From Pyxidicoccus trucidator (GTDB taxonomy: Bacteria > Myxococcota > Myxococcia > Myxococcales > Myxococcaceae), in NCBI RefSeq assembly GCF_010894435.1, contig NZ_JAAIXZ010000007.1, positions 281,339-345,338 on the forward strand: a DNA stretch of 64,000 nt, given 5' to 3'. The notes below the pieces were generated by a model. That model saw only the letters and a program-made list of their open reading frames with translations, did no database searches and was not told the DNA's origin. The position numbers and the translations under genes are program-made. How positions within the stretch are numbered: position 1 is the stretch's first letter; the number at the start of each line of letters is the position of its first letter. Shown here piece after piece: positions 1 through 64,000 of the stretch.

Positions 1-3000
1 ACGCTCGGAGCGGGCAGGGCCTTCCGGTCCACCTTGCCGTTGGGCGTGAGGGGCAGCGCCGCCAGGGTGACGAAGGCCGCGGGCACCATGTGCTCGGGCA
101 GGCGGTGCAGGAGGAACTCGCGGAGGGCCGGGCTCGTGAGCGCGACGGGCTGCAACGGACTTTCACTCCCGGGGCTCCGTGCTGGACGGGTGGGAGCGTC
201 GGAGCCTTCGTCAGGCGCTGCCGGGCGTGGCACCACATACGCGACGAGTCGCTTGCCTCCGAGGCCGTCTTCGCGTGCGACGACGGTGGCTTCACGGATG
301 GCCGGGTGCTTGAGCAGCGCTGCTTCGACTTCACCGGGCTCGATGCGGAAGCCGCGCACCTTCACCTGCTCGTCGGTGCGCCCGAGGAACTCCAGGATGC
401 CGTCGGACCGCCAGCGCACCCGGTCTCCCGTGCGGTAGAGGCGGGCACCGGGCTCGGTGCCGAAGGGATTCGGGACGAAGCGCTCGGCGGTGAGGTCGGG
501 CCGGCCCAGGTATCCGCGCGCCAGGCCGGTGCCGCCCACGTACAGCTCTCCCGTGGCGCGCACCGGCACGGGCTGAAGCTCGGGGTCCAGCACGTACACC
601 CGCGTGTTGGCGATGGGCCGGCCGATGGGCGGCAGTCCCACCTCCGTTCCCTCTACGGCCACTGTCGCGCACGTCGTCACCACCGTGCTCTCCGTGGGGC
701 CGTACTGATTCACCAGCCGGAACCGCGCGTCGGCGCGGGGACGCGGATGCAGCCGGTCTCCTCCCGATACGAGTACCCGCAGGGCCAGGTCCGCCGGCCA
801 GCGCTCGGCAAGCACGGCTTCGGCCAGCGGTGCGGGGAGGACGGCCAGCGTCACGCGTTGCGCGGCCAGCCACTCCAGCAATCGCGGGGGCTGGGTGCGT
901 GTCTCGTCGCTGGGAATGTGGAGGCTCGCTCCCGCCACCAGCGTGGGCCACAGCTCCAGCATCGACGCATCGAACGAGGTTCCGATGACGTGGGACACCC
1001 GGTCCGTGGGCTCCACCGCGTACTCGCGCAGGTGCCAGTGGATCAGGTTCGCCAGGCTGCCGTGCGTGACGCCAACGCCCTTGGGCTGCCCTGTCGAGCC
1101 GGAGGTGTAGATGACGTAGGCGAGATGGTCTGCGCACGCACCGCTCGGAGGAGGCATGTCGGGCTGAGCGTCGATGAGCGGCGCGTCCGCATCCAGCAGC
1201 ACCCACTGCTCACCGCCGGAGGGGAGTTCGTCCGCGATGGCCTCGGTGGTGATGACCACCGGAGCGCCGCTGTCGCGCAGCATGGAGGCCAGCCGCGCCA
1301 TGGGCTGGTTCGGGTCCAGCGGCACGTACGCGCCACCGGCCTTGAGGATGCCGAGCGCCCCCTCCACCCACTGCGCTGAGCGCTTCACGCACAGCCCGAC
1401 GCGGACCTCGGGCCGCACTCCCAGCGACCTCAGGTGGTGCGCGAGCCGGTTTGCCCGACGCTCCAGCGCTCCATACGTCAGCATCCCCGCGTCATCCGCC
1501 ACCGCGAGGGCTTCCGGAGTGAGCGCGGCCCGAGCCTCGAACAGGGCGGGGACGAGCGAGTCCGCGGGCACGGCGGTCTCCGTGGCATTCCACTCGATCA
1601 GTAGTCGGTGCCGTTCCTCTGGCGCGAGCATGGGAAGCTCGGTGATGCGCTGGTCCGGGGACGCGGCGATGGACTCCAGCAACCGCACGTAGTGGTCCGC
1701 GAGTCGGGCCACCGTCTCCCGGTCGAACAGCTCGGTGCCGTAGCCGAAGGACGCGACCAGACCCGCCTCGCTCTCCGACATGGCGAGGCCCAGGTCCATC
1801 TTCGCCCGCCCCGCGTCGCCATCTTCCAGCCGCGCCACGAGGCGCGGCAGTTCCAGCACCGGCGCAGCCCCGTCCTGCATGGAGAACATCACCTGGAACA
1901 GCGGGGTGTGCCCCGCGCCACGCTCGGGATGGAGCGCCTCGACGAGCTGGTCGAAGGGCAGGTCCTGGTGGGCATACGCGCCCAGGCAGGTGTCTCGCAC
2001 GCGACCCAGGAGCGCCCGGAAGGTGGGGCCTCTGGAGAGGTCCCCCCTCAGCACCAGCGTGTTGACGAAGAAGCCGATGAGCCCCTCCACCTCGCGCCGG
2101 GTGCGGCCGGAGCTGGGGGCTCCTACCGCGACATCCGTCTGGCCGGTGTAGCGGGAGAGGAGCACCTGGAAGGCCGCCAGCAGCAGCATGAAGCGGGTGA
2201 CGCCCTCGCGACGGCCGAGCGCTGCCAGTGCGTCCGTCAGCCTCCGGGGCAGCACGCGCTGGAGTCGCGCCCCCTCGCGCGTCCGTACGGCCGGGGCGGG
2301 ACGGTCTGCTGGCAGCTCCAGGGACTCCAGCCCGGCCAGCCGCTCCCGCCACCAGGCGAGCTGCGGCTCCAGCGCGCCTCCCTGCGCGCATCGCTGCTGC
2401 CACACCGCGAAGTCGGCGTACTGGATGGGCAGCGGCGGTAGCGCGGTGCCGGAGGCGAGCGCCGCGTACAGGGCTCCCAGCTCGCGCAGCAGCACGGCGA
2501 CGGACTCGCCGTCGAAGATGATGTGGTGCAGCGTCAGCAGCAGCGTGTGCGAACTCGATTCGAGCCGCAGCAGCAGGCCCCTCAGCAGCGGCCCCCGCTC
2601 CAGGTCGAACGGACGCGCGGCCTCCTCAGCGGCGTACCGGCGAGCCTCGACCTCGCGGGCCTCCGGGGACAGGCCCGAGAGGTCCACCACGGGCAGGGAC
2701 AGAGACGGCTCGGGCGCGATGACCTGCACGGGCCGGCCCCGCTGCTCGGTGAAGGTCGTCCGGAGCGACTCGTGTCGGGCGGCGAGCGCCCGCAGGCTTC
2801 GTTCCAGCACGTCCGCGTCGAGCGCTCCCTTCCACTGCAAGAGGAACGGGACGTTGTAGTGGGCGCTCCCGGGTTCGAGCCGCGCCGCGAACCACACCCG
2901 CTGCTGCGCGGAGGAGAGGACCGTAGGCTCCTCGTGGGCCACAGGCTCCAGGGGCGGCAGCTGCACGCGCTGCCCGTCACTTCGGAGCGCGTCGAGGGCG

Positions 3001-6000
3001 GCGGCGAGGCTGGAGACGGTGGGTGCTTCGAAGACGCGGCGCACCGGCAGCTCCACGTCGAAGGTGTCCCGCACCCAGGCCACGAGCCGCGTGGCCACCA
3101 GCGAGTGTCCCCCGAGCGCGAAGAAGTCGTCCTCCACGCCCACGCGCTCCACGCCGAACAGCCGGGCCCAGAGGTCCGCGAGCAGCTCCTCGGTGGCGGT
3201 GCGGGGCGCACTGGCGGTCGCCGCGTCAGTGACGGTGGAGTCAGGGGCGGGCAGCGCCCTCCTGTCCACCTTGCCATTGCGCGTGAGGGGCAGGGCCTCC
3301 AGCGGGACGAACGCGGAGGGCACCATGGGTTCGGGCAGGCGCTGCTTCAGGAAGTCGCGCAGGGCGGTGGGCTCGGGCGTCGCTCCTGGCGTGGAGGGCA
3401 CCACATAGGCGACGAGCCGCTTGCCGTTGGCTCCGTCCTCTCGCGCCACCACCACCGCGTCGCGCACGCTGGGGTGCAGGCGCAGCGCTGTCTCCACCTC
3501 GCCCGGTTCGATGCGGTAGCCGCGCACCTTGAGCTGTCCGTCGAGTCGGCCCAGGAACTCCAGCGTTCCGTCCGCGCGCCAGCGCACCCGGTCTCCGGTC
3601 CGGTACAGCCGGGCTCCCGGCTCGGTGCCGAAGGGGTCCGGCACGAAGCGCTCCGCCGTCAGCTCCGGCCTGCCCAGGTAGCCGAGCGCCACGCCGTCTC
3701 CGCCCGCGTACAGCTCTCCCGGAACGCCCAGGGGCACGGGTTGCAGCCTCGCGTCCAGCACGTACACCCGGGTGTTCGCGATGGGCCGGCCGATGGGCAC
3801 GGTGAGCCCGACGTCCTCCGGTGTCCGCATCACATGGCAGCAGGTGAAGGTCGTCCCCTCGGTGGGGCCATAGCCGTTCACCAGCACTCCGCCACGGGCC
3901 AGCCGCTCGCGCGCCGCGCCAGGGGGCAGCACGTCTCCTCCCGCGAGGAGCTGGCGCACCCCCGCAAGGGCCTCGGGCTGGTGGGCCACCAGTTGCTCGA
4001 ACAGGCCCGCTGTCAGCCACAGCGTCGTCACCTGCTCACGCCGCAGCGTCTGGCCCAGTTCCTCCAGTGAGGGCGTGTGCGGAGGGAACATCACCAGCCG
4101 TGCGCCGTGCAGCAGGCTGCCCCACAGCTCGAACGTGGAGGCGTCGAACGCCAGCGGCGCGAGCTGGAGGAAGACCTCCTCCGGGCCGAACCGCGCGTAG
4201 CCCGTTCCCATCACCAGCCGCACCACCGCTCGGTGCGGCACGCCCACGCCCTTGGGCCGGCCCGTGGAGCCCGACGTGTAGACGACGTAGGCGAGGTCTC
4301 CCGCCGTCACTCCGGTGCGGGGCGCGTCCTCCCGCTCCGCCGTCACTGCGTCCAGGGACACCACCTGAAGCCCGTGCAGCTCCGGCAACCTCGACACCAG
4401 CTCCGGAGAGGCCAGCGCCAGCGGCACGCCCGTGTCCTCCAGGAGGAGTGCCAGCCGCTCTCGCGGGTGGCTCGGGTCCAGCGGCACGTAGGCGCCTCCG
4501 GCCTTGAGGATGCCGAGCACTCCCACCACCAGCCCCAGCGAGCGCTCCACGCACAGCCCCACCGGGGTGCCCGTTCCCACCCCCAGCGCGCGCAGGTGGT
4601 GCGCCAGCCCGTTCGCCCGCCGGTCCAGCTCGCGGTAGGTGAGCCGCGAGTCGCCGAAGGCCACCGCGACGGCATCCGGCGTCCGCGCCGCCTGGGCCGC
4701 GAACAGCGCGGGGAGCGTCGCGTCCCGTGGGTAGTCGGTCCGCGTGGCATTCCACTCCACCAGCAGCCGGTGCCGCTCCGCCTCCGCCATGACGGGCAGC
4801 GCGGAGAGCCGCGCCCCGGGGGCCAGGGCCACGCCGCGCAGCAGCACCTCCAGGCGCTCCGCGAGCCGCGCCGCGGTGTCCGGCGTGAAGAGGTCGGCGC
4901 TGTACTCCAGCTCACCGGAGAGGCCCTCCGGGCCCGCCGCGAGGTGCAGGCTCACGTCGAACTTCGACAGCCGCCGCTCCACCTCCAGCCGTGACACCCG
5001 CACACCGGCCAGCTCCAGCGCGGGCGCGGGGGCCGCCTGGAAGGTGAACATCGTCTGGAACAGCGGCGTGCGGCCCGCGTCTCCGCGCACCTCCAGCGCC
5101 TCCACCAGCCGGTCGAAGGGCACGTCCACGCGCGAGTACGCGTCCAGGCACGTCGCGCGCACCCGCGTCAGCAGCTCGCGGAAGGACGGGTCTCCCGACA
5201 GGTCCGTGCGCAGCACCAGCACGTTGACGAAGGCGCCCAGGAGCCCCTCCACCTCCGCGCGGCCTCGTCCCGCCACCGGGGTGCCCACGAGCAGGTCCTC
5301 CTGACCCGAGTGGCGCAGCAGCAGCACCTGCCACGTCGCCAGCAACAGCATGAACGGCGTGACGCCCTCCTGGCGCGCCAGTGCTTCCAGCTCCCGAGCG
5401 ACCTCCGCCGGCACCTGGACTCGCTGGTGCCCGCCCCACAGCGTCCGTGTGCCAGGTCGAGGGTGGTCCGCGGGCAGCTCCAGCGAGGGCAGAGGACCGG
5501 AGAGGCGCCGGCGCCACTCCGCCAGCAGTGGCTCCAGCGCCTCACCCGTGAGCTTCTGCCGCTGCCAGCGCGCGAAGTCCGCGTACTGGATGGGCAGCGC
5601 CGGCAGCGACGGAGCCGCACCCGACGCGAGCGCTCCGTACAGTGCACCCAGCTCGCGCACCAGCACACCCAGGGACCACTCGTCGCAGGCGATGTGGTGC
5701 AGCGACAGCAGGAGCACATGGTCCTCCGTGCCCAGTCGCAGCAGCGTGGCCCGCAGGGGCGGCTCGTGCTCCAGGTCGAACGGCCGCTCCGCGTCCTCCT
5801 GTGCCAGCCGGCGTGCCGCGTCCTCACGCTCCGGCCTTCCGCTCAGGTCCACCGTGGGCCAGTGCCCTTCGCGCGCCGGGGCGACCACCTGCACGGGCTG
5901 GCCTCCCACGTCCGCGTAGGTGGTCCGGAGCACCTCGTGACGCTGGACGAGCGCATCGAGTCCCTTGCGCAGGGCCACCGCATCCAGCGCTCCCGTCAGA

Positions 6001-6185
6001 CGGAAAGCGCGGAAGAGGTTGTAGGCGAAGCCGCCGGGAGACAGCCGGTCGACCAGCCAGAGCTGCTGCTGCGCGAAGGACACCGGCCCGAGCTTCGTGC
6101 CGGGGCCCCGCTCCTGGAGCAGCCGTGCGAGTGCCTCGCGCCGCTCGGTCTGGGAGAGCACCGCGGTCCTGGATGTCTGGCTCAT
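1..6185 (-). CDS. Nonribosomal peptide synthetase, C-A-PCP-C-A..., 3' end outside window
   Basis: Elongation NRPS of at least 2061 codons, continuing past the left edge. Order read from its start: short docking-like helix (LSQTERREALARLLQER), condensation domain (HHIACDE near residue 163), adenylation domain (FDAS near 680, TSGSTGRPKG), carrier domain (LGGHSL, Ser near 1026), second condensation domain (HHIIFDG near 1222) and second adenylation domain (FDAS near 1737). It ends in the A10 motif NGKVDRKALPAPS. Pocket residues aligned by eye to GrsA give DAFWLGGTF for the first A domain (Val-type) and DALVVGQVV for the second (closest known to me is a Tyr-type code, uncertain). The carrier for the last module must lie outside. 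ATG 10 bp after the upstream NRPS stop, with a Shine-Dalgarno overlapping that stop, implies coupled expression. No epimerase or thioesterase is visible. Confidence 0.97.
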   Translation of the reverse strand, partial: MSQTSRTAVLSQTERREALARLLQERGPGTKLGPVSFAQQQLWLVDRLSPGGFAYNLFRAFRLTGALDAVALRKGLDALVQRHEVLRTTYADVGGQPVQVVAPAREGHWPTVDLSGRPEREDAARRLAQEDAERPFDLEHEPPLRATLLRLGTEDHVLLLSLHHIACDEWSLGVLVRELGALYGALASGAAPSLPALPIQYADFARWQRQKLTGEALEPLLAEWRRRLSGPLPSLELPADHPRPGTRTLWGGHQRVQVPAEVARELEALARQEGVTPFMLLLATWQVLLLRHSGQEDLLVGTPVAGRGRAEVEGLLGAFVNVLVLRTDLSGDPSFRELLTRVRATCLDAYSRVDVPFDRLVEALEVRGDAGRTPLFQTMFTFQAAPAPALELAGVRVSRLEVERRLSKFDVSLHLAAGPEGLSGELEYSADLFTPDTAARLAERLEVLLRGVALAPGARLSALPVMAEAERHRLLVEWNATRTDYPRDATLPALFAAQAARTPDAVAVAFGDSRLTYRELDRRANGLAHHLRALGVGTGTPVGLCVERSLGLVVGVLGILKAGGAYVPLDPSHPRERLALLLEDTGVPLALASPELVSRLPELHGLQVVSLDAVTAEREDAPRTGVTAGDLAYVVYTSGSTGRPKGVGVPHRAVVRLVMGTGYARFGPEEVFLQLAPLAFDASTFELWGSLLHGARLVMFPPHTPSLEELGQTLRREQVTTLWLTAGLFEQLVAHQPEALAGVRQLLAGGDVLPPGAARERLARGGVLVNGYGPTEGTTFTCCHVMRTPEDVGLTVPIGRPIANTRVYVLDARLQPVPLGVPGELYAGGDGVALGYLGRPELTAERFVPDPFGTEPGARLYRTGDRVRWRADGTLEFLGRLDGQLKVRGYRIEPGEVETALRLHPSVRDAVVVAREDGANGKRLVAYVVPSTPGATPEPTALRDFLKQRLPEPMVPSAFVPLEALPLTRNGKVDRRALPAPDSTVTDAATASAPRTATEELLADLWARLFGVERVGVEDDFFALGGHSLVATRLVAWVRDTFDVELPVRRVFEAPTVSSLAAALDALRSDGQRVQLPPLEPVAHEEPTVLSSAQQRVWFAARLEPGSAHYNVPFLLQWKGALDADVLERSLRALAARHESLRTTFTEQRGRPVQVIAPEPSLSLPVVDLSGLSPEAREVEARRYAAEEAARPFDLERGPLLRGLLLRLESSSHTLLLTLHHIIFDGESVAVLLRELGALYAALASGTALPPLPIQYADFAVWQQRCAQGGALEPQLAWWRERLAGLESLELPADRPAPAVRTREGARLQRVLPRRLTDALAALGRREGVTRFMLLLAAFQVLLSRYTGQTDVAVGAPSSGRTRREVEGLIGFFVNTLVLRGDLSRGPTFRALLGRVRDTCLGAYAHQDLPFDQLVEALHPERGAGHTPLFQVMFSMQDGAAPVLELPRLVARLEDGDAGRAKMDLGLAMSESEAGLVASFGYGTELFDRETVARLADHYVRLLESIAASPDQRITELPMLAPEERHRLLIEWNATETAVPADSLVPALFEARAALTPEALAVADDAGMLTYGALERRANRLAHHLRSLGVRPEVRVGLCVKRSAQWVEGALGILKAGGAYVPLDPNQPMARLASMLRDSGAPVVITTEAIADELPSGGEQWVLLDADAPLIDAQPDMPPPSGACADHLAYVIYTSGSTGQPKGVGVTHGSLANLIHWHLREYAVEPTDRVSHVIGTSFDASMLELWPTLVAGASLHIPSDETRTQPPRLLEWLAAQRVTLAVLPAPLAEAVLAERWPADLALRVLVSGGDRLHPRPRADARFRLVNQYGPTESTVVTTCATVAVEGTEVGLPPIGRPIANTRVYVLDPELQPVPVRATGELYVGGTGLARGYLGRPDLTAERFVPNPFGTEPGARLYRTGDRVRWRSDGILEFLGRTDEQVKVRGFRIEPGEVEAALLKHPAIREATVVAREDGLGGKRLVAYVVPRPAAPDEGSDAPTRPARSPGSESPLQPVALTSPALREFLLHRLPEHMVPAAFVTLAALPLTPNGKVDRKALPAPS

Positions 6186-6195
6186 GTGGGGGACC

Positions 6196-9100
6196 TCAGA
6201 GGTCGTCGATGCCGAGCAGGAGGTTCACTTCGTCGTCGGAGAGGTGGGCCGCGTCCACGGGCAGCTCCGCGCGTTGAATGACGTCCGCGTCCGAGGGGCG
6301 GCTCCGTTGCGCGGCGAGCGCCTCCGCCAGCCGCGCCACCGTCGGATGGTCGAAGACGTGCCGCACCGTCAGCCCCACCTGAAGCTCCGCGCGCACCCGG
6401 GAGACGAGCCGCGCCGCGAGCAGCGAGTGGCCTCCCAGCGCGAAGAAGTCGTCGTGGATGCCGGGGCGCTCCACGCGGAGCAGCTCCGCCCACAGTGAGG
6501 CCAGCCGCTCCTCGTCCGGCGTCCGTGGCGCCACGTATGTGCTCGTGGGCGCGAGCGAGTCCCGGCCCGGCGCGGGAAGCGCGCGGCGGTCCACCTTGCC
6601 ATTCGGTGTGAGCGGCAGCGCCGGCAGGAGCACGTAGGCGGCGGGCACCATGTACTCGGGCAGGCGCTGCTGGACGAAGGTCCGCAGGTCGGCGGCGGCC
6701 AGCGAGGACTCTCCCGCCGGAAGCGAGGGCACCACATACGCGACGAGTCGCCTGTCACCCGGCGAGTCCTCGCGCACCACCGTGACGGCCTCGCGCACGC
6801 CGGAGTGCTGACAGAGGACGCCCTCCACCTCGCCCGGTTCGATGCGGTAGCCGCGCAGCTTCACCTGCTGGTCCACGCGGCCCAGGAACTCCAGCGTCCC
6901 ATCCGCCCGCCAGCGTGTCCGGTCGCCCGTGCGGTACAGGCGCGCTCCCTGCCTGCCGCTGAACGTGTCTGGCACGAAGCGCTCCGCCGTCGCGTCGGGG
7001 CGGCCCAGGTAGCCTCGCGCCACGCCCTCGCCGCCCAGGTACAGCTCACCCGGCACGCCCGGCGGCACCGGCAGTCTCCTCGTGTCCAGCACGTACGCCC
7101 GGGTGCCGGGAATCGGCCGGCCGATGGGCACCGGGCCCTCATCCGGAGCCGAAGCCACGGCGTGCACGGTGGACCAGACCGTCGTCTCCGTGGGGCCGTA
7201 CAGGTTCCACACCTCGCCGCCGCGTGCCCGCAGCTCCGTGGCCAGCTCTCGCGGCAGCGCCTCGCCACCGCACAGCGCCTTCAGCCGCCGGCCCTTCCAG
7301 CCGGACTCCAGCAGCAGCCGCCACGTGCTGGGAGTGGCCTGCATCGCCGTGGCCCCGCACGCGTCCAGCAATGCGCCCAGCCGGCTTCCATCCGTCGCCT
7401 CGTCGCGGCTCGCCACCACCACCCGCGCGCCCACCGAGAGCGGCAGGAACAGCTCCAGCACCGCGATGTCGAAGGACAGCGTGGTGACGGCCACCAGCAC
7501 ATCCTCGGACGTCAATCCGGGGTGCACGGCCATGGCCGCGAGGAAGCGCGCCACCGCGCCGTGCGGCACCTGCACCCCCTTCGGCGTCCCCGTGGAGCCG
7601 GAGGTGTAGAGGACGTACGCCGTGGACACCGGGTCCACCGTTCGGTGAGCGGGCGTCGCGTCCTCTCGCTCCAGCTCGCTCGCGTCGGAGTCCAGGCACA
7701 CCGTGCGCACGGAGTCGCCAGCGCGGAGCCTGGGAAGTAGCGCCGCCTGCGTCACCAGCACCGGCGTGCCAGCGTCGCGCGACATGAAGGCCAGCCGCTC
7801 CGGAGGGAAGCCCGGGTCCAGTGGCACGTAGGCCCCTCCCGCCTTCAGCACGCCCAGCAGCCCCACCAGCATGTCCACCGAGCGCTCCACGCACAGCCCC
7901 ACCCGCACCTCCGGCCCCACCCCGAGCCGCACCAGCCGCCGTGCGAGCCGCTCCGCCCGCCGGTCCAGCTCCGCGTACGTCAGCGTCCTGCCTCCGCTGG
8001 TCACCGCCACCGCGCCCGGTGTGCGCCGCGCCCAGGTCTCGAACGCCGAGTGCAGCCCGGCCGGCTCGGGCAGCGCCGCGGTCTCCGGGCCACTCCAGTC
8101 CACCAGCACCTGACGGCGCTCCTCCTCCGTCAGCAGCGGCAGCGCGGACAGCCGCGAGTCGGGAGAGGTGGCCACGGCCTCCAGCAGCCGGTGGAAGTGG
8201 CCCGCCAGCCGCGCCACCGTGTCCTGCTCGAACAGGTCCGCGCTGTACTCCCAGCGGATGGCGACGGGGCCGTCCTCCGGTGCGCCCGTGCCCGCGCGCT
8301 GCTCGCCTTCGGGGATGACGATGACGTTGAGGTCGAACTTCGCCGAGCCATTGCCGATGGGCACCGTCGTGCCCCGCAGCCCGCCGAACTCCAGCTGTGG
8401 CACCGGTGAGTCATGGAAGCTGAACATGACCTGGAACAGCGGCATGCGCCCGGCATCGCGCTCGGGTTGCAGCTCGCGCACCAGCTCCACCAGCGGCACG
8501 TCCGCGTGGGCGTGGGCCTCCAGGTCCACCGCGCGCACGCGGCGCAGCAGCTCCACGAAGGTCGGGTCTCCGCTCGCGTCCGTGCGCAGGAGCACCGTGT
8601 TCACCATCATCCCGATGAGCGTCTCCAGCTCCGGCGTCCGGCGATTGGCCACGGTGGTGGCGACGCAGACATCCTCCAGCCCGGTGTAGCGGTGCAGCAG
8701 CGCCACGAAGGTCGCCCGCAGCGCCATGAAGAGGGTGACGCCCTGGCTCCGGCAGAGGGCCTTGAGCTCGCGGCGGAGCGCCTCGGGCAGCTCGGTGCGC
8801 AGCTCTCCGCCTCGGGAGCTCGGCACGCGGGAGCGGGGACGGTCCGTGGGCAGCTCCACCGGCGGAGGCAGTGGCGACAGTCGCCGCCGCCAGTACGCGA
8901 GCGAGGCTTCCATGGCCGGGCTTCCCTGCCACCGGCGCTGCCACGCGGCGAAGTCCGCGAACTGGATGGGCAGCTCGGGCAGGGGCGAGGGCTGGCCGAC
9001 GACGAAGGCGGAGTAGAGCGCCTTCAGCTCGCGCAAGAAGACGGCGGCGGACCAGCCGTCGTGGACGAAGTGGTGCTCCACGTGCAGCAGCACGTGCTCC

Positions 9101-11331
9101 TCGTTCGCCAGTCGCAGCAGCGTCCACCGCACCAGCGGCAGGCGCGTCACGTCGAACGTGCGGCGCACCTCCTCCGCGATGCGTCGCTTCGCGGCGCCTT
9201 CGGCGTCTGCCTCGCCGCCGAGGTCCACCACCGGAAGGCGCACCTCCCAGGGCGCGTGGATGTCCTGCACCGGGTGCCCGTCCCGCGCGGGGTAGGTCGT
9301 CCTCAGTCCCTCGTGTCGCCGGATGATTTCCGCCAGCGCCCGCTCCAGCACCGGCACGCCCAGCGCGCCCTGGAGCCGCAGAATCATCTGCGCGTTGTAG
9401 GCGAGGTTGTCCGGGGCCAGCTGGAGGAGGAACCAGACCTGCTCCTGCTGGAAGGACAGCGGCAGCGCGTCCTCGCGGGGGCCGCGAAGGAGCGGCGGCG
9501 GCGCGAAGTCCGGAGCCCGCTCGGCCCGCGTGTCCAGGAAGTGCGCCAGCCGGGCCACGGTGGGGTGCTCGAAGACGGCGGACAGCGGGAGGTCCACGGA
9601 CTCCGTCTCGCGCAGGCGGGCGATGAGTCGCCCCGCGAGCAGCGAGTGTCCACCCAGGAGGAAGAAGTCGTCGTGGATGCCTGGCCGCGCGTGGCGGAAC
9701 AGCTCGGACCACAGCCGCGCCAGCCGGGCCTCCGTGGGCGTGTTCGGCGCGGTGAAGTCCCGAGCGGCTTCAGGCGCGGGGAGCGCGGCGCGGTCCAGCT
9801 TGCCGTGCGCGGTGAGCGGGAGCGCCTCCAGCACCACGAACGCCGAAGGCACCATCGGCTCCGGCAGCCGTTCGCGGAGCCGCGCGCGCAGGTGCTCGGC
9901 GGACAGCCCCGCAGCATCAATAGGTGCCACGGACGAAGGCGCACCCTCCGGAACCACGTAGGCGACGAGCCGACGCTCTCCAGGCGCGTCCTCTCGTGGC
10001 ACCACCACCGCCTGCCGCACGCCCGGGAGCTGGGAGAGCACCGCCTCCACCTCTCCCAGCTCGATGCGCACGCCCCGCACCTTCACCTGCGAGTCGAAGC
10101 GCCCCAGGAACTCCAGCCGCCCGTCCGGCAGCGCTCGCACGCGGTCTCCGGTGCGGTACAACCGCGCGCCTGGCTCGGCGCTGAAGGCGTCCGGAACGAA
10201 GCGCTCCGCCGTCAGCTCCGGACGGTCCAGGTAGCCTCGCGCCAGCCCCACGCCCCCCACGCACAGCTCACCCGGCTCCCCCGCCGGCACCGGCTGCCCC
10301 GTGGCGTCGAGCACCGCCACGCTCACTCCCGGCAGGGGACTTCCGATGGAGGGACGTTCCACGTCCACGTCGGTGTCCACCGTGGCGCAGATGGTGGCCT
10401 CGGTGGGGCCGTACGCATTCAGCAGCCGGCGGCCCGGCTTCCACCGACGCGCCAGCTCCGGCGGCAGCGCCTCTCCCGCGGAGATGACCGTCTCCAGGGC
10501 GTCCAGCCCCTCCGGCTCCAGCTGCGCCAGCACCGAGGGCACCAGCGTCACCGTGGTGATGGCCTCCTCCCGCAGCAGTGCGTGCAGCCGGGGACCGGGC
10601 AGCAGGGACTCCCGCAGCGCCAGGTGCAGCGTCGCACCCGCCGCCAGCGTGGAGAGCACCTCGCACACCGACGCGTCGAACCCCGCCGAAGCGAACTGGA
10701 GCACGCGGTGGCCCGGCCTCACGCCGTGCGCCTCGACGACGGCGCCGAGCACCTGGCTCAGCCCACCGTGCTCCAGCAGCACGCCCTTGGGGCGGCCCGT
10801 GCTGCCCGAGGTGAAGATGATGTACGCGAGGTGCTCCGGCGTGACACCCGAGGCGGGCGGCTCCGAGGGCCACCGCGCCACGTCCTCCGCCACGCCGTCC
10901 AGACATATAAAGGATGCGTCCACGTCCGGGAGCCGCTCCCGCCACACCGCCCGGGTGAGCACCACGCGGGGCCGCGCGCGCTCCAGCATCCAGGCCAGCC
11001 GCGCCGACGGGTAGCCCAGGTCCAGTGGCAGGTACGCGCCGCCCGACTTGAGCACCGCCAGCAGCGCCACCACCCACTCCGGCGTGCGCTCCATCGCGAG
11101 CGCCACCCGCTCCTCGGGCCCCACGCCCAGCGCCTGGAGCTGATGCGCCAGCCGGTTCGCCCGCGCGTCCAGCTCGCGGTACGTCAGCGTGTCACCTCCG
11201 GCCACCACCGCCAGCCCGTCCGGCGCGAGCGCCACGCGGGCTTCGAAGAGGCTGTGGGCCAGGCCAGGAGGCTGGGCGGAAGACGGACGGATGTCGTGAA
11301 GGGGGGAACGCGCGGGGGTGTGGGGGGGCAT
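6196..11331 (-). CDS. Nonribosomal peptide synthetase, A-PCP-C-A-PCP (initiation module)
   Basis: Protein of 1711 aa that starts directly with an adenylation domain and no condensation domain, so it probably loads the first residue. Order: A domain (about 25-515), carrier (LGGHSLL, Ser near 563), condensation domain (HHFVHDG near 753), A domain (SFDIAVLE near 1288), carrier (LGGHSLLAARL near 1635). It ends in a short acidic tail (LSDDEVNLLLGIDDL) that could dock to the next synthetase. Pocket residues aligned by eye to GrsA: DACTIAAIC for the first domain (Phe-like, with Cys in place of Trp239) and DILQLGLVW for the second (matches the Gly type). No epimerase. The ATG has no clear Shine-Dalgarno. 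It lies 41 bp after the hydrolase gene and 10 bp before the next NRPS, so all three are probably one operon. Confidence 0.97.
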   Translation of the reverse strand: MPPHTPARSPLHDIRPSSAQPPGLAHSLFEARVALAPDGLAVVAGGDTLTYRELDARANRLAHQLQALGVGPEERVALAMERTPEWVVALLAVLKSGGAYLPLDLGYPSARLAWMLERARPRVVLTRAVWRERLPDVDASFICLDGVAEDVARWPSEPPASGVTPEHLAYIIFTSGSTGRPKGVLLEHGGLSQVLGAVVEAHGVRPGHRVLQFASAGFDASVCEVLSTLAAGATLHLALRESLLPGPRLHALLREEAITTVTLVPSVLAQLEPEGLDALETVISAGEALPPELARRWKPGRRLLNAYGPTEATICATVDTDVDVERPSIGSPLPGVSVAVLDATGQPVPAGEPGELCVGGVGLARGYLDRPELTAERFVPDAFSAEPGARLYRTGDRVRALPDGRLEFLGRFDSQVKVRGVRIELGEVEAVLSQLPGVRQAVVVPREDAPGERRLVAYVVPEGAPSSVAPIDAAGLSAEHLRARLRERLPEPMVPSAFVVLEALPLTAHGKLDRAALPAPEAARDFTAPNTPTEARLARLWSELFRHARPGIHDDFFLLGGHSLLAGRLIARLRETESVDLPLSAVFEHPTVARLAHFLDTRAERAPDFAPPPLLRGPREDALPLSFQQEQVWFLLQLAPDNLAYNAQMILRLQGALGVPVLERALAEIIRRHEGLRTTYPARDGHPVQDIHAPWEVRLPVVDLGGEADAEGAAKRRIAEEVRRTFDVTRLPLVRWTLLRLANEEHVLLHVEHHFVHDGWSAAVFLRELKALYSAFVVGQPSPLPELPIQFADFAAWQRRWQGSPAMEASLAYWRRRLSPLPPPVELPTDRPRSRVPSSRGGELRTELPEALRRELKALCRSQGVTLFMALRATFVALLHRYTGLEDVCVATTVANRRTPELETLIGMMVNTVLLRTDASGDPTFVELLRRVRAVDLEAHAHADVPLVELVRELQPERDAGRMPLFQVMFSFHDSPVPQLEFGGLRGTTVPIGNGSAKFDLNVIVIPEGEQRAGTGAPEDGPVAIRWEYSADLFEQDTVARLAGHFHRLLEAVATSPDSRLSALPLLTEEERRQVLVDWSGPETAALPEPAGLHSAFETWARRTPGAVAVTSGGRTLTYAELDRRAERLARRLVRLGVGPEVRVGLCVERSVDMLVGLLGVLKAGGAYVPLDPGFPPERLAFMSRDAGTPVLVTQAALLPRLRAGDSVRTVCLDSDASELEREDATPAHRTVDPVSTAYVLYTSGSTGTPKGVQVPHGAVARFLAAMAVHPGLTSEDVLVAVTTLSFDIAVLELFLPLSVGARVVVASRDEATDGSRLGALLDACGATAMQATPSTWRLLLESGWKGRRLKALCGGEALPRELATELRARGGEVWNLYGPTETTVWSTVHAVASAPDEGPVPIGRPIPGTRAYVLDTRRLPVPPGVPGELYLGGEGVARGYLGRPDATAERFVPDTFSGRQGARLYRTGDRTRWRADGTLEFLGRVDQQVKLRGYRIEPGEVEGVLCQHSGVREAVTVVREDSPGDRRLVAYVVPSLPAGESSLAAADLRTFVQQRLPEYMVPAAYVLLPALPLTPNGKVDRRALPAPGRDSLAPTSTYVAPRTPDEERLASLWAELLRVERPGIHDDFFALGGHSLLAARLVSRVRAELQVGLTVRHVFDHPTVARLAEALAAQRSRPSDADVIQRAELPVDAAHLSDDEVNLLLGIDDL

Positions 11332-11372
11332 GCAGGGATGTCGAGGCTAGCAGGACTCCCCGACAGCCAAGG

Positions 11373-12266
11373 TCAGCCCGCACCCAGGAGCGCCGCGTCG
11401 AAGTGCTGACGCAGCCGGCGCTCGTACTCCTCGGGTGCCACCTTCGCGTACTCGCCGTGTCCCGCGCCCTCAACCACCCACAGCGCCTTGGGCTCGCACG
11501 CCGCGCGGAAGAGGCTGGCCTGCAGCTTCGCCGGCGCATCCGGGTCCACGTCGCCGTTGACGAGCAGCAGCGGTCGCCCCTGGAGTCGGCACATGCCGTC
11601 GATGGGGCGCACCGCGTCCACGTCCACGCCGGCGCGGCGCAGCGTCCACAGCACGGGCTCCGCGCTCAGCGCGCCCCAGCGGCCATAGCCCGAGTACACG
11701 TCCGCCTCGAGCGCGGGGTAGGCGCCCGCCGCCGCCACCGCCTTCACCCGCGCGTCCGCGCTGGCCACCAGCAGCGAGGTGGTGCCTCCCATGGAAAAGC
11801 CGAACAGGCCCAGCCGCGCCGGGTCCACGTCCGGACGCGCGGAGACGAAGTCCAGCGCCGCCGTCACGTCATGGCGCTCGCGGTCGCCCCACGTCACGCG
11901 GTCGCCGTCGCTGTCGCCATGCGCCCGCAAGTCGAAGAGCAGCACTCCGTAGCCCGCACGGGCGAGCACGCGCGCCTCGAAGAGGAGCTGCGCGCGGTTG
12001 TCCGCGAAGCCATGCACCAGCACCACCGCGGCCCGGTTGCGCGACGGCACGTACCAGCCGCGCAGCGTCAGCCCGTCCTTATTGGTGAAGGCCACGTCCT
12101 CCAGGCCCGCGAGCTCGCCCGTGGCCTCCGGGCGCGTCACCGGCACGTGGGGCGGGTGCAGCAGTCCCTGGCCAATCCGGTAGCCATGGACGCCCAGATA
12201 GCCACCGGCGGCGAGCACCCCCAGCAGTGGGACCAGGATGAGGAGGGGACGGATGCGTGTCTTCAC
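11373..12266 (-). CDS. Membrane-anchored alpha/beta hydrolase, first gene of the NRPS operon
   Basis: 297 aa. A basic N-terminus and one hydrophobic segment (about residues 7-25) suggest an uncleaved anchor or signal, followed by an alpha/beta-hydrolase fold: LVHGFADN oxyanion region, nucleophile elbow GFSMGG, an Asp in VNGDVDPDA and a terminal His in EGAGHGEY. This resembles peptidase- or esterase-type hydrolases (BAAT/dienelactone/S9-like) more than integrated NRPS thioesterases. The start is GTG and the upstream region is pyrimidine-rich with no Shine-Dalgarno, so translation may be leaderless. It is the promoter-proximal gene ahead of two NRPS genes on the same strand. It could release or process the peptide, or simply be a neighbour. 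Confidence 0.88.
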   Translation of the reverse strand: MKTRIRPLLILVPLLGVLAAGGYLGVHGYRIGQGLLHPPHVPVTRPEATGELAGLEDVAFTNKDGLTLRGWYVPSRNRAAVVLVHGFADNRAQLLFEARVLARAGYGVLLFDLRAHGDSDGDRVTWGDRERHDVTAALDFVSARPDVDPARLGLFGFSMGGTTSLLVASADARVKAVAAAGAYPALEADVYSGYGRWGALSAEPVLWTLRRAGVDVDAVRPIDGMCRLQGRPLLLVNGDVDPDAPAKLQASLFRAACEPKALWVVEGAGHGEYAKVAPEEYERRLRQHFDAALLGAG

Positions 12267-12425
12267 GGAGAGTGAGAGGGGAGGGGGGCGAGCGAGAGAC
12301 TAGCCGAGCAATGGCCGGGCCCATCCTTCAACTCGGTTGCTTCACGAGAGGTCGGGCGCTACGCCATACCTTGGCGCCCCAACCACTGTGGGATACGGTG
12401 CCGCTGCCTAATTGGAGTGGGGCTG
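12267..12425. promoter_or_regulatory. Divergent intergenic region between NRPS operon and glycosyltransferase
   Basis: About 150 bp between divergently read genes, so it should hold promoters for the leftward hydrolase-NRPS operon and the rightward glycosyltransferase. No clear -35/-10 or sigma-54 element could be assigned by eye. Confidence 0.4.
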
Positions 12426-13583
12426 ATGCTCGTACCGCGACAGGTTGACCCCCCGGAAACCCCCGCCAAGACGCGCGTGCTGTTCACCCTGGTTTTTCTG
12501 GGCTCGGGTGGCATCGAACGCTCGGTGTGCAACGTGCTGGCGGGCCTCAATCCGGGCCGGTTCGCCACCAAGATGTTCTTCCACCACCGGCCGCATCCGA
12601 AGAGCCAGCAGGACCGCATTCCCCAGCACACCGAGGTGGTGTGGGGCACGGATGCCTTCGTGTACCACCGGAAGATGCTTCCGCGCTTCTTCTGGCGGCT
12701 CATCCAGGAGGCACGCCAGGCGGACGTCATCGTCGCCGGCCAGGAAGGCCGGGCCGCGCTGCTCGCCTGCCTGGCGGGGAAGCTCCTGGGCAAGCCCGTG
12801 GTGGGGATGATTCACTTCGACTGGGGGGCCTTCAGCCGCGAGCAGCCCCGCCGGCAGCTCTGGGGACTGCGCCTCCTCTACCCCCGCATGCGCCGCATCG
12901 TCGCCTGCGGCCATGACTCGGCGAAGGCGTTCCAGGCGCTGGTGCCCGTGAGGCCGGAGCAGCTCGAGGTCATCCCCAACTTCGTGGATGGCGACAAGGT
13001 GCGCGTCGCCGGTGAGGCGCCGCTGCCGGACTGGGCGGTGCCCATCTACCAGAAGCCCGTGGTCATCGCCGTGGGACGGCTGGAGAACCAGAAGGCCTTC
13101 GACGTGCTCATCCGGAGCCACTCGCTCCTGCGCGCGTCGGGCCTGGACCACCACCTGCTCATCCTCGGAGAAGGCTCGCTCCAGGCAGAGCTCGAGGCGC
13201 TGGTGAAGTCCCTGGGCGTGGAGTCCTCCGTCTTCATGCCGGGCTTCACCCCCAACCCCCACGCGCTGATGCGCAGGGCCGCCGCCTTCGCCCTGTCCTC
13301 ACGCTTCGAGGGGCTGCCCATGGTGCTGCTGGAGGCGCTCGCCCTGGGTTGCCCCGTCGTCAGCACCGACTGCCCGTCCGGGCCCGCGGAGCTGCTGGAG
13401 CACGGCCGGCATGGCGTCATGGTCCCCATGGAGGACCCCAAGGCCCTGGCTGACGCGCTGGGTCGCATCATGGATGACGAGGCCTATCGGCAGGACCTGT
13501 CCCAACGGGCGCACAGGCGCTCGGAGGAGCTGTCCGCCGACAGGGCCCTGCGCGCCTGGGAGTCGCTGCTCTCGACAGTCTGA
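12426..13583 (+). CDS. GT4-like glycosyltransferase
   Basis: GT-B-fold glycosyltransferase of about 385 aa, retaining type. The N-terminal half has the glycine-rich acceptor segment (FLGSGGIERS). The C-terminal half has VGRLENQKAFDVLI, the ILGEGSL turn, and the E-x7-E sugar-nucleotide motif (FEGLPMVLLEAL), followed by GCPVVSTDCPSGPAELL. No membrane segment or signal, so probably cytoplasmic and acting on a lipid-linked or polysaccharide acceptor. I prefer the ATG at 12426 because GGAG lies 8 nt upstream; an in-frame GTG at 12417 is the alternative. It stands alone between the divergent NRPS operon and glnS, so its substrate cannot be inferred. Confidence 0.93.
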   Translation: MLVPRQVDPPETPAKTRVLFTLVFLGSGGIERSVCNVLAGLNPGRFATKMFFHHRPHPKSQQDRIPQHTEVVWGTDAFVYHRKMLPRFFWRLIQEARQADVIVAGQEGRAALLACLAGKLLGKPVVGMIHFDWGAFSREQPRRQLWGLRLLYPRMRRIVACGHDSAKAFQALVPVRPEQLEVIPNFVDGDKVRVAGEAPLPDWAVPIYQKPVVIAVGRLENQKAFDVLIRSHSLLRASGLDHHLLILGEGSLQAELEALVKSLGVESSVFMPGFTPNPHALMRRAAAFALSSRFEGLPMVLLEALALGCPVVSTDCPSGPAELLEHGRHGVMVPMEDPKALADALGRIMDDEAYRQDLSQRAHRRSEELSADRALRAWESLLSTV

Positions 13584-13784
13584 CGGCGGCCGGGCGCGCG
13601 GCCCCCCGTCCTTTCGGCCGGGGGATGGAGCAAGTCCTTCCGGATTGTTCTTTCCCGAGGCCCCCGGGAGTGGTCCGCTCCCTCCAGGATGCGGCCCGCC
13701 ACGGGACGCCTCATCCCGGGACGGCGGCCAAGGGAAGGAATCCCTTGCCGGCCCCGGGCGGCTTCAACAGGATTCGCCTCCATC

Positions 13785-15473
<1,689 letters not shown>

Positions 15474-15498
15474 CCTCTTGCCGTCTGAGATTCTGGGC

Positions 15499-16005
15499 GT
15501 CACTTCCACTTGAGTGGAAGCAAGGGCCCCGGGGATGGCTTCCGTCCCTGGGGTCACTTCCACTTGAGTGGAAGCAGCGGGCCCGGCTGCCGCCCCGGGT
15601 CACTTCCACTTGAGTGGAAGCAAGACGCGAGAGGCAGACTGCCCTGGGGTCACTTCCACTTGAGTGGAAGCAGCCCTCCGGCTGCCGTCTCGGTCACTTC
15701 CACTTGAGTGGAAGCAGCCCTCCGGCTGCCGTCTCGGTCACTTCCACTTGAGTGGAAGCAGCCCTCCGGCTGCCGTCTCGGTCACTTCCACTTGAGTGGA
15801 AGCAAGCCTGCGGACGGCCCCCGTCGCTGGGCTCACTTCCACTTGAGTGGAAGCAGCTCTCCGTGTCTGAGAGTTTGGGTCCAGCTTCCACTCAAGTGGA
15901 AGCAACAGAGGCTGGGGCCCCGGTGGGTCACTTCCACTCAAGTGGAAGCAGCACCCCGATGCTGGCGCATGTCCCATGGAGTCACTTCCACTCAAGTGGA
16001 AGTGA
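15499..16005. repeat. Array of 11 palindromes, core CTTCCACT-(TG or CA)-AGTGGAAG
   Basis: Eleven 18-bp cores start at 15503, 15557, 15603, 15653, 15697, 15741, 15785, 15836, 15885, 15931 and 15985. All have identical 8-bp arms. The first eight have centre TG and the last three have centre CA. Most carry GTCA on the left and GCA on the right regardless of centre. The last copy extends to 11-bp arms with flanking TCA/TGA. Start-to-start spacing is 44-54 bp, about one hairpin per 48 bp. The segments after copies 4, 5 and 6 are identical, so three 44-bp units arose by tandem duplication; the other intervening segments differ. The array fills the gap between the 3' ends of glnS and a convergent small gene, like REP/BIME elements. 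Spacing is not a multiple of three, so it is not a coding repeat. Confidence 0.95.
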
Positions 16006-16011
16006 GTCCGG

Positions 16012-16218
16012 CTACGGCTCGGAGGGGAGCTTGCCGGCGCACGCTCCCTGGCCGACAGCCTTCGGCACAGGAGCCGCAGGCACCCGGCAGGCGGCATGGC
16101 CGAGGATGACGTCTCCATCGACGGTGCTCGTCGGCGTGGGCGTCCACCCCGCGGCGAGCCTCGCGTCCAGGAGTTCATCGGCCTTCGGTTGGTGGTCCCA
16201 CACGGAGACCGCGTTCAC
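16012..16218 (-). CDS. Hypothetical small protein (68 aa)
   Basis: Short frame with GTG start 9 bp after the stop of the upstream 72-aa gene, suggesting a two-gene unit. The first two thirds (NAVSVWDHQPKADELLDARL) have the G/C-rich third positions of real genes here. The last third is richer in Ala/Pro/Gly and less convincing. Not recognised; no membrane segment or signal. Its stop lies 9 bp from the edge of the palindrome array. It could be a decayed remnant. Confidence 0.45.
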   Translation of the reverse strand: MNAVSVWDHQPKADELLDARLAAGWTPTPTSTVDGDVILGHAACRVPAAPVPKAVGQGACAGKLPSEP

Positions 16219-16227
16219 CCCGCCCAG

Positions 16228-16446
16228 TCAGGTGGTGTCGAAGACGAGGTATCTCTCGCCTTCCCAGGGCACCACGACGTCATGGGTGAACTCGTCCTGC
16301 ACCACCACCTCGGCCACGTCGCGAGGCGGCGTATGCGCGAAGCCCCAGCGCACCACGTCCTGGAGGAGGGTGAGTGGCGCGAGCTCCCGCTCCAGCGCGG
16401 CGCGCAGGTCCGCGGGCAGTCGGGAGTGGTCAATCAGCGGCACCAT
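16228..16446 (-). CDS. Hypothetical small protein (72 aa)
   Basis: 72 aa, acidic, beginning MVPLIDHSRLPADLRAALER and ending GERYLVFDTT, with regular G/C-biased third positions. A GGAGG lies 11 nt before the ATG. Not recognised; the middle (VVQDEFTHDVVVPW) looks like beta strands, with a helical N-terminal half. No signal peptide or membrane segment. It reads toward the palindrome array, followed by the 68-aa frame, and is divergent from the next large gene. Confidence 0.6.
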   Translation of the reverse strand: MVPLIDHSRLPADLRAALERELAPLTLLQDVVRWGFAHTPPRDVAEVVVQDEFTHDVVVPWEGERYLVFDTT

Positions 16447-16630
16447 GCGGCAGTATACCTCCGCTCACGGTGTCCCGCCGACCGCTCCCTCCGCTGCCCG
16501 CCCCGGACTTCCGCGCGGGACATCCAGCCAGGCAAGACGGCAGGGTCGGTTGAATCACGACCTCGCGAAGTCCACTCCTCCTGTCAGGCCAGGGACATTC
16601 CGCCCTGCCTTTCGAGGAGGCTCACGCGCC

Positions 16631-17800
16631 ATGGCCTGCGGCACGCTCCCACGCTTGTGGTCGCCGCCCACCCAGGCGCAGGTGGACGCCATCATCCGCA
16701 TGGAGGACCCGGTCCTCCGCAACCTCCACATCACCCAGGCGTACCACGTGCTGAAGGTGGCCCTCACGGACGTCTTCGGCGAGGAGGACGTCAACTGGTG
16801 TGGCTTCTCCACGTGGGCGTCGAAGACCGCGGGCGCCTTCATCCGCAAGGACGTGCTGCCTTCGCTGCTCGGAGAGTTGCTGGAGCGCGCGGACGCGGTG
16901 ACGCGCAGCATCGCCGAGCTGCAGGACCGGCTGCTCGGCGCGTGGGGTGCCTCCGTGGGCGTCCAGTTCGTGCTGGCGCGGACGCTGGAGGACATCACCG
17001 ACGAGGTGGCCCGCCATGCGGCGCGCGGAAACTTCATTGTCTTCGAGGAGCTGGGGCCGCTCTACACGGACATCCTGGAGCGCTTCACCGGCATCGAGAG
17101 TCCGGACCCGTCCCGGCTCCAGCAGGTGCTGTCCCGGCTGTCCCCCGGGCCGGTGGAGGAGGGCGGGCAGGACCTGCTCATCCGCGCGGTGAAGGCGTAC
17201 TTCGAGGCGATATTCACGCAAGACAGGAAGGCCCGCGCGGAGCTCATGTTCCTGGGCAACGCACTGGCGGGCTACCACGAGCAGACCCGGCTGCAGGGGC
17301 CCGTCCTGGCCGCGCTGAACGCGCCGCTGCGCGAGGTGTTCCTGGACAACCTGGTGGAGTTCACCCGCTCTGACCCGAGCCGCCGCGTGCGCGGCATGCC
17401 CGAGTGGGGCCTGCGAGGCGCCTTCACGCCGCTGGCCACCCGCCTGGAGCGCATCTGGCGCGAGCTGGCCACCCGCACGCTGATGCGAATCGAGCTGCCG
17501 GACATGACGCTGCGGCTGGGCGAGGACATTCCCGCGCTCACCTCGGAACGGGACTTCCCGCCGCTGCTGACGCACCTGGAGCACCCGGAGCTGGTGGCGC
17601 TCATGGCCGAGCTGGACCGCACGCCGGACGACACGGCGGGCAGCGCGGCGCGGGACTGGGGCAGCCTGAGCGACAGGATGAACCTCATCGTGGACCTGTT
17701 CCGCACGCGGCAGCAGGACCGGCTCCTGTATGACCAGCCCTTCACCTTCCTCCAGGTGGACGCGTTCCAGGAGGGGCGGGTGCCGCACGGGCGGCTATGA
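16631..17800 (+). CDS. Conserved-looking hypothetical protein (389 aa)
   Basis: 389 aa, soluble, largely helical by composition, no signal peptide. A strong Shine-Dalgarno (GAGGAGG) precedes the ATG. The N-terminal half contains NWCGFSTWASKTAGAFIRKD, a distinctive W/C/K-rich segment that looks conserved or functional, followed by a long helical region and a C-terminal part rich in charged residues. I do not recognise a named family. The final bases overlap the 3' end of the convergent acetyltransferase gene (17795-17800), so the two transcripts must overlap. Confidence 0.85.
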   Translation: MACGTLPRLWSPPTQAQVDAIIRMEDPVLRNLHITQAYHVLKVALTDVFGEEDVNWCGFSTWASKTAGAFIRKDVLPSLLGELLERADAVTRSIAELQDRLLGAWGASVGVQFVLARTLEDITDEVARHAARGNFIVFEELGPLYTDILERFTGIESPDPSRLQQVLSRLSPGPVEEGGQDLLIRAVKAYFEAIFTQDRKARAELMFLGNALAGYHEQTRLQGPVLAALNAPLREVFLDNLVEFTRSDPSRRVRGMPEWGLRGAFTPLATRLERIWRELATRTLMRIELPDMTLRLGEDIPALTSERDFPPLLTHLEHPELVALMAELDRTPDDTAGSAARDWGSLSDRMNLIVDLFRTRQQDRLLYDQPFTFLQVDAFQEGRVPHGRL

Positions 17801-18298
17801 GGGCTCGGACTCACCGGAGTCGGCAGGCGCCTCGCGCGTCATCTCCACCATGGTGGGGCGCCAGCCCAGCTTGGCGAACATGCGCTGCGCGGGCGCGTTC
17901 TTCGCGGCGACGTGCAGCACCACCCGGGGCACGCCCAGGGCGGTGAGGCGCTTCATCAGCTCCTCGGCAAGCAGGGCGCCCACGCCAGCGCGGCGTCCCT
18001 TCTCCTCCACCCAGATGTCGTGGAACCCGCCGCTGCGGTCCAGCAGGGCATTCCAGTCCACGGCCTCCACGCGGCCGTAGGCGTAGCCCACCACCTCGCC
18101 ATCCAGCTCCGCGACGATGACGACGGCGTCCTTCTTCTTCGCCTCGCGTCCCAGCCACCAGCGGTAGCCGGACTCCACGTCTTCCGGGAGCATGAACCGC
18201 TGTGGGTCGAGGTCATGGTGCAGGCGGGCCAGCGCCGCGCCCATTCGGCCCAGCGCGGGCTCATCCGAGGGTTTCGCGGGACGGAGGGTGACGGGCAT
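17795..18298 (-). CDS. GNAT family N-acetyltransferase
   Basis: 167 aa GNAT-fold acetyltransferase using acetyl-CoA on an unknown amine. N-terminal strand VTLRPAKPSDEPAL, central VVAELDGEVVGYAYGRVE, motif A WVEEKGRRAGVGALLAEELM (acetyl-CoA pyrophosphate loop, R-x-x-G-V/A-like) and the C-terminal VAAKNAPAQRMFAKLGW motif B are all present, so it is full length. The ATG is chosen because GGAG lies 6 nt upstream; a longer in-frame extension lacks support. It overlaps the 3' end of the convergent gene by a few bases. Confidence 0.93.
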   Translation of the reverse strand: MPVTLRPAKPSDEPALGRMGAALARLHHDLDPQRFMLPEDVESGYRWWLGREAKKKDAVVIVAELDGEVVGYAYGRVEAVDWNALLDRSGGFHDIWVEEKGRRAGVGALLAEELMKRLTALGVPRVVLHVAAKNAPAQRMFAKLGWRPTMVEMTREAPADSGESEPS

Positions 18299-18517
18299 GG
18301 CGGGCTCCTGGGGTAAGAGACTCGGACGCCTGCCATACCTGAAGGCGTGCCTGTCCGGTGGGCTCTCCGGCACGCGGAGCGGGGCCGTGGACACCGTGTT
18401 GTCGAGCGGCGGGCCGCGGGAAGCTCAACCTTCGGGCAACGGACATTCCACCCGGTGGGCTCACGCCCACTTTGCCCTCCCGGGGCAGCGCCGGGCGGGG
18501 CAGACTGTTCCCACCCC

Positions 18518-19351
18518 ATGCCTTCTCTCGACGCCGAGCTCGACACCGCCCGCCGCATTGCCCGTCAGGCGGGCGACATCCTCCTGGCAATCTACGCCAC
18601 GAACTTCGCCGTCCAGGACAAGGCCGGTGGCATGGGGCCCGTCACGGCGGCGGACGAGCGCGCCAACGCGTTCATCGTCGGTGAGCTGCGCAAGGCCTTC
18701 CCCGGTGACGGCGTGGTGGCCGAGGAGTCCGACAACAGCTCCGAGGGGAAGCGCTCCGAGCGCTGCTGGTACGTGGACCCGCTGGACGGCACCCAGGAGT
18801 TCGTCAACCGCAATGGCGAGTTCGCCGTCCACATCGGCCTGGCCATCGCCGGACAGGCCACGGTGGGCGTCGTCTACCGGCCGGTGGGGGACACGCTGTA
18901 CTCGGGCGTGGTGGGGCAGGGGGCCTTCCTGGAGGAAGCGGCCGGACGCCGGGCCCTGCGCGTGTCGGACGTGGCGGAGCCGGCCTCGCTGCGACTGGTG
19001 GTGTCGCGCTCGCACCGCTCCAGGCTGACGGACGCGGTGGCGAAGCGGCTGGGCATCACCCGCGAGCAGGAGTCCGGCTCGGTGGGCCTCAAGTGTGGCC
19101 TGCTGGCCGAGGCCGCCGCCGACCTCTACATCCACACCAGCAACAAGAGCTACCGCTGGGACAACTGCGCGCCGGAGGCGGTGCTGCGCGCGGCGGGAGG
19201 AATCCTCACGGACCTGGGCGGCACGCCGTACTCGTATGACGGCACGGAGCTGCAGAACCATCGGGGGCTGCTGGCGTGCAACGCCGTCGCCTTCCCGCAC
19301 GTGCAGCCGGTGGTGGCCGGGTTCGCGCGTGAGGCCGGCATCCTGAGCTGA
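18518..19351 (+). CDS. Inositol monophosphatase family, CysQ-like 3'(2'),5'-bisphosphate nucleotidase
   Basis: 277 aa metal-dependent sugar/nucleotide phosphatase. The family metal-binding residues are present: VVAEES (Glu pair), DPLDGTQEF (DPxDGT signature) and WDNCAPEA (WDxxA/C motif). The region after the signature (VHIGLAIAGQATVGVVY) matches CysQ/SuhB-type enzymes. LKCGLLAEAAADLYIH near the C-terminal domain and the DPLDGTQEF variant suit CysQ (PAP phosphatase), which clears the by-product of sulfate assimilation. SuhB-type inositol phosphatase remains possible. The ATG is placed where the conserved helical N-terminus begins. Confidence 0.92.
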   Translation: MPSLDAELDTARRIARQAGDILLAIYATNFAVQDKAGGMGPVTAADERANAFIVGELRKAFPGDGVVAEESDNSSEGKRSERCWYVDPLDGTQEFVNRNGEFAVHIGLAIAGQATVGVVYRPVGDTLYSGVVGQGAFLEEAAGRRALRVSDVAEPASLRLVVSRSHRSRLTDAVAKRLGITREQESGSVGLKCGLLAEAAADLYIHTSNKSYRWDNCAPEAVLRAAGGILTDLGGTPYSYDGTELQNHRGLLACNAVAFPHVQPVVAGFAREAGILS

Positions 19352-19384
19352 GCCGTCGGGGTCGCGCTCACGTCCGGAACCCCG

Positions 19385-19942
19385 TCAGCTCGCGTCCGCC
19401 GCGTGTCGCAGCTCGGCGAACAGGCGCGCCAGGTCCGCCAACTGGTAGTGCGCGTTGAGCCCGCTGGGGTTGGGCAGCACCCACAGCCGCGTCGCGCCCA
19501 GCAGCTCCGGTTGGAGGCCCGTCTGCGCCTTCGGCCGACCAAAGGCGGTGCGGTACGCGCTCACGCCGAGCACCGCGAGGATGCGCGGCCGATACCGCCG
19601 CACCTTGGCCTCCAGCGACTTCGCGCCCTCGGTCAGCTCCGTGTTGTCGAGCAGGTCCGCGGTGGCCGTGGCCCGGTCCACCACGTTGGTGATGCCATAG
19701 CCCAACCCGAGCAGCTCCTCCTGCTCCGAGGGCTGCAGGCGGCGCGGGGTGATGCCCGCGGCGTGCAGCGTGGGCCAGAAGCGGTTGCCCGGCCGTGCGA
19801 AGTGGACGCCCACCACCACCGAGTAGAGGCTGGGGTTGATGCCGCAGAAGAGGACGCGAAGCCCGCGTTGGATGAGGTCTGGCATCGTCCGGCCGGTGGC
19901 GGAGGCCAGCTCCTCCCGGGTGGGCTTGCGAGGCGGTGTCAT
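19385..19942 (-). CDS. mug: G:T/U mismatch-specific DNA glycosylase (Mug family)
   Basis: 185 aa uracil-DNA glycosylase superfamily, family 2 (Mug/TDG). The active-site motif GINPSLYS supplies the catalytic Asn region, the ARPGNRFWP segment follows as in Mug, and the second motif is LPNPSGLNAHY. Length is near that of E. coli Mug (168 aa). It removes uracil or ethenocytosine opposite guanine during base-excision repair. Convergent with the upstream phosphatase and divergent from pfkB-like, so it is a stand-alone gene. Confidence 0.95.
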   Translation of the reverse strand: MTPPRKPTREELASATGRTMPDLIQRGLRVLFCGINPSLYSVVVGVHFARPGNRFWPTLHAAGITPRRLQPSEQEELLGLGYGITNVVDRATATADLLDNTELTEGAKSLEAKVRRYRPRILAVLGVSAYRTAFGRPKAQTGLQPELLGATRLWVLPNPSGLNAHYQLADLARLFAELRHAADAS

Positions 19943-20125
19943 GGGAGCGGGATATTCGCGGTCCTACCCTCGAAGGCAACAGGAACCGACCTGACGCAAG
20001 GGGTGGGGCGTTGCCCGTCGGACGGGAATGCCACCGGACGCTCGTCTGGCTGGCGGAGCAGGGCCTGCTCGGGGCAGGCTTGGCGCGCTTCACAGTCCGG
20101 ACACCCTGCCCCAAGGAACCTCGAG

Positions 20126-21070
20126 ATGGCACACATCGTGACGCTGACGCTCAACCCGGCCATCGACGTGGCCACGTCGGTGCCGGAAGTGACTCCCGAG
20201 CACAAGCTGCGCTGTGGCCCTGCTCGCATGGACCCCGGTGGCGGCGGCATCAACGTCGCGCGCGTGGTGCGTGAGCTGGGCGGCGAGTCCATTGCCGTCT
20301 ACACCCGGGGAGGCCCCACCGGGCACCTGCTGGAGCACCTGCTGGAGGAGAAGGGCCTCCTGCGCCGCTCGATTCCGGTGGAGGGCTACACCCGAGAGAG
20401 CTTCACGGTGGCGGAGGGCACCAGCTCGCGCGAGTACCGCTTCATCCTTCCGGGGCCCACGCTGTCGGAGCGCGAGTGGCAGCGCTGTCTGGACGCGGTG
20501 GCCGAGGTGGCCGTAGGCGCCGCCTTCATCGTCGCCAGCGGGAGCCTCCCGCCGGGCGTCCCGGAGGACTTCTACGCCCGCCTGGCGCGGATGGGGAAGC
20601 GCCAGGACGTGCGCGTGGTGGTGGACACCAACGGTCCCCCGCTCCGGGCGGCGCTGGAGGAGGGCGTGTTCCTGGCCAAGCCCAACCGTCGCGAGCTGAA
20701 GGACCTCACCGGCATGAAGACGGAGGACCTGGCCACCCAGGCCGAGGCGGCCCGCGAGCTGGTGGCGCGAGGCCGGGCGGAGGTGCTGGCGGTCTCCATG
20801 GGGGCCGACGGCGCGCTGCTGACGACCCGGGAAGGACAGCTCCGCGCGACGCCGCCGCCGGTGGAGACGCACAGCTCCGTGGGCGCCGGTGACAGCTTCG
20901 TGGCCGGACTGACGCTGGCCCTCGCCCGGGGCAAGACGCCCGAAGACGCCCTTCGCTGGGGCATCGCCGCTGGCACGGCCGCGCTCCTGTCGCAGGGCAC
21001 GGACCTGTGCCACCGCGCGGACGCGGAGCGCCTGTTTGCCCTCGTCAAGCCGGTGGCACTGACGCCGTAG
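20126..21070 (+). CDS. pfkB: PfkB-family sugar kinase (1-phosphofructokinase / 6-phosphofructokinase II-like)
   Basis: 314 aa ribokinase-fold kinase, close to E. coli PfkB (309 aa). N-terminal TLTLNPAID, the first PfkB signature region (GGGGINVARVVRELGG), the GSLPPGVP strand, LAKPNRREL, and the second signature SSVGAGDSFVAG with the catalytic Asp are all intact. The TLNPAID and GGGINVAR pattern is typical of phosphofructokinase II / FruK / LacC, so the substrate is probably a fructose or tagatose phosphate. An AAGGA sits upstream of the ATG. The symbol is assigned by family only. Confidence 0.9.
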   Translation: MAHIVTLTLNPAIDVATSVPEVTPEHKLRCGPARMDPGGGGINVARVVRELGGESIAVYTRGGPTGHLLEHLLEEKGLLRRSIPVEGYTRESFTVAEGTSSREYRFILPGPTLSEREWQRCLDAVAEVAVGAAFIVASGSLPPGVPEDFYARLARMGKRQDVRVVVDTNGPPLRAALEEGVFLAKPNRRELKDLTGMKTEDLATQAEAARELVARGRAEVLAVSMGADGALLTTREGQLRATPPPVETHSSVGAGDSFVAGLTLALARGKTPEDALRWGIAAGTAALLSQGTDLCHRADAERLFALVKPVALTP

Positions 21071-21181
21071 CCGTCGGTCCGGGCCGCGCCTCCTCGCTCC
21101 CTGGCGCGGAGGCCGGATGGGGGCGCCCTGGCGCGCTTTCCCCGCGACAAAGCCGAGGCACTCCGGCCAGAGTCCCCGCAC

Positions 21182-22444
21182 GTGCCCGCTTCGGCTCCCT
21201 CCACGTCCCCCGCGTCCCGCCTCACTCCATGGCACTGGCTCGGGCTGGTGGTGAGCGTGGCGCCCCTGGCGCTCTATGCTTTCTCGCCTCGCGCCAAGGA
21301 CCTGGAGCTGTACTTCAACACGGCGCGCGCCTTCCTCGCGGGCGCCACGCCCAACCAGGACTTCCGCTTCGAGTACCCGCCCTACGCGCTGCTCTGGTTC
21401 GTCCCCGCGGCCTGGCTGGGCGGGACGCTGAAGACCTTCATCCCCCTCTTCGGCCTGCAACTCACGCTCTTCGATGCGGCCAGCAAGTGGCTGCTGCTCT
21501 CCGAGGGGACACGGCGCTGGGGGCACTCGCTCCGGGCCTGGGCGCCCTTCGCGGTGTACTCGGTGGCGAGCTGGGTGCAGAGCGTCCACTACCTCAAGCG
21601 GTACGACCTCATCCCCGCCACCTTCACCCTCGCCGCGCTGGTGGCGTTGTCCCGACGGCGTGACGTGCTGGCCGGGCTGGCGCTGTCGGTGGCCATCGTG
21701 ACGAAGCTGTACCCGGTGGTGCTGGTGCCGCTCGCGCTGGCCGTCTGCTGGCGGCGGGGCGCATGGGACTCAACCCGCCGGCTGCTGCTGGGGCTGGTGC
21801 TGGGCGTCCTGCCGCTGGTGCCGCTGAGCGCCTTCTGGCCGTGGTGGGGCTTCGCGTCCTTCCACGTGGAGCGCGGGCTCCAGGTGGAGTCGCTCGGGGC
21901 GTCGCTGCTGTGGGGCGCGCACCTGCTGGGCCTGGTGCCGGATGTGAGGTGGGAGCATGCGCCGGCCGCGTATGAGCTGCACGGCGCGGCGGCCGAGTGG
22001 GTGAAGGACGTGTCACGGTGGCTGTGGGTGGCGGGCTCGCTGGGCGCGGCGGCGGTGGGCCTGCGGGCCGTGCGGCACCGGGTGCCCGAGCGGGTGGAGG
22101 ACCTGGCGCGGCTGGCACTGGGGCCGCTCATCGCCTTCGTCGTCCTCAACCCGGTGCTCAGTCCGCAGTACCTCGTCTGGCTCACGGGGGTGGCCGGGCT
22201 GGCGCTGCTCTCCGGCTCCCGGTGGGCGCCTGCCGCCATCTTCGTGGCCGCGGTCATGACCCGCGGCATCTTCGCGGGCAGCACGTACGACACGGGCATT
22301 GGCGCTCCGCATGCGGTGCTGCTGCTGGTGCGCAATGGCCTGCTGCTGGCCGCCGGCCTCGCGCTGGTGCAGGAGGCGTGGCGGAGCACGTCCCCTCGGA
22401 AGGGGCTTCACCCGGAGGCGGCGGAGGCCCCCGGGCGGAGCTGA
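21182..22444 (+). CDS. Multi-pass membrane glycosyltransferase-like protein (GT87/DUF2029 type)
   Basis: 420 aa with about eight to ten hydrophobic segments, an early periplasmic-loop segment DLELYFNTARAFLAG and PNQDFRFEYPPYALLW, which match the polyprenol-phosphate-mannose-dependent transferases (GT87, formerly DUF2029): an acidic residue after the first helix and the YPP motif. Later helices and the LNPVLSPQYLVWLTGV segment fit the same family. Start is GTG. The C-terminus ends in a short soluble tail. Probably transfers a sugar from a lipid carrier on the outer face of the inner membrane; acceptor unknown. Convergent, with only 2 bp to the amidohydrolase gene. Confidence 0.85.
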   Translation: MPASAPSTSPASRLTPWHWLGLVVSVAPLALYAFSPRAKDLELYFNTARAFLAGATPNQDFRFEYPPYALLWFVPAAWLGGTLKTFIPLFGLQLTLFDAASKWLLLSEGTRRWGHSLRAWAPFAVYSVASWVQSVHYLKRYDLIPATFTLAALVALSRRRDVLAGLALSVAIVTKLYPVVLVPLALAVCWRRGAWDSTRRLLLGLVLGVLPLVPLSAFWPWWGFASFHVERGLQVESLGASLLWGAHLLGLVPDVRWEHAPAAYELHGAAAEWVKDVSRWLWVAGSLGAAAVGLRAVRHRVPERVEDLARLALGPLIAFVVLNPVLSPQYLVWLTGVAGLALLSGSRWAPAAIFVAAVMTRGIFAGSTYDTGIGAPHAVLLLVRNGLLLAAGLALVQEAWRSTSPRKGLHPEAAEAPGRS

Positions 22445-22446
22445 CG

Positions 22447-23733
22447 TCAGCGGCGGTGGAGGGTGCCGCCCTTCATCACCAGCCGCACCTTGCGCAGCGC
22501 GGAGATGTCCTGCGTCGGGTCTCCGTCCACCGCGACGAGGTCCGCGAGCAGCCCCGCCTTCACCTGCCCGAGCCGGTCCTCGCGGTGCAGCATTCGCGCG
22601 TTGCCGGAGGTGGCCGCCTGGAGCACCTGCGCGGGTGTCATTCCGTAGTCGACCATCAGCTCCAGCTCGCGCGTGTTGTCCCCGTGCGCGAAGACGCCCG
22701 AGTCACCGCCCACGCACATGGGCACCCTGGCGGCCAGCGCCGCGCGAAAGCTGGCGCGCTTCTCCTTGATGGAGGCGGGCTCCGGGTCCACGCCCCGCTT
22801 CCAGCCCCGGTACTGGAGGACGGCGTCGCCCGCCGCCAGGGTGGGGCAGAAGAAGACACCGCGCTGGGCCATGAGCTTGAAGACCTCGGGCGTGCCTTCG
22901 TCTCCGTGCTCGATGCTCTCGGCGCCCGCCATCACCGCGCGGCGCATGCCCTCGGCGGTGCTGGCGTGGACGGCCACCGGGCGGCCGCTGCCCTTCGCCG
23001 TGTCGACGATGAGCTTCATCTCTTCGAGAGAGAAGGTGGGACGCGCCTCGCCATTGGGGCCCCAGCGGTAGTCGCCGTAGACCTTGACCCAATCCGCGCC
23101 CCGGCCAATCTGCCCGCGCACCACCCGTACCAGGGAGTCCACCCCGTCCGCCTCCTCGGCGCCCTGGGGCACCTCCCACTCGACGGCGAAGCCCTTGGGG
23201 CCGTAGCTGCCGGTGGCGACGATGGCCCGCGTCGTCACCAGGAGCCGGGGGCCGGGGATGATGCCCTGGTCGATGGCCTGCTTGAGCCCCACGTCCGCGT
23301 CCGCCGCGCCCTCGGTGCCCAAGTCCCTCGCGGTGGTGAAGCCCGCCAGCAGCGTGGCGCGCGCGTGGTTCGTGGCCCGCGCCACCCGCAGCGCGAGCGA
23401 CTCCTTCAGCACCTGGTCGTTCCAGTTCGCCTCGTTGTACGGGTGGAGGAGCAGGTGCGAGTGGCCCTCGATGAGCCCCGGCAGCAGCGTGGTGCCGGAC
23501 AGCTCCACCACCTCGGTGCCCGCGGGGGCCTTCACCTGCGCCTCCGGGCCGGCGGCGGCGATGCGCTCTCCCGTGACGAGCACCACCCAGCCCGCGTGGG
23601 GCTTCGCGGTGACGCCGTCGAAGACGCGCGCGGGGCGCAGCAGGTACGACTTCGGGGCCATGGGTGGGGCGGACTGGGCGAAGGCGGACGAGGCTGTCAG
23701 GACCAGGGCGGCGGCGAGGGGCAGGACGCGCAT
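22447..23733 (-). CDS. Secreted metal-dependent amidohydrolase (imidazolonepropionase/prolidase-like)
   Basis: 428 aa. An N-terminal signal peptide ([20 protein letters not shown]) directs it to the periplasm. The amidohydrolase TIM barrel follows: metal ligands HSH in EGHSHLLL, a bridging Lys in VKVYGDYR, His in [10 protein letters not shown] and IEHGDEG, and Asp in [17 protein letters not shown] near the end is the C-terminal beta-sandwich motif shared with prolidases and imidazolonepropionases. This subgroup often cleaves Xaa-Pro dipeptides or lactones, but the substrate cannot be read here. The ATG at the signal peptide is chosen over an upstream frame extension. Confidence 0.93.
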
Positions 23734-23839
23734 GGCGGGGATGATGGCGCGCGGGCGGGGTGGTGGCCACTCCGTCGTTCCAGGAGCAGGGAGGCAGGCC
23801 ACGCCCTCCGGCCGAGCACGGCACGAAAGGGCTTGTTAG

Positions 23840-24157
23840 ATGGAGGCCATGGCTCGCGATGACCGCGTGAATGCCCTGCTGCCCGTCGAGGTCGACTTCC
23901 AGCGAGAGAAGGCCACGGGACTGCGGCGGTCCGGGGACAAGCTGGAGGAATTGCTGGCGCAGTTGGCCCAGGCCGAGCGCGACGTTCGCGCCCGCACCGG
24001 CCCCGAGCGCGCGAGGTACCTCGCCCGCTACCGGGCGGTGCGCCTGGAGGCCGAGAAGCAGAAGTGGAACCTCATGGTGCAGCGCGAGGCCTGTGGCCTG
24101 CGCAACCACAAGGAAATGGACCTCATCTACCCGTTGCCGCCCCCGTTGAAGGAGTGA
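23840..24157 (+). CDS. Hypothetical protein (105 aa), helical
   Basis: 105 aa, highly charged and probably almost entirely helical (KLEELLAQLAQAERDVR, RLEAEKQKWNLMVQREA), ending in a proline-rich MDLIYPLPPPLKE. No signal or membrane segment. The two possible starts are ATG at 23840, with AAAGGG upstream, and ATG at 23849. Not recognised; it may be a coiled-coil adaptor. Convergent with the DUF423 gene. Confidence 0.75.
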   Translation: MEAMARDDRVNALLPVEVDFQREKATGLRRSGDKLEELLAQLAQAERDVRARTGPERARYLARYRAVRLEAEKQKWNLMVQREACGLRNHKEMDLIYPLPPPLKE

Positions 24158-24172
24158 CGCCGGGGGCCGTGC

Positions 24173-24547
24173 TCAGCCCGTGCTGCGCCACGCGGCGATG
24201 GCGAGGAGCAGCCACCCGGCGAGGAAGCCCAGGCCGCCCAGCGGGGTGATGGCGCCCAGCACGCGGACGCCGGACAGGGCGAGCGCGTAGAGGCTGCCGG
24301 AGAAGAGGACGATGCCCACGAGCATCGCCCACCCCGCGCCGGACAGCAGGGGAGAGGGGCGGAAATGCCCCAGCAGGCCCACCGCCACGAGCCCGAGCGC
24401 GTGGTACATGTGGTACCGCGCTCCCGTCTCGAAGATGACCAGGAGGTCCTGGGGAAGCCGGGCCTTGAGCGCATGCGCGCCGAAGGCGCCCGCGGCCACG
24501 GACAGGAAAGCGTTCACCGCACCGAGGACAAGCCACCACCGCATCAT
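24173..24547 (-). CDS. DUF423 family small inner-membrane protein
   Basis: 124 aa with four hydrophobic segments. The family signature GAFGAHALKARLP near the N-terminus is intact, followed by ARYHMYHALGLVAVG and GSLYALALSG, as in YgdD/YwdK. Function of the family is unknown. AAAGG lies 7 nt before the first of two adjacent ATG codons. Its 5' end is divergent from the SET-domain gene, with 68 bp between starts. Confidence 0.93.
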   Translation of the reverse strand: MMRWWLVLGAVNAFLSVAAGAFGAHALKARLPQDLLVIFETGARYHMYHALGLVAVGLLGHFRPSPLLSGAGWAMLVGIVLFSGSLYALALSGVRVLGAITPLGGLGFLAGWLLLAIAAWRSTG

Positions 24548-24615
24548 CGAGTGCCTTTCATCGCGAGTCCGTCTGGTGCACGCTACACCGCCGCTGACGG
24601 AGCGTCCTGGCCGAC

Positions 24616-25275
24616 GTGAACTCCCGGGCCGCACCCATCCGAATGACCTCACCCACTTTGATTCCTTCCACGAAGCCGATTCCCTTCGAGCTGCGCCCGT
24701 CCTCCATCCAGGGCACGGGTGCCTTCGCCACGCGCCGCATCCGCAAGGGGGCTCGCATCATCGAGTACATCGGCGAGCGCATCACCCAGGAAGAAGCCGA
24801 CCGCCGCTACGACGACGAGGCGATGGAGCGGCACCACACCTTCCTCTTCAACCTGGACGACAATGCCGTGCTGGACGCGGGCACCGTCCACAACGAGTCG
24901 CGCTACATCAACCACTCGTGTGAGCCCAACTGCGAGGCCCTCATCGACAAGGGCCACATCTACATCTTCGCCCTCCGCAACATCGAGGAGGGCGAGGAGC
25001 TGGTCTACGACTACGCCTACGAGCGCACCGACGACATGGGCCCGGACTCCGAGGGGCTCTATGTCTGCCGGTGTGGCTCGCCGAAGTGCCGGGGCACCAT
25101 CCTCGCGCCGCTGAAGAAGGAGCCAGCGGCGAAGAAGGCCCGCTCGAAGACGAAGTCCCAGTCGAAGTCCCGGGGCAAGGCCTCGAGCGGCAAGAAGGGT
25201 GCGGGGAAGAAGCCCGCCTCGTCCGGCAAGTCGTCCAAGCGGACGAAGACGGCCAGCCGCAAGCGGGCGGGCTGA
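24616..25275 (+). CDS. SET-domain lysine methyltransferase with Lys/Ser-rich histone-like tail
   Basis: 219 aa. The SET domain occupies about residues 22-160: GTGAFATR near 34, the pseudoknot residues NHSCEPNCE near 99, EELVYDYAYE near 130, and a post-SET Cys cluster CRCGSPKCRG near 150-159 that should bind zinc with the Cys of NHSC. These are the S-adenosylmethionine and catalytic motifs of protein lysine methyltransferases. Residues 165-219 form a low-complexity basic tail rich in Lys, Ser, Ala and Gly (GKASSGKKGAGKKPASS), resembling histone H1 or AlgP-type tails. That suggests nucleic-acid binding or self-methylation. Start is GTG at 24616, or ATG at 24643; neither has a strong ribosome site. 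Confidence 0.92.
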   Translation: MNSRAAPIRMTSPTLIPSTKPIPFELRPSSIQGTGAFATRRIRKGARIIEYIGERITQEEADRRYDDEAMERHHTFLFNLDDNAVLDAGTVHNESRYINHSCEPNCEALIDKGHIYIFALRNIEEGEELVYDYAYERTDDMGPDSEGLYVCRCGSPKCRGTILAPLKKEPAAKKARSKTKSQSKSRGKASSGKKGAGKKPASSGKSSKRTKTASRKRAG

Positions 25276-25305
25276 GGCCGCGTCCCCTGACGTAGACTGG
25301 AGGGC

Positions 25306-26244
25306 GTGAACGACGCCCTCCGCTTCCTGCTCACCGAGTCCCCCGAGCCGCTGCCCCTCGACTCCGTCGACGCGTGGTGGCGGCGCCACCTGGAGTTGCT
25401 GTCCCGCTTCCCCGCGCCCGCGGACCTGGCGCTGGCCGGCGGCTTTCTCGCGGACCGGCTCGGGTATGCCTTCGCTTCCGGCTACCAGGCCGCGCACCGC
25501 TCGCTGTTCCCCATGCTCCCCGAGGACAGGCCGTGCGCGCTCTGCGCCACGGAGCCGGGCGGCGCGCACCCCTCCGCCATCCAGACGCGGCTGACGGACA
25601 CGGACTCGGGCCTGAGGCTCAGCGGTACCAAGACGTTCGTCACGCTGGGCACCCGGGCGGAGCTGCTGCTGGTGGTGGCCAGTGACGGGCAGGACGCGCA
25701 GGGCCGCAACCGGCTGAAGATGGTGATGGTGGGCGCGAAGCGCCCGGGCGTCCGCGTCACCGCGCTGCCGGAGCTGCCCTTCGTGCCGGAGATTCCACAC
25801 GCGGAGCTGGTGCTGGAGGACGTGGTCGTGGCTCCGGAGGAGGTGCTGCTCGGTGACGGGTACGCGCGCTACCTCAAGCCGTTCCGCACCGTGGAGGACT
25901 GTCACGTCCACCTGGCGCTGCTCGGGTGGCTGCTCCAGGTGGCGCGCCGGAGCGGCTGGCCGGAGTCCGTGCGCGAGGAGCTGCTCGCGCTGGCGGTGAT
26001 GATGCGGGGACTGGCCCAGGCGGACCCGACGGACGCCGCCACGCACCTGGCGCTCGGCGGGGCGCTGGAGCTGGCGAGGCGGACCCTGGAGCGGGTGGGC
26101 CCCCTGTGGGAGCGGGTGGACGCGCCCACGCGCGAGCGCTGGGAGCGGGACAGGAAGCTGCTGGACGTCGCCGGCAAGGTGCGCGCGAAGCGACTGGAGG
26201 CCGCGCGGCAGCGGCCCCAGGGCCCGACAAGCGAAGGGCCGTGA
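25306..26244 (+). CDS. Short acyl-CoA-dehydrogenase-like protein
   Basis: 312 aa versus about 380-400 for the family. The middle FAD-binding beta domain is recognisable: CALCATEPGGAHPSAIQTRL then LSGTKTFVTLGTRAELLLVVA and the domain-end segment ELVLEDVVVAPEEVLLGDGY. The N-terminal helical domain is shortened. The C-terminal half is a helical bundle without the usual catalytic Glu context (I cannot place one). It may be a divergent flavoprotein or a non-catalytic relative. GTG start 30 bp after the SET gene on the same strand, so possibly co-transcribed. A hairpin overlaps its stop codon. Confidence 0.8.
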   Translation: MNDALRFLLTESPEPLPLDSVDAWWRRHLELLSRFPAPADLALAGGFLADRLGYAFASGYQAAHRSLFPMLPEDRPCALCATEPGGAHPSAIQTRLTDTDSGLRLSGTKTFVTLGTRAELLLVVASDGQDAQGRNRLKMVMVGAKRPGVRVTALPELPFVPEIPHAELVLEDVVVAPEEVLLGDGYARYLKPFRTVEDCHVHLALLGWLLQVARRSGWPESVREELLALAVMMRGLAQADPTDAATHLALGGALELARRTLERVGPLWERVDAPTRERWERDRKLLDVAGKVRAKRLEAARQRPQGPTSEGP

Positions 26245-26267
26245 CCTTCCAGGGAAGGCCACGGCCC
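26236..26267. terminator. Bidirectional hairpin between convergent genes
   Basis: Near-perfect inverted repeat: GGGCCGTG-A-CCTTCC, loop AG, GGAAGG-C-CACGGCCC (15-nt arms, one A/C mismatch). It overlaps the stop codon of the acyl-CoA-dehydrogenase-like gene and lies 29 bp from the end of the convergent hypothetical gene. No U-tract follows, so intrinsic termination is unproven, but the position and stability suit a shared terminator. Confidence 0.65.
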
Positions 26268-26295
26268 GGGGCTCACCGAGAGGTGGGCGTGTCGC

Positions 26296-27012
26296 TCAGT
26301 AGCGCCCGCCGCCCACGGCGGAGACGATGGCGGACAGGATGCGGTTCTCCACGCCCCACACGGCCTTGTTCAGGCCCTTGATGCCGGCCCCGCGCAGGTA
26401 GTCGGTGAAGTCGTGCAGCGCGGTGGAGCGCTGCATCTTCTCGCCCTTGGCAGCGTAGAGCAGCGGCGTGTTCGGCGCGCCCGTCAGGCCCAGGTCCGGG
26501 CAGGCCTCGGACAGCTTCTGCGGGTCGATGCCCGTGGCCGCCGACAGCATGGCCACCGTGAACTTGTGCACCGGCAGCTCGCGGGCGTTGGGCACCTTGT
26601 CCAGCACCTTCTGGCGCGTGGCCGGGTCCGTGGCGAGCTGGTCCAGGGACACCTTGGACATGGCGATGAGCTGCTCGTTCGTCACGTGCTTGCTGTCGAG
26701 GATGGCGCGGCCCAGCAGGCTCGCCGGCGTGTCCCCCTTGATGCTGATGTCCTTGCCGGGCATCTGCTGCATCCGGGTCCACATGGCCTGGACGGCCTTG
26801 CCCACCTCGGTGTCCGGGCCGCCGCGCCACGCACCGGGCGTCGGCTGCGCCGGGGCGGCGCGAGCCGGGGCGACGCCCTGGAAGGTGCTGAGCCCCGCGT
26901 GGCCCACCGCGTTCGCCCGCGCCGGAGCAGCGGTCTGCTGCGCGCCCGCCTGGGGCTGGGCGGCGGGGGTGGGATTGGAGAGGACGCGGGGACGGCTGCG
27001 GATGGGGTCCAT
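26296..27012 (-). CDS. Hypothetical protein (238 aa)
   Basis: 238 aa. The first 75 residues are Pro/Ala/Gln-rich and probably disordered (RPRVLSNPTPAAQPQAGAQQ). The rest is a compact helical domain (VGKAVQAMWTRMQQMPGKD, LHDFTDYLRGAGIKGLNKA) ending in GGGRY. No signal peptide, membrane segment or catalytic motif. The start at the ATG encoding MDPIRSRPRV is preferred, since the frame upstream looks noncoding. Not recognised. Confidence 0.75.
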   Translation of the reverse strand: MDPIRSRPRVLSNPTPAAQPQAGAQQTAAPARANAVGHAGLSTFQGVAPARAAPAQPTPGAWRGGPDTEVGKAVQAMWTRMQQMPGKDISIKGDTPASLLGRAILDSKHVTNEQLIAMSKVSLDQLATDPATRQKVLDKVPNARELPVHKFTVAMLSAATGIDPQKLSEACPDLGLTGAPNTPLLYAAKGEKMQRSTALHDFTDYLRGAGIKGLNKAVWGVENRILSAIVSAVGGGRY

Positions 27013-27120
27013 GAGCTGGGGGGTCTCCAGAGTTCGGCTTATCGGGGCATTATCGCAGGTTCCCTGTAAAGGTTGCGTCCGACTGCTCCCAAGGCCCGTG
27101 CACTCCCTGGCGGGGCCGCT

Positions 27121-27948
27121 ATGTTCCGGCCCATGAGGAAGACCTTCCCCGCCGACTTCGCCGAGCTGCTCACCCCCAAGGGCCGTCGCATCCTGGAGGG
27201 GAGGGACCGGGAGGTGACGGGCGCGCTGCTGGACCCGGAGCGGCCCTTCGTGGCGCTCCAGGGCGTCATTGACTTGCGCAAGGCCACCGCCTGCCGGGAC
27301 GCGCTGGACGCGGCGCTGCGCGACACGCTGGTGCCCATGGAGGACCCCATCCCCCATGACTCCATCTCCGGCATGACGATGAACTACATGGAGCTGCTGC
27401 CCAAGACGGTGCGCAACCGCACGGCGCTGCTGGAGAACCGCCGCTCCCGCTCCTACCGCGCGGCCGAGGCGGTGGGCCTCACGGACATGATGCGCTCGGA
27501 CAGCTTCGCCGCCTTCGCCGCCGCGGTGACGGGGCGCGCGCTGCGGCGCAAGTGGGGCATCCAGGTGTTGTGCTACGGCCCGGGGGACTACTCGGGGCCG
27601 CACAATGACCACCACCCCGAGGAGCCCGAGGCCCGCGACGGCTATGTGGACATGCACGTCAGCCTGACGATGCCGGGCGTGGACCATCAGTACCTCGTCT
27701 ACGCGAAGGACGGGCACTTCACCGAGATGACGCGGGTGAGCACCGTGGGCGGAATCACGGTGTACCGGTTGCCCTTCTGGCACTACACGACGCCGCTGCT
27801 GGCGCGGCGCGGGGCGGAGGCAACGTCCCGCCGCTGGGTGCTGCTGGGCACCTTCCTGGACGCGGCGCCGGGGGCGCGGGCCGGCTCCACGGTGCTTCCG
27901 GCGGGGGCGCCGAAGGGGGCTCCAGCGGGCCGTCCGGCTGCCCGGTAG
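27121..27948 (+). CDS. 2OG-Fe(II) oxygenase-like hypothetical protein
   Basis: 275 aa. GPHNDHHPEE near residue 160 provides an H-x-D pair, VDMHVSLTMPG a following beta strand, and FWHYTTPLL near 219 a possible distal His. An Arg pair in SRRWVLLGTF could bind 2-oxoglutarate. This H-x-D...H...R layout matches Fe(II)/2OG dioxygenases (prolyl-hydroxylase type), but the family is not certain. The C-terminal 25 residues are Pro/Ala/Gly-rich and poorly ordered. ATG at 27121 (alternative at 27133). Divergent from the preceding hypothetical gene. Confidence 0.75.
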   Translation: MFRPMRKTFPADFAELLTPKGRRILEGRDREVTGALLDPERPFVALQGVIDLRKATACRDALDAALRDTLVPMEDPIPHDSISGMTMNYMELLPKTVRNRTALLENRRSRSYRAAEAVGLTDMMRSDSFAAFAAAVTGRALRRKWGIQVLCYGPGDYSGPHNDHHPEEPEARDGYVDMHVSLTMPGVDHQYLVYAKDGHFTEMTRVSTVGGITVYRLPFWHYTTPLLARRGAEATSRRWVLLGTFLDAAPGARAGSTVLPAGAPKGAPAGRPAAR

Positions 27949-28000
27949 ACGACTTTCGGGAGTGGCGGCGGGGCCGGACGGCGTTAGCTTGGGGCGCCCT

Positions 28001-29311
28001 ATGAGCCCGACCGACACCGACGCCCTGGCCCGAGACCTCCTGGAGTACATCGACGCCTCGCCCACGCCGTACCATGCGGTGCGCGAGACGACCCGCCGGC
28101 TGACGCAGGCGGGCTACCGCGTCCTGGACGAGCGCGAGTCCTGGACGCTGAAGCCGGGCGAGCGCGTCTTCGTCACGCGTGGGGACACCAGCATCGCCGC
28201 CTTCCAGCTCGGCACCACGCCGGTGGACCGGGCGGGCTTCCGGCTGGTCGGCTCGCACACGGACTCGCCCAACCTGCGGCTGAAGCCGAACGCGACGGGC
28301 TCGAAGAACGGCTACCAGCAGCTGGGCGTGGAGATTTATGGCGGGGTGCTGCTGCACACCTGGACGGACCGGGACTTGTCGCTCGCCGGCCGCGTCATGG
28401 TGATGGCGGGGGGCAAGCCCCAGGGGTACCTGGTGGACTTCGCCCGGCCGCTGCTGCGCGTGCCCAACCTGGCGATTCACCTCAACCGCGGGGTGAACTC
28501 GGACGGGCTGAAGTTGAACCCGCAGGAGCACATGGTGCCGGTGCTGGGCCTGGAGAGCGCGGGCGCGGTGGACCTGAAGGCGCTGCTGGTACAGGAGCTG
28601 GCGCGCGGCGGGGTGAAGGCGGAGGCAGGGGACCTCCTCGGCTACGACTTGTGCCTCTACGACTTGCAGCCCTCCATCCGCTCGGGCGCGCACGGGGAGT
28701 TCCTCCATGCGCCGCGCCTGGACAACCTGGCGAGCTGCCACGCGGCGCTGTCCGCGCTGCTGTCCGCCGGCGAGAAGCGCGAGGCCACCAGCGGCGTCAT
28801 CCTGTTCGACCATGAGGAGGTGGGCAGCCGGAGCGCGCAGGGCGCGGCGTCCCCGTTCCTGCGAGCGCTGCTGGAGCGCATCACGCTGGCGCACTCGGAC
28901 GGGCGGCCGGACGCATTCCTCCGGGCGATTGCGAATTCGTTCCTGGTGAGCGCGGACATGGCGCACGCGGTGCACCCCAACTACGCGTCGCTGCACGAGC
29001 CGAAGCACCAGCCGCAGATGGGCCTGGGCCCGGTCATCAAGTCCAACGTCAACCAGTCGTACGCGACGGACGGCGAGACGTGGGCGTTCTTCACCACGCT
29101 GTGCCGCGAGGCCGGAGTGACGCCGCAGCACTTCGTCACCCGCACGGACCTGGGCTGCGGCAGCACGATTGGGCCGATTACGGCGGGGCAGCTCGGCATC
29201 CGCACGGTGGACGTGGGCAACCCCATGCTGTCCATGCACTCGATTCGCGAGATGGCCTGCGCGTCTGACGTGGGGCAGATGGTGGCCGTGCTGCGGCGGC
29301 TGTTCGCGTAG
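28001..29311 (+). CDS. M18 family metalloaminopeptidase
   Basis: 436 aa, full length for the family (about 430). Zinc ligands are in GSHTDSPNLRLKP (His), HAPRLDNL (bridging Asp), FDHEEVGS (catalytic and ligand Glu), SADMAHAVHPNY (Asp) and SMHSIREM (terminal His). Removes N-terminal (often acidic or neutral) residues from peptides in the cytoplasm. No signal peptide. ATG chosen 50 bp after the preceding gene, at the start of the conserved helical N-terminus (LARDLLEYIDASPTPYH). Confidence 0.96.
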   Translation: MSPTDTDALARDLLEYIDASPTPYHAVRETTRRLTQAGYRVLDERESWTLKPGERVFVTRGDTSIAAFQLGTTPVDRAGFRLVGSHTDSPNLRLKPNATGSKNGYQQLGVEIYGGVLLHTWTDRDLSLAGRVMVMAGGKPQGYLVDFARPLLRVPNLAIHLNRGVNSDGLKLNPQEHMVPVLGLESAGAVDLKALLVQELARGGVKAEAGDLLGYDLCLYDLQPSIRSGAHGEFLHAPRLDNLASCHAALSALLSAGEKREATSGVILFDHEEVGSRSAQGAASPFLRALLERITLAHSDGRPDAFLRAIANSFLVSADMAHAVHPNYASLHEPKHQPQMGLGPVIKSNVNQSYATDGETWAFFTTLCREAGVTPQHFVTRTDLGCGSTIGPITAGQLGIRTVDVGNPMLSMHSIREMACASDVGQMVAVLRRLFA

Positions 29312-29374
29312 CACGGAAGGGCCCGGTCCCCGCGGTGCCCTGCGGGGTGGGCCGGTGTTCCGCGTCAGCCCGGC

Positions 29375-31396
29375 CTACGAGGCGACCCGGGTCAGCCGCT
29401 GCTCCCGCGCCTCCGCCAGCGTCCCCGCGTCCAGCAGGGCCGCCACCTTCTCCGGCGTGGACAAGGGCTCCGCGCCGCCGCCCAGCAGCTTCCTCCGCGC
29501 GGAAGCCAGCGCCGCGGACCCGGTCTCCGGCCCCGGCTGTGACTCCAGCAGCGCCAGGTGAAGCGCATGGGCCCGCGCATCCGTGAGCACGTGGTCCACC
29601 GCGTCCGCCACTGGGGCCCCCGCGTGCGTCTCGGTGACGTCCTGGGCCCGCTCCAGCACCCCGGGCGGCTCCGTCTCCTCGGGAATCAGGAACAGGCCCC
29701 GGCGCTCTGCCCACAGGCCCAGCGACGCGCGCGCGGTGAGCACGGAGAGGGGAATCGACAGCACGAGCCCGGCCACCACGGGCGCGAGCCACGCCAGCAG
29801 CCCGGGAGACAGCAGGAACGCTGCGACGGCCAGCGCCACGCCCACCCCCGTATGCACCGCGTGCCGCCGGGCGGCCTCGGCCCACGGCAGGTCCGCGTCC
29901 TCGCGCTGCTGGCTCGTCCAGGACACGCGGTAGCCCAGCAGCGTCCCGAAGACGAAGTGCGACTGGAACAGCATCATCACCGGCGCCAGCAGCGTGGCCA
30001 GCACGCTCTCCACCAGCACGCTCGCCACCAGCCGGGCCCGTCCGCCCATGCGCGCCGCGTCCTGCCCGCGCGCCAGCGCCAGTCCCAGCCCCAGCAGCTT
30101 CGGCGCCAGCAGCATGCCCATGGACACGCTCATCAGCCGCAGCGCGCCGTCCGCGTCGAACCTGGGCTCCGCGGCCTTCAATACCGCGGGCCCCAGCGAC
30201 ACCCATCCGTCATGCAGTGCCGCCACCAGCCCCGACACCAGGAACAGCAGCCACAGCGGTGAGGCCGCGTAGGACATCACCCCCATCAGGAAGTGCCCCC
30301 GGCTGATGGGGTGCAGCCCGCCCGCCATGACGAGGCTCAGGTGCTGGAGGTTCCCCTGGCACCAGCGCCTGTCGCGCTGCGCGTACGCCAGCAGGTTCGG
30401 CGGCGGTTGCTCGAAGCTGCCACCCAGCTCCGGCACCAGCCACACCGTGTACCCCGCCCGCCGCATCAGCGCGGCCTCGACGAAGTCATGGCTGAGGATG
30501 TGTCCGCCGAAGGGCTGCTGTCCCGGCAGCACGGGCAGGCCGCAGTGCTCGATGAACGCCGTGGTGCGGAGGATGGCGTTGTGGCCCCAGTAGTTGGACT
30601 CCCCCAGCTGCCATGCCGCCGCGCCCGCCGCCACCACCGGTCCGTAGACGCGTCCCGCGAACTGCTGGAGCCGCGCGAAGAGCGTGCTCCGGCCCACGCA
30701 CAGCGGCGGGGCCTGGATGATGCCGGTGCGGGGGTTGAGCTCCATCAGCCGCGCCATCTTCACCAGCGTGCGGCCATCCATCAGGCTGTCCGCGTCCAGG
30801 ACGACGGTGAAGTCGTAGTGCCGGCCCCAGCGCTCGCAGAAGTCCTGGAGGTTGCCGGCCTTCTTGCCCGCGTTGTCCGTGCGGCGCCGGTAGAAGATGC
30901 GCCCCTGGCCGCCCACCCGGCGGCACAGGTCCGCCCACGCCAGCTCCTCGGCCACCCACGCCTCGGGCCGGGTGGAGTCGCTCAGCACGTAGAAGTCGAA
31001 CGCCTCCAGGCGTCCCGTGGCGGCCACGGACTCGTAGGTGGCCTGCACGTTGGCGAAGACGGCGGCCGGGTCCTCGTTGTGGATGGGCATCACCACCGAG
31101 GTGCGCGAGGCCAGCCGCGTGGCCTCCTCCTCCGTGGTGGGCCAGCGCAGCCCGGGCAGCCGCCCGCCGAAGGCGAGCTGGAGGAAGCCGGCCACCGCCG
31201 TCCAGAAGGACAGGGCAATCCACCCGAAGCACAGGGCGAAGAGGGCCACCAGCACCACCTCGGGCGCGGTGGTGCCCCGCGCGCTCAGCAGGCGGTGCAT
31301 CTCCCACGTCCCCAGCAGGGTGGACGCGGCGGCCAGGCCCAGGACGCCAACGCGCCTCCGGCCGGCGCTCTCGGGTGAGAACGAATGGGCGTGCAT
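29375..31396 (-). CDS. opgH: Glucans biosynthesis glucosyltransferase H
   Basis: 673 aa inner-membrane GT2 glucosyltransferase that builds the beta-1,2-linked backbone of osmoregulated periplasmic glucans from UDP-glucose. Two N-terminal hydrophobic segments precede the catalytic domain: MPIHNEDP, the D-x-D motif in VVLDADSLMDG, GGHILSHDFVEAALM (third Asp), and QRDRRWCQGNLQH (Q-x-x-R-W). Several more membrane helices follow. Shorter than E. coli OpgH (847 aa), mainly in the N-terminal and C-terminal cytoplasmic regions. The ATG with GGAG 6 nt upstream is preferred. Last gene of an operon with opgG and an unknown middle gene. Confidence 0.95.
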   Translation of the reverse strand: MHAHSFSPESAGRRRVGVLGLAAASTLLGTWEMHRLLSARGTTAPEVVLVALFALCFGWIALSFWTAVAGFLQLAFGGRLPGLRWPTTEEEATRLASRTSVVMPIHNEDPAAVFANVQATYESVAATGRLEAFDFYVLSDSTRPEAWVAEELAWADLCRRVGGQGRIFYRRRTDNAGKKAGNLQDFCERWGRHYDFTVVLDADSLMDGRTLVKMARLMELNPRTGIIQAPPLCVGRSTLFARLQQFAGRVYGPVVAAGAAAWQLGESNYWGHNAILRTTAFIEHCGLPVLPGQQPFGGHILSHDFVEAALMRRAGYTVWLVPELGGSFEQPPPNLLAYAQRDRRWCQGNLQHLSLVMAGGLHPISRGHFLMGVMSYAASPLWLLFLVSGLVAALHDGWVSLGPAVLKAAEPRFDADGALRLMSVSMGMLLAPKLLGLGLALARGQDAARMGGRARLVASVLVESVLATLLAPVMMLFQSHFVFGTLLGYRVSWTSQQREDADLPWAEAARRHAVHTGVGVALAVAAFLLSPGLLAWLAPVVAGLVLSIPLSVLTARASLGLWAERRGLFLIPEETEPPGVLERAQDVTETHAGAPVADAVDHVLTDARAHALHLALLESQPGPETGSAALASARRKLLGGGAEPLSTPEKVAALLDAGTLAEAREQRLTRVAS

Positions 31397-31419
31397 GGCG
31401 GGCTCCAGGGGACGGGGCT

Positions 31420-31914
31420 TCAGCGCGAGACGGACACGTCGGCCTGCGCCCCGCGCCACCAGCGGCGGAGCAGCTCACCGAAGGGCCAGAGCACCAGCTG
31501 CTGCTCGGGCATCACCGAGGCCACCTGCGCCGGGGCCGGCACGGGCACCGCCGCGCGCAGCGCCCGCGCGAAGTCCTCCGGCACCGCACCGCGCAGCAGG
31601 AGCCGGGCCCCCAGGCGCGCGCCGTCGCACAGGACGAAGGCCGCGCGGCCCCGGGCCAGCAGCGAGCCTCCGAGCGCCCTGCCCAGGACGCCCGCCAGCC
31701 ACGACTCCACGCGCGCGCGGGCCAGGGCCACGGCGGCCTTGGGCGACTCGCCGTGGGCCTCCGCGTCCGCGAGTACCCAGAAGGAGAGCGCGGCCAGGTC
31801 CTCGGTGGAGGTGAAGCCGAAGCCCTGGAAGAAGGCGTCGAGCGCCACGCGGGTTTCCGGGCTGACCCACACGGAGGCGGGCATGACGGAGGGGCGGGAG
31901 GTCAGCGTCGTCAC
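31420..31914 (-). CDS. Unknown protein encoded between opgG and opgH (164 aa)
   Basis: 164 aa from a GTG at 31914 that overlaps the opgG stop as GTGA, or 154 aa from an ATG at 31884; neither has a strong Shine-Dalgarno, and the overlap favours the GTG. Soluble, helical, no signal: VALDAFFQGFGFTSTEDLAA, then a long Ala/Arg/Leu-rich region and a Trp-rich end (VLWPFGELLRRWWRGAQADV). Only 23 bp separate its stop from the opgH start, so it is locked into the glucan operon. I do not recognise the family. It could be a regulatory or accessory factor for OpgH. Confidence 0.85.
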   Translation of the reverse strand: MTTLTSRPSVMPASVWVSPETRVALDAFFQGFGFTSTEDLAALSFWVLADAEAHGESPKAAVALARARVESWLAGVLGRALGGSLLARGRAAFVLCDGARLGARLLLRGAVPEDFARALRAAVPVPAPAQVASVMPEQQLVLWPFGELLRRWWRGAQADVSVSR

Positions 31915-33449
31915 GGTGTCCACAGGTAGCTCCAGGTCTCGGTGAGAGTCTCTGAACCGCGTCGCAGGTACGCGCGCAGTTCGGTGGGAGCGCTGCCGTC
32001 GGGCAGCAGCTCGAAGGTGGCGCGCCAGCCGCCGGAGGGCTCGTGGCGCCGCGCGGTGGCCTTCAGCACCTGGCCCTGCGAGGCGGTGATGACGGCCTCC
32101 ACGGGCCCGTCCCCCGCGGCGGCCGAGGGCGAGAAGTCGAGCACGAAGCGTCGCGCGCCCGCGGTGTCGCCCGCGGCGATGCGCGTGGCGGTGACGAACG
32201 AAGCCGTCGCCGGCCACGGCGCCACCGCGCCCCAGTGCAGGCGGTACGCCACGCGCAGCGGTGTGCCCGGCGTCAGCGGCGCGTCCGGCACCCAGAAGGC
32301 GACGATGTTGTCGTGGAACTCGTTGGGCGTCGGAATCTCCACCAGCTTCACGGCGCCCGGGCCCCAGTCGCCCACCGGCTCCACCCAGGCGCTGGGGCGC
32401 AGCTCGTACCGGGCCTCCAGGTCCTCGTAGCTGGAGAAGACGGTGTCCCGCTGCAGCAGGCCGAAGGCGCGCGGGGCACGGGCGCGGAAGCTGGAGACGC
32501 TCAGCCGCGCGGGGTTCTGCAAGGGGCGCCAGAGCTGCTCGCCTTCGCCCGTCCAGACGAAGAGGCCGTCCGAGTCGTGCACCTCGGGGCGGAAGTCGTC
32601 CGAGGGCCCCCGGTCATTCTCGCCGAAGAGGTACATGCTCGTCAGCGGCGCCAGGCCCAACTGCTCCACGGCCTTGCGTGAGAACAGCGTCGCCTCCACC
32701 TCCATGACGGTGCGTGCGCCGGGAATGAGGGTGAAGCGGTACGCGCCGGTGACGCTGGGGCCGTCGAGCAGCGCGTGCACCACCACGCGGTCCGCGCCGG
32801 GCGCCGGGCGCTCCAGCCACAGCTCGCGGAACGCGGGGAACTCCTCGGGGCGCGGCAGCGCGGTGTCGATGGCCACTCCGCGCGCGGACAGCCCGTACAC
32901 GTTGCCCTGGCCCAGGGCGCGGAAGTAGCTGGCGCCCAGGAAGGACAGCACCTCGTCGAAGTGCTCCTCCCGGTTGAGCGGGTGGGTGAGGCGCAGGCCC
33001 GCGAAGCCGTCCGCCTTCGCCAGTGGGGGCGCTGGCACCAGCGTGCCGTAGGTGTAGAACTCGGGCGAGAAGCGCACCGGCTCCACCTGGCCCTTGCTCA
33101 CCACACTCACGGCCACGGGCGTGGGGTAGAGGAAGCCGGGGTGGAAGAACTGCGCCTGGAAGGGCAGCCCCTCGTCGCGCCACCACGCCTTGTCGTTGCG
33201 GTAGCGGATGTCCCGGTACGCGTCGTAGGACAGCCGCGCGTAGGCCTCGGGCAGGGACTGCCGGGGCTCCTGGTAGGGGCGGGCGGCCAGGGCCCTGGCG
33301 CGCTCCACCACGGTGCTGGCGGTGAAGGCCTTCGCCGGCGCGGAGGCACCCGGCTTCGCGGGAGCGGCGGCCACGGGGGCGGCCCCGGCCAGGGACAGCA
33401 CCGCCGCGCACAGCCATGCACTCCAGGACTTCCGCCTCGACGCCTTCAC
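31911..33449 (-). CDS. opgG: Periplasmic glucan biosynthesis protein G
   Basis: 512 aa with a cleavable N-terminal signal peptide (SWSAWLCAAVLSLAGAAPVAAAP). The OpgG/OpgD beta-sandwich follows: LSYDAYRDIRYRNDKAWW, FFHPGFLYPTPV, FLGASYFRALGQGNVYGLSARG, and the Fn3-like C-terminal domain with GDWGPGAVKLVEIPTPNEFHDNIVAFWVP (contiguous hallmark). Length fits E. coli OpgG (511 aa). Believed to act on the glucan backbone made by OpgH, during branching or release into the periplasm. GTG start with GGAGG 9 nt upstream. First gene of the operon. Confidence 0.96.
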   Translation of the reverse strand: MKASRRKSWSAWLCAAVLSLAGAAPVAAAPAKPGASAPAKAFTASTVVERARALAARPYQEPRQSLPEAYARLSYDAYRDIRYRNDKAWWRDEGLPFQAQFFHPGFLYPTPVAVSVVSKGQVEPVRFSPEFYTYGTLVPAPPLAKADGFAGLRLTHPLNREEHFDEVLSFLGASYFRALGQGNVYGLSARGVAIDTALPRPEEFPAFRELWLERPAPGADRVVVHALLDGPSVTGAYRFTLIPGARTVMEVEATLFSRKAVEQLGLAPLTSMYLFGENDRGPSDDFRPEVHDSDGLFVWTGEGEQLWRPLQNPARLSVSSFRARAPRAFGLLQRDTVFSSYEDLEARYELRPSAWVEPVGDWGPGAVKLVEIPTPNEFHDNIVAFWVPDAPLTPGTPLRVAYRLHWGAVAPWPATASFVTATRIAAGDTAGARRFVLDFSPSAAAGDGPVEAVITASQGQVLKATARRHEPSGGWRATFELLPDGSAPTELRAYLRRGSETLTETWSYLWTP

Positions 33450-33815
33450 GACCCGTTGCCTCCGAATGAACCGGTACGTCGAACGACCCCCCGGTCCTTC
33501 GGAAACCCGCCCGACTTGATGCCGCGCATTACACTCGCGGTGCAGCGCGTCAGGGCATGAGCAACCCGCGTACCAGCGCCCGGTGCCTCGGTCTCTTCAG
33601 GCTGAATCCCCTGGGATTTCCGGCACCTGGAAATGCCATCCAGTTGCGGCGCCAAGGAGTCTCGGGATTGGAGGGGCTGTGAAATGGGAGGCTGGGGAGC
33701 AGAGGGACAGCCTTCGAGCCGGGCTGTCCAAATCCTCCACAGGTGGACGGCCGCGTCCCCTCACGGCGAGTGCTGGCGGGCCCGGACGTGGATCAGCCGG
33801 GGTGTCCCGGGGCCG
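33450..33815. promoter_or_regulatory. Intergenic region upstream of opgG
   Basis: 366 bp without a credible gene; long frames crossing it on the plus strand are antisense shadows of the histidine kinase. It lies downstream of the kinase stop and upstream of opgG, so it should hold the opg operon promoter and the kinase terminator. I found no clear sigma-70 or sigma-54 site or strong hairpin. Confidence 0.3.
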
Positions 33816-36101
33816 TCAGGAAATGGGGGCGCGGCGCAGCCGCTCCTGCACCAGGGACAGCAATTCCCGGCCGGCGAAGGGCTTCTCGATGTGGGGGCTG
33901 GGCACCGTCTCCAGGAAGGCGCGGGCCTGCTGCGTCACCGCGCCGCCGGTGAGGAACACCACGCGCAGCGCCTGCTCCGGGTAGCGCTCCTTCAGGGCCG
34001 AGTAGAAGTCCATGCCGCTCATGCCCGGCATCATCAAGTCACAGAAGACGACGTCGTAGCGCTCCCCGGCCTCGATTCGCTCCAGCGCCTCCTGCGCGCG
34101 CGTGGACAGCGTCACGTCATGGTGGGGCCGCAGCGTGCGCCCCAGCGCGGTGCACACCAGCGGCTCGTCATCCACCACCAGCAGCCGGCCGCGCTTCTCC
34201 AGGGAGGGCGGCGGGGGCGCGGGGGTTTCCGGGGCCTTCTGCACCGGCACCGTCGGGTGCAGCAGGACGCGGAAGGTGGAGCCCTTGCCGGGCTCGCTCT
34301 CCACGTGGATTTCCCCTCCCAGCGCCGCGACGAGGCTGTGGCAGATGGACAGGCCCAGGCCGGTGCCCACCCCCGGCTCCTTGGTGGTGAAGAACGGGTC
34401 GAACAGGCGCGGCAGGTGCTCGGAGGCGATGCCCGTGCCCGTGTCCGCCACCTCCACCACCACGCGGCCGTTGCTCGCCACGCGCGTGGCCACCCGGATT
34501 TCGTGCCGCTCCGGCGCGCCGCCGGGAATGGCCTGGGCCGCGTTGACCAGCAGGTTGAGGAACACCTGGCCCAGCCGCGACTCGTTGGCGCGCACCGGGG
34601 GCACCTCGCCGAAGTGCTTCACCAGCCGCGCGCGGTGGCGGATTTCCGTGGTCGCCAGGTTCAGCGTGGACTCCAGCACCTGCCGCACGTCCACTTCCAC
34701 GTTGTCCGTCGAGTCCACCCGGCTGAACGTCTTCAAGTCGCGGACGATGGTGCGCACCCGGTCCGCGCCCTGCTGCGCCTCGGCCAGCGCCGACTGCGCG
34801 TCCGACACCGAGCCCACCAGCCTCGGCTCCAGGCCCCGCGCGCCGTCCCCCAGCAGCTCGCCCAGCGCCTCGCGCGCGAAGGCCAGGTTCGCCGAGAGGT
34901 ACGCCAGCGGGTTGTTGATTTCATGCGCCACGCCGGCCGCCAGCGTGCCCACCGACGCCATGCGCTCGGCGAGCAGCAGCCGGGCCTGCATCTGGTTGCG
35001 CTCCGTGAGGTCGTGCGACACGGAGACCACGGAGTCCGTGCCGTCGAAGGGCAGCGGGAAGTGGGTGGACTCCACGTGGAGGAAGGTGCCGTCGCGCCGC
35101 AGCAGCCGCCGCTCCTGGGGCGCCGCGAGGCCGGTGCGCAGCACGGCCTCCGACAGGGCGAAGTCCTCCGGGGGGATGATGTCGGAGAGGTGCTTGCCGA
35201 GCAGCTCGCGCACGTCCGTGTAGCCCAGCGCGGTGGCCACCTTGAGGTTGGCGTAGCGCACGCGCGCGTCCTTCCCGAAGACGGCCACCAGGTCCGGCAG
35301 GCTCTCGATGAGCGTGCGGAAGCTCACCTCCGAGCGCCGCAGCTCCTCCTCGGCGCGCTTGAGCGGGGTGATGTCCGGGAAGAAGGAGATGATGTGCGGC
35401 GAGCCCGCGTAGGGGACCAGCCCCATGAAGAGCAGCGTGTGCCGCACCTCGCCCGTGCGGGTGTGGTACTGCGCGTCCACCCCGCGCACCGAGCCGTGCC
35501 GCCGCAGCCGCTCCACCACCTGGGAGCGGTCGAAGGGGCGCTCCCACAGGCGCAGCTCCACGGTGGTGCGGCCGATGACCTCCTCGCGCGAGTAGCCGAA
35601 GGCCTGGAAGTAGGCCTCGTTCGCCGCCACCACCCGGCCGTCGGTGAGCGTGGTGATGGAGGTGGGGACCGGGGACACCGACAGCATGCTGTCGCGCAGG
35701 TCGTCCCCGAAGGGCACGCCCGTGCGCCCCAGGCGGCGGGTGAAGCGCCGCTCGGCCAGGTCCAGCCGCAGCTCCAGCTCCGCCGGGTCCGGTGGCCACG
35801 CCAGCACCTCGTCCGCGCCGGCCTCCAGGGCCGCGTGCAGCGAGCCCAGGGCCGCGCGCGGGCCCAGCAGCATCACCACGGCCTCCACCCCCCCGGGCAG
35901 GCTGCGCAGGGCGCGCAGCAGGGGGATGGGGGCGGCCGGGGCGAACGCGTTCACCACCACGAGCGCGCAGGCACCCGAGCGCCAGGTGGCCGGCACCTCG
36001 GCGTCGCGCGAAGCGGTGACCGCCGTGTGCCCACGCGCCCGCAGCCGGGCCTCCAATGGCGCCAGGTCCACCCCTCCCTGGGTGACGATCAGGACCCGCA
36101 T
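33816..36101 (-). CDS. Hybrid sensor histidine kinase: degenerate receiver-PAS-PAS-HisKA-HATPase-receiver
   Basis: 761 aa, cytoplasmic (no membrane segment). Residues 1-115 look like a response-receiver fold but lack all key residues: VLIVTQ replaces the acidic pair, VVVNAF has Asn in place of the phospho-acceptor Asp, and DEVLAWP has Trp in place of Lys. Two PAS domains follow (ITTLTDGRVVAANEAYFQAF; FRTLIESLPDLVAVF). The kinase core has the phospho-His in GVAHEINNPLAYL, N box LLVNAAQA, G boxes VADTGTGIA and GVGTGLGLSI. A C-terminal receiver is intact (VVDDEP, FCDLMMPGMSG, HIEKPF). ATG with GAGGAG upstream. No cognate regulator is adjacent. Confidence 0.95.
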   Translation of the reverse strand: MRVLIVTQGGVDLAPLEARLRARGHTAVTASRDAEVPATWRSGACALVVVNAFAPAAPIPLLRALRSLPGGVEAVVMLLGPRAALGSLHAALEAGADEVLAWPPDPAELELRLDLAERRFTRRLGRTGVPFGDDLRDSMLSVSPVPTSITTLTDGRVVAANEAYFQAFGYSREEVIGRTTVELRLWERPFDRSQVVERLRRHGSVRGVDAQYHTRTGEVRHTLLFMGLVPYAGSPHIISFFPDITPLKRAEEELRRSEVSFRTLIESLPDLVAVFGKDARVRYANLKVATALGYTDVRELLGKHLSDIIPPEDFALSEAVLRTGLAAPQERRLLRRDGTFLHVESTHFPLPFDGTDSVVSVSHDLTERNQMQARLLLAERMASVGTLAAGVAHEINNPLAYLSANLAFAREALGELLGDGARGLEPRLVGSVSDAQSALAEAQQGADRVRTIVRDLKTFSRVDSTDNVEVDVRQVLESTLNLATTEIRHRARLVKHFGEVPPVRANESRLGQVFLNLLVNAAQAIPGGAPERHEIRVATRVASNGRVVVEVADTGTGIASEHLPRLFDPFFTTKEPGVGTGLGLSICHSLVAALGGEIHVESEPGKGSTFRVLLHPTVPVQKAPETPAPPPPSLEKRGRLLVVDDEPLVCTALGRTLRPHHDVTLSTRAQEALERIEAGERYDVVFCDLMMPGMSGMDFYSALKERYPEQALRVVFLTGGAVTQQARAFLETVPSPHIEKPFAGRELLSLVQERLRRAPIS

Positions 36102-36265
36102 GGGACTCCTCGTATGCAAGGGTTCATCGTTGCACGAGCCCCCGGTTGGAAAAAGTGTGGTGTCCTGAGCGTTGGTTGCAGTCCGTTGGAAGCACGGGAG
36201 TTGCGGGACTGGTACAGTGGGACCACGGACCGGGGTGTACCGGCGGTGCTGGAGGGGGGAAACGC

Positions 36266-36853
36266 ATGGAGCGGAGGGGACTGAGCGAGCCGGCGACGGA
36301 GCCGAGGAAGCCGCCCCCCATGCCCGTGCAGGTTCCACGGCGCAACTTCGAGGGGCTGTTCGTCCACGCGCTGAAGCCCACGGGCGGCTTCGCCCAGTCG
36401 CTGCGTGACATCGGCTACGATGCGGACTCGACGCAGGAGTACTACCCCCTGTCGGTGTGGCGCGCGGCGCTGGGGGTGGCCCGGCGCCACGCCTTCGCGG
36501 GGCAGTCGCCGGAGTCCGCCAACCGGGCGCTGGGGCACAAGTACGTGGAGGGCTTCGCGCAGACGCTGGTGGGGCGCATCTTCGCCACGGCGGCACCGCT
36601 GCTGGGCACGGAGCGCTGCCTGACGCGGCTGCCCACGTACCTCAAGGCGGGGCGCGAGGACATGAAGATGCTGCTGGAGCCGGTGCAGGCGCGTGAGTGG
36701 CGCGTGCGCGTGGTGGACCCGGACCCGCTGCCGGACTTCGTGGCGGGCGTGGTGGAGGGCGTGCTGCGCCGCACCCGGGTGACGCCGGAGGTGGAGGTGC
36801 AGGAGCGGCAGTCCACGGGCTACGCGCTGCGCGTGCGGTGGGACGGGCCCTGA
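36266..36853 (+). CDS. TIGR02265 (DUF2378) family protein, myxobacteria-specific
   Basis: 195 aa. The core NFEGLFVHALKPTGGFAQSL, YPLSVWRAALGVARRHAF and LGHKYVEGFAQTLVGRI match the myxobacteria-restricted TIGR02265 family, whose function is not established. No membrane segment or signal. A strong Shine-Dalgarno (GGAGGGGGG) precedes the ATG. Divergent from the histidine kinase, with 164 bp between starts, and convergent with the protease gene (7 bp apart). Confidence 0.88.
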   Translation: MERRGLSEPATEPRKPPPMPVQVPRRNFEGLFVHALKPTGGFAQSLRDIGYDADSTQEYYPLSVWRAALGVARRHAFAGQSPESANRALGHKYVEGFAQTLVGRIFATAAPLLGTERCLTRLPTYLKAGREDMKMLLEPVQAREWRVRVVDPDPLPDFVAGVVEGVLRRTRVTPEVEVQERQSTGYALRVRWDGP

Positions 36854-36860
36854 GGCGGCC

Positions 36861-37859
36861 CTAGTTGAGGAGCCGCTTGGGCGGTGGCTTCCGACCCGGG
36901 GCCGTCGGGGGCCGTGCCTGCAGCCAGCGCTGGATGACGTCCAGCAGCCCGTCGAAGGTGTCGCGCAGGGCCCAGGCCCGGTCATCCGCGTCGGTCAGCT
37001 CGACGCAGCGCAGCAGCCCGTCGCGCAGGGCGCGCTGGGCGCCGGGGCAGTCGCCGCGCGCGTCGATGAGCTGCTCGGCGGTGCGGGCATAGAGCCGGTA
37101 GCAGGCCTCCACGTCGCCGCGGTTGTAGGCGGGGGCGCCCACGTTGATGGCCTGGCTCAGGGCGCTGCCGATGGCCTCCACCGTGCCGGGCGAGGCGCCC
37201 TCCAGCACGCTCAGCGGATGCTGCGGCACCTGGCGCACGCGGCCCGCCCGCCGCCGGGGGCCCTCCAGCACGGACAGCGGCGCCGTGCTGGTGGCGCGCA
37301 GCATGGGCATCACATAGCGGGTGGGAATCACCAGCCCCAGCGAGCGGCCATTGGCCAGGGCCGCGGTGGCCACGCCCACCACGGTGCCTCGCGAGTCCAG
37401 CACCGGGCCGCCCGAGGACTCCTCGGGAATGGTGCGCGTCAGCTCCAGCAGGGTGAGCCAGTCGCCCAGCACCTGCACCGCGCGCACCTCCTGCGAGCGC
37501 ACCTCCGGGGCGGGCCTGCCCACCGCGCGCAGCACGTAGACGGTGTCGCCCTCCGCGGGCAGCGGGCCTGGCACCAGCGGCAGCGCGGGGACGATGTCTG
37601 GCAGGGGCAGCCGCAGGACGGCCAAATCCCTCCGCTCGTCCAGCGCCACCACCTGCACCACCTCCGAGCGCACGCCGTCGGCCATCACCGCGCCGATGCT
37701 GCGCGCGCCCGACACGGCATGGAGGCTGGTGACGAGGTGCCCCTCGGCGGTGGCCACGAAGCCGGACGCGGTGCGGCCCTCCACCTCCAGCACCACCAGG
37801 GACGGGGAGGCCAGGACCAGTGCGTCCCGGGGAGGCGTCCTATCGGGGCCCTCGGACAT
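36861..37859 (-). CDS. Trypsin-like serine protease (cytoplasmic) with C-terminal helical domain
   Basis: 332 aa. The N-terminal two-barrel chymotrypsin-fold domain retains a triad: His47 in SLHAV, Asp78 in ERRDLAVL, Ser149 in PEESSGGPVL. GFVATAEGHLVTSLHAV and VGVATAALANGRSLGLVIP are HtrA/DegP-type segments, but there is no PDZ domain and no signal peptide. The C-terminal ~120 residues form a helical domain (EAIGSALSQAINVGAPAYN, NRGDVEACYRLYARTAEQL) seen in soluble protein-interaction modules. Unknown target. ATG start chosen; the upstream 137 bp separate it from the divergent uvrA-like gene. Confidence 0.9.
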   Translation of the reverse strand: MSEGPDRTPPRDALVLASPSLVVLEVEGRTASGFVATAEGHLVTSLHAVSGARSIGAVMADGVRSEVVQVVALDERRDLAVLRLPLPDIVPALPLVPGPLPAEGDTVYVLRAVGRPAPEVRSQEVRAVQVLGDWLTLLELTRTIPEESSGGPVLDSRGTVVGVATAALANGRSLGLVIPTRYVMPMLRATSTAPLSVLEGPRRRAGRVRQVPQHPLSVLEGASPGTVEAIGSALSQAINVGAPAYNRGDVEACYRLYARTAEQLIDARGDCPGAQRALRDGLLRCVELTDADDRAWALRDTFDGLLDVIQRWLQARPPTAPGRKPPPKRLLN

Positions 37860-37996
37860 GGTGACCTCCTGGTGTCGCGGGAAGTTCTACTTCTAGCAGC
37901 CGCCTGCCCGGCACCCAACCCGGGAGGGGGCCGCTTGGACCTGGGGCCTACTTGGCGTTGGCGTCGAAGTGTCCGTTCGTTAAACCTGCGACCTCC

Positions 37997-40900
37997 ATGC
38001 ATAAGACTCACCTCGTAGGCGCCCGCACGCACAACCTGAAGGACCTCTCCGTGGACCTCGCGGAGGGGGAGTTCGTCTGCATCACCGGAGTCTCGGGGGC
38101 GGGGAAATCCAGCCTGGCGCTGGACACCTTGTACGCCGAGGGCCAGCGGCGCTTCGTGGAGAGCTTCAGCCCGTATGCCCGGCAGTTCCTCGAGCGGCTG
38201 GAGCGGCCGCCCATGGACGCGCTCGAGCCGGTGGCGGCCGGGGTGGCGGTGGACCGGCGCGCCCCGGTGAAGAGCTCGCGCTCGACGGTGGCCACGCTGG
38301 CGGACGTGGAGCCGTACCTCTCGGCGCTCTTCACGCGGGAAGCGGTGCCTGTGTGCGCCACGTGTGGCGTGGAGGCGGTGCGCACGGACGCGCGCGTGGC
38401 GGCGGCGGCCGTCATCCGCGAGCACCCGGACGCGCAGGCCGTCATCACCTTTCCGGTGCGCATCCCCGACACCTCGGCGTTCCTGGACGCGCGGGCGCGG
38501 CTGCTGAAGGACGGCTACCACCGGCTGGTGGTGCAGGGCGAGGTGAAGGAGCTGGAGTCCCTGAAGCCCTCCGAGGCCACGGACCCGGCGGGCGTGGCGC
38601 GCGTGGTGGTGGACCGGGTGAAGCTGGCGGACGCGCAGCTGTCTCGCGTGACGCAGGCGCTGGAGGACGCGTGGGCGCGCGCGGACGGCGAGGCGCTGGC
38701 CTTCATTCCCGGCCAGACGCCCCACCGGCTGCGCCGGGGCCTGGTGTGTCCGAAGTGCGCGAAGGAGTTCGAGCCCGCGCGGCCCGGCCTCTTCAGCTAC
38801 CAGTCGCCGGTGGGTGCATGCGCCCCGTGTCGCGGCTTCGGCCGCACCATCGGCATCGACTGGGGCAAGGTGATTCCCAACCCGGCGCTGAGCCTGTCGA
38901 AGGGCGCCATCCGTCCCTGGTCCGGCCAGTCCACGTCGTGGGAGCGCGGCATGCTCCAGCGCTGGTGCCGGGCGCGGGGCATCTCCATGGACAAGCCCTG
39001 GGCGGAGCTGACGCCGGAGCAGCGGGAGCTGGTGCTGGAGGGCGAGGGGGACTACGACGATGGCCGTGCGTACCCGGGCGTGCGCGCGTGGTTCCGGTGG
39101 ATGGAGGGCCGCACGTACAAGATGCACGTGCGCGTGCTGCTGGCCCGCTACCGCGCCTACTCACTGTGCACCGACTGCGGCGGTGCGCGGCTCAACGAGC
39201 AGGCGCGCGCGTACCGGGTGGGCGGGCTGGATTTGCCCTCGTGGCACGGGCTGGAGCTGACGGACGCGCTGGCGCGGCTGGAGGCGCTGCGCACCACCAC
39301 CGGCCAGGGCGACCTCGCCCGGCGCGAGCTGGCGGGGCGCCTGCGCTACCTGCAGCGGGTGGGCCTGGGCTACCTCACGCTGGACAGGCCCGCGCGCACG
39401 CTGTCGGGCGGCGAGGCGCAGCGCGTGTCCCTCACGGCGGCGCTGGGCACGTCCCTGACGGGCGCGCTCTTCGTGCTGGACGAGCCCACCGTGGGCCTGC
39501 ACCCGGGCGACGTGCCGCCGCTGACGGAGGCCATCGCCGAGCTGGCGGACCGCGGCAACATCGCCCTGGTCATCGAGCATGACCCGCTGGTCATCCGCTC
39601 CGCGCACCGCGTGCTGGAGCTGGGCCCCGGCGCGGGGAAGCAGGGCGGGCGGCTGTGCTTCGACGGCACCCCCGAGGCGCTGGCGAAGAAGGCGGACCTG
39701 CCCACTGGCCGGCTGCTGGCGGGAAGCGGCGAGACGAAGCGGACGCCGCGCCAGCGCAAGGGCGAGCTGGTGGTGCGGAGCGCGCGCGAGCACAACCTGA
39801 AGGACCTGTCCGTGCGCGTCCCGCTGGGCGTGCTGTGCGCGATTACGGGGCCCAGCGGCTCGGGCAAGAGCACGCTCATGGACGAGGTGCTCTACCGGCA
39901 CCTGGCGCGGCGGCTGGGCGTGAAGGACGTGGAGGCCCCGGGCGCGGTGGAGGCGCTGGAGGGGATGGAGGCGGTGGAGGACGTCACCTTCGTGGACCAG
40001 TCCCCGCTGGGGCGCACGTCGCGTGGCAACGCGGCCACGTACACCAAGGCGTGGGACAGGCTGCGTGAGCGCTTCGCCGCGGAGCCGGACGCGGAGGTGC
40101 GCGGCCTCACCCCGGCGCACTTCTCCTTCAACGTGGACAAGGGCCGGTGCGAGGCGTGCTCGGGCGAGGGCTACGAGACGGTGGAGATGCAGTTCCTCGC
40201 GGACGTGGCGCTGCTGTGCGCGGCGTGCCGGGGCCGGCGCTTCAAGGAAGAGGTGCTCGCCGTCCGCCACCAGGGCTTCAGCGTGGCGCAGGTGCTGGAG
40301 ATGACGGTGGCGGAGGTGCTCCAGCACTTCGGCGACGACTCGGCCCTCCAGCGCACGCTGGGGCCGGCGGCGCGGCTGGGCCTGGGCTACCTGCCGCTGG
40401 GGCAGCCCCTGTCCACGCTGTCGGGCGGCGAGGCGCAGCGGCTGAAGCTGGCGCGCGCGCTGGCCAGCAACGCGAAGGGCACGCTCTTCCTCATCGACGA
40501 GCCCAGCGCCGGCCTGCACGCGGAGGACGTGCGCCACGTCATCGCCGCGCTGCACGAGCTGGTGGACCGGGGCGCGAGCGTCCTCGTCGTGGACCACGAC
40601 GTGTCGGTGATGAAGGGCTCGGACTGGGTCATCGACCTGGGGCCGGTGGGCGGGCGCGACGGCGGCCGGCTGGTGGCCGAGGGCACCCCGGAGGACGTGG
40701 CCCGCGCGGACGGCGCCACCGCGAAGGCGCTGCGGGGCGAGCACAAGCCGCTGGGCCGCTCGGTGAAGCTGCGCAAGCCAGGGAAGGACGCGGTGCCCGC
40801 CATTGAGGTGGAGCACGCGCGCGAGCACAACCTGCAGGACGTGTCCTGCAGGATTCCGCTCGGGAAGATGACGGTGGTGACGGGGCCGAGCGGCTCGGGC

Positions 40901-43297
40901 AAGAGCTCGCTGGTGTTCGACGTGGTGTTCGCGGAAGGCCAGCGGCGCTTCCTGGAGACGCTGAGCCCGTACGCGCGCCAGTTCCTCCCCACCATGCCCC
41001 GGCCGGACGTGGAGCGCATCGGCTCGCTGCCGCCCTCCGTGGCGCTGGAGCAGCGCACCTCGCGCGCGGGCGCCACCAGCACGGTGGCCACCGTCACCGA
41101 GGTGGCGCACTACCTGCGGCTGCTGTTCGCCAAGCTGGGCGAGCCGCACTGCCCGCGCGACGACTCGCCCATCGCATCGACGACGCCGGACGTGCTGTAC
41201 GCGCAGCTCACCGGCATGAAGGGCGAGGGCACGGTGCTGGCGCCGGCGGTGCGCGCGCGCAAGGGCACGTACCTGGACGTCTTCGCGGCGGCGGCGCGGG
41301 GGGGCATCTCCCAGGCGATTGTCGACGGGAAGCTCGCCTCCACGGACGACCCGCCGCGCCTGACGAAGACGCGCGAGCACGACATCGACCTCGTCATGTA
41401 CGAGGGGAAGCTGGCGAAGCTGCCGCGCGACGTCTTCGACAAGGCGCTGGGCTGGGGCCAGGGCGCGCTGAAGGTGGGCGGCGGGAAGGGTGAGACGCTC
41501 CTGTCCACCGAGCGCACCTGCCCGAAGTGCGGCACCGCCGTGCCGGAGCTGGACCCGCGCTGGTTCTCCTTCAACACGAAGCAGGGCCGCTGCGAGTCGT
41601 GCGAGGGCACCGGCGTGCAGGGTGGCGCGGAGGCGATGGCCGAGGGTGAGACGGCGCCGTGCCGCACGTGTGACGGCAGCCGGCTGGCCCCGGTGCCGCG
41701 CGGCGTGCGGCTGGAGTCCGCGCGCTACCACGAGGTGGTGCAGCAGTCGGTGGCCTCGACGCTGGCGCGCGTGCGCACGTGGAAGTTCAAGGGAGACAGG
41801 GCGCTGATTGGCGAGCAGTCCCGTCAGGAGCTGCTGCGGCGCCTGGAGTTCCTGGAGCGCGTGGGCCTGGGCTACCTCTCGCTGGACCGCAACGCGGGCT
41901 CGCTGTCGGGCGGGGAGATGCAGCGGCTGCGGCTGTCCGCGCAGCTGGGCGCGGGCCTCACGGGCGCCATGTACGTGCTGGACGAGCCGACCATCGGCCT
42001 GCACCCGCGCGACACGCACCGCCTGCTGGACAACCTGCGCGCGCTGGTGGCCACGGGCTCCACGGTGCTGGTCGTGGAGCACGACTCGGACACCATCCGC
42101 GCGGCGGACCACCTGTTGGACCTGGGCCCCACGGGCGGGCGCGGCGGCGGGCACATCCTCGCGGAGGGGCCGCCGGACGTGGTGCTGGAGGGGGACTCGC
42201 CCACGGCCCAGGCGCTGAAGGCGGCGCAGGTGCGGCCTCCGTCCGGACGTGGCGAGCCGAAGCAGTGGCTGGAGCTGAAGGGCGCGCGCGCCAACAACCT
42301 CAAGCGCGTGGACCTGCGGCTGCCGGTGGGGCGGCTCAACGTCGTCTCGGGCGTGTCCGGCTCGGGCAAGAGCACGCTGATTCGTCAGGTGCTGTACCCG
42401 GCGCTGCGTGAGGCGCTGGAGCTGGTGACGGTGAAGCCGGGGGCGTTCGACTCGCTGCGCGGGGTGGAGTCCATCAAGCGGGTGCTGTCGGTGGACCAGT
42501 CGCCCATCGGCCGCACGCCGCGCTCGGTGCCGGCGACGTTCCTGGGCATCTGGGACGAGCTGCGGCGCGTCTTCGCGGCCACGCCCGAGGCGAAGATTCG
42601 CGGCTTCAACGCGACGCGCTTCTCCTTCAACTCGGCGCAGGGCGGCCGGTGCTCGGCGTGCGAGGGGCAGGGCGCCATCTCCCATGAGATGTCCTTCCTG
42701 CCGGACGTGGTGACGCCGTGCGAGGCGTGCAACGGCGCGCGCTTCGACGCGGCCACGCTGGAGGTCCGCTACAACGGGCTGAGCATCGGCGACGTGCTGC
42801 GCCTGTCCGCCGACGAGGCGAAGGACGTCTTCCGCGCGCTGCCCCGGGTGGCCGCGCCGCTGGAGTGCCTGGCCGACCTCGGCGTGGGCTACCTGCAGCT
42901 CGGTCAGGGCTCCAACACCCTGTCGGGCGGCGAGGCGCAGCGGCTGAAGCTGGCCGCGGAGCTGACGGCCACCACGCGCCACGAGCCCACACTCTACGTC
43001 CTGGACGAGCCCACCACGGGTCTGCACCTGGGCGACGTGGAGAAGCTGATTACCTTCCTGGGCCGCTTGGTGGACCGCGGGGACACGCTGGTGGTCATCG
43101 AGCACCACCCGTCCGTCATCGGCGCGGCGGACCACGTGGTGGAGCTGGGGCCGGAGGGCGGCGAGGAAGGGGGCCACATCGTCGGAACGGGGACGCCCCG
43201 GGAGGTGGCGAAGCTGAAGACGCCCACCGGCCGGGTGCTCAAGTCGCTCTTTTCCGGTGAGGACACACGGCCCCGGGCCTCGGCGAGAAGGGCGTGA
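37997..43297 (+). CDS. uvrA: Double-length UvrA-like excinuclease ABC subunit A (four ATPase modules)
   Basis: 1766 aa, close to twice the usual UvrA (about 940). Four ABC ATPase modules are complete. Walker A starts lie near residues 31 (GVSGAGKSS), 617 (GPSGSGKST), 964 (GPSGSGKSS) and 1452 (GVSGSGKST). Signatures LSGGE lie near 468, 808, 1304 and 1645, each followed by a Walker B such as FVLDEPTVGLHPGD. The two UvrA copies are therefore about 1-950 and 951-1766. Zinc-finger Cys clusters are present (CPKCAKEFEPARPGLFS, CEACSGEG, CPKCGTAVPELD, CSACEGQG). The first copy has about 437 residues between Walker A and signature, the second copy about 340, so the second has lost part of an inserted (UvrB-binding or insertion) domain. 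ATG chosen at the conserved N-terminus HLVGARTHNLK. Confidence 0.95.
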   Translation: MHKTHLVGARTHNLKDLSVDLAEGEFVCITGVSGAGKSSLALDTLYAEGQRRFVESFSPYARQFLERLERPPMDALEPVAAGVAVDRRAPVKSSRSTVATLADVEPYLSALFTREAVPVCATCGVEAVRTDARVAAAAVIREHPDAQAVITFPVRIPDTSAFLDARARLLKDGYHRLVVQGEVKELESLKPSEATDPAGVARVVVDRVKLADAQLSRVTQALEDAWARADGEALAFIPGQTPHRLRRGLVCPKCAKEFEPARPGLFSYQSPVGACAPCRGFGRTIGIDWGKVIPNPALSLSKGAIRPWSGQSTSWERGMLQRWCRARGISMDKPWAELTPEQRELVLEGEGDYDDGRAYPGVRAWFRWMEGRTYKMHVRVLLARYRAYSLCTDCGGARLNEQARAYRVGGLDLPSWHGLELTDALARLEALRTTTGQGDLARRELAGRLRYLQRVGLGYLTLDRPARTLSGGEAQRVSLTAALGTSLTGALFVLDEPTVGLHPGDVPPLTEAIAELADRGNIALVIEHDPLVIRSAHRVLELGPGAGKQGGRLCFDGTPEALAKKADLPTGRLLAGSGETKRTPRQRKGELVVRSAREHNLKDLSVRVPLGVLCAITGPSGSGKSTLMDEVLYRHLARRLGVKDVEAPGAVEALEGMEAVEDVTFVDQSPLGRTSRGNAATYTKAWDRLRERFAAEPDAEVRGLTPAHFSFNVDKGRCEACSGEGYETVEMQFLADVALLCAACRGRRFKEEVLAVRHQGFSVAQVLEMTVAEVLQHFGDDSALQRTLGPAARLGLGYLPLGQPLSTLSGGEAQRLKLARALASNAKGTLFLIDEPSAGLHAEDVRHVIAALHELVDRGASVLVVDHDVSVMKGSDWVIDLGPVGGRDGGRLVAEGTPEDVARADGATAKALRGEHKPLGRSVKLRKPGKDAVPAIEVEHAREHNLQDVSCRIPLGKMTVVTGPSGSGKSSLVFDVVFAEGQRRFLETLSPYARQFLPTMPRPDVERIGSLPPSVALEQRTSRAGATSTVATVTEVAHYLRLLFAKLGEPHCPRDDSPIASTTPDVLYAQLTGMKGEGTVLAPAVRARKGTYLDVFAAAARGGISQAIVDGKLASTDDPPRLTKTREHDIDLVMYEGKLAKLPRDVFDKALGWGQGALKVGGGKGETLLSTERTCPKCGTAVPELDPRWFSFNTKQGRCESCEGTGVQGGAEAMAEGETAPCRTCDGSRLAPVPRGVRLESARYHEVVQQSVASTLARVRTWKFKGDRALIGEQSRQELLRRLEFLERVGLGYLSLDRNAGSLSGGEMQRLRLSAQLGAGLTGAMYVLDEPTIGLHPRDTHRLLDNLRALVATGSTVLVVEHDSDTIRAADHLLDLGPTGGRGGGHILAEGPPDVVLEGDSPTAQALKAAQVRPPSGRGEPKQWLELKGARANNLKRVDLRLPVGRLNVVSGVSGSGKSTLIRQVLYPALREALELVTVKPGAFDSLRGVESIKRVLSVDQSPIGRTPRSVPATFLGIWDELRRVFAATPEAKIRGFNATRFSFNSAQGGRCSACEGQGAISHEMSFLPDVVTPCEACNGARFDAATLEVRYNGLSIGDVLRLSADEAKDVFRALPRVAAPLECLADLGVGYLQLGQGSNTLSGGEAQRLKLAAELTATTRHEPTLYVLDEPTTGLHLGDVEKLITFLGRLVDRGDTLVVIEHHPSVIGAADHVVELGPEGGEEGGHIVGTGTPREVAKLKTPTGRVLKSLFSGEDTRPRASARRA

Positions 43298-43331
43298 AAC
43301 GCGGGAGGCTCTTCGGCATCCTTGCGGCGGC

Positions 43332-43937
43332 ATGAGAACCCTCCACACCCTGACCCTGGCCGCGGCGCTCGCCGTCACTCCGGCGCTCGCCGCGGACACG
43401 TCCAAGAAGCCCTCCCCCCCGCCTCCGGCCTCAAAGGCCGAGCCCCAGAGCGAGACGAAACCCATGTCCCTTCATGACTTGTCGGCCAACCGTCTCGACG
43501 GGAAGCCCGAGAAGCTCTCCGGCTACCAGGGCAAGGTGGTCCTGGTGGTGAACACCGCGTCCGAGTGTGGCTATACGCCGCAGTACGCGGGCCTGGAGAA
43601 GCTGTACCAGGAGTACAAGGACAAGGGCGTGGTGGTGGCGGGCTTCCCCTCCAACGACTTCGGAGGCCAGGAGCCGGGCAGCGCGGAGGAGATCAAGAAG
43701 TTCTGCGAGCTGCGCTTCAAGGTCACCTTCCCCATGTTCGAGAAGGTGAAGACGAAGGGTGACGGCCAGTCGCCCGTGTACGCCTTCCTGGCGAAGGACC
43801 ACCCGGCGCCGAAGTGGAACTTCCACAAGTACGTGGTGGGCAAGGATGGCCAGGTGAAGGCCGCCTTCCCCAGCTCGGTGACGCCGGAGAGCGCCGAGCT
43901 CAAGGCGGCCATCGACAGCGCGCTCGCGCAGAAGTAG
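43332..43937 (+). CDS. Glutathione peroxidase-family thiol peroxidase, exported
   Basis: 201 aa with a signal peptide (TLAAALAVTPALAADTS) and a Pro/Lys-rich linker, then the peroxidase: catalytic Cys in NTASECGYTPQ (Cys not Sec), Gln in GFPSNDFGGQEPG and Trp in PKWNFHKY, completing the tetrad. Second-half strand VGKDGQVKAAFPSSVTPES fits. Probably reduces peroxides or lipid hydroperoxides in the periplasm using thioredoxin-like partners. ATG 35 bp after the uvrA-like stop, so possibly read-through. Confidence 0.94.
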   Translation: MRTLHTLTLAAALAVTPALAADTSKKPSPPPPASKAEPQSETKPMSLHDLSANRLDGKPEKLSGYQGKVVLVVNTASECGYTPQYAGLEKLYQEYKDKGVVVAGFPSNDFGGQEPGSAEEIKKFCELRFKVTFPMFEKVKTKGDGQSPVYAFLAKDHPAPKWNFHKYVVGKDGQVKAAFPSSVTPESAELKAAIDSALAQK

Positions 43938-44351
43938 CTGGTTCGGGCTCCCATGGTGGGCGCTGGGCTGGCTGCCCGCGCCCCGTGGTGACCTCGGCGA
44001 GGTGGCCGGCGCTGGCAACCCTGGCTGGAGCCAGGGGCCGCCCAGGCACGCTCCCAAAGCTCCGGGAGGCGAGTGGCCATCCGCTGGCTGCTCATGGCAG
44101 GGCTCGTCGCACCCGTCAGTCCTCAGCGCAGCTGCTGCCTGCTCACGAGCGGCTCGTTGGGCCTCGGCGAAGAAGCCGCCTGCTCTGACGGAGCGTCCTC
44201 CGCCCATGTCGGGCATCCGTGTGTCGTCTCGGGGACACGCGGGGCCTGTCGCTCCGCTTCCCGTCTTCACGGCGTGCGGCCTCGGGCGGGCCGCATGGCA
44301 CGGGCGTGGGCGCGGCCTCATCCTCAATGCGGACCTGTGGGGAGGGGCTGC
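43938..44351. other. 414-bp intergenic region with no supported gene
   Basis: Short frames here lack codon bias and ribosome sites. A short inverted repeat, CCCTGGCT-GG-AGCCAGGG at 44019-44036, has only a 2-nt nominal loop and no U-tract, so it is not called a terminator. The 3' end carries the ribosome site of the next gene. Confidence 0.5.
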
Positions 44352-45350
44352 ATGGCCTTCGCTTCGACGCCTGGGGTGGACACGCGGGAGGACGCATGGC
44401 CGGAGCTGCCGCTGGAGGTGTGGCGGGACAGCTACGCCACGCTGCACCGGTACACGCAGATTCTCGGGAAGGTCAAACTCGCGCTGACGCCGCTGGAGAA
44501 CCACTTCTGGAACGTCACCTTCCGGGTGGCGGCGCGCGGGCTGACGACGGGGCTCATCCCCTACGGGCACGGCGCTTTCGAGGTGGACTTCGACTTCCTC
44601 GCGCATGAGCTGCTCTTCCGCACGAGCCGGGGAGACACGCGGGTACTCGGGCTGGAGTCCCGGCCCGTCGCGGACTTCTACCGGGACGTCATGGCGACGC
44701 TGCGCTCGCTGGGCGTCGAGGTGCGCATCTGGGAGACGCCCGTCGAGATTCCCGATGACACCACCCCCTTCGGCGAGGACCGGCACCACGCCACCTACCA
44801 GCCGGAGTACGTCCACCGCTGGTGGCGGGCGCTGCTCCAGTCCTCGGTGGTGCTGGAGGAGTTCCGGGCGCGCTTCACGGGCAAGTGCAGCCCGGTGCAC
44901 TTCTTCTGGGGGAGCTTCGACCTGGCGGTGACGCGCTTCTCCGGGCGCCCCGCGCCGGAGCGACCCGGGGCAGACGTCGTCACCCGCGAGTCGTACTGCG
45001 AGGAGGTCTGCAGCGCGGGCTTCTGGCCCGGCACCCCGGAGACGAAGGGGGCCGCCTTCTACTGCTACGCCTCACCGGAGCCGAAGGGCTTCTCCACCGC
45101 CAGCGTCCGTCCGTCCGTCGCCGCCTACCCCCCCGCCTTGAAGGAGTACCTGCTGGCCTACGACGACGTCCGGCGCGCCGAGGACCCGAAGGCCTTCCTG
45201 CTCGACTTCCTCCAGAGCACCTACGACGCCTGTGCGGACCTGGGCGCGTGGGAGCGGGAGCGGCTGGAGCGGCCGCTGTACGTGCCCAGGCTTCCGAGCG
45301 TGGGCCGCGCCGACGAGCCGGCCACGCTGCCCGAGCAGCCCGCGGACTGA
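44352..45350 (+). CDS. DUF5996 family protein
   Basis: 332 aa soluble protein. WPELPLEVWRDSYATLHRYTQ, NHFWNVTFRVAARGLTT and VHFFWGSFDLAVTRFSGRP match DUF5996, a widespread family of unknown function. The middle has several conserved His/Trp/Tyr (HHATYQPEYVHRWW). No signal peptide. GGAGGGG precedes the ATG at 44352; the frame extends upstream but without coding character. Convergent with the DUF4136 lipoprotein gene. Confidence 0.88.
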   Translation: MAFASTPGVDTREDAWPELPLEVWRDSYATLHRYTQILGKVKLALTPLENHFWNVTFRVAARGLTTGLIPYGHGAFEVDFDFLAHELLFRTSRGDTRVLGLESRPVADFYRDVMATLRSLGVEVRIWETPVEIPDDTTPFGEDRHHATYQPEYVHRWWRALLQSSVVLEEFRARFTGKCSPVHFFWGSFDLAVTRFSGRPAPERPGADVVTRESYCEEVCSAGFWPGTPETKGAAFYCYASPEPKGFSTASVRPSVAAYPPALKEYLLAYDDVRRAEDPKAFLLDFLQSTYDACADLGAWERERLERPLYVPRLPSVGRADEPATLPEQPAD

Positions 45351-45357
45351 CGCGGCG

Positions 45358-45936
45358 TCAGTTCTTCGCGGGCTGGGGCGAGAAGTCCGAGAGGAGCTGG
45401 GTGATGGCCTGGTTCAGCCACTCCTGCTCCTCCGCGGGCGTGGACTTCTTGTCCAGGTTCCCCTTGGCGGTGCCGCGCCACACGAGCTTCTTCGTGCTGG
45501 CATCCACGATGTCGAGGTCGAGCTCGCCCTTCGAGAACTCGCGGAGGTACGTCCGGGGTTGGGGACGCGGGTTGGGGGTGTCATAGGGACTCTGCATGGG
45601 CCCCACGGGAGCGGGGGCGTTATCCACCACTTCGCGGGCCTGCAGGTCGCGGATGGCGCCGCTCCACTTGATGAGGAAGTCCGGCGAGGCGCTGGCCTCC
45701 ACGCGCTTGTAGCCACGGGCGGTGAGGAATCCGTCCACCGACTTCTCGACGTGCGAGCCCGTCTCCCCGCCCTGGGCGGGCGACCCTCCGGACGCGCGGG
45801 GCATCCACGCATAGGTGCGGTAGCCGCTCACGGCCCGCGCGGCACTGCCGTCATGCTGGGTGCTCACGTCGATGCTCGTACAGGCGGCGAGCATCAGGGC
45901 CAGGAGCGGAGGAGCGAAGCGGGCGGGCAGGCGCAT
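45358..45936 (-). CDS. DUF4136 lipoprotein
   Basis: 192 aa lipoprotein: signal ends in LALMLAAC with lipidated Cys19. The remainder matches DUF4136 (YRTYAWMP near the N-terminus, GYKRVEASASPDFLIKW, and ELDLDIVDASTKKLVWRGTA). Probably membrane-anchored in the periplasm or outer membrane; family function unknown. Same strand as the sigma-factor operon, 57 bp downstream of its last gene, so it could belong to that unit. Confidence 0.92.
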   Translation of the reverse strand: MRLPARFAPPLLALMLAACTSIDVSTQHDGSAARAVSGYRTYAWMPRASGGSPAQGGETGSHVEKSVDGFLTARGYKRVEASASPDFLIKWSGAIRDLQAREVVDNAPAPVGPMQSPYDTPNPRPQPRTYLREFSKGELDLDIVDASTKKLVWRGTAKGNLDKKSTPAEEQEWLNQAITQLLSDFSPQPAKN

Positions 45937-45993
45937 GGGCGTCTCCGAAGGAGGGGTGTGGCGCTCGCGGAGTCTACCGGGTCGCCGCCGGAT

Positions 45994-46500
45994 TCACTCG
46001 ACGGGGGGCAGCTCCGGCAGCCTGTGCTTCTTCCATTTGAGCTTTGCCCTCCCTTCAGTACGAGCCAGGGTGAGCGCCAGCTGAGCGCGCTTCGCGGGCG
46101 GCAGGTCCTTCGCGAGCGCCTGGTACAGCTCCCGGTCGAGCGCGGCGATGCGCTCCCGTGCCTCGAAGGCGCGCTGGGCCGCTCCGTCCACCTGGGGCAG
46201 GGCCGCGCTGTCACCCTGGGCCGCCTGGTGGAGGACGCGGGCGGCGTCGCGCACCTGCTCGCGCAGGGGGCGGCGTCGCGCGTCGAAGCTCTGGAGCGTC
46301 TGCTCCATCTTCAGGGCCTGGGCGTTGTCCAGCTCCAGCGCGTCGGACAGCTCCAGCACCTGCCGCAGCCGCTGGCGCTTCTCCATGCGCTCCATGCGCT
46401 CCGCGTCGCGAGCCTCCCTGCGCGGCTCCCGCGCGGGCTCCGCCATGGCGACCCAGGGCAGCAACGCCAGCGCCAGCACCGCCATCCGCGTCCGCTTCAT
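45994..46500 (-). CDS. Periplasmic Spy/CpxP-like helical protein in sigma-factor operon
   Basis: 168 aa. Signal peptide (MKRTRMAVLALALLPWVAMA) then a very basic/acidic helical protein with RQRLRQVLELSDALELDNAQ, LREQVRDAARVLHQAA and LPPAKRAQLALTLARTEG. This is the pattern of periplasmic heavy-metal-sensor/Spy/CpxP (LTXXQ-type) proteins that detect unfolded proteins or metals. Five base pairs after the anti-sigma stop, so co-transcribed. It may modulate the anti-sigma factor from the periplasm; that is inference. Confidence 0.82.
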   Translation of the reverse strand: MKRTRMAVLALALLPWVAMAEPAREPRREARDAERMERMEKRQRLRQVLELSDALELDNAQALKMEQTLQSFDARRRPLREQVRDAARVLHQAAQGDSAALPQVDGAAQRAFEARERIAALDRELYQALAKDLPPAKRAQLALTLARTEGRAKLKWKKHRLPELPPVE

Positions 46501-46505
46501 CGTCC

Positions 46506-47039
46506 TCACAGTGTCTCTCCCAGCTCGAAGTCCAGGTCCTCGTCCAGCGCGTCGCCATCCTCCAGCGCGTCCACGTCCTCGTCGAGCGGCTCCAGCCCCG
46601 CCCACGCCTCGATGGCGGCCATGGTCTCCGCGTCCACCTCGTCCCCCGTCGGCGAGTCGGCCTCGGACGTCACCGGCGCCGTCACGGTACCGCCGCCCTC
46701 GCCCGGGTTGCGGATGAGGCCCGGCACCAGCAGCATCAGCGCCACCACCGCCGCCGCGGCCACCAGCGAGTAGAGCGTCCGCCTCCGCAGGCCCCGGTGC
46801 TGCTCGTTGCGCCGCCAGGCCGCCAGCGTGCGCTGGGGCAATTCCTGCACGGTGGCCTTCTCCTCCGGGGTGAGGGGCGGCAGCTCCACCATCCCCAGCA
46901 CGCCCACCGTCTCGGCGATGGCCTCGCGGCACCCGTCGCACGACTTCACGTGCGCGTGGACCCGGGCGGCCTCCTCGGTCTCCAGGGCTCCCGCGGCGAA
47001 CACGTCCAGCAGCACCTCGTACTCAGGGCACGCGGCCAT
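46506..47039 (-). CDS. Anti-sigma factor with N-terminal zinc-finger (zf-HC2)
   Basis: 177 aa. N-terminal zf-HC2 domain: His30-x3-Cys34-x2-Cys37 (HAHVKSCDGC), with Cys4 a possible fourth ligand. One membrane helix near residues 88-108 (LYSLVAAAAVVALMLLVPG) and a strongly acidic periplasmic C-terminus (DEDVDALEDGDALDEDLDFE, about 155-175). Binds and inhibits the sigma factor encoded just upstream; the acidic tail may sense envelope conditions. Its ATG overlaps the sigma-factor stop by one base (TGATG), indicating translational coupling. Confidence 0.93.
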   Translation of the reverse strand: MAACPEYEVLLDVFAAGALETEEAARVHAHVKSCDGCREAIAETVGVLGMVELPPLTPEEKATVQELPQRTLAAWRRNEQHRGLRRRTLYSLVAAAAVVALMLLVPGLIRNPGEGGGTVTAPVTSEADSPTGDEVDAETMAAIEAWAGLEPLDEDVDALEDGDALDEDLDFELGETL

Positions 47040-47674
47040 CAGCTCGTCTCCTCATTCGCGCCCACCTGCGCCTTCAATCGCTTCACCGCGTGGTGGAACT
47101 GCACCTTCGCGTTGTTCTCCGTGATTCGCAGCGTCAGGGCGATGTCCCGGAAGGACAGCCCGCCGTCCACCCGCAGCGTCAGCACCTCGCGCTGGCGCCG
47201 GGGCAGGGCCAGCACGGCGGCGCGCACCTGGCGCTCGCGCTCGGCCCGCTCCATTCCCTCCTGGGCCGACTCCGCCGGGTCCGCCGCCACGGGCTCCGCC
47301 GCGGACTCCACCAGCATGGGCCGCCACCGCTGTCCCTGGCGGGCATGGTTCTTCGCCAGATTGAGGGCGATGCGCACCAGCCAGGCGCGGAAGGGCGCGG
47401 GCCCCGAGGCCGTGAAGCGCGAGAAGACGCGGCGGGACGCCTCCAGCGCGCGCAGGAAGGCGGCCTGCGCCAGGTCCGCCGCGTCCTCGGGGCGGGACAC
47501 GTAGCGCCGCACCAGCGCGAAGACGAGCGCGCGGTGTCGCTTCACCAACACCTCGAAGGCCGCCGGCTCTCCGTCCAGGAAGGCGCGGCACAGCGTCTCG
47601 TCCGAGGCCCGCTCCAGCCCTGGCCGCCCCGGGCGCGAGGGCATCGCCACCACCCGTCCGCCTGTGTCACCCAC
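47039..47674 (-). CDS. ECF RNA polymerase sigma factor
   Basis: 211 aa. Region 2 (LCRAFLDGEPAAFEVLVKRH; YVSRPEDAADLAQAAFLRAL, the -10 recognition part) and region 4 (LPRRQREVLTLRVDGGLSFR, helix-turn-helix DIALTLRITENNAKVQFHHA) are complete; region 3 is absent, as in ECF factors. I favour the GTG at 47674 because GGAGG lies 9 nt upstream; an ATG at 47644 (201 aa) is the alternative. First gene of sigma/anti-sigma/Spy-like operon, probably autoregulated, but no promoter was identified by eye. Confidence 0.95.
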   Translation of the reverse strand: MGDTGGRVVAMPSRPGRPGLERASDETLCRAFLDGEPAAFEVLVKRHRALVFALVRRYVSRPEDAADLAQAAFLRALEASRRVFSRFTASGPAPFRAWLVRIALNLAKNHARQGQRWRPMLVESAAEPVAADPAESAQEGMERAERERQVRAAVLALPRRQREVLTLRVDGGLSFRDIALTLRITENNAKVQFHHAVKRLKAQVGANEETS

Positions 47675-47854
47675 GCTCACACCCCTCCAACCCCCGGGCG
47701 CGAGGAAGGTTATTTTCGGCCCTCCTTCGTGCCGTGTTTTGCGGATAGTGCATGAAATCCAGCATGTTGATACATGCGAGAGCGACGGGCCCGGTTGCCG
47801 AGGCCGTCTGGGCGCTGCCAGAATGGCTCGTTGGTCGCAACCTAGGGACGGGGC

Positions 47855-48433
47855 ATGGTGACGGAAGGCTCTAGCTCTCGAATCAAGGGTGGGGTGCTCA
47901 TCTCCCGGCTGAACATGCTGCGCCACCATGGCGGGCAGGTTCGGGTGGACGAGGTGCTGCGGCGGCTTCCTCCCGAGGACCAGGCGGTGTTGCGGAAGAT
48001 GATTCTTCCCATCGCCTGGTACCCGATGGAGCTGAACCTGCGGCTGGATTCGGCCATCGCGGAGGTGATGTCGCCGGAGGACAAGCACAGGGCCTTCCTC
48101 GACATGGGCCGGGCGTCGGCGGAGGAGGCTCTCCACGGGGCGCAGCACGTCTTCGTACGGCCCGGCGACCCGCAGTTCCTGCTGAGCCAGGCGCCGCAAA
48201 TCTACCGCTTCTATTACGCGGTGGGCTCGCGCACCTACGAGCGGGCGGGCGACAAGGGCGCGGTGCTGCGCACGTTTGGCGCGGAGAACGTCACGGAGTC
48301 GGACTGCCTGACCATCATCGGCTGGCACGAGCGGGCCATCGAGCTGTCGGGCGGGCGCTCCGTCACCACGTCGCACCCGCTGTGCCGGGCCCGGGGCGCG
48401 GCGCACTGCGAGTACCACTTCGCCTGGGAGTGA
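47855..48433 (+). CDS. V4R-like sensory domain protein
   Basis: 192 aa soluble protein. The C-terminal half resembles 4-vinyl-reductase (V4R/HNOB-type) small-molecule-binding domains: SDCLTIIGWHERAIELSGG, and a terminal CRARGAAHCEYHFAW with the Cys...His-Cys pattern of that family. The N-terminal half is RLNMLRHHGGQVRVDEVLRRLP with YPMELNLRLDSAIAEVM. Related sequences are common in myxobacteria; I am not sure of the family number. Divergent from the sigma operon, with 180 bp between starts. Confidence 0.82.
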   Translation: MVTEGSSSRIKGGVLISRLNMLRHHGGQVRVDEVLRRLPPEDQAVLRKMILPIAWYPMELNLRLDSAIAEVMSPEDKHRAFLDMGRASAEEALHGAQHVFVRPGDPQFLLSQAPQIYRFYYAVGSRTYERAGDKGAVLRTFGAENVTESDCLTIIGWHERAIELSGGRSVTTSHPLCRARGAAHCEYHFAWE

Positions 48434-48451
48434 GCGGCCGCGCCCTGGCGC

Positions 48452-48925
48452 TCAGCCTGGAGACGCCGTGCCTGGAGGCGGGTTGGCGCGCAGGTAGCGG
48501 AGCACGTCGTCCAGGTGCCGGTACACGCGCACCTCGTGACGGATGATGTGCTCGATGCGGCCGTCGGCGCTGACGATGAAGGTGACGCGCCGGTCCACGT
48601 TGAGCACGGGCCAGAGGACGTCGTAGGCGCGGCTGATGTCCCGGCTCTCGTCGCCGAGCAGGGAGAAGCGGATGTCCTCCTTCTCGGCGAACTCGCACTG
48701 CATGCGCTGTGTGTCCACGGACACGCCGACGAGCTCCGCGCCCAGCGACTTGATGAGCTGGTGGTTGTCGCGGAACGCGCGGTTTTCGATGGTGCAGCCG
48801 ACGGTGAAGGCCTTGGGGAAGAAGAAGAGGACCACGCGCCGGCCGCGCAGGGAGGACAGGCGCAGGCTCGCGCCATGACAGTCGGTGGCGGTGAAGTCCG
48901 GCGCGGAGTCTCCGACGGCAGGCAT
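48452..48925 (-). CDS. Peroxiredoxin (BCP/PrxQ type)
   Basis: 157 aa AhpC/TSA-fold peroxidase. Peroxidatic Cys44 sits in the PxxxTxxC-type motif PKAFTVGCT. The residue five after it is Arg, not Cys, so it is not the classical BCP 2-Cys arrangement. A second Cys at 77 (TQRMQCEF) is placed as in PrxQ enzymes that resolve through helix 3. Thus an atypical 2-Cys or 1-Cys enzyme. Cytoplasmic. Convergent with the V4R-like gene. Confidence 0.93.
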   Translation of the reverse strand: MPAVGDSAPDFTATDCHGASLRLSSLRGRRVVLFFFPKAFTVGCTIENRAFRDNHQLIKSLGAELVGVSVDTQRMQCEFAEKEDIRFSLLGDESRDISRAYDVLWPVLNVDRRVTFIVSADGRIEHIIRHEVRVYRHLDDVLRYLRANPPPGTASPG

Positions 48926-49091
48926 TCCGGTGGGTCCCTTCCTGGTGGGCCGGGGTCACCTCACCCCTACCATGTTTTGGAGGGGAGGCAGCTGCCCTGG
49001 TCGCTCTGTCCGGTAGCGGTGGTTCTGGCGTGTGCTGACGGGCCTGGCGGATATTGCGCCGCCTGCCCCGCAGGGGGCTCGGGAGGAGTGC

Positions 49092-50459
49092 ATGCCCCTG
49101 AAGCGGGGATGGACGGTGCTGTTGCTGGCGCTGCTGGGCACCGGCTGCGCGACGGCTCGCGTGGTGCACCTGGACACGGGCGAGGGGCCGCCGCGCGCCC
49201 ATGTATCGCGCACGGACGTGAAGCCCGGGGTGCTGGAGGAAGCTGACTTCGAAGACGCGGTGCGGCGGATGGCAGGCACGGTGCCGGTGGGCGCGAGGCC
49301 GCGTGACGTGGCGCTGGGGTTGTTCGCGAGGCCCGGCGCTGGTGCGGACGTGCGGGTGCGAGGGCGGCTGGGGCTCGTCTCGGTGGAGGAGCCCGGGCGC
49401 GGCCGGCTGAGCCTGTCGGAGCCGGCCGAGGAGGGCACGGAGCTGGAGCGCGCCTATGGACGGTGGTGTCAGCGAAGGCAGCAGGCGGAGGACTGCCTGT
49501 ACCTGTTGGACGAGGGAGTCACGCTGGACGAAGAGGGCCGGCGCACGCTGGCCTTCCGGCTGGGGCTGGACGCGGTATGGGACGAGACGGCCGAGGCGCT
49601 GGAGGAGCTGACGGACCGGGAGGCGGTGGTGACGATGCTGGTCACGACGGGGGCTTTCTACCTGGGGCTGTGGCTGGTGCCGGAGCCGCTACTCTCGAAG
49701 GGCATCGCCGCGACGCTGACGGTGGCGCTCATCGGCTACCTGGGCTGGGACACGGTGTGGAGCTTGGTGCGGGGCTGGAGGGTGTTGGCGGCGGAGGTGA
49801 AGGAGGCCACCACGTTCGACGAGCTGCGGAGGGCGGGAGAGAAGTACGGGGAGGTGATGGGGAAGAACGCGGCGAGAGCGTTCGTCATGCTGGCGATGGC
49901 GGCAATGGGGGGCACGGCGGAGTTGATGGCGGCGAGAGTCGCGACGCTGCCGGGCTCTGGACAGGCGGCGCTGGTGGCTGCTGCGCAGGGGGGAATCCGG
50001 CTGGGCGCGGCGGCGCGGGTGGAAGCGGTGGTGATATCCGCAACGGGTGAGGTGACCATTGCGCTGGCGCCGGGCGCGGTGGCCATGACGGCGCAGGGAG
50101 CGGGTGGAGCCTCGGCGGCGGTGGTGGCGGCGGGAGGACCGGAGCACCACATCGCCACGAACAAGAACTCGGAATCGGATGTGCGAGGCGGCCCGTGGAC
50201 GCCCCGGTTCCAGGAAATCTTCGACCGCGCCGGCATGTCACTGGATGACGCCGCGAACCGGGTCCACGTTCCAGGACACAAGGGACCTCATCCCCGAGAG
50301 TACCATGAGGAGGTCTTCAACCGGTTGGACCGTGTGACGGCGAGGTGCCGTACCCTCGAACACTGCCGGAAGGCACTCACGGCCGAGTTGATGAGACTGG
50401 CGCGGGAAATCTCCTCGCAGGGGTCTCGCCTCAACGAGCTTGTCACCCGGAGCGAGTGA
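49092..50459 (+). CDS. Lipoprotein polymorphic toxin, C-terminal AHH-type nuclease (SitA-like)
   Basis: 455 aa. Lipobox LLALLGTGC places lipidated Cys19. The body to about residue 340 has a Glu-rich domain, two hydrophobic segments (TGAFYLGLWLVPEPLL; ATLTVALIGYLGWDTVW) and an Ala/Gly-rich stretch. The tip (about 349-440) matches AHH/HNH-superfamily toxins: HH at 351-352 (EHHIATNKN), WTPRFQEIFDRAGMSLDDA, then HKGPHPREYHEEVFNRLD. Third positions are strongly G/C in the body but looser in the tip, suggesting tip replacement. The layout resembles myxobacterial SitA toxins passed between kin by outer-membrane exchange; delivery is inferred. GGAGGAG precedes the ATG at 49092. The next gene is the probable immunity. 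Confidence 0.88.
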   Translation: MPLKRGWTVLLLALLGTGCATARVVHLDTGEGPPRAHVSRTDVKPGVLEEADFEDAVRRMAGTVPVGARPRDVALGLFARPGAGADVRVRGRLGLVSVEEPGRGRLSLSEPAEEGTELERAYGRWCQRRQQAEDCLYLLDEGVTLDEEGRRTLAFRLGLDAVWDETAEALEELTDREAVVTMLVTTGAFYLGLWLVPEPLLSKGIAATLTVALIGYLGWDTVWSLVRGWRVLAAEVKEATTFDELRRAGEKYGEVMGKNAARAFVMLAMAAMGGTAELMAARVATLPGSGQAALVAAAQGGIRLGAAARVEAVVISATGEVTIALAPGAVAMTAQGAGGASAAVVAAGGPEHHIATNKNSESDVRGGPWTPRFQEIFDRAGMSLDDAANRVHVPGHKGPHPREYHEEVFNRLDRVTARCRTLEHCRKALTAELMRLAREISSQGSRLNELVTRSE

Positions 50460-50506
50460 CGCGAGGGTGGCGTGTCACCCGGCAGTGAATGCACAGGAGT
50501 CGACGC

Positions 50507-51757
50507 ATGCCGAAGCGGTATTTCGACCTGTCGGACGATGTCTACTTCCCAGGGCGATGGGAGTTGGGAGTGCCGCTCGACGAGCGCGGCCAGAAACTCT
50601 GGACCTGGCTCTTCAGGAGCGGAGAGCGTGCTGCCTTGGAAGGGCCCATCAGGATTCCCGTCACCATTCAGGGGCAGGCGTTGGGGTTCTCGGTGGCCGG
50701 AGCAGCGGTTCCCATCATCGACGAGAAGGCCGCCAGCGTATTTGCCGAGCTGGCTCCAGAGCAGGTTCAGCTCATCCCGGTTGCTGTCGAGTCCAGGAGC
50801 GAGAAGTACTTCATCCTCAACGTGCTCCGTGTCGTGAAGTGCATCGACGATGCGGCCTGCAAGGAAGTGCAGCTCTGGACCCAGGAGGATGAGGAGCCCG
50901 AGTTGGTCGGAGAGTATCGGTCCGTGGTCGGCCTGCGCATCGACCCCGAGAAGGCGGGCGATGCGAGGGTGTTCCGCCCCTGGGGATGGCCTGTCGCGCT
51001 CATCGTCTCCGAAGACATCAAGGACGCACTGGAGCGCGCGGGCGTCACGGGCCTGAAGTTAGAAGACGTGACTGGCCCCGCACCGGCCGAGAGCGAGGAC
51101 ACCGCGGCCGAACAGCGGCACCTTGCCCGTCTGCGGCAACTGGACACGGTGCGTGACGCGGCCTGGAACTCAATGGGCCGGCTGGAGGAATCAGCCATCA
51201 TCCCCATCATCCCGAGCGGCCCATACTGGCCGGGCCATCGCCAGGCGTGGCGGGTCATCCACCGGGAGTCGGGGAGCACGCTGCTGGTCACCGACGGCCT
51301 CTCGGACCCGTTCATCGACCGTGACGAGCTCTCCCCGGGCTTCGGCCTCGAGCTCGCCATCGAGACGAACGAGCCGATGCCCGAGGCACGCGGCAGCTGG
51401 CAGCTCCGCCTGTTGCGCGAGGTGACCGACGAGGTGGCGGAGCACGAGAACGTGCGCACGTGGCTGCACCGGGGGCTCATGACGATGGAGGTCTCCGGAG
51501 AGGCCATGCCCGAGCCGCTCGTCACGAAGGACGGCCGCGTGGCGGTGCTGCTGGGGCTGGAGTCGAGCACGCTGCCCAGGCGCTTCCCCACGCCCGCGGG
51601 AGACGTGCTGCTCGTCACCATCAAGGCCCTGCTGCCGGCGGAGCTCACGTTCCTCCTCGGGCAGGGCCGCGCCGGTCCGGGCGAGCTGGCGCGCCGCTTC
51701 GCCCGTGAGAGCGACGCCCCGCACCTGTCCCGCTCGTGGCGGAAGCCAGTGGTATGA
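50507..51757 (+). CDS. Probable immunity protein: Imm11-like (DUF1629) plus SUFU-like domains
   Basis: 416 aa, cytoplasmic. N-terminal part RYFDLSDDVYFPGRWELG with YFILNVLRVVKCIDDAAC and the tail VALIVSEDIKDALERAGVTG matches the Imm11 (DUF1629) immunity family. The C-terminal part (HRQAWRVIHRESGSTLLVTD, GFGLELAIETNEPMP, VAVLLGLESSTLPRRF) resembles the SUFU-type immunity domain. Thus two immunity modules may be fused. AGGAG 8 nt before the ATG at 50507 sets the start. It follows the AHH toxin by 47 bp, so it should neutralise it. Codon use is less G/C-biased than in neighbouring housekeeping genes. Confidence 0.85.
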   Translation: MPKRYFDLSDDVYFPGRWELGVPLDERGQKLWTWLFRSGERAALEGPIRIPVTIQGQALGFSVAGAAVPIIDEKAASVFAELAPEQVQLIPVAVESRSEKYFILNVLRVVKCIDDAACKEVQLWTQEDEEPELVGEYRSVVGLRIDPEKAGDARVFRPWGWPVALIVSEDIKDALERAGVTGLKLEDVTGPAPAESEDTAAEQRHLARLRQLDTVRDAAWNSMGRLEESAIIPIIPSGPYWPGHRQAWRVIHRESGSTLLVTDGLSDPFIDRDELSPGFGLELAIETNEPMPEARGSWQLRLLREVTDEVAEHENVRTWLHRGLMTMEVSGEAMPEPLVTKDGRVAVLLGLESSTLPRRFPTPAGDVLLVTIKALLPAELTFLLGQGRAGPGELARRFARESDAPHLSRSWRKPVV

Positions 51758-51896
51758 AGGAGCCAGCACTTCGAGCAAGGCGCTGCTGCAACCAGGACGC
51801 GCGAGCTGGCGGCTCTGGCAAGCCTCGCGCCCGGCCCGGAGTGCCGCACCGGACCGCTAACGACCGGGCGCGGGTTTCAGGCTAGGGTCCGCGCCC

Positions 51897-53066
51897 GTGC
51901 GGCCTACCAGGGACGTCTTTTCCTCGCAGGAGTTCTCCCGTCGGCTGGCCCGGGCCATGGGGGTGACGCGGGTGGCGCGTGTCACGGGCCTGGACCGGAC
52001 GGGGGTGGAGGTGGCGTGCGCGGTACGGCCCGGCGGCCACGTCCTGCAGGTGTGCAACGGCAAGGGCCTGACGTACGCCGAAGCCTCCAGGGGCGCGCTG
52101 CTGGAGACAGCGGAGCTGTGGGCCGCGGAGACGGTGCTCCCGGAGCGGCTGGTGTGGGGCTCCCGGGAGGAGCTGGACGGCCGGCTCGGTGTCCTGTGGA
52201 GCGCGGAGGCCCTGGGCTCCGCGGGAGCTCTGGTGGACCCACGCCTGTGGGGAGACACCGTGCGCTGCGCCTGGCGCGAGGCCCTGGAGCTGCACTCGGG
52301 GCGGCCCGTCTGGGTGCCCGCGCAGGGCCTCCACGTCCCGCCGCCGGGAAGTCCCTCGCTGGGCCCGGTGGCGGCGGCCTGGACGAGCAACGGCTCCGGG
52401 GCGCATCCGGACGCGGGCCTGGCGCTGCTCCATGCGCTGCTGGAGGCCACCGAGAGGGATCAGCTCGCGCGGGCGCTCCCGGAAGGGTGGACGGAGGAGG
52501 CCGTGCACCGGCGTCTGCTGCGGCCGACGGAGCTCCAGCAGGCGGCGCCCCGCACGGCGGAGCTGGCGGAGACGCTGCGGGAGCGGGGCTTTGGCGTGTA
52601 CCTCTTCGACGCCACGCCCTCGTCGCGAACGCCGGGCGCGGTGGGCCTGCCGGTGGGCGCGGCGGTGCTGGTGGACCTGGAGGAAGGCCCGGTGCCGCTC
52701 ACCGCGGGCTACGCCTGCGCGCTGGGGCGGGACGAGGCGCTGCTGAAGGCGCTGCTGGAGGCGGCGCAGTCCCGGCTGACGGACATCCACGGCGCGCGAG
52801 AGGACGTGGCCGCGGCGGACCCCGAGGCGGCGCGAGGCTTCGCGGAGGCCTGCGCGTCGGTGCGTCCGAAGCGGAGGGCGGGGGACATGCCCGACCTGGG
52901 CGCGCACGCGAAGGGGGCGGCGGTGAGAAGGGTGCGCAAGGTGCTGGAGCGGCTGAAGGCGGCGGGCTTCACGCGGGTGGCCGCGGTGGAGCTGGACTCG
53001 CCGGTGCCCGACCTGCACGTGCGACGGGTGGTGGTGCCGGGCATGAACATCTCGGAGCTCCTATGA
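51897..53066 (+). CDS. YcaO-domain protein
   Basis: 389 aa YcaO-family ATP-dependent enzyme, which activates backbone amides of peptides or proteins. ATP/Mg motifs: NGKGLTYAEASRGALLETAE and SNGSGAHPDAGLALLHALLEATERD (the second ends in the conserved E-x-x-E-R-D), and a later TDIHGAREDVA. It lacks the Pro-rich C-terminus of azoline-forming YcaO proteins and is followed, with ATGA overlap, by TfuA, as in thioamide-forming pairs. GTG start; ribosome site weak. Substrate unknown: either a RiPP precursor or a cellular protein. Confidence 0.92.
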   Translation: MRPTRDVFSSQEFSRRLARAMGVTRVARVTGLDRTGVEVACAVRPGGHVLQVCNGKGLTYAEASRGALLETAELWAAETVLPERLVWGSREELDGRLGVLWSAEALGSAGALVDPRLWGDTVRCAWREALELHSGRPVWVPAQGLHVPPPGSPSLGPVAAAWTSNGSGAHPDAGLALLHALLEATERDQLARALPEGWTEEAVHRRLLRPTELQQAAPRTAELAETLRERGFGVYLFDATPSSRTPGAVGLPVGAAVLVDLEEGPVPLTAGYACALGRDEALLKALLEAAQSRLTDIHGAREDVAAADPEAARGFAEACASVRPKRRAGDMPDLGAHAKGAAVRRVRKVLERLKAAGFTRVAAVELDSPVPDLHVRRVVVPGMNISELL

Positions 53067-54256
53067 AGCGGCGGGCGGACGAGCTGGTGGTCTTCCTGGG
53101 CCCCTCGCTGCCGGAGGAGGAGGCACGGCGGCTGGCGCCCTGCACGGTGCTGCCTCCCGCGAGGCAGGGGGACGTGTGGCGGGCGCTGAGTCTCCGGCCC
53201 CGGGCCATCGCCCTGGTGGACGGCGTCTTCGAGGCGCAGCCCTCGGTGTGGCACCACGAACTGCTCGCGGCGCTGGAGGCGGGGGTGGCCGTCTTCGGCG
53301 GAGCCAGCATGGGCGCCCTGCGCGCGGCGGAGCTGGCGTCACACGGCATGGTGGGCGTGGGGCGCATCTTCGCGTGGTACCGCGACGGGGAGGTGGTGGA
53401 CGACTCCGAGGTGGCGCTGCTGCACGCCGACGCGGAGCATGGCTGGCGGCCGCTCACGGTGCCGCTGGTCAACGTGCGCCACGTGGCGGAGCGTGCGAGG
53501 GCCGCGAGAGTCCTGACCCGGAACGCGGCGACCGCGCTGGTGGAGGCGGCGGAGGCGCTCTTCTACCAGGAGCGCACCTGGCCCCGGGTGCTGGAGCGCC
53601 TGCGTCCGCACTGGTCCGCGTCCACGCGCGCCGCGTGGGATGCCTGGTTCCTGAAGGGCGCGGAGGACCTGAAGCGGCTGGACGCCATCGCCTGCGTCCA
53701 GGCCGCGGCGACGTTCGTGGCCTCGGGAGCGCCCGCGCCGGTGGGAGCGCGGCGGCAGCCCTCGTCGCTGGTGCGGCGGCGGAGGCTGGTGGACGACGTG
53801 ACGCGGGTCCGGGGCGGGTGGGTGTCCTCGGGTCGGGTGCTGGAAGCGCTGAAGGAGTCCCCGGACGCGGTGGAGCTGGCGGAGGCGGGCCTGCGGCGGG
53901 CGCTGCTCGCCGGCCAGGCTCGCACGTGGGGGCTCACCGCCACTGCCGACGAGGTGGCCGCGGAAGAGGCCGCGTGGTGGGACGAGCGGGGCGTCGCTCC
54001 CGAGCGGCGCGAGGCCTGGCTCGCCACGAGCGGGCTCGACGCGGTGGCATTGCGGCGGCTCTGCGAGGAGCGGGCGCTGGAGCGGCTCGTCCTCGAGCAC
54101 GCGCCGCGCCTGCTGCCGGACGGCCCGTCCTGGGACGAGGCGCTCGCCGACGAGTCCCGCCTGCGGGGGCGCTGGGCCCGGGTCGCCAGGGCCGTTGCGA
54201 GGGACGCGGCGGACGGCACGGAGGAGGAACCGACGGGGGACGTCGGGTCGGACTGA
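53063..54256 (+). CDS. TfuA-like protein, YcaO partner
   Basis: 397 aa. The N-terminal TfuA core is clear: VVFLGPSLPEEEARRLA, PRAIALVDGVFEAQPSVWHHE and VFGGASMGALRAAELA (TfuA signature, hydrolase-like nucleotide/thiol-donor region), then GRIFAWYRDGEVVDDSEVAL. The C-terminal half is helical and specific to this subgroup. TfuA works with YcaO in thioamide installation (thioviridamide, methyl-coenzyme M reductase), possibly handling the sulfur donor. Start overlaps the ycaO stop (ATGA), so the two are co-translated. Confidence 0.92.
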   Translation: MKRRADELVVFLGPSLPEEEARRLAPCTVLPPARQGDVWRALSLRPRAIALVDGVFEAQPSVWHHELLAALEAGVAVFGGASMGALRAAELASHGMVGVGRIFAWYRDGEVVDDSEVALLHADAEHGWRPLTVPLVNVRHVAERARAARVLTRNAATALVEAAEALFYQERTWPRVLERLRPHWSASTRAAWDAWFLKGAEDLKRLDAIACVQAAATFVASGAPAPVGARRQPSSLVRRRRLVDDVTRVRGGWVSSGRVLEALKESPDAVELAEAGLRRALLAGQARTWGLTATADEVAAEEAAWWDERGVAPERREAWLATSGLDAVALRRLCEERALERLVLEHAPRLLPDGPSWDEALADESRLRGRWARVARAVARDAADGTEEEPTGDVGSD

Positions 54257-54262
54257 AGCGGG

Positions 54263-54286
54263 GCACCCACCTCGCGGGTGGGAAAA
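54263..54286. terminator. Hairpin downstream of tfuA
   Basis: CCCACC-TCGCG-GGTGGG stem (6 bp) at 54266-54282, 9 bp after the tfuA stop, followed by AAAATCC rather than a U-tract, so intrinsic termination is uncertain. The same core recurs at 63057-63071. Confidence 0.45.
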
Positions 54287-54478
54287 TCCGTGACAGACCC
54301 AGGGGAGAGGGTAAGGTCAACCCTGGAGGTTGCCCTTGTTCAGCCCCGCTCCCTGGGTGGTTACCGAGCCTCTCGTGCTGTCCTCGCCGGTGACGGCCAC
54401 GTCATCGCGCGTGGGCCGTCCGGGCGCGCGCGCCACCGTGGGAGGGCAGCCGACCTGGCAGGTGGTGGAGGCGAGGCC

Positions 54479-56494
54479 ATGAGGTCGCCGCCCTTCCACC
54501 CGGACCAGCTCGTCCCGGACAGCCAGGTAGGGCCCTGGCGCGTGGTGGCGTCGCTGGGCGCCGGAGGCTTCGGCCGGGTCTTCAAGGTGGAGCGGGGCGG
54601 GCGGTTCTACTCGCTGAAGATGGCGCTCCGTCCGGCCGGGCCGCATGCCGCGGAGGAGGAGGACGTCGACGGGCGGCTGGCGCACGAGGTGGCCGCGCTG
54701 CTGGCCTGCGCACCGCACCCGAACCTCCCCCGGTTGCACGCGGTGGACCGCTGGCCCGAGCCGCCCGACGGCTACCTGTACTTCGTCACCGACTACATCG
54801 ACGGAGAGACGTTCCACGAGTGGCGCTGGCGGGTGAAGCCCACGGCGGCGCACCTGCTCTCCGTGTTCACGGAGGTGGTGCGCGTGGTGGCGGACCTGCA
54901 CCGGCGTGGAATGCACCACCGCGACTTGAAGGGCGACAACCTGCTCATCCGCCGTGAGGACGAGCGGCCATTCCTCATCGACCTGGGCACGGTGCGGATG
55001 CCGGGGGCGACGACGCTGACGGTGGGCGTGGCGCCGGCCTCGCCCCACCTGCTGCCGCCCGAGTGCGTGGCCTTCCTTCGTGAGGGCGCCTGGCAGAACG
55101 GCGCGCACTTCGACGCGGGTGTGCCGGGGGACCTCTACGCGCTGGGCGCGCTGTTGTACGAGGCGCTCACGGACGGCTACGCGTTCGACCCGAAGCTCCC
55201 GTACGACAGGCTGTTGCCGGCGATTGAATTGGTGGCGCCGCGAGCGCCCCACGTGGTGAACCCGAAGGTGCCGCGCGCCCTGGGCGAGGTCGCCATGCGG
55301 CTCCTGGCGAAGCGTCCCGAGGACCGCTATCCGGGAACGGAGGCCCTGCTCCAGGCGCTCTGGGACGTGGCCAAGGAGAAGCGCCAGCCCGCGTGGCGGG
55401 TGTCGCTGGACCGGCCTCCCGAGGTGGACTCGCAGGGCCCGGGGGCGGAGACGCCGCGCGTGCGGATGGTGCCGGAGCTCGGCCGCGCGCCACTGGAGTC
55501 CCTGAAGCCCCCGGAGCCCACCGCCTCCACGGACCCCGCGCCCACCACCCAGCACGAGCCCCAGACACAGCCGCCCATCGTGAGCGGCCTGGAGACCTCG
55601 CCGCCGCCCCTCGACGCCGGGGAGGTGGTTCCCCCGCGGGCCTCGCCGCCCTCGAAGCGGGTGGGGCGCCGTGCAGCCGTGGCGCTCGGTGCGGGCGTGC
55701 TGTTGGTCCTTGGCTTCGTGGCCTTCGGGCTGCCCCGTCTCTCTCAACCACCGGGGGGCGTGGCGGCGCCAGTTCCTCCACCCCCCGAGAAAGGAAGTCC
55801 CACTGTGACGAGCCGTGCTCCGAGTTCCCCTGATGCATCCCCCCTGGCGGCGGTGCCGCCCTCCGCGGACGCGGGATCGTCCCAGGACGCGGGCCTGCTG
55901 GCCTCAGCGCCGGTATCGGAACCCTCGGCACGCGCAGCCGCCGCACCGCCTCCGCCGAGGACTCCCTCCGCGAGTCGTTCCATGAGCAAGGCCGCGGCCG
56001 CGGCTTGCGTCGGCCTGGCCTGTGCAGGTGCGCCCAAGATCTACGCCGAAGCTCCGCAGAAGGATTGCCCGCCGGAGGTCGTCAAGTGGATGAACGACCA
56101 GGGCTTCACCGTCGGCAAGGCGATGGGAACCGAGAGTTCGCTCACGCTCCATTTGGACAGGGGCGCCCCGGCACCGGTGCCGCCAGAGGGGCCCCTGGTG
56201 GTCCTCGCCTACAATGACTTCGAGGGTACCGGGAGAAACCCCACGCCCTTCCCGGCGGGAAGCCGACTGCTCGGACAGGCCTTCCGCGGGAAGGACCGTC
56301 TCTATGGGTGGCTGACGGAGCTGGAGACGCCTGACGGCAAGCGCTACCCCATATGTGGCAACCTGGTGAACCCCTGGGCCAGGTTGAATGAGGAGATGGG
56401 GATTCCTTATCTCCCCTCCAGTACGCCGGAAAAGCCAATGATGGACCCATACTCGGCCGTGATAACTGCAAGGCGTTTCGGAGTCTGGAAGTAA
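54479..56494 (+). CDS. Transmembrane Ser/Thr protein kinase (PknB-like) with periplasmic domain
   Basis: 671 aa. Kinase domain about 20-305: glycine loop LGAGGFGRVF, Lys in FYSLKMA, catalytic HRDLKGDNLL near 147, and DLG (for DFG) near 168 in FLIDLGTVR. One membrane helix near 400-419 (AAVALGAGVLLVLGFVAFGL), then a Pro/Ser-rich stretch and a C-terminal domain with paired Cys (CVGLAC, CPPEVVKWMNDQG, YPICGNLV), probably periplasmic. Common architecture in myxobacteria. GGAGG precedes the ATG at 54479. It is followed by a DUF2381 gene, a frequent companion. Confidence 0.92.
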   Translation: MRSPPFHPDQLVPDSQVGPWRVVASLGAGGFGRVFKVERGGRFYSLKMALRPAGPHAAEEEDVDGRLAHEVAALLACAPHPNLPRLHAVDRWPEPPDGYLYFVTDYIDGETFHEWRWRVKPTAAHLLSVFTEVVRVVADLHRRGMHHRDLKGDNLLIRREDERPFLIDLGTVRMPGATTLTVGVAPASPHLLPPECVAFLREGAWQNGAHFDAGVPGDLYALGALLYEALTDGYAFDPKLPYDRLLPAIELVAPRAPHVVNPKVPRALGEVAMRLLAKRPEDRYPGTEALLQALWDVAKEKRQPAWRVSLDRPPEVDSQGPGAETPRVRMVPELGRAPLESLKPPEPTASTDPAPTTQHEPQTQPPIVSGLETSPPPLDAGEVVPPRASPPSKRVGRRAAVALGAGVLLVLGFVAFGLPRLSQPPGGVAAPVPPPPEKGSPTVTSRAPSSPDASPLAAVPPSADAGSSQDAGLLASAPVSEPSARAAAAPPPPRTPSASRSMSKAAAAACVGLACAGAPKIYAEAPQKDCPPEVVKWMNDQGFTVGKAMGTESSLTLHLDRGAPAPVPPEGPLVVLAYNDFEGTGRNPTPFPAGSRLLGQAFRGKDRLYGWLTELETPDGKRYPICGNLVNPWARLNEEMGIPYLPSSTPEKPMMDPYSAVITARRFGVWK

Positions 56495-56518
56495 CGGGAG
56501 CAGCGCACCCGATGGGGT

Positions 56519-57475
56519 ATGGATGTTTCCCCTCCTGGAGGTCTCCTGGCCTTGTCCGTCTCGTCGCCTGCCATCGTGATGACCTGCATGCTGTTGCTGG
56601 CGCCTGCTGCTGACGCCGCTGCGCCCGACATGCAGCAGGTTGCCGTCGGCGTGCGCCGTGTCGAGCTGCGGGACGCGAGGGAGTCACTGCCCGAAGTCCA
56701 TATCGGCCCGGGACTCTCCACCACGGTGCTCTTCGACTCACCGATTCGCCCCGATGAGCTGGTGCTGGAAGGCCGTGAGCGCTTCCAGCGACTGGGGCTG
56801 TCTGACGACCACCTGGTGCTCATTCCCTCCGCCACCTTCCGGCAGGGTGAGCGGTTGCGGTTGGAGGTCCGGTTCTCGGATGGCGCAGCTCCGGAGCGGG
56901 CCGCGCTCTCGCTGGTGGTCGATGCCGCCCGGGTCGACCGCCAGGTCGAGCTCTATCGCCGTCCCCGTACCGCGGAGTCCTATCGCCAGGAAGTCGAGGC
57001 GCTGAAGGCCGCGATGGCGCGGCTTCAGCAGGAGGTGGAGCGGCTTCCGGTACCCGGCGCCACGGCTGTCGGTGGTGCCTCCTGGGCGACGACGGTCGCG
57101 CAGGTGGAGGAAGTCGAAGCGAGGCAACTGCCCTACCTGAGCGTGGCCGTCTCTGCCCCCGTCTCCGTCAGGGCGGTCTGGAGCCTTCGACTGCGTCAGC
57201 ACTGGCAGGCCCTGCGAGTGAAGTTGCATGCAAATCCGGGAGCCTGGATGCCAACAGGCGCTTCCCTGCGGGACGAGCAGGGACGGTTTGTGAACGTATT
57301 GGCCCCCTGGGCGCAGGTCGTCGTGGCGCACAGGGTGCCTCAACACAACGAGCCTCAAATCGTTGTAGTTGCGTTGGAGGATGTGGCCGCGTTCCGACCG
57401 GGCGGCTACACCCTCAAGCTGTGGGACGAGGGCACCGGGCAATCGGTGACGTTCGAAGGCCTCCAGGTCCCGTGA
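56519..57475 (+). CDS. DUF2381 (TIGR02268) family exported protein
   Basis: 318 aa with a signal peptide ending near AAPAADAAAPD. VRRVELRDARESLPEVHIGP, GLSTTVLFDSPIRPDELVLEG, LVLIPSATFRQGERLRLEVR and the end GYTLKLWDEGTGQSVTFEGLQ match the Myxococcus paralogous family TIGR02268/DUF2381. Function unknown. 24 bp after the kinase stop, so co-transcribed; the pair may form a periplasm-to-cytoplasm signalling unit. The start at the first ATG is uncertain; later in-frame ATGs exist. Confidence 0.88.
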   Translation: MDVSPPGGLLALSVSSPAIVMTCMLLLAPAADAAAPDMQQVAVGVRRVELRDARESLPEVHIGPGLSTTVLFDSPIRPDELVLEGRERFQRLGLSDDHLVLIPSATFRQGERLRLEVRFSDGAAPERAALSLVVDAARVDRQVELYRRPRTAESYRQEVEALKAAMARLQQEVERLPVPGATAVGGASWATTVAQVEEVEARQLPYLSVAVSAPVSVRAVWSLRLRQHWQALRVKLHANPGAWMPTGASLRDEQGRFVNVLAPWAQVVVAHRVPQHNEPQIVVVALEDVAAFRPGGYTLKLWDEGTGQSVTFEGLQVP

Positions 57476-57522
57476 GCATGAGGCCCTGACCTGGCGGGGC
57501 AGGGATGCCAAGAGAGCGGAGC

Positions 57523-58434
57523 TCAGTCCAGGAAGCGGCGCTCCCAGCGGAGCTTGTCCTCGGGTGGAAAGTCCTGGTTATAGACAGAGCTTGTGTCGTG
57601 GTAGAGCCAGGGCTCCAGCACACGCGCGAGCTCGCGGTACGCGGGCAGGCCTTCTCCCGCTTCCACGTTTCCCGCTTGGGGCCACTCGCCGAGCGTGACG
57701 ACGGCGCGGTCTCCCTCCAACTGCTGCACTGTGGTGCCGGGTGATGACAGTCGGGAGCGTAGCCCCGCCACGCCGCCCAGCTCCCCCAGCACCGGCTGCC
57801 CCAGGAACGTCAGCCAGTACGCCCCGGGAACCCGGGTGCCGATGCTCCGATAAACGGAGTCATTGAGAACGTCCATACCCGGATAGCGGAAACAGACGCG
57901 TCGAACGTGCCTGGTGACGCCCAGGAGTTGGTGAAGCGCATTGATGGAGAGGCTTGTGTAGCCTGAATGAAATGGCAGGGTCGCGCCCAGCTTCATTGCC
58001 AGGTCGCGCACATGCCCCGGCCCATGCTGCTCGAGGAATTCCGTCGACAGCCAGAACCGTGCATCGCATGCCCGTCCAGGTTCATCGAATGGGCCTGTCT
58101 CGTCATGCGATACGCCCGTGTACTCGAACTGGAAGTCGGCTGCTCCATCGGGTCTGTTGGCCAGTGTGATGTACGGAGACCTTGATTCGAGCAACTCCTT
58201 CCTGGTGTGCTCCCAACACCGGTCATCCAGTCGCCGCCAGTCACCCTCCATGTCTGGGTACCATGCAAGGGTTTGTGGCCCCACGGCCTGAATGAACGCG
58301 TCCAGAGCAGCAACCAGGGTGGGTGCGAACTCTTGGTGGGAGTGATGCATGAAGAACCGGATGGTGAGTCCATCCCGGACGAGGACGCTGCCAGCTTCTG
58401 AATGGATCCGGATTCTTGGGTATCGCTCAATCAT
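57523..58434 (-). CDS. DUF3396 family immunity protein
   Basis: 303 aa, cytoplasmic. The first half LVRDGLTIRFFMHHSHQEFA and the second half RYPGMDVLNDSVYRSIGTRV, then GAYWLTFLGQPVLGELGGV, VVTLGEWPQAGN, LARVLEPWLYHD, match DUF3396, annotated as a type VI immunity family. The ATG overlaps the toxin stop (ATGA at 58431-58434). Codons include several with A or T at the third position (ATT, CGA, CCA, AGA), unlike the highly biased genes nearby, suggesting transfer. Its role is probably to neutralise the adjacent lipoprotein toxin. Confidence 0.88.
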   Translation of the reverse strand: MIERYPRIRIHSEAGSVLVRDGLTIRFFMHHSHQEFAPTLVAALDAFIQAVGPQTLAWYPDMEGDWRRLDDRCWEHTRKELLESRSPYITLANRPDGAADFQFEYTGVSHDETGPFDEPGRACDARFWLSTEFLEQHGPGHVRDLAMKLGATLPFHSGYTSLSINALHQLLGVTRHVRRVCFRYPGMDVLNDSVYRSIGTRVPGAYWLTFLGQPVLGELGGVAGLRSRLSSPGTTVQQLEGDRAVVTLGEWPQAGNVEAGEGLPAYRELARVLEPWLYHDTSSVYNQDFPPEDKLRWERRFLD

Positions 58435-59222
58435 CGGGACGGTCTTCCAGGGGAGATGAGGCGTGCATCCGCGTCGAGGATTTTTTTGTAGGCATCCCCC
58501 TGATCCCTGAAAGGGCTTCCAGACGGGTAGGGGCGCCACCTGGCTAGATTGACTTCAGGGCAGGGAAACTTGAAGTCATAGACACTCTGGACCTGCAGTG
58601 GGTCACCCGTGTGGATGACGACGTCAGGCACCACCGAGCCCGCCAGTTCCTTGCCTCCGTTGCGGAGCATCCGCAGCTCCGTCTCATGGAGGCTCCGCTC
58701 CAGTTGCCGTGTCTCCGGGTGGAGGCGGTAGCGCTGTTCCAGGCTGAAGCGTCCATGGTGGGCCCGGCCCAGCTTCTCCCGTGTACACGCGAGGGCCAGC
58801 GTGTGTTTCGCGCCGCCCAGCTGCATGCCTCGCGTCACGGGATTCTCCCGCGTGCCTCCCACCTTCTGCTCGCACTCGGCCGCCGTCGGCTGCCGTCCTC
58901 CGAACTCCTGCTGATTCACCTCCGCATCGGCCCACCGTGCGCACTCGACCAGGATGTCCTCGAGGCCCTTCTGGACCAACGCATCGAGCGCCTGCCACGC
59001 TTTGCCCGCGGCCCCGGCCTGCGCGGCCCGGACCGCCAGTGGGGCGACCTCCCTGCCGGTCGCCGTGGCGCAGTAGGCCGGGTTGCGCTTGCACGCGGCC
59101 GTCGCCGAGTCCGTCGCCCATCCATAGCTCCCCGTGCCGCGCCGGGCCGGGCTTCCCGCTCCACACCCCACGGTGGGCAGCAGCACCGCCACGACAGCCA
59201 GGCCCATCCCGCATCGCTTCAT
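58431..59222 (-). CDS. Lipoprotein toxin candidate, PD-(D/E)xK-like C-terminal tip (SitA-like)
   Basis: 263 aa. Lipobox VLLPTVGC, lipidated Cys20. A helical, Ala-rich body with several Cys (ACKRNPAYC, ECARWADAEVNQQ, ECEQKVGG) runs to about residue 180. The tip has VPDVVIHTGDPL near 195 and YDFKFPCPEVNLARWRPY, then RDQGDAYKKIL: the spacing of Asp, Asp-Phe-Lys and a final Gln/Tyr resembles PD-(D/E)xK nucleases. Lipoprotein body plus nuclease tip plus coupled DUF3396 immunity is the layout of SitA-type toxins. GGGAGGGG precedes the ATG. Nuclease activity is inferred. Confidence 0.82.
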   Translation of the reverse strand: MKRCGMGLAVVAVLLPTVGCGAGSPARRGTGSYGWATDSATAACKRNPAYCATATGREVAPLAVRAAQAGAAGKAWQALDALVQKGLEDILVECARWADAEVNQQEFGGRQPTAAECEQKVGGTRENPVTRGMQLGGAKHTLALACTREKLGRAHHGRFSLEQRYRLHPETRQLERSLHETELRMLRNGGKELAGSVVPDVVIHTGDPLQVQSVYDFKFPCPEVNLARWRPYPSGSPFRDQGDAYKKILDADARLISPGRPSR

Positions 59223-59334
59223 CAGCCCCTCCCGTCCCGGAGCACGCCAGCCCACCCGTGAACGAGCCACGCCGCCCACCCGCCGTTACACTCCCCGGGC
59301 ACGCCCAGCCCGGGCGAGAGGAGGCAGGCACCCC

Positions 59335-59577
59335 ATGGCCCGGATGAGCCAGGACGACGTAGGCCGCTGCGACTTCATCGACGTGCTCGAAGAGGCCGTC
59401 CTCTGGCGCCGCCCCGTGTCCATCCAGCTCCGCGCCGGAGACACGTTCACCGACCAGGTCATCGACGTCGTCACCGAGCAGGGGGACGACTTCGCCATCT
59501 TCCGCTCGCACGCCCGGGTGCCCGTCGGAGACATCCTCTCCGTCACCCGCGAGCCTCCCGCGCCACCGACGACTTGA
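59335..59577 (+). CDS. Rof-like (Rho-binding antiterminator-type) small protein
   Basis: 80 aa. CDFIDVLEEAVLWRRPVSIQ followed by beta strands (VIDVVTEQGDDFAIFRSHAR, VPVGDILSVT) resembles the Rof/YaeO family: CDxxDxLExA start plus Sm-like barrel. Rof proteins inhibit Rho termination by binding Rho. Some related small proteins are RNA-binding without known role. ATG chosen because the N-terminus fits; GAGAGGAGG lies 12-20 nt upstream. Confidence 0.5.
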   Translation: MARMSQDDVGRCDFIDVLEEAVLWRRPVSIQLRAGDTFTDQVIDVVTEQGDDFAIFRSHARVPVGDILSVTREPPAPPTT

Positions 59578-59614
59578 GCCCCGCGCCCCGCCGTGTAGGG
59601 TGCCACCCAGGACG

Positions 59615-60397
59615 ATGACCTCCCTGCCCTCGCCGGACTCCCTTCGCTGCATCAACGCCGACTCGCGCGAGCCGGGCGGCTACCGTGCCGCCCTCGGCGA
59701 CACGCGCGCCTCGCTGCTCCACACGGACCCGCCGTACTGCCTCCTCACGCGGCGCCGGAAGGGCGGGGACCTGCGGGACACGCGGGCCCACAAGAAAATC
59801 GACCAGAACCCCATCGTCCGCTTCGAGACGGTGCGCGACTACCGCGCCTTCTCCGAGGCCTGGCTCTCCCGCGCCGTCGAGCACCTCACCCCGGACGCGC
59901 CCCTCGTCATCTGGACGAACCTGCTGGGCAAGGAGCCCATCCTCACCGCGGCCCGGGGGCTGGGCTACCCGCACCTGCGCGGCGAGTACGTCTGGGGCAA
60001 GCGCACCACGGACAAGAACGCCAACGAGCAGACGCTCCGTGTGTACGAGGTCGCCCTCGTCATCGCCCGCACGCCCGCGCCGCCGCTCGCGCCCGGAGAC
60101 CTGCCCACCGTCTGGGCCGTCGTCGGCGGCTACGACGACGAAGCCGAGGCCGCGCGCTGGGGGGGCCACCCGCACCACAAGCCCTTCTCCGTCCTCGAGC
60201 CCCTCGTGCGCACGTACAGCCGCCCCGGGGACACGGTGTTGGACCCGTTCGCCGGCAGCGGCTCCATGCCCTCCGCGGCGCTGCGGCTCGGCCGCCGGCC
60301 CGCCTGCCTCGAAATCGAGCCCGAGTGGGCCGAGCGCGTCACCCGCCGCCTCCGCGAGACGGCGGCCCAGGAGGCTCAGCGCGCCAGCGCGCGGTAG
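59615..60397 (+). CDS. Solitary DNA methyltransferase (beta class, N4-cytosine/N6-adenine)
   Basis: 260 aa. Catalytic motif DPPY near residue 38 precedes the SAM motif DPFAGSGSMPSA near 210, the order of beta-class enzymes. WGKRTTDKNANEQT and EVALVIARTP lie between. No restriction endonuclease gene is adjacent, so it may be an orphan regulator or epigenetic modifier. AGGA 5 nt before the ATG at 59615. Its last 22 bp overlap the convergent 2OG oxygenase gene. Confidence 0.9.
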   Translation: MTSLPSPDSLRCINADSREPGGYRAALGDTRASLLHTDPPYCLLTRRRKGGDLRDTRAHKKIDQNPIVRFETVRDYRAFSEAWLSRAVEHLTPDAPLVIWTNLLGKEPILTAARGLGYPHLRGEYVWGKRTTDKNANEQTLRVYEVALVIARTPAPPLAPGDLPTVWAVVGGYDDEAEAARWGGHPHHKPFSVLEPLVRTYSRPGDTVLDPFAGSGSMPSAALRLGRRPACLEIEPEWAERVTRRLRETAAQEAQRASAR

Positions 60398-61029
60398 AGC
60401 CGTGTCTCGGCCCACGCCGGAATGTCCGTGGGCCGGTGCCCCCACCAGTTCATCACCAGCGTGCGCCGCTGTCGCGAGCGTCCCGGCAGCTTCCCGTCCG
60501 GAATGCGGTTCTCCGCATCCAGCACGCCATGCGTCAGCGTCCCCTCGAAGCGCACCAGCCGGTTGGCGCGCGGGGCCACCAGGTCCGCCGTGTCCATGCG
60601 GGAGGGGGCCAGCGACGGGTTCTCCGCGTCGGGCAACTCGCGCGTCACCACCAGCGCGCCGCCGCGCACGCGGTTGAGGAACAGCACGGAGGAGATGCGC
60701 GGGTGCACCAACTCGCCCGTGCGCAGCGCGAGCTTCTCGTCCCGGTCCTGGTGGAAGTCCACGCGGACGTCCGTGGGGTACATGCGTGAGAGCCACCACT
60801 CCACCCCGGCGATGCGCCGCCGTCCGGCCACGTCGGGGCGCAGCGTGAGGATGACCTCCTCCACCACGTTGGAGGGGGGGCCGAAGTCGTACCAGAAGGT
60901 GGTCTGGTACGTCTGGCGCAGCCGCTCCGTGCCCAGGGCGCCCACGCGCCGCAGCAGCCGGCGGAAGAGGGGAGCGGGCACGGCGCCTTCGGTGAGCTGG
61001 ACGAGGGTTTCCAATCGGGCACCGAGCAT
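60376..61029 (-). CDS. 2OG-Fe(II) oxygenase
   Basis: 217 aa. The iron ligands fit the family: His-x-Asp in FHQDRDE near 94, distal His in TLTHGVLD near 166, and 2-oxoglutarate-binding Arg in RRTLVMNWW near 187. PTDVRVDFHQDRDEKLALRT is typical of Fe(II)/2OG dioxygenases. Substrate unknown. Convergent and overlapping by 22 bp with the DNA methyltransferase gene, divergent from the transporter gene, so expression is probably independent. A much longer upstream frame exists but is antisense to other genes. Confidence 0.85.
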   Translation of the reverse strand: MLGARLETLVQLTEGAVPAPLFRRLLRRVGALGTERLRQTYQTTFWYDFGPPSNVVEEVILTLRPDVAGRRRIAGVEWWLSRMYPTDVRVDFHQDRDEKLALRTGELVHPRISSVLFLNRVRGGALVVTRELPDAENPSLAPSRMDTADLVAPRANRLVRFEGTLTHGVLDAENRIPDGKLPGRSRQRRTLVMNWWGHRPTDIPAWAETRLYRALAR

Positions 61030-61119
61030 TGTCCTACCGAGAGGGTGGGCGCCACCTTCCTTTACCGCTAGGCTGCGCGGCCCATTCCCCTCCGGCCAGG
61101 AGGGCGCGGAGACACCCGG

Positions 61120-62460
61120 ATGAAGCCGCACCAGAAGATGCTCATCGGCATTTCCGCCGGCGCGGTGGCGGGTCTCACCGCCAACGCGGTCGCCACCGCC
61201 ATGGCCCGGAGCGCGTCCGGAATCTCGGAGGGGCCGCTCCCCGCCGCCGTCATCGCCCAGCATGCGCCCTGGCTGTCGTGGGCCGCGGACAGCGTGGCAG
61301 CGCCCGTGGGCCAGATTTTCATCCGCCTGCTCCTCATGCTGGTGGTGCCGATGCTCTTCTCCGCGCTCGTCATGGGCGTGGCGGAGCTGGACTTGAAGCA
61401 GGTGGGCCGACTGGGCCTGCGCACGCTGGGCTACACCGTCGTCTTCTCCGCCATCTCCGTCCTCATCGGCCTGCTGCTCGTCAACGCCATTCAGCCCGGC
61501 GCCGGCCTCAGCGACGAGGCGCGAGCCATGGCCCGAGGCGCCCCCCAGGTGAAGGCGGCCCCGGCGCCGGGGGAGACGTCGTTCGGCTCCGTGTTCGTCT
61601 CCATGGTGCCCACCAACCCGCTCAAGGCCGCCGCCGACGGGGACTTCATCGGCCTCATCGTCTTCTCGCTCATCTTCGGCATGGGCCTGGCGCTCACCCA
61701 GGGCGAGGCCGCCCTGCGGCTCAAGGAGACCATCCAGGGCCTCTACGACGTGATGATGAAGCTCATCGACGGCGTGCTGCGGCTGGCGCCCTTCGGCGTG
61801 GCCGCGCTGCTGTTCTCGATGACGGCCCGGCTGGGCCTGGGCATCCTCGCGCAGCTCGCCGCCTACGTGGCCACGGTGCTGCTGGCGCTGGGCCTCCACA
61901 TGTTCGTCGTCTACTCGCTGTCGGTGCGCTTCCTGGGCGGGCGCAATCCCATCCAGTTCTTCCGCGACATCCGGCTCGTCATGGCGACGGCCTTCTCCAC
62001 GGCCTCCTCCAGCGCCACGCTGCCCACGGCGCTCAAGGTGGCCGAGGAGAACCTGAAGCTGCCGCGCAACGTGTCGCGCTTCGTGCTCACGGCCGGCTCG
62101 GCGATGAACCAGAACGGCACGGCGCTCTTCGAGGGCGTCACCGTGCTCTTCCTCGCCCAGGTCTACGGCGTGCCGCTCAGCCTGCCGGACCAGGGGCTCA
62201 TCATGTTCATCTGCATCCTGGCGGGCATTGGCACCGCGGGGGTGCCGGCGGGCTCCATCCCCGTCATCGCGATGATTCTGGGCATGTTCAAGATTCCGGT
62301 GGAGGGCCTGGGCCTCATCCTCGGCGTGGACCGCTTCCTGGACATGTGCCGCACCACGCTCAACGTCACCGGAGACCTGGCCGCGGCGGTGTACGTGGCG
62401 CGCGGCGAGCCGGTCGACCGTCCGGCAGGGGAGGGGGCAGCGGACCCTTCCGCTTCCTGA
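61120..62460 (+). CDS. Dicarboxylate/amino acid:cation symporter (DAACS/SLC1 type)
   Basis: 446 aa with about eight transmembrane segments and two hairpins. Motifs: STASSSATLPTALK (serine-rich HP1), NQNGTALFE (NMDGT motif variant, Na+ site), GTAGVPAGSIP (HP2), and TLNVTGDLAAAVY near the end (substrate-binding Asp/Arg region). Imports Glu, Asp or C4-dicarboxylates with Na+ or H+. An ~55-residue loop in the first half (SDEARAMARGAPQVKAAPAP) is Ala/Pro-rich. Confidence 0.95.
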   Translation: MKPHQKMLIGISAGAVAGLTANAVATAMARSASGISEGPLPAAVIAQHAPWLSWAADSVAAPVGQIFIRLLLMLVVPMLFSALVMGVAELDLKQVGRLGLRTLGYTVVFSAISVLIGLLLVNAIQPGAGLSDEARAMARGAPQVKAAPAPGETSFGSVFVSMVPTNPLKAAADGDFIGLIVFSLIFGMGLALTQGEAALRLKETIQGLYDVMMKLIDGVLRLAPFGVAALLFSMTARLGLGILAQLAAYVATVLLALGLHMFVVYSLSVRFLGGRNPIQFFRDIRLVMATAFSTASSSATLPTALKVAEENLKLPRNVSRFVLTAGSAMNQNGTALFEGVTVLFLAQVYGVPLSLPDQGLIMFICILAGIGTAGVPAGSIPVIAMILGMFKIPVEGLGLILGVDRFLDMCRTTLNVTGDLAAAVYVARGEPVDRPAGEGAADPSAS

Positions 62461-62532
62461 CGCCCGGCATTTCGCAGCCCATCCTTCACCACGAGAGAGC
62501 AGTCCACTCGCAGCACCCCCCAAGGAGCCCCC

Positions 62533-63018
62533 ATGAGGGTCGCCAAGGATTCCGTCGTCTCGCTGGAGTACCGGCTGCACCTGGGCGATGAGCAGGTCAT
62601 CGACCAGAGCGCGCCCGGGCAGCCGCTCGCCTACCTGCACGGCCACCGGCAGATTGTCCCCGGCCTGGAGGGCGCCATCGAGGGCATGTCCTCCGGCGAG
62701 AGCAAGCAGGTGGTGGTGTCCCCGGGCCAGGGCTATGGCGAGCATGACCCCGAGGGCGTGCGCACGGTGCCGCGCAACATGTTGCCCCCCGGCTTCAACC
62801 CGCAGCCCGGCCAGACGCTGATGGCGCAGACGGACCAGGGCGACATCCCCCTGCGCATCCAGGAGGTGCGCGAGGACGCCGTCGTCGTGGACCTCAACCA
62901 CCCGCTCGCCGGCAAGACGCTGCACTTCGACGTCACGGTGCGCGAGGTGCGCGCCGCGACGACCGAGGAGCTCACCCACGGCCACGTCCATGGCGCGGGC
63001 GGGCACGACCACGGCTGA
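62533..63018 (+). CDS. slyD: SlyD-like FKBP-type peptidyl-prolyl isomerase
   Basis: 161 aa. The FKBP domain with inserted IF flap: GDEQVIDQSAPGQPLAYLHG, IVPGLEGAIEGMSSGE, then YGEHDPEGVRTVPRNMLPPG in the flap region. A short His-rich tail (THGHVHGAGGHDHG) recalls the metal-binding SlyD tail. Cytoplasmic isomerase and chaperone, possibly aiding nickel metalloenzymes. ATG with AAGGAG upstream. Confidence 0.92.
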   Translation: MRVAKDSVVSLEYRLHLGDEQVIDQSAPGQPLAYLHGHRQIVPGLEGAIEGMSSGESKQVVVSPGQGYGEHDPEGVRTVPRNMLPPGFNPQPGQTLMAQTDQGDIPLRIQEVREDAVVVDLNHPLAGKTLHFDVTVREVRAATTEELTHGHVHGAGGHDHG

Positions 63019-63056
63019 CGCAGCGCGGCCACTCGCGGGGTGGGAGTCCCTGGACA

Positions 63057-63071
63057 CCACCTCGCGGGTGG
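63057..63071. repeat. Short stem-loop shared with tfuA 3' region
   Basis: CCACC-TCGCG-GGTGG stem of 5 bp, followed by AATGAGC, 39 bp after the slyD-like stop. The same stem with one extra pair occurs at 54266-54282. Confidence 0.4.
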
Positions 63072-63120
63072 AATGAGCATTTCGCGGGGCAGGGGGCGTT
63101 GCACTATCTTTGCCGCCCCA

Positions 63121-64000
63121 ATGAGTCCCTCCTCACCGTCTCCCTCCCCGAGCGAGCTGCGCATCCACCCGTCAGACCCGGCGTCCGGAGACCCGGGGGC
63201 GTCCGCGGCGAAGGACCCTGAGCGCTACTGGCTCGAGCACGTCTACCAGGGCGGCAGCCGCCAGCTCACCGTGCGCGCCGTCATCGCGGGCATGCTCATC
63301 GGCGCGGTGATGTGCCTCTCCAACCTGTTCGTCATCCTCAAGACGGGCTGGAGCCTGGGCGTCACGATTACGGCCTGCATCATCGCCTTCATGGTGTTCG
63401 CCCTGTTCGGGTGGCTGGCCCGCGTATGGGGCCGCCTGCCGCGGGTCGCCAAGCTCTTCCTGGCTGTCGTGGTGGTGGGGTCCAACGCCAGCGTCATCGT
63501 CATGTCGGGCTGGAGTGTGTCTTCCCTGGGGGCCTTGCTGGGGCTCGCGGTCTTCGGGAGCATCGTCTGGAGCGCGCACGGGCCGCAGCGGCACTTCACC
63601 GACCTGGAGAACAACGCCATGGGCTCGGTGGCCTCGGCCGCGGGCTACATGACGGGCGGCGGCAACATGGCGGCGGTGCCCGCGCTGCTGATGCTCACCG
63701 GCACGCTGCCGCCCTCGGGGTGGCTGGTGGTGTGGTTCGCCGTCATCTCCGCGCTGGGCGTCTTCGCGGCCATCCCCATCAAGCGCCAGCTCATCAACAT
63801 CGAGGCCCTGCCGTTTCCCACCGGCACGGCCACCGCGGAGACCATCCGCGCCCTCCACGGCCACGGTGACGTGGCCCGCCGCAAGTCCATTCTGCTCGGC
63901 CTCGCGGGCCTCGTCGGCGCGCTGCTCGTCATCATCCGGGACGCGCGCGGGCGCTGGCTGGATGGCTCACTCTTCCCCTGGCTGACCAACATTCCGGACA
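63121..64000 (+). CDS. OPT-family oligopeptide transporter, 5' part
   Basis: First 293 codons of a gene that leaves the window. Multi-pass membrane protein: a hydrophilic Ser/Pro-rich N-terminus, VIAGMLIGAVMCLSNLFVI, later helices, then NIEALPFPTGTATAETIRAL, a signature of the OPT family that imports tri- to pentapeptides or metal chelates with protons. The cut leaves the remaining helices unseen. Confidence 0.9.
   Translation, partial: MSPSSPSPSPSELRIHPSDPASGDPGASAAKDPERYWLEHVYQGGSRQLTVRAVIAGMLIGAVMCLSNLFVILKTGWSLGVTITACIIAFMVFALFGWLARVWGRLPRVAKLFLAVVVVGSNASVIVMSGWSVSSLGALLGLAVFGSIVWSAHGPQRHFTDLENNAMGSVASAAGYMTGGGNMAAVPALLMLTGTLPPSGWLVVWFAVISALGVFAAIPIKRQLINIEALPFPTGTATAETIRALHGHGDVARRKSILLGLAGLVGALLVIIRDARGRWLDGSLFPWLTNIPD

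What the first reader, a model, noticed from the sequence alone, without database searches (positions are those of the whole stretch)
15499..16005. Eleven-unit palindrome array between convergent gene ends
Identical 8-bp arms repeated every 44-54 bp, with the centre switching from TG (8 copies) to CA (3 copies) while the flanks keep their orientation. Three units were recently duplicated. The array fills exactly the gap between glnS and a small convergent gene. It resembles REP/BIME elements but is unusually long and regular. Possible roles: serial transcription terminators or RNA hairpins at the glnS 3' end, a binding array for a dimeric protein (nucleoid, partition), or a transposase/RAYT-mobilised element.
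Basis: seen in the sequence. Interest (0 to 1): 0.75.

Follow-up and report, generated by a model that had tools for sequence, protein, structure and literature searches.

The report
Private docking array for orphan ParB-like protein
The repeats after glnS look like a row of docking sites for an undescribed DNA-binding protein encoded elsewhere in the same myxobacterial genome; the protein belongs to a large family whose members each seem to have their own docking word, which could be a new way for bacteria to label and control places on the chromosome.

Summary
The array is real: 11 units at 15503-16002. It is not REP/RAYT: 0 of 27 genus genomes have a Y1 transposase, and all 17 copies of the core in this genome lie in two arrays. 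The second array (6 units) lies directly upstream of an unannotated gene. Its family has matches in 20 of 195 phylum genomes, at least 15 in one. In 38 of 70 copies the 600 bp upstream hold two or more units of one palindrome, against 1 of 69 downstream stretches and 0 of 210 shuffles. The words differ between copies: 40 different 20-mers in 46. Within a genome, unlinked arrays match the word upstream of the gene at 21-22 of 22 positions in 5 of 6 comparisons (18 in the sixth), while the same site in other species bears another word. Models and structural alignment hint at a ParB/SopB-like DNA-binding domain without a CTPase domain (weak, Z 4-5). Best reading: a sopC-like binding array for a ParT-like orphan protein. 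Binding is inferred; the output (silencing, locus pairing, or functionless spread) is open.

The parts
15499..16005 (.). whole palindrome array, 11 units, in the gap between glnS and a convergent gene
15503..15520 (+). unit 1, centre TG
15557..15574 (+). unit 2, centre TG
15603..15620 (+). unit 3, centre TG
15653..15670 (+). unit 4, centre TG; first of the identical-spacer run
15697..15714 (+). unit 5, centre TG
15741..15758 (+). unit 6, centre TG
15785..15802 (+). unit 7, centre TG
15836..15853 (+). unit 8, centre TG
15885..15902 (-). unit 9, centre CA on the + strand; left flank AGC
15931..15948 (-). unit 10, centre CA on the + strand
15985..16002 (-). unit 11, centre CA on the + strand; right flank GTGA
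16012..16446 (-). small convergent gene with an in-frame TGA; its stop codon lies 10 bp after unit 11

Best explanation
The array is a multi-site docking region, built like the F-plasmid centromere sopC (tandem repeats of about 45 bp, one palindrome each), for a DNA-binding protein encoded elsewhere in the genome (contig C29, 407 residues). The protein belongs to an undescribed myxobacterial family that appears to have a ParB/SopB-like helix-turn-helix domain and a ParB-like C-terminal domain but no CTPase domain, as in the plasmid protein ParT. A dimer would bind each palindrome, and an array would gather many dimers. One array lies 177-370 bp upstream of the protein's own start (likely autoregulation); others lie at a few remote places such as the glnS gap. 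Each family member has its own word, and promoter and remote arrays of a genome change together. Shown: the arrays, their places, the association with the gene, the within-genome matching of words. Inferred: binding, dimerisation, autoregulation. Open: the output; I favour a silencing or locus-pairing nucleoprotein complex over DNA segregation, because no ParA-like neighbour was seen.
For: Same 18-bp core in the window array and upstream of the C29 gene: consensus 22 of 22. Two or more units of one palindrome upstream of 38 of 70 family genes, against 1 of 69 downstream stretches, 0 of 210 shuffles and 3 of 142 upstream stretches of neighbouring genes, all 3 with the word of the adjacent family gene. 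Own-promoter and remote words agree at 21-22 of 22 in 5 of 6 within-genome comparisons, while one site compared between species agrees at 10-19 of 22. The sigma site has arrays in 4 of 5 genomes with the gene and 0 of 21 without. Palindrome similarity rises with protein identity, from 7.4-8.7 of 20 below 55% to 19.1 above 85%. Pairs 2-8 from the centre are complementary in 34 of 34 units of the two species, with a symmetrical change at pair 7 in 10.
Against: No binding data. Structural similarity is weak (VIA Z 4.2-4.6, in the range of chance; Foldseek found nothing at E 0.001 or better); one of the four rows has rmsd 15.3, and the Spo0J domain is no longer among the top 50 for the better model. 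32 of 70 family genes lack a repeated palindrome upstream at this threshold. The glnS gap has an array in only 2 of 5 genomes with the gene; G010 and G023 have the short gap, and G002 has no sigma-site array. In G021 the sigma-site word matches its own C5 word at 18 of 22 but the C29 word of this genome at 20. The presence-absence association is confounded by descent: the five genomes lie in one clade of seven. Half-sites of two G021 units are not symmetrical at pair 9.
Confidence: 0.72

Rival explanations
1. Functionless copies: the arrays are copied from the orphan gene's promoter to tolerated intergenic places by conversion or transposition. Only the promoter array works.
For: Remote arrays lie beside unrelated genes, at least 6 of 16 in convergent gaps by crude gene calls; local duplication is seen in the window; copying would explain why words match within a genome.
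Against: The same remote sites keep arrays in several species while the word changes (sigma site in four species, glnS gap in two), and palindromes stay intact while spacers drift. No transposase of the RAYT type is present.
Confidence: 0.2
2. The arrays bind another, unlinked dimeric regulator that happens to control the orphan gene; the orphan protein is only a target.
For: Arrays lie upstream of the orphan gene and of an ECF sigma gene, as in any regulon; the orphan protein's DNA binding rests on weak fold hints.
Against: Words differ between copies of the family, also within one genome, and follow protein similarity. One outside regulator would not explain that many words; many co-diversifying regulators would be needed.
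Confidence: 0.05
3. REP/BIME elements or serial terminators at gene ends, working as RNA or DNA hairpins.
For: Perfect hairpin-forming palindromes at a gene's 3' end between convergent genes.
Against: No Y1 transposase in 27 genus genomes; no T-tract terminators on the palindromes; the related arrays lie upstream of genes; not dispersed.
Confidence: 0.03

Closest known systems
sopC / SopB of the F plasmid (type Ia partition)
   Same: Tandem repeats of similar length, one short inverted repeat each: twelve 43-bp repeats with a 16-bp inverted repeat bound by a dimer (passages of PMC9178275). SopB and P1 ParB are the structural rows that reach the DNA-binding domain.
   Different: Chromosomal, several arrays per genome, word differs between paralogues; no CTPase domain; no ParA-like motif in neighbouring ORFs; similarity only by weak structural alignment.
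ParT of the Streptomyces plasmid SCP2
   Same: ParB-like protein without CTPase domain, with short N-terminal helices, a middle DNA-binding domain and a C-terminal dimerisation domain; 18-bp inverted-repeat site (passages of PMC12260392).
   Different: ParT has a ParA partner and is described mainly from Actinomycetota and Cyanobacteriota; no sequence comparison with ParT was made here; no array families described in the passages seen.
ParB of the Myxococcus plasmid pMF1
   Same: DNA-binding protein that represses its own operon and binds iterons near the operon and elsewhere on the plasmid (passages of PMC3235114).
   Different: Plasmid, with ParA and ParC; iteron motif AGATGTCT; protein homology to the present family not tested.
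Chromosomal parS cluster of Myxococcus
   Same: Clustered palindromes; half-site GTTCCAC also occurs in some G021 units.
   Different: parS is GTTCCACGTGGAAC without the central TYRA; in this genome its perfect copies lie on contig C19.
KorB of plasmid RK2
   Same: ParB relative used for silencing over distance (title and start of abstract only, PMC11790492).
   Different: CTP-dependent clamp on a plasmid; not compared by sequence.

Membership tests
REP/BIME with RAYT | Y1/RAYT transposase in the genome | tested here: not met
   0 of 27 genus genomes; 5 of 14 control genomes positive
REP/BIME with RAYT | many dispersed intergenic copies | tested here: not met
   17 of 17 copies of the 12-bp core in two arrays
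Intrinsic terminators | hairpin followed by a T tract | tested here: not met
   one weak site in a spacer, 0.5 expected
Chromosomal parS | GTTCCACGTGGAAC core | tested here: not met
   units carry a central TYRA; true parS copies lie on C19 (consensus from PMC3899335 passages)
sopC/SopB type Ia centromere | tandem repeats of about 43 bp with one inverted repeat each | tested here: met
   44-54 bp spacing, one palindrome each
sopC/SopB type Ia centromere | binder with ParB-type DNA-binding domain | tested here: inconclusive
   P1 ParB and SopB rows at Z 4.2-4.4; no sequence match
sopC/SopB type Ia centromere | N-terminal CTPase domain in the binder | tested here: not met
   DNA-binding helices begin near residue 17; residues 1-11 disordered; no Pfam ParB domain in 7 of 7 members scanned
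sopC/SopB type Ia centromere | ParA partner next to the binder | tested here: not met
   no deviant Walker motif (K-G/A-G-x-G-K-T/S) in neighbouring ORFs of the 71 loci, flanks of about 1.5-3 kb, crude ORF calls
ParT-like proteins | ParB-like middle and C-terminal domains without CTPase | tested here: inconclusive
   predicted order of elements agrees; fold similarity weak; no comparison with ParT itself
ParT-like proteins | sliding on DNA from its site | not testable with these tools
   needs biochemistry or ChIP-seq
CRISPR array | cas genes and unique spacers | not tested
   cas genes were not searched; three spacers are identical

The most novel reading that the evidence does not exclude
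Myxobacteria carry a multiplying set of ParA-less, CTPase-less ParB-like proteins, each with its own palindromic address word written at its own promoter and at a few fixed chromosomal places. The set works as an orthogonal addressing system that marks, pairs or silences loci, and words are rewritten in concert when a protein changes specificity or when one paralogue takes over another's site.
Probability: 0.35. Interest if true: 0.9.

Novelty: new variant of a known kind. Interest (0 to 1): 0.8.

Why it matters
If true, it adds a family of DNA-binding proteins that has no match above cut-off in Pfam or NCBIfam and none of note in PHROGs, with dozens of natural protein-operator pairs among related paralogues. 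That is good material for reading how ParB-type DNA-binding proteins change specificity, and for asking how several unlinked binding arrays can be rewritten together. It would also show centromere-like arrays used on a chromosome without an adjacent partition motor.

Tried and rejected
RAYT/REP: rejected. Terminators: rejected. Chromosomal parS: half-site resemblance followed and dropped. Similar cores in other phyla: the paired-core pattern gave 58 stretches in the genome collection, chiefly Nostoc and other cyanobacteria, also Intrasporangium and others; arms and flanks differ, so I take them as independent repeat families, which is a judgement. Plasmids and phages: no match to one 217-residue family member at E up to 1. 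Viral contigs: the scan did not run. PDB by sequence: only matches at E 0.21 or worse. Alignment columns that track palindrome similarity: the ranking was not confined to the recognition helix, no conclusion. SECIS-like hairpin after the TGA of the small gene: z -0.46, no support. Structural rows other than ParB/SopB/Spo0J are of similar Z and not interpreted. Neighbour genes: one cluster of related ORFs recurs at 25 loci and seems to join kinase and lipoprotein ORFs (by eye); no background rate was measured, no conclusion. Papers: searches showed no description of this family or its arrays; only the held open-access library was searched.

Full report
What is there. The window holds eleven perfect copies of CTTCCACTYRAGTGGAAG at 15503-16002, 44-54 bp apart, between the glnS stop (15471-15473) and a small convergent gene (16012-16446, minus). 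Eight units have centre TG and three CA; three spacers are identical. The 18-bp core is constant while most spacers differ. The count is far above chance.

Where else it occurs. The inner core CCACTYRAGTGG occurs 17 times in the 12.67-Mb genome: 11 in the window and 6 in a second array on contig C29. Of 195 phylum genomes examined for pairs of CACTYRAGTG, 2 have them: this one and G021 of the same genus. G021 has 18 copies, 17 in three arrays: 9 units in the same glnS gap, 4 in the place that corresponds to C29, 4 upstream of an ECF sigma gene. Arms differ (CTTCC/GGAAG, CTCCC/GGGAG, GTTCC/GGAAC) but stay symmetrical: pairs 2 to 8 from the centre are complementary in 34 of 34 units, pair 7 being T-A in 24 and C-G in 10; pair 9 is complementary in 32, pair 10 in only 16. 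In 9 of the 12 genus genomes where an anchor in the small gene could be found, it lies 49-61 bases after the glnS match, against 623 here, 517 in G021 and 107 in G002, so the empty site exists. The G002 gap holds what looks by eye like one decayed unit.

The candidate partner. The C29 array and its counterpart in G021 lie directly upstream of one orphan gene. A 98-residue query finds 7 copies in 5 of 27 genus genomes. All 7 have palindromes upstream, of different words: CACTTCTGCACGTGCAGAAGTA (G023, 7 units), CACTTCCGCACGTGCGGAAGTA (G010, 4), CACCTCTGCACGTGCAGAGGTA (second copy of this genome, contig C8, 8), two units in G002 and one intact unit in G021 C19.

The family. A profile of the seven finds matches in 20 of 195 phylum genomes (8 of 90 genera); the rows add up to 83 matches, fragments included. 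At most 15 candidates per genome were scored, so 15 in G143 is a lower bound. I held 71 distinct sequences. Of the 70 with at least 200 bp upstream, 38 have two or more units of one palindrome in the 600 bp upstream. Controls: 1 of 69 downstream stretches, 0 of 210 shuffles, and 3 of 142 upstream stretches of neighbouring genes (some loci entered twice), all three with the word of the adjacent family gene. With a looser measure, a palindrome with arms of 8 or more in the 400 bp, the counts are 45 of 69 upstream and 5 of 70 downstream. Copies are not independent; G143 has several near duplicates. Of 68 aligned copies 46 have a usable palindrome, of 40 different 20-mers, and 23 of the 46 begin with [AG]C[TC][TC], most often ACTT: an outer part may be shared while the inner part varies. 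Palindrome similarity rises with protein identity (mean 7.4 to 8.7 of 20 below 55%, 19.1 above 85%). No family model matches above its cut-off in Pfam or NCBIfam, PHROGs gave only E 0.24 or worse, PDB sequences E 0.21 or worse.

Remote arrays. A 22-mer pattern in 12 genomes gave, besides arrays at family genes and single asymmetrical matches that I set aside as chance (G104 4752831 and 10654591, G105 10903908, G107 C56 and C304), 14 remote places; 13 of the 14 have two or more units with up to 4 mismatches. With the G021 C4 array and the window that makes 16. By crude gene calls they lie beside unrelated genes (OmpA-like, PhzF, fatty-acid desaturase, EamA, glutathione peroxidase, ECF sigma, glnS), at least 6 of 16 in convergent gaps. 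Several places recur between species with different words, for example beside PhzF in G033, G107 and G029.

Same place, different word. The site between an unnamed gene and the ECF sigma gene has arrays in 4 of 5 genomes with the orphan gene and 0 of 21 others in which the unnamed gene was found (G020 had no match; several of the 21 matches are partial; threshold 16 of 20). The two units scored in G002 are another sequence inside coding DNA and are not counted. Within genomes the remote consensus equals the own-promoter consensus at 22/22 (this genome, C8 copy and sigma site), 22/22 (G010), 21/22 (G023) and 18/22 (G021); for the glnS site 22/22 (this genome, C29 copy) and 21/22 (G021). Between species the sigma site agrees at 10 to 19 of 22 and glnS at 18 (units sought with up to 3 mismatches to a named 16-mer, which favours the expected word). 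Against strict matching: the G021 sigma word is closer to the C29 word of this genome (20) than to its own C5 word (18). So this genome serves the sigma site with the C8 word and G021 with a C29/C5-like word: sites stay, words change. The presence-absence association alone is weak, because the five genomes lie in one clade of seven on a glnS tree.

The protein. Model 1 (7 rows) has mean pLDDT 70.5, model 2 (68 rows) 85.5. Elements: helices in 17-108 with a likely helix-turn-helix at 59-84 (my reading), an insert of two strands and a helix (121-152), then helix-strand-strand-helix (160-223). For model 1 the top three structural rows are the Spo0J C-terminal domain (Z 4.6, 54 residues, rmsd 2.9) and P1 ParB with DNA twice (Z 4.4). 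For model 2, 4 of 50 rows reach the N-terminal domain and all four are P1 ParB or SopB (Z 4.2-4.4; rmsd 15.3, 5.7, 3.9, 4.6); the C-terminal domain is tied among many folds and Spo0J is not listed. Foldseek has no match at E 0.001. These are hints. Nothing like a CTPase domain precedes the helices.

Mechanism. Most likely the protein binds each palindrome as a dimer, acts on its own gene from the promoter array, and forms clusters at remote arrays. Shown: arrays, places, matching words, association with the gene. Inferred: binding, dimerisation, autoregulation. Unknown: output. Segregation is less likely since no ParA-like motif was seen in neighbouring ORFs; silencing over distance or pairing of arrays is possible; functionless spread is the main rival.

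Known relatives. sopC has twelve 43-bp repeats each with a 16-bp inverted repeat (passages of PMC9178275). ParT is a ParB-like protein without CTPase (passages of PMC12260392). The pMF1 ParB shows autoregulation with dispersed iterons in Myxococcus (passages of PMC3235114). M. xanthus parS is TGTTCCACGTGGAACG (passages of PMC3899335). It works like sopC in anatomy; membership in these families is not claimed.

Noticed in passing
window 16012-16446 minus, TGA at 16228-16230: The small convergent gene has an in-frame TGA (FDTT*LGGVNAVSVWD) that is TGA in 15 of the 15 genus genomes (of 27 looked at) in which the motif was found, with conserved coding sequence on both sides: a candidate selenocysteine codon or programmed read-through. 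The RNA after the TGA folds no better than shuffles (z -0.46); selenocysteine machinery was not searched.
   Followed up: partly
G143, G141, G144 (L197-L236): The orphan protein family is strongly expanded in some relatives: at least 15, 13 and 11 matches, some in tandem (L212) and several near-identical.
   Followed up: partly
L154-L160: All 7 genus proteins carry a tail of 93-186 residues that ends in a GLGG(F/L)(L/F)RRMTGG-like motif; the other 64 tails listed do not show it by eye.
   Followed up: no
L037-L094: Nostoc and other cyanobacteria have many paired hairpins AGTCCACTYRAGTGGACT about 31 bp apart, and Intrasporangium has TGTGGA..GGGGCCACTCGAGTGG repeats; they look like independent repeat families.
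   Followed up: no
G000:C19:197340-200336: Cluster of 15 perfect GTTCCACGTGGAAC copies, the likely chromosomal parS cluster; similar clusters in G020 and G021.
   Followed up: no
L261, L264, L265, L266, L275, L276: The unnamed gene beside the sigma site (MVETLTLYRPVG...) has one in-frame stop in 6 of the 31 matches listed and is found only in pieces in some genomes; it seems to be decaying in parts of the genus.
   Followed up: no
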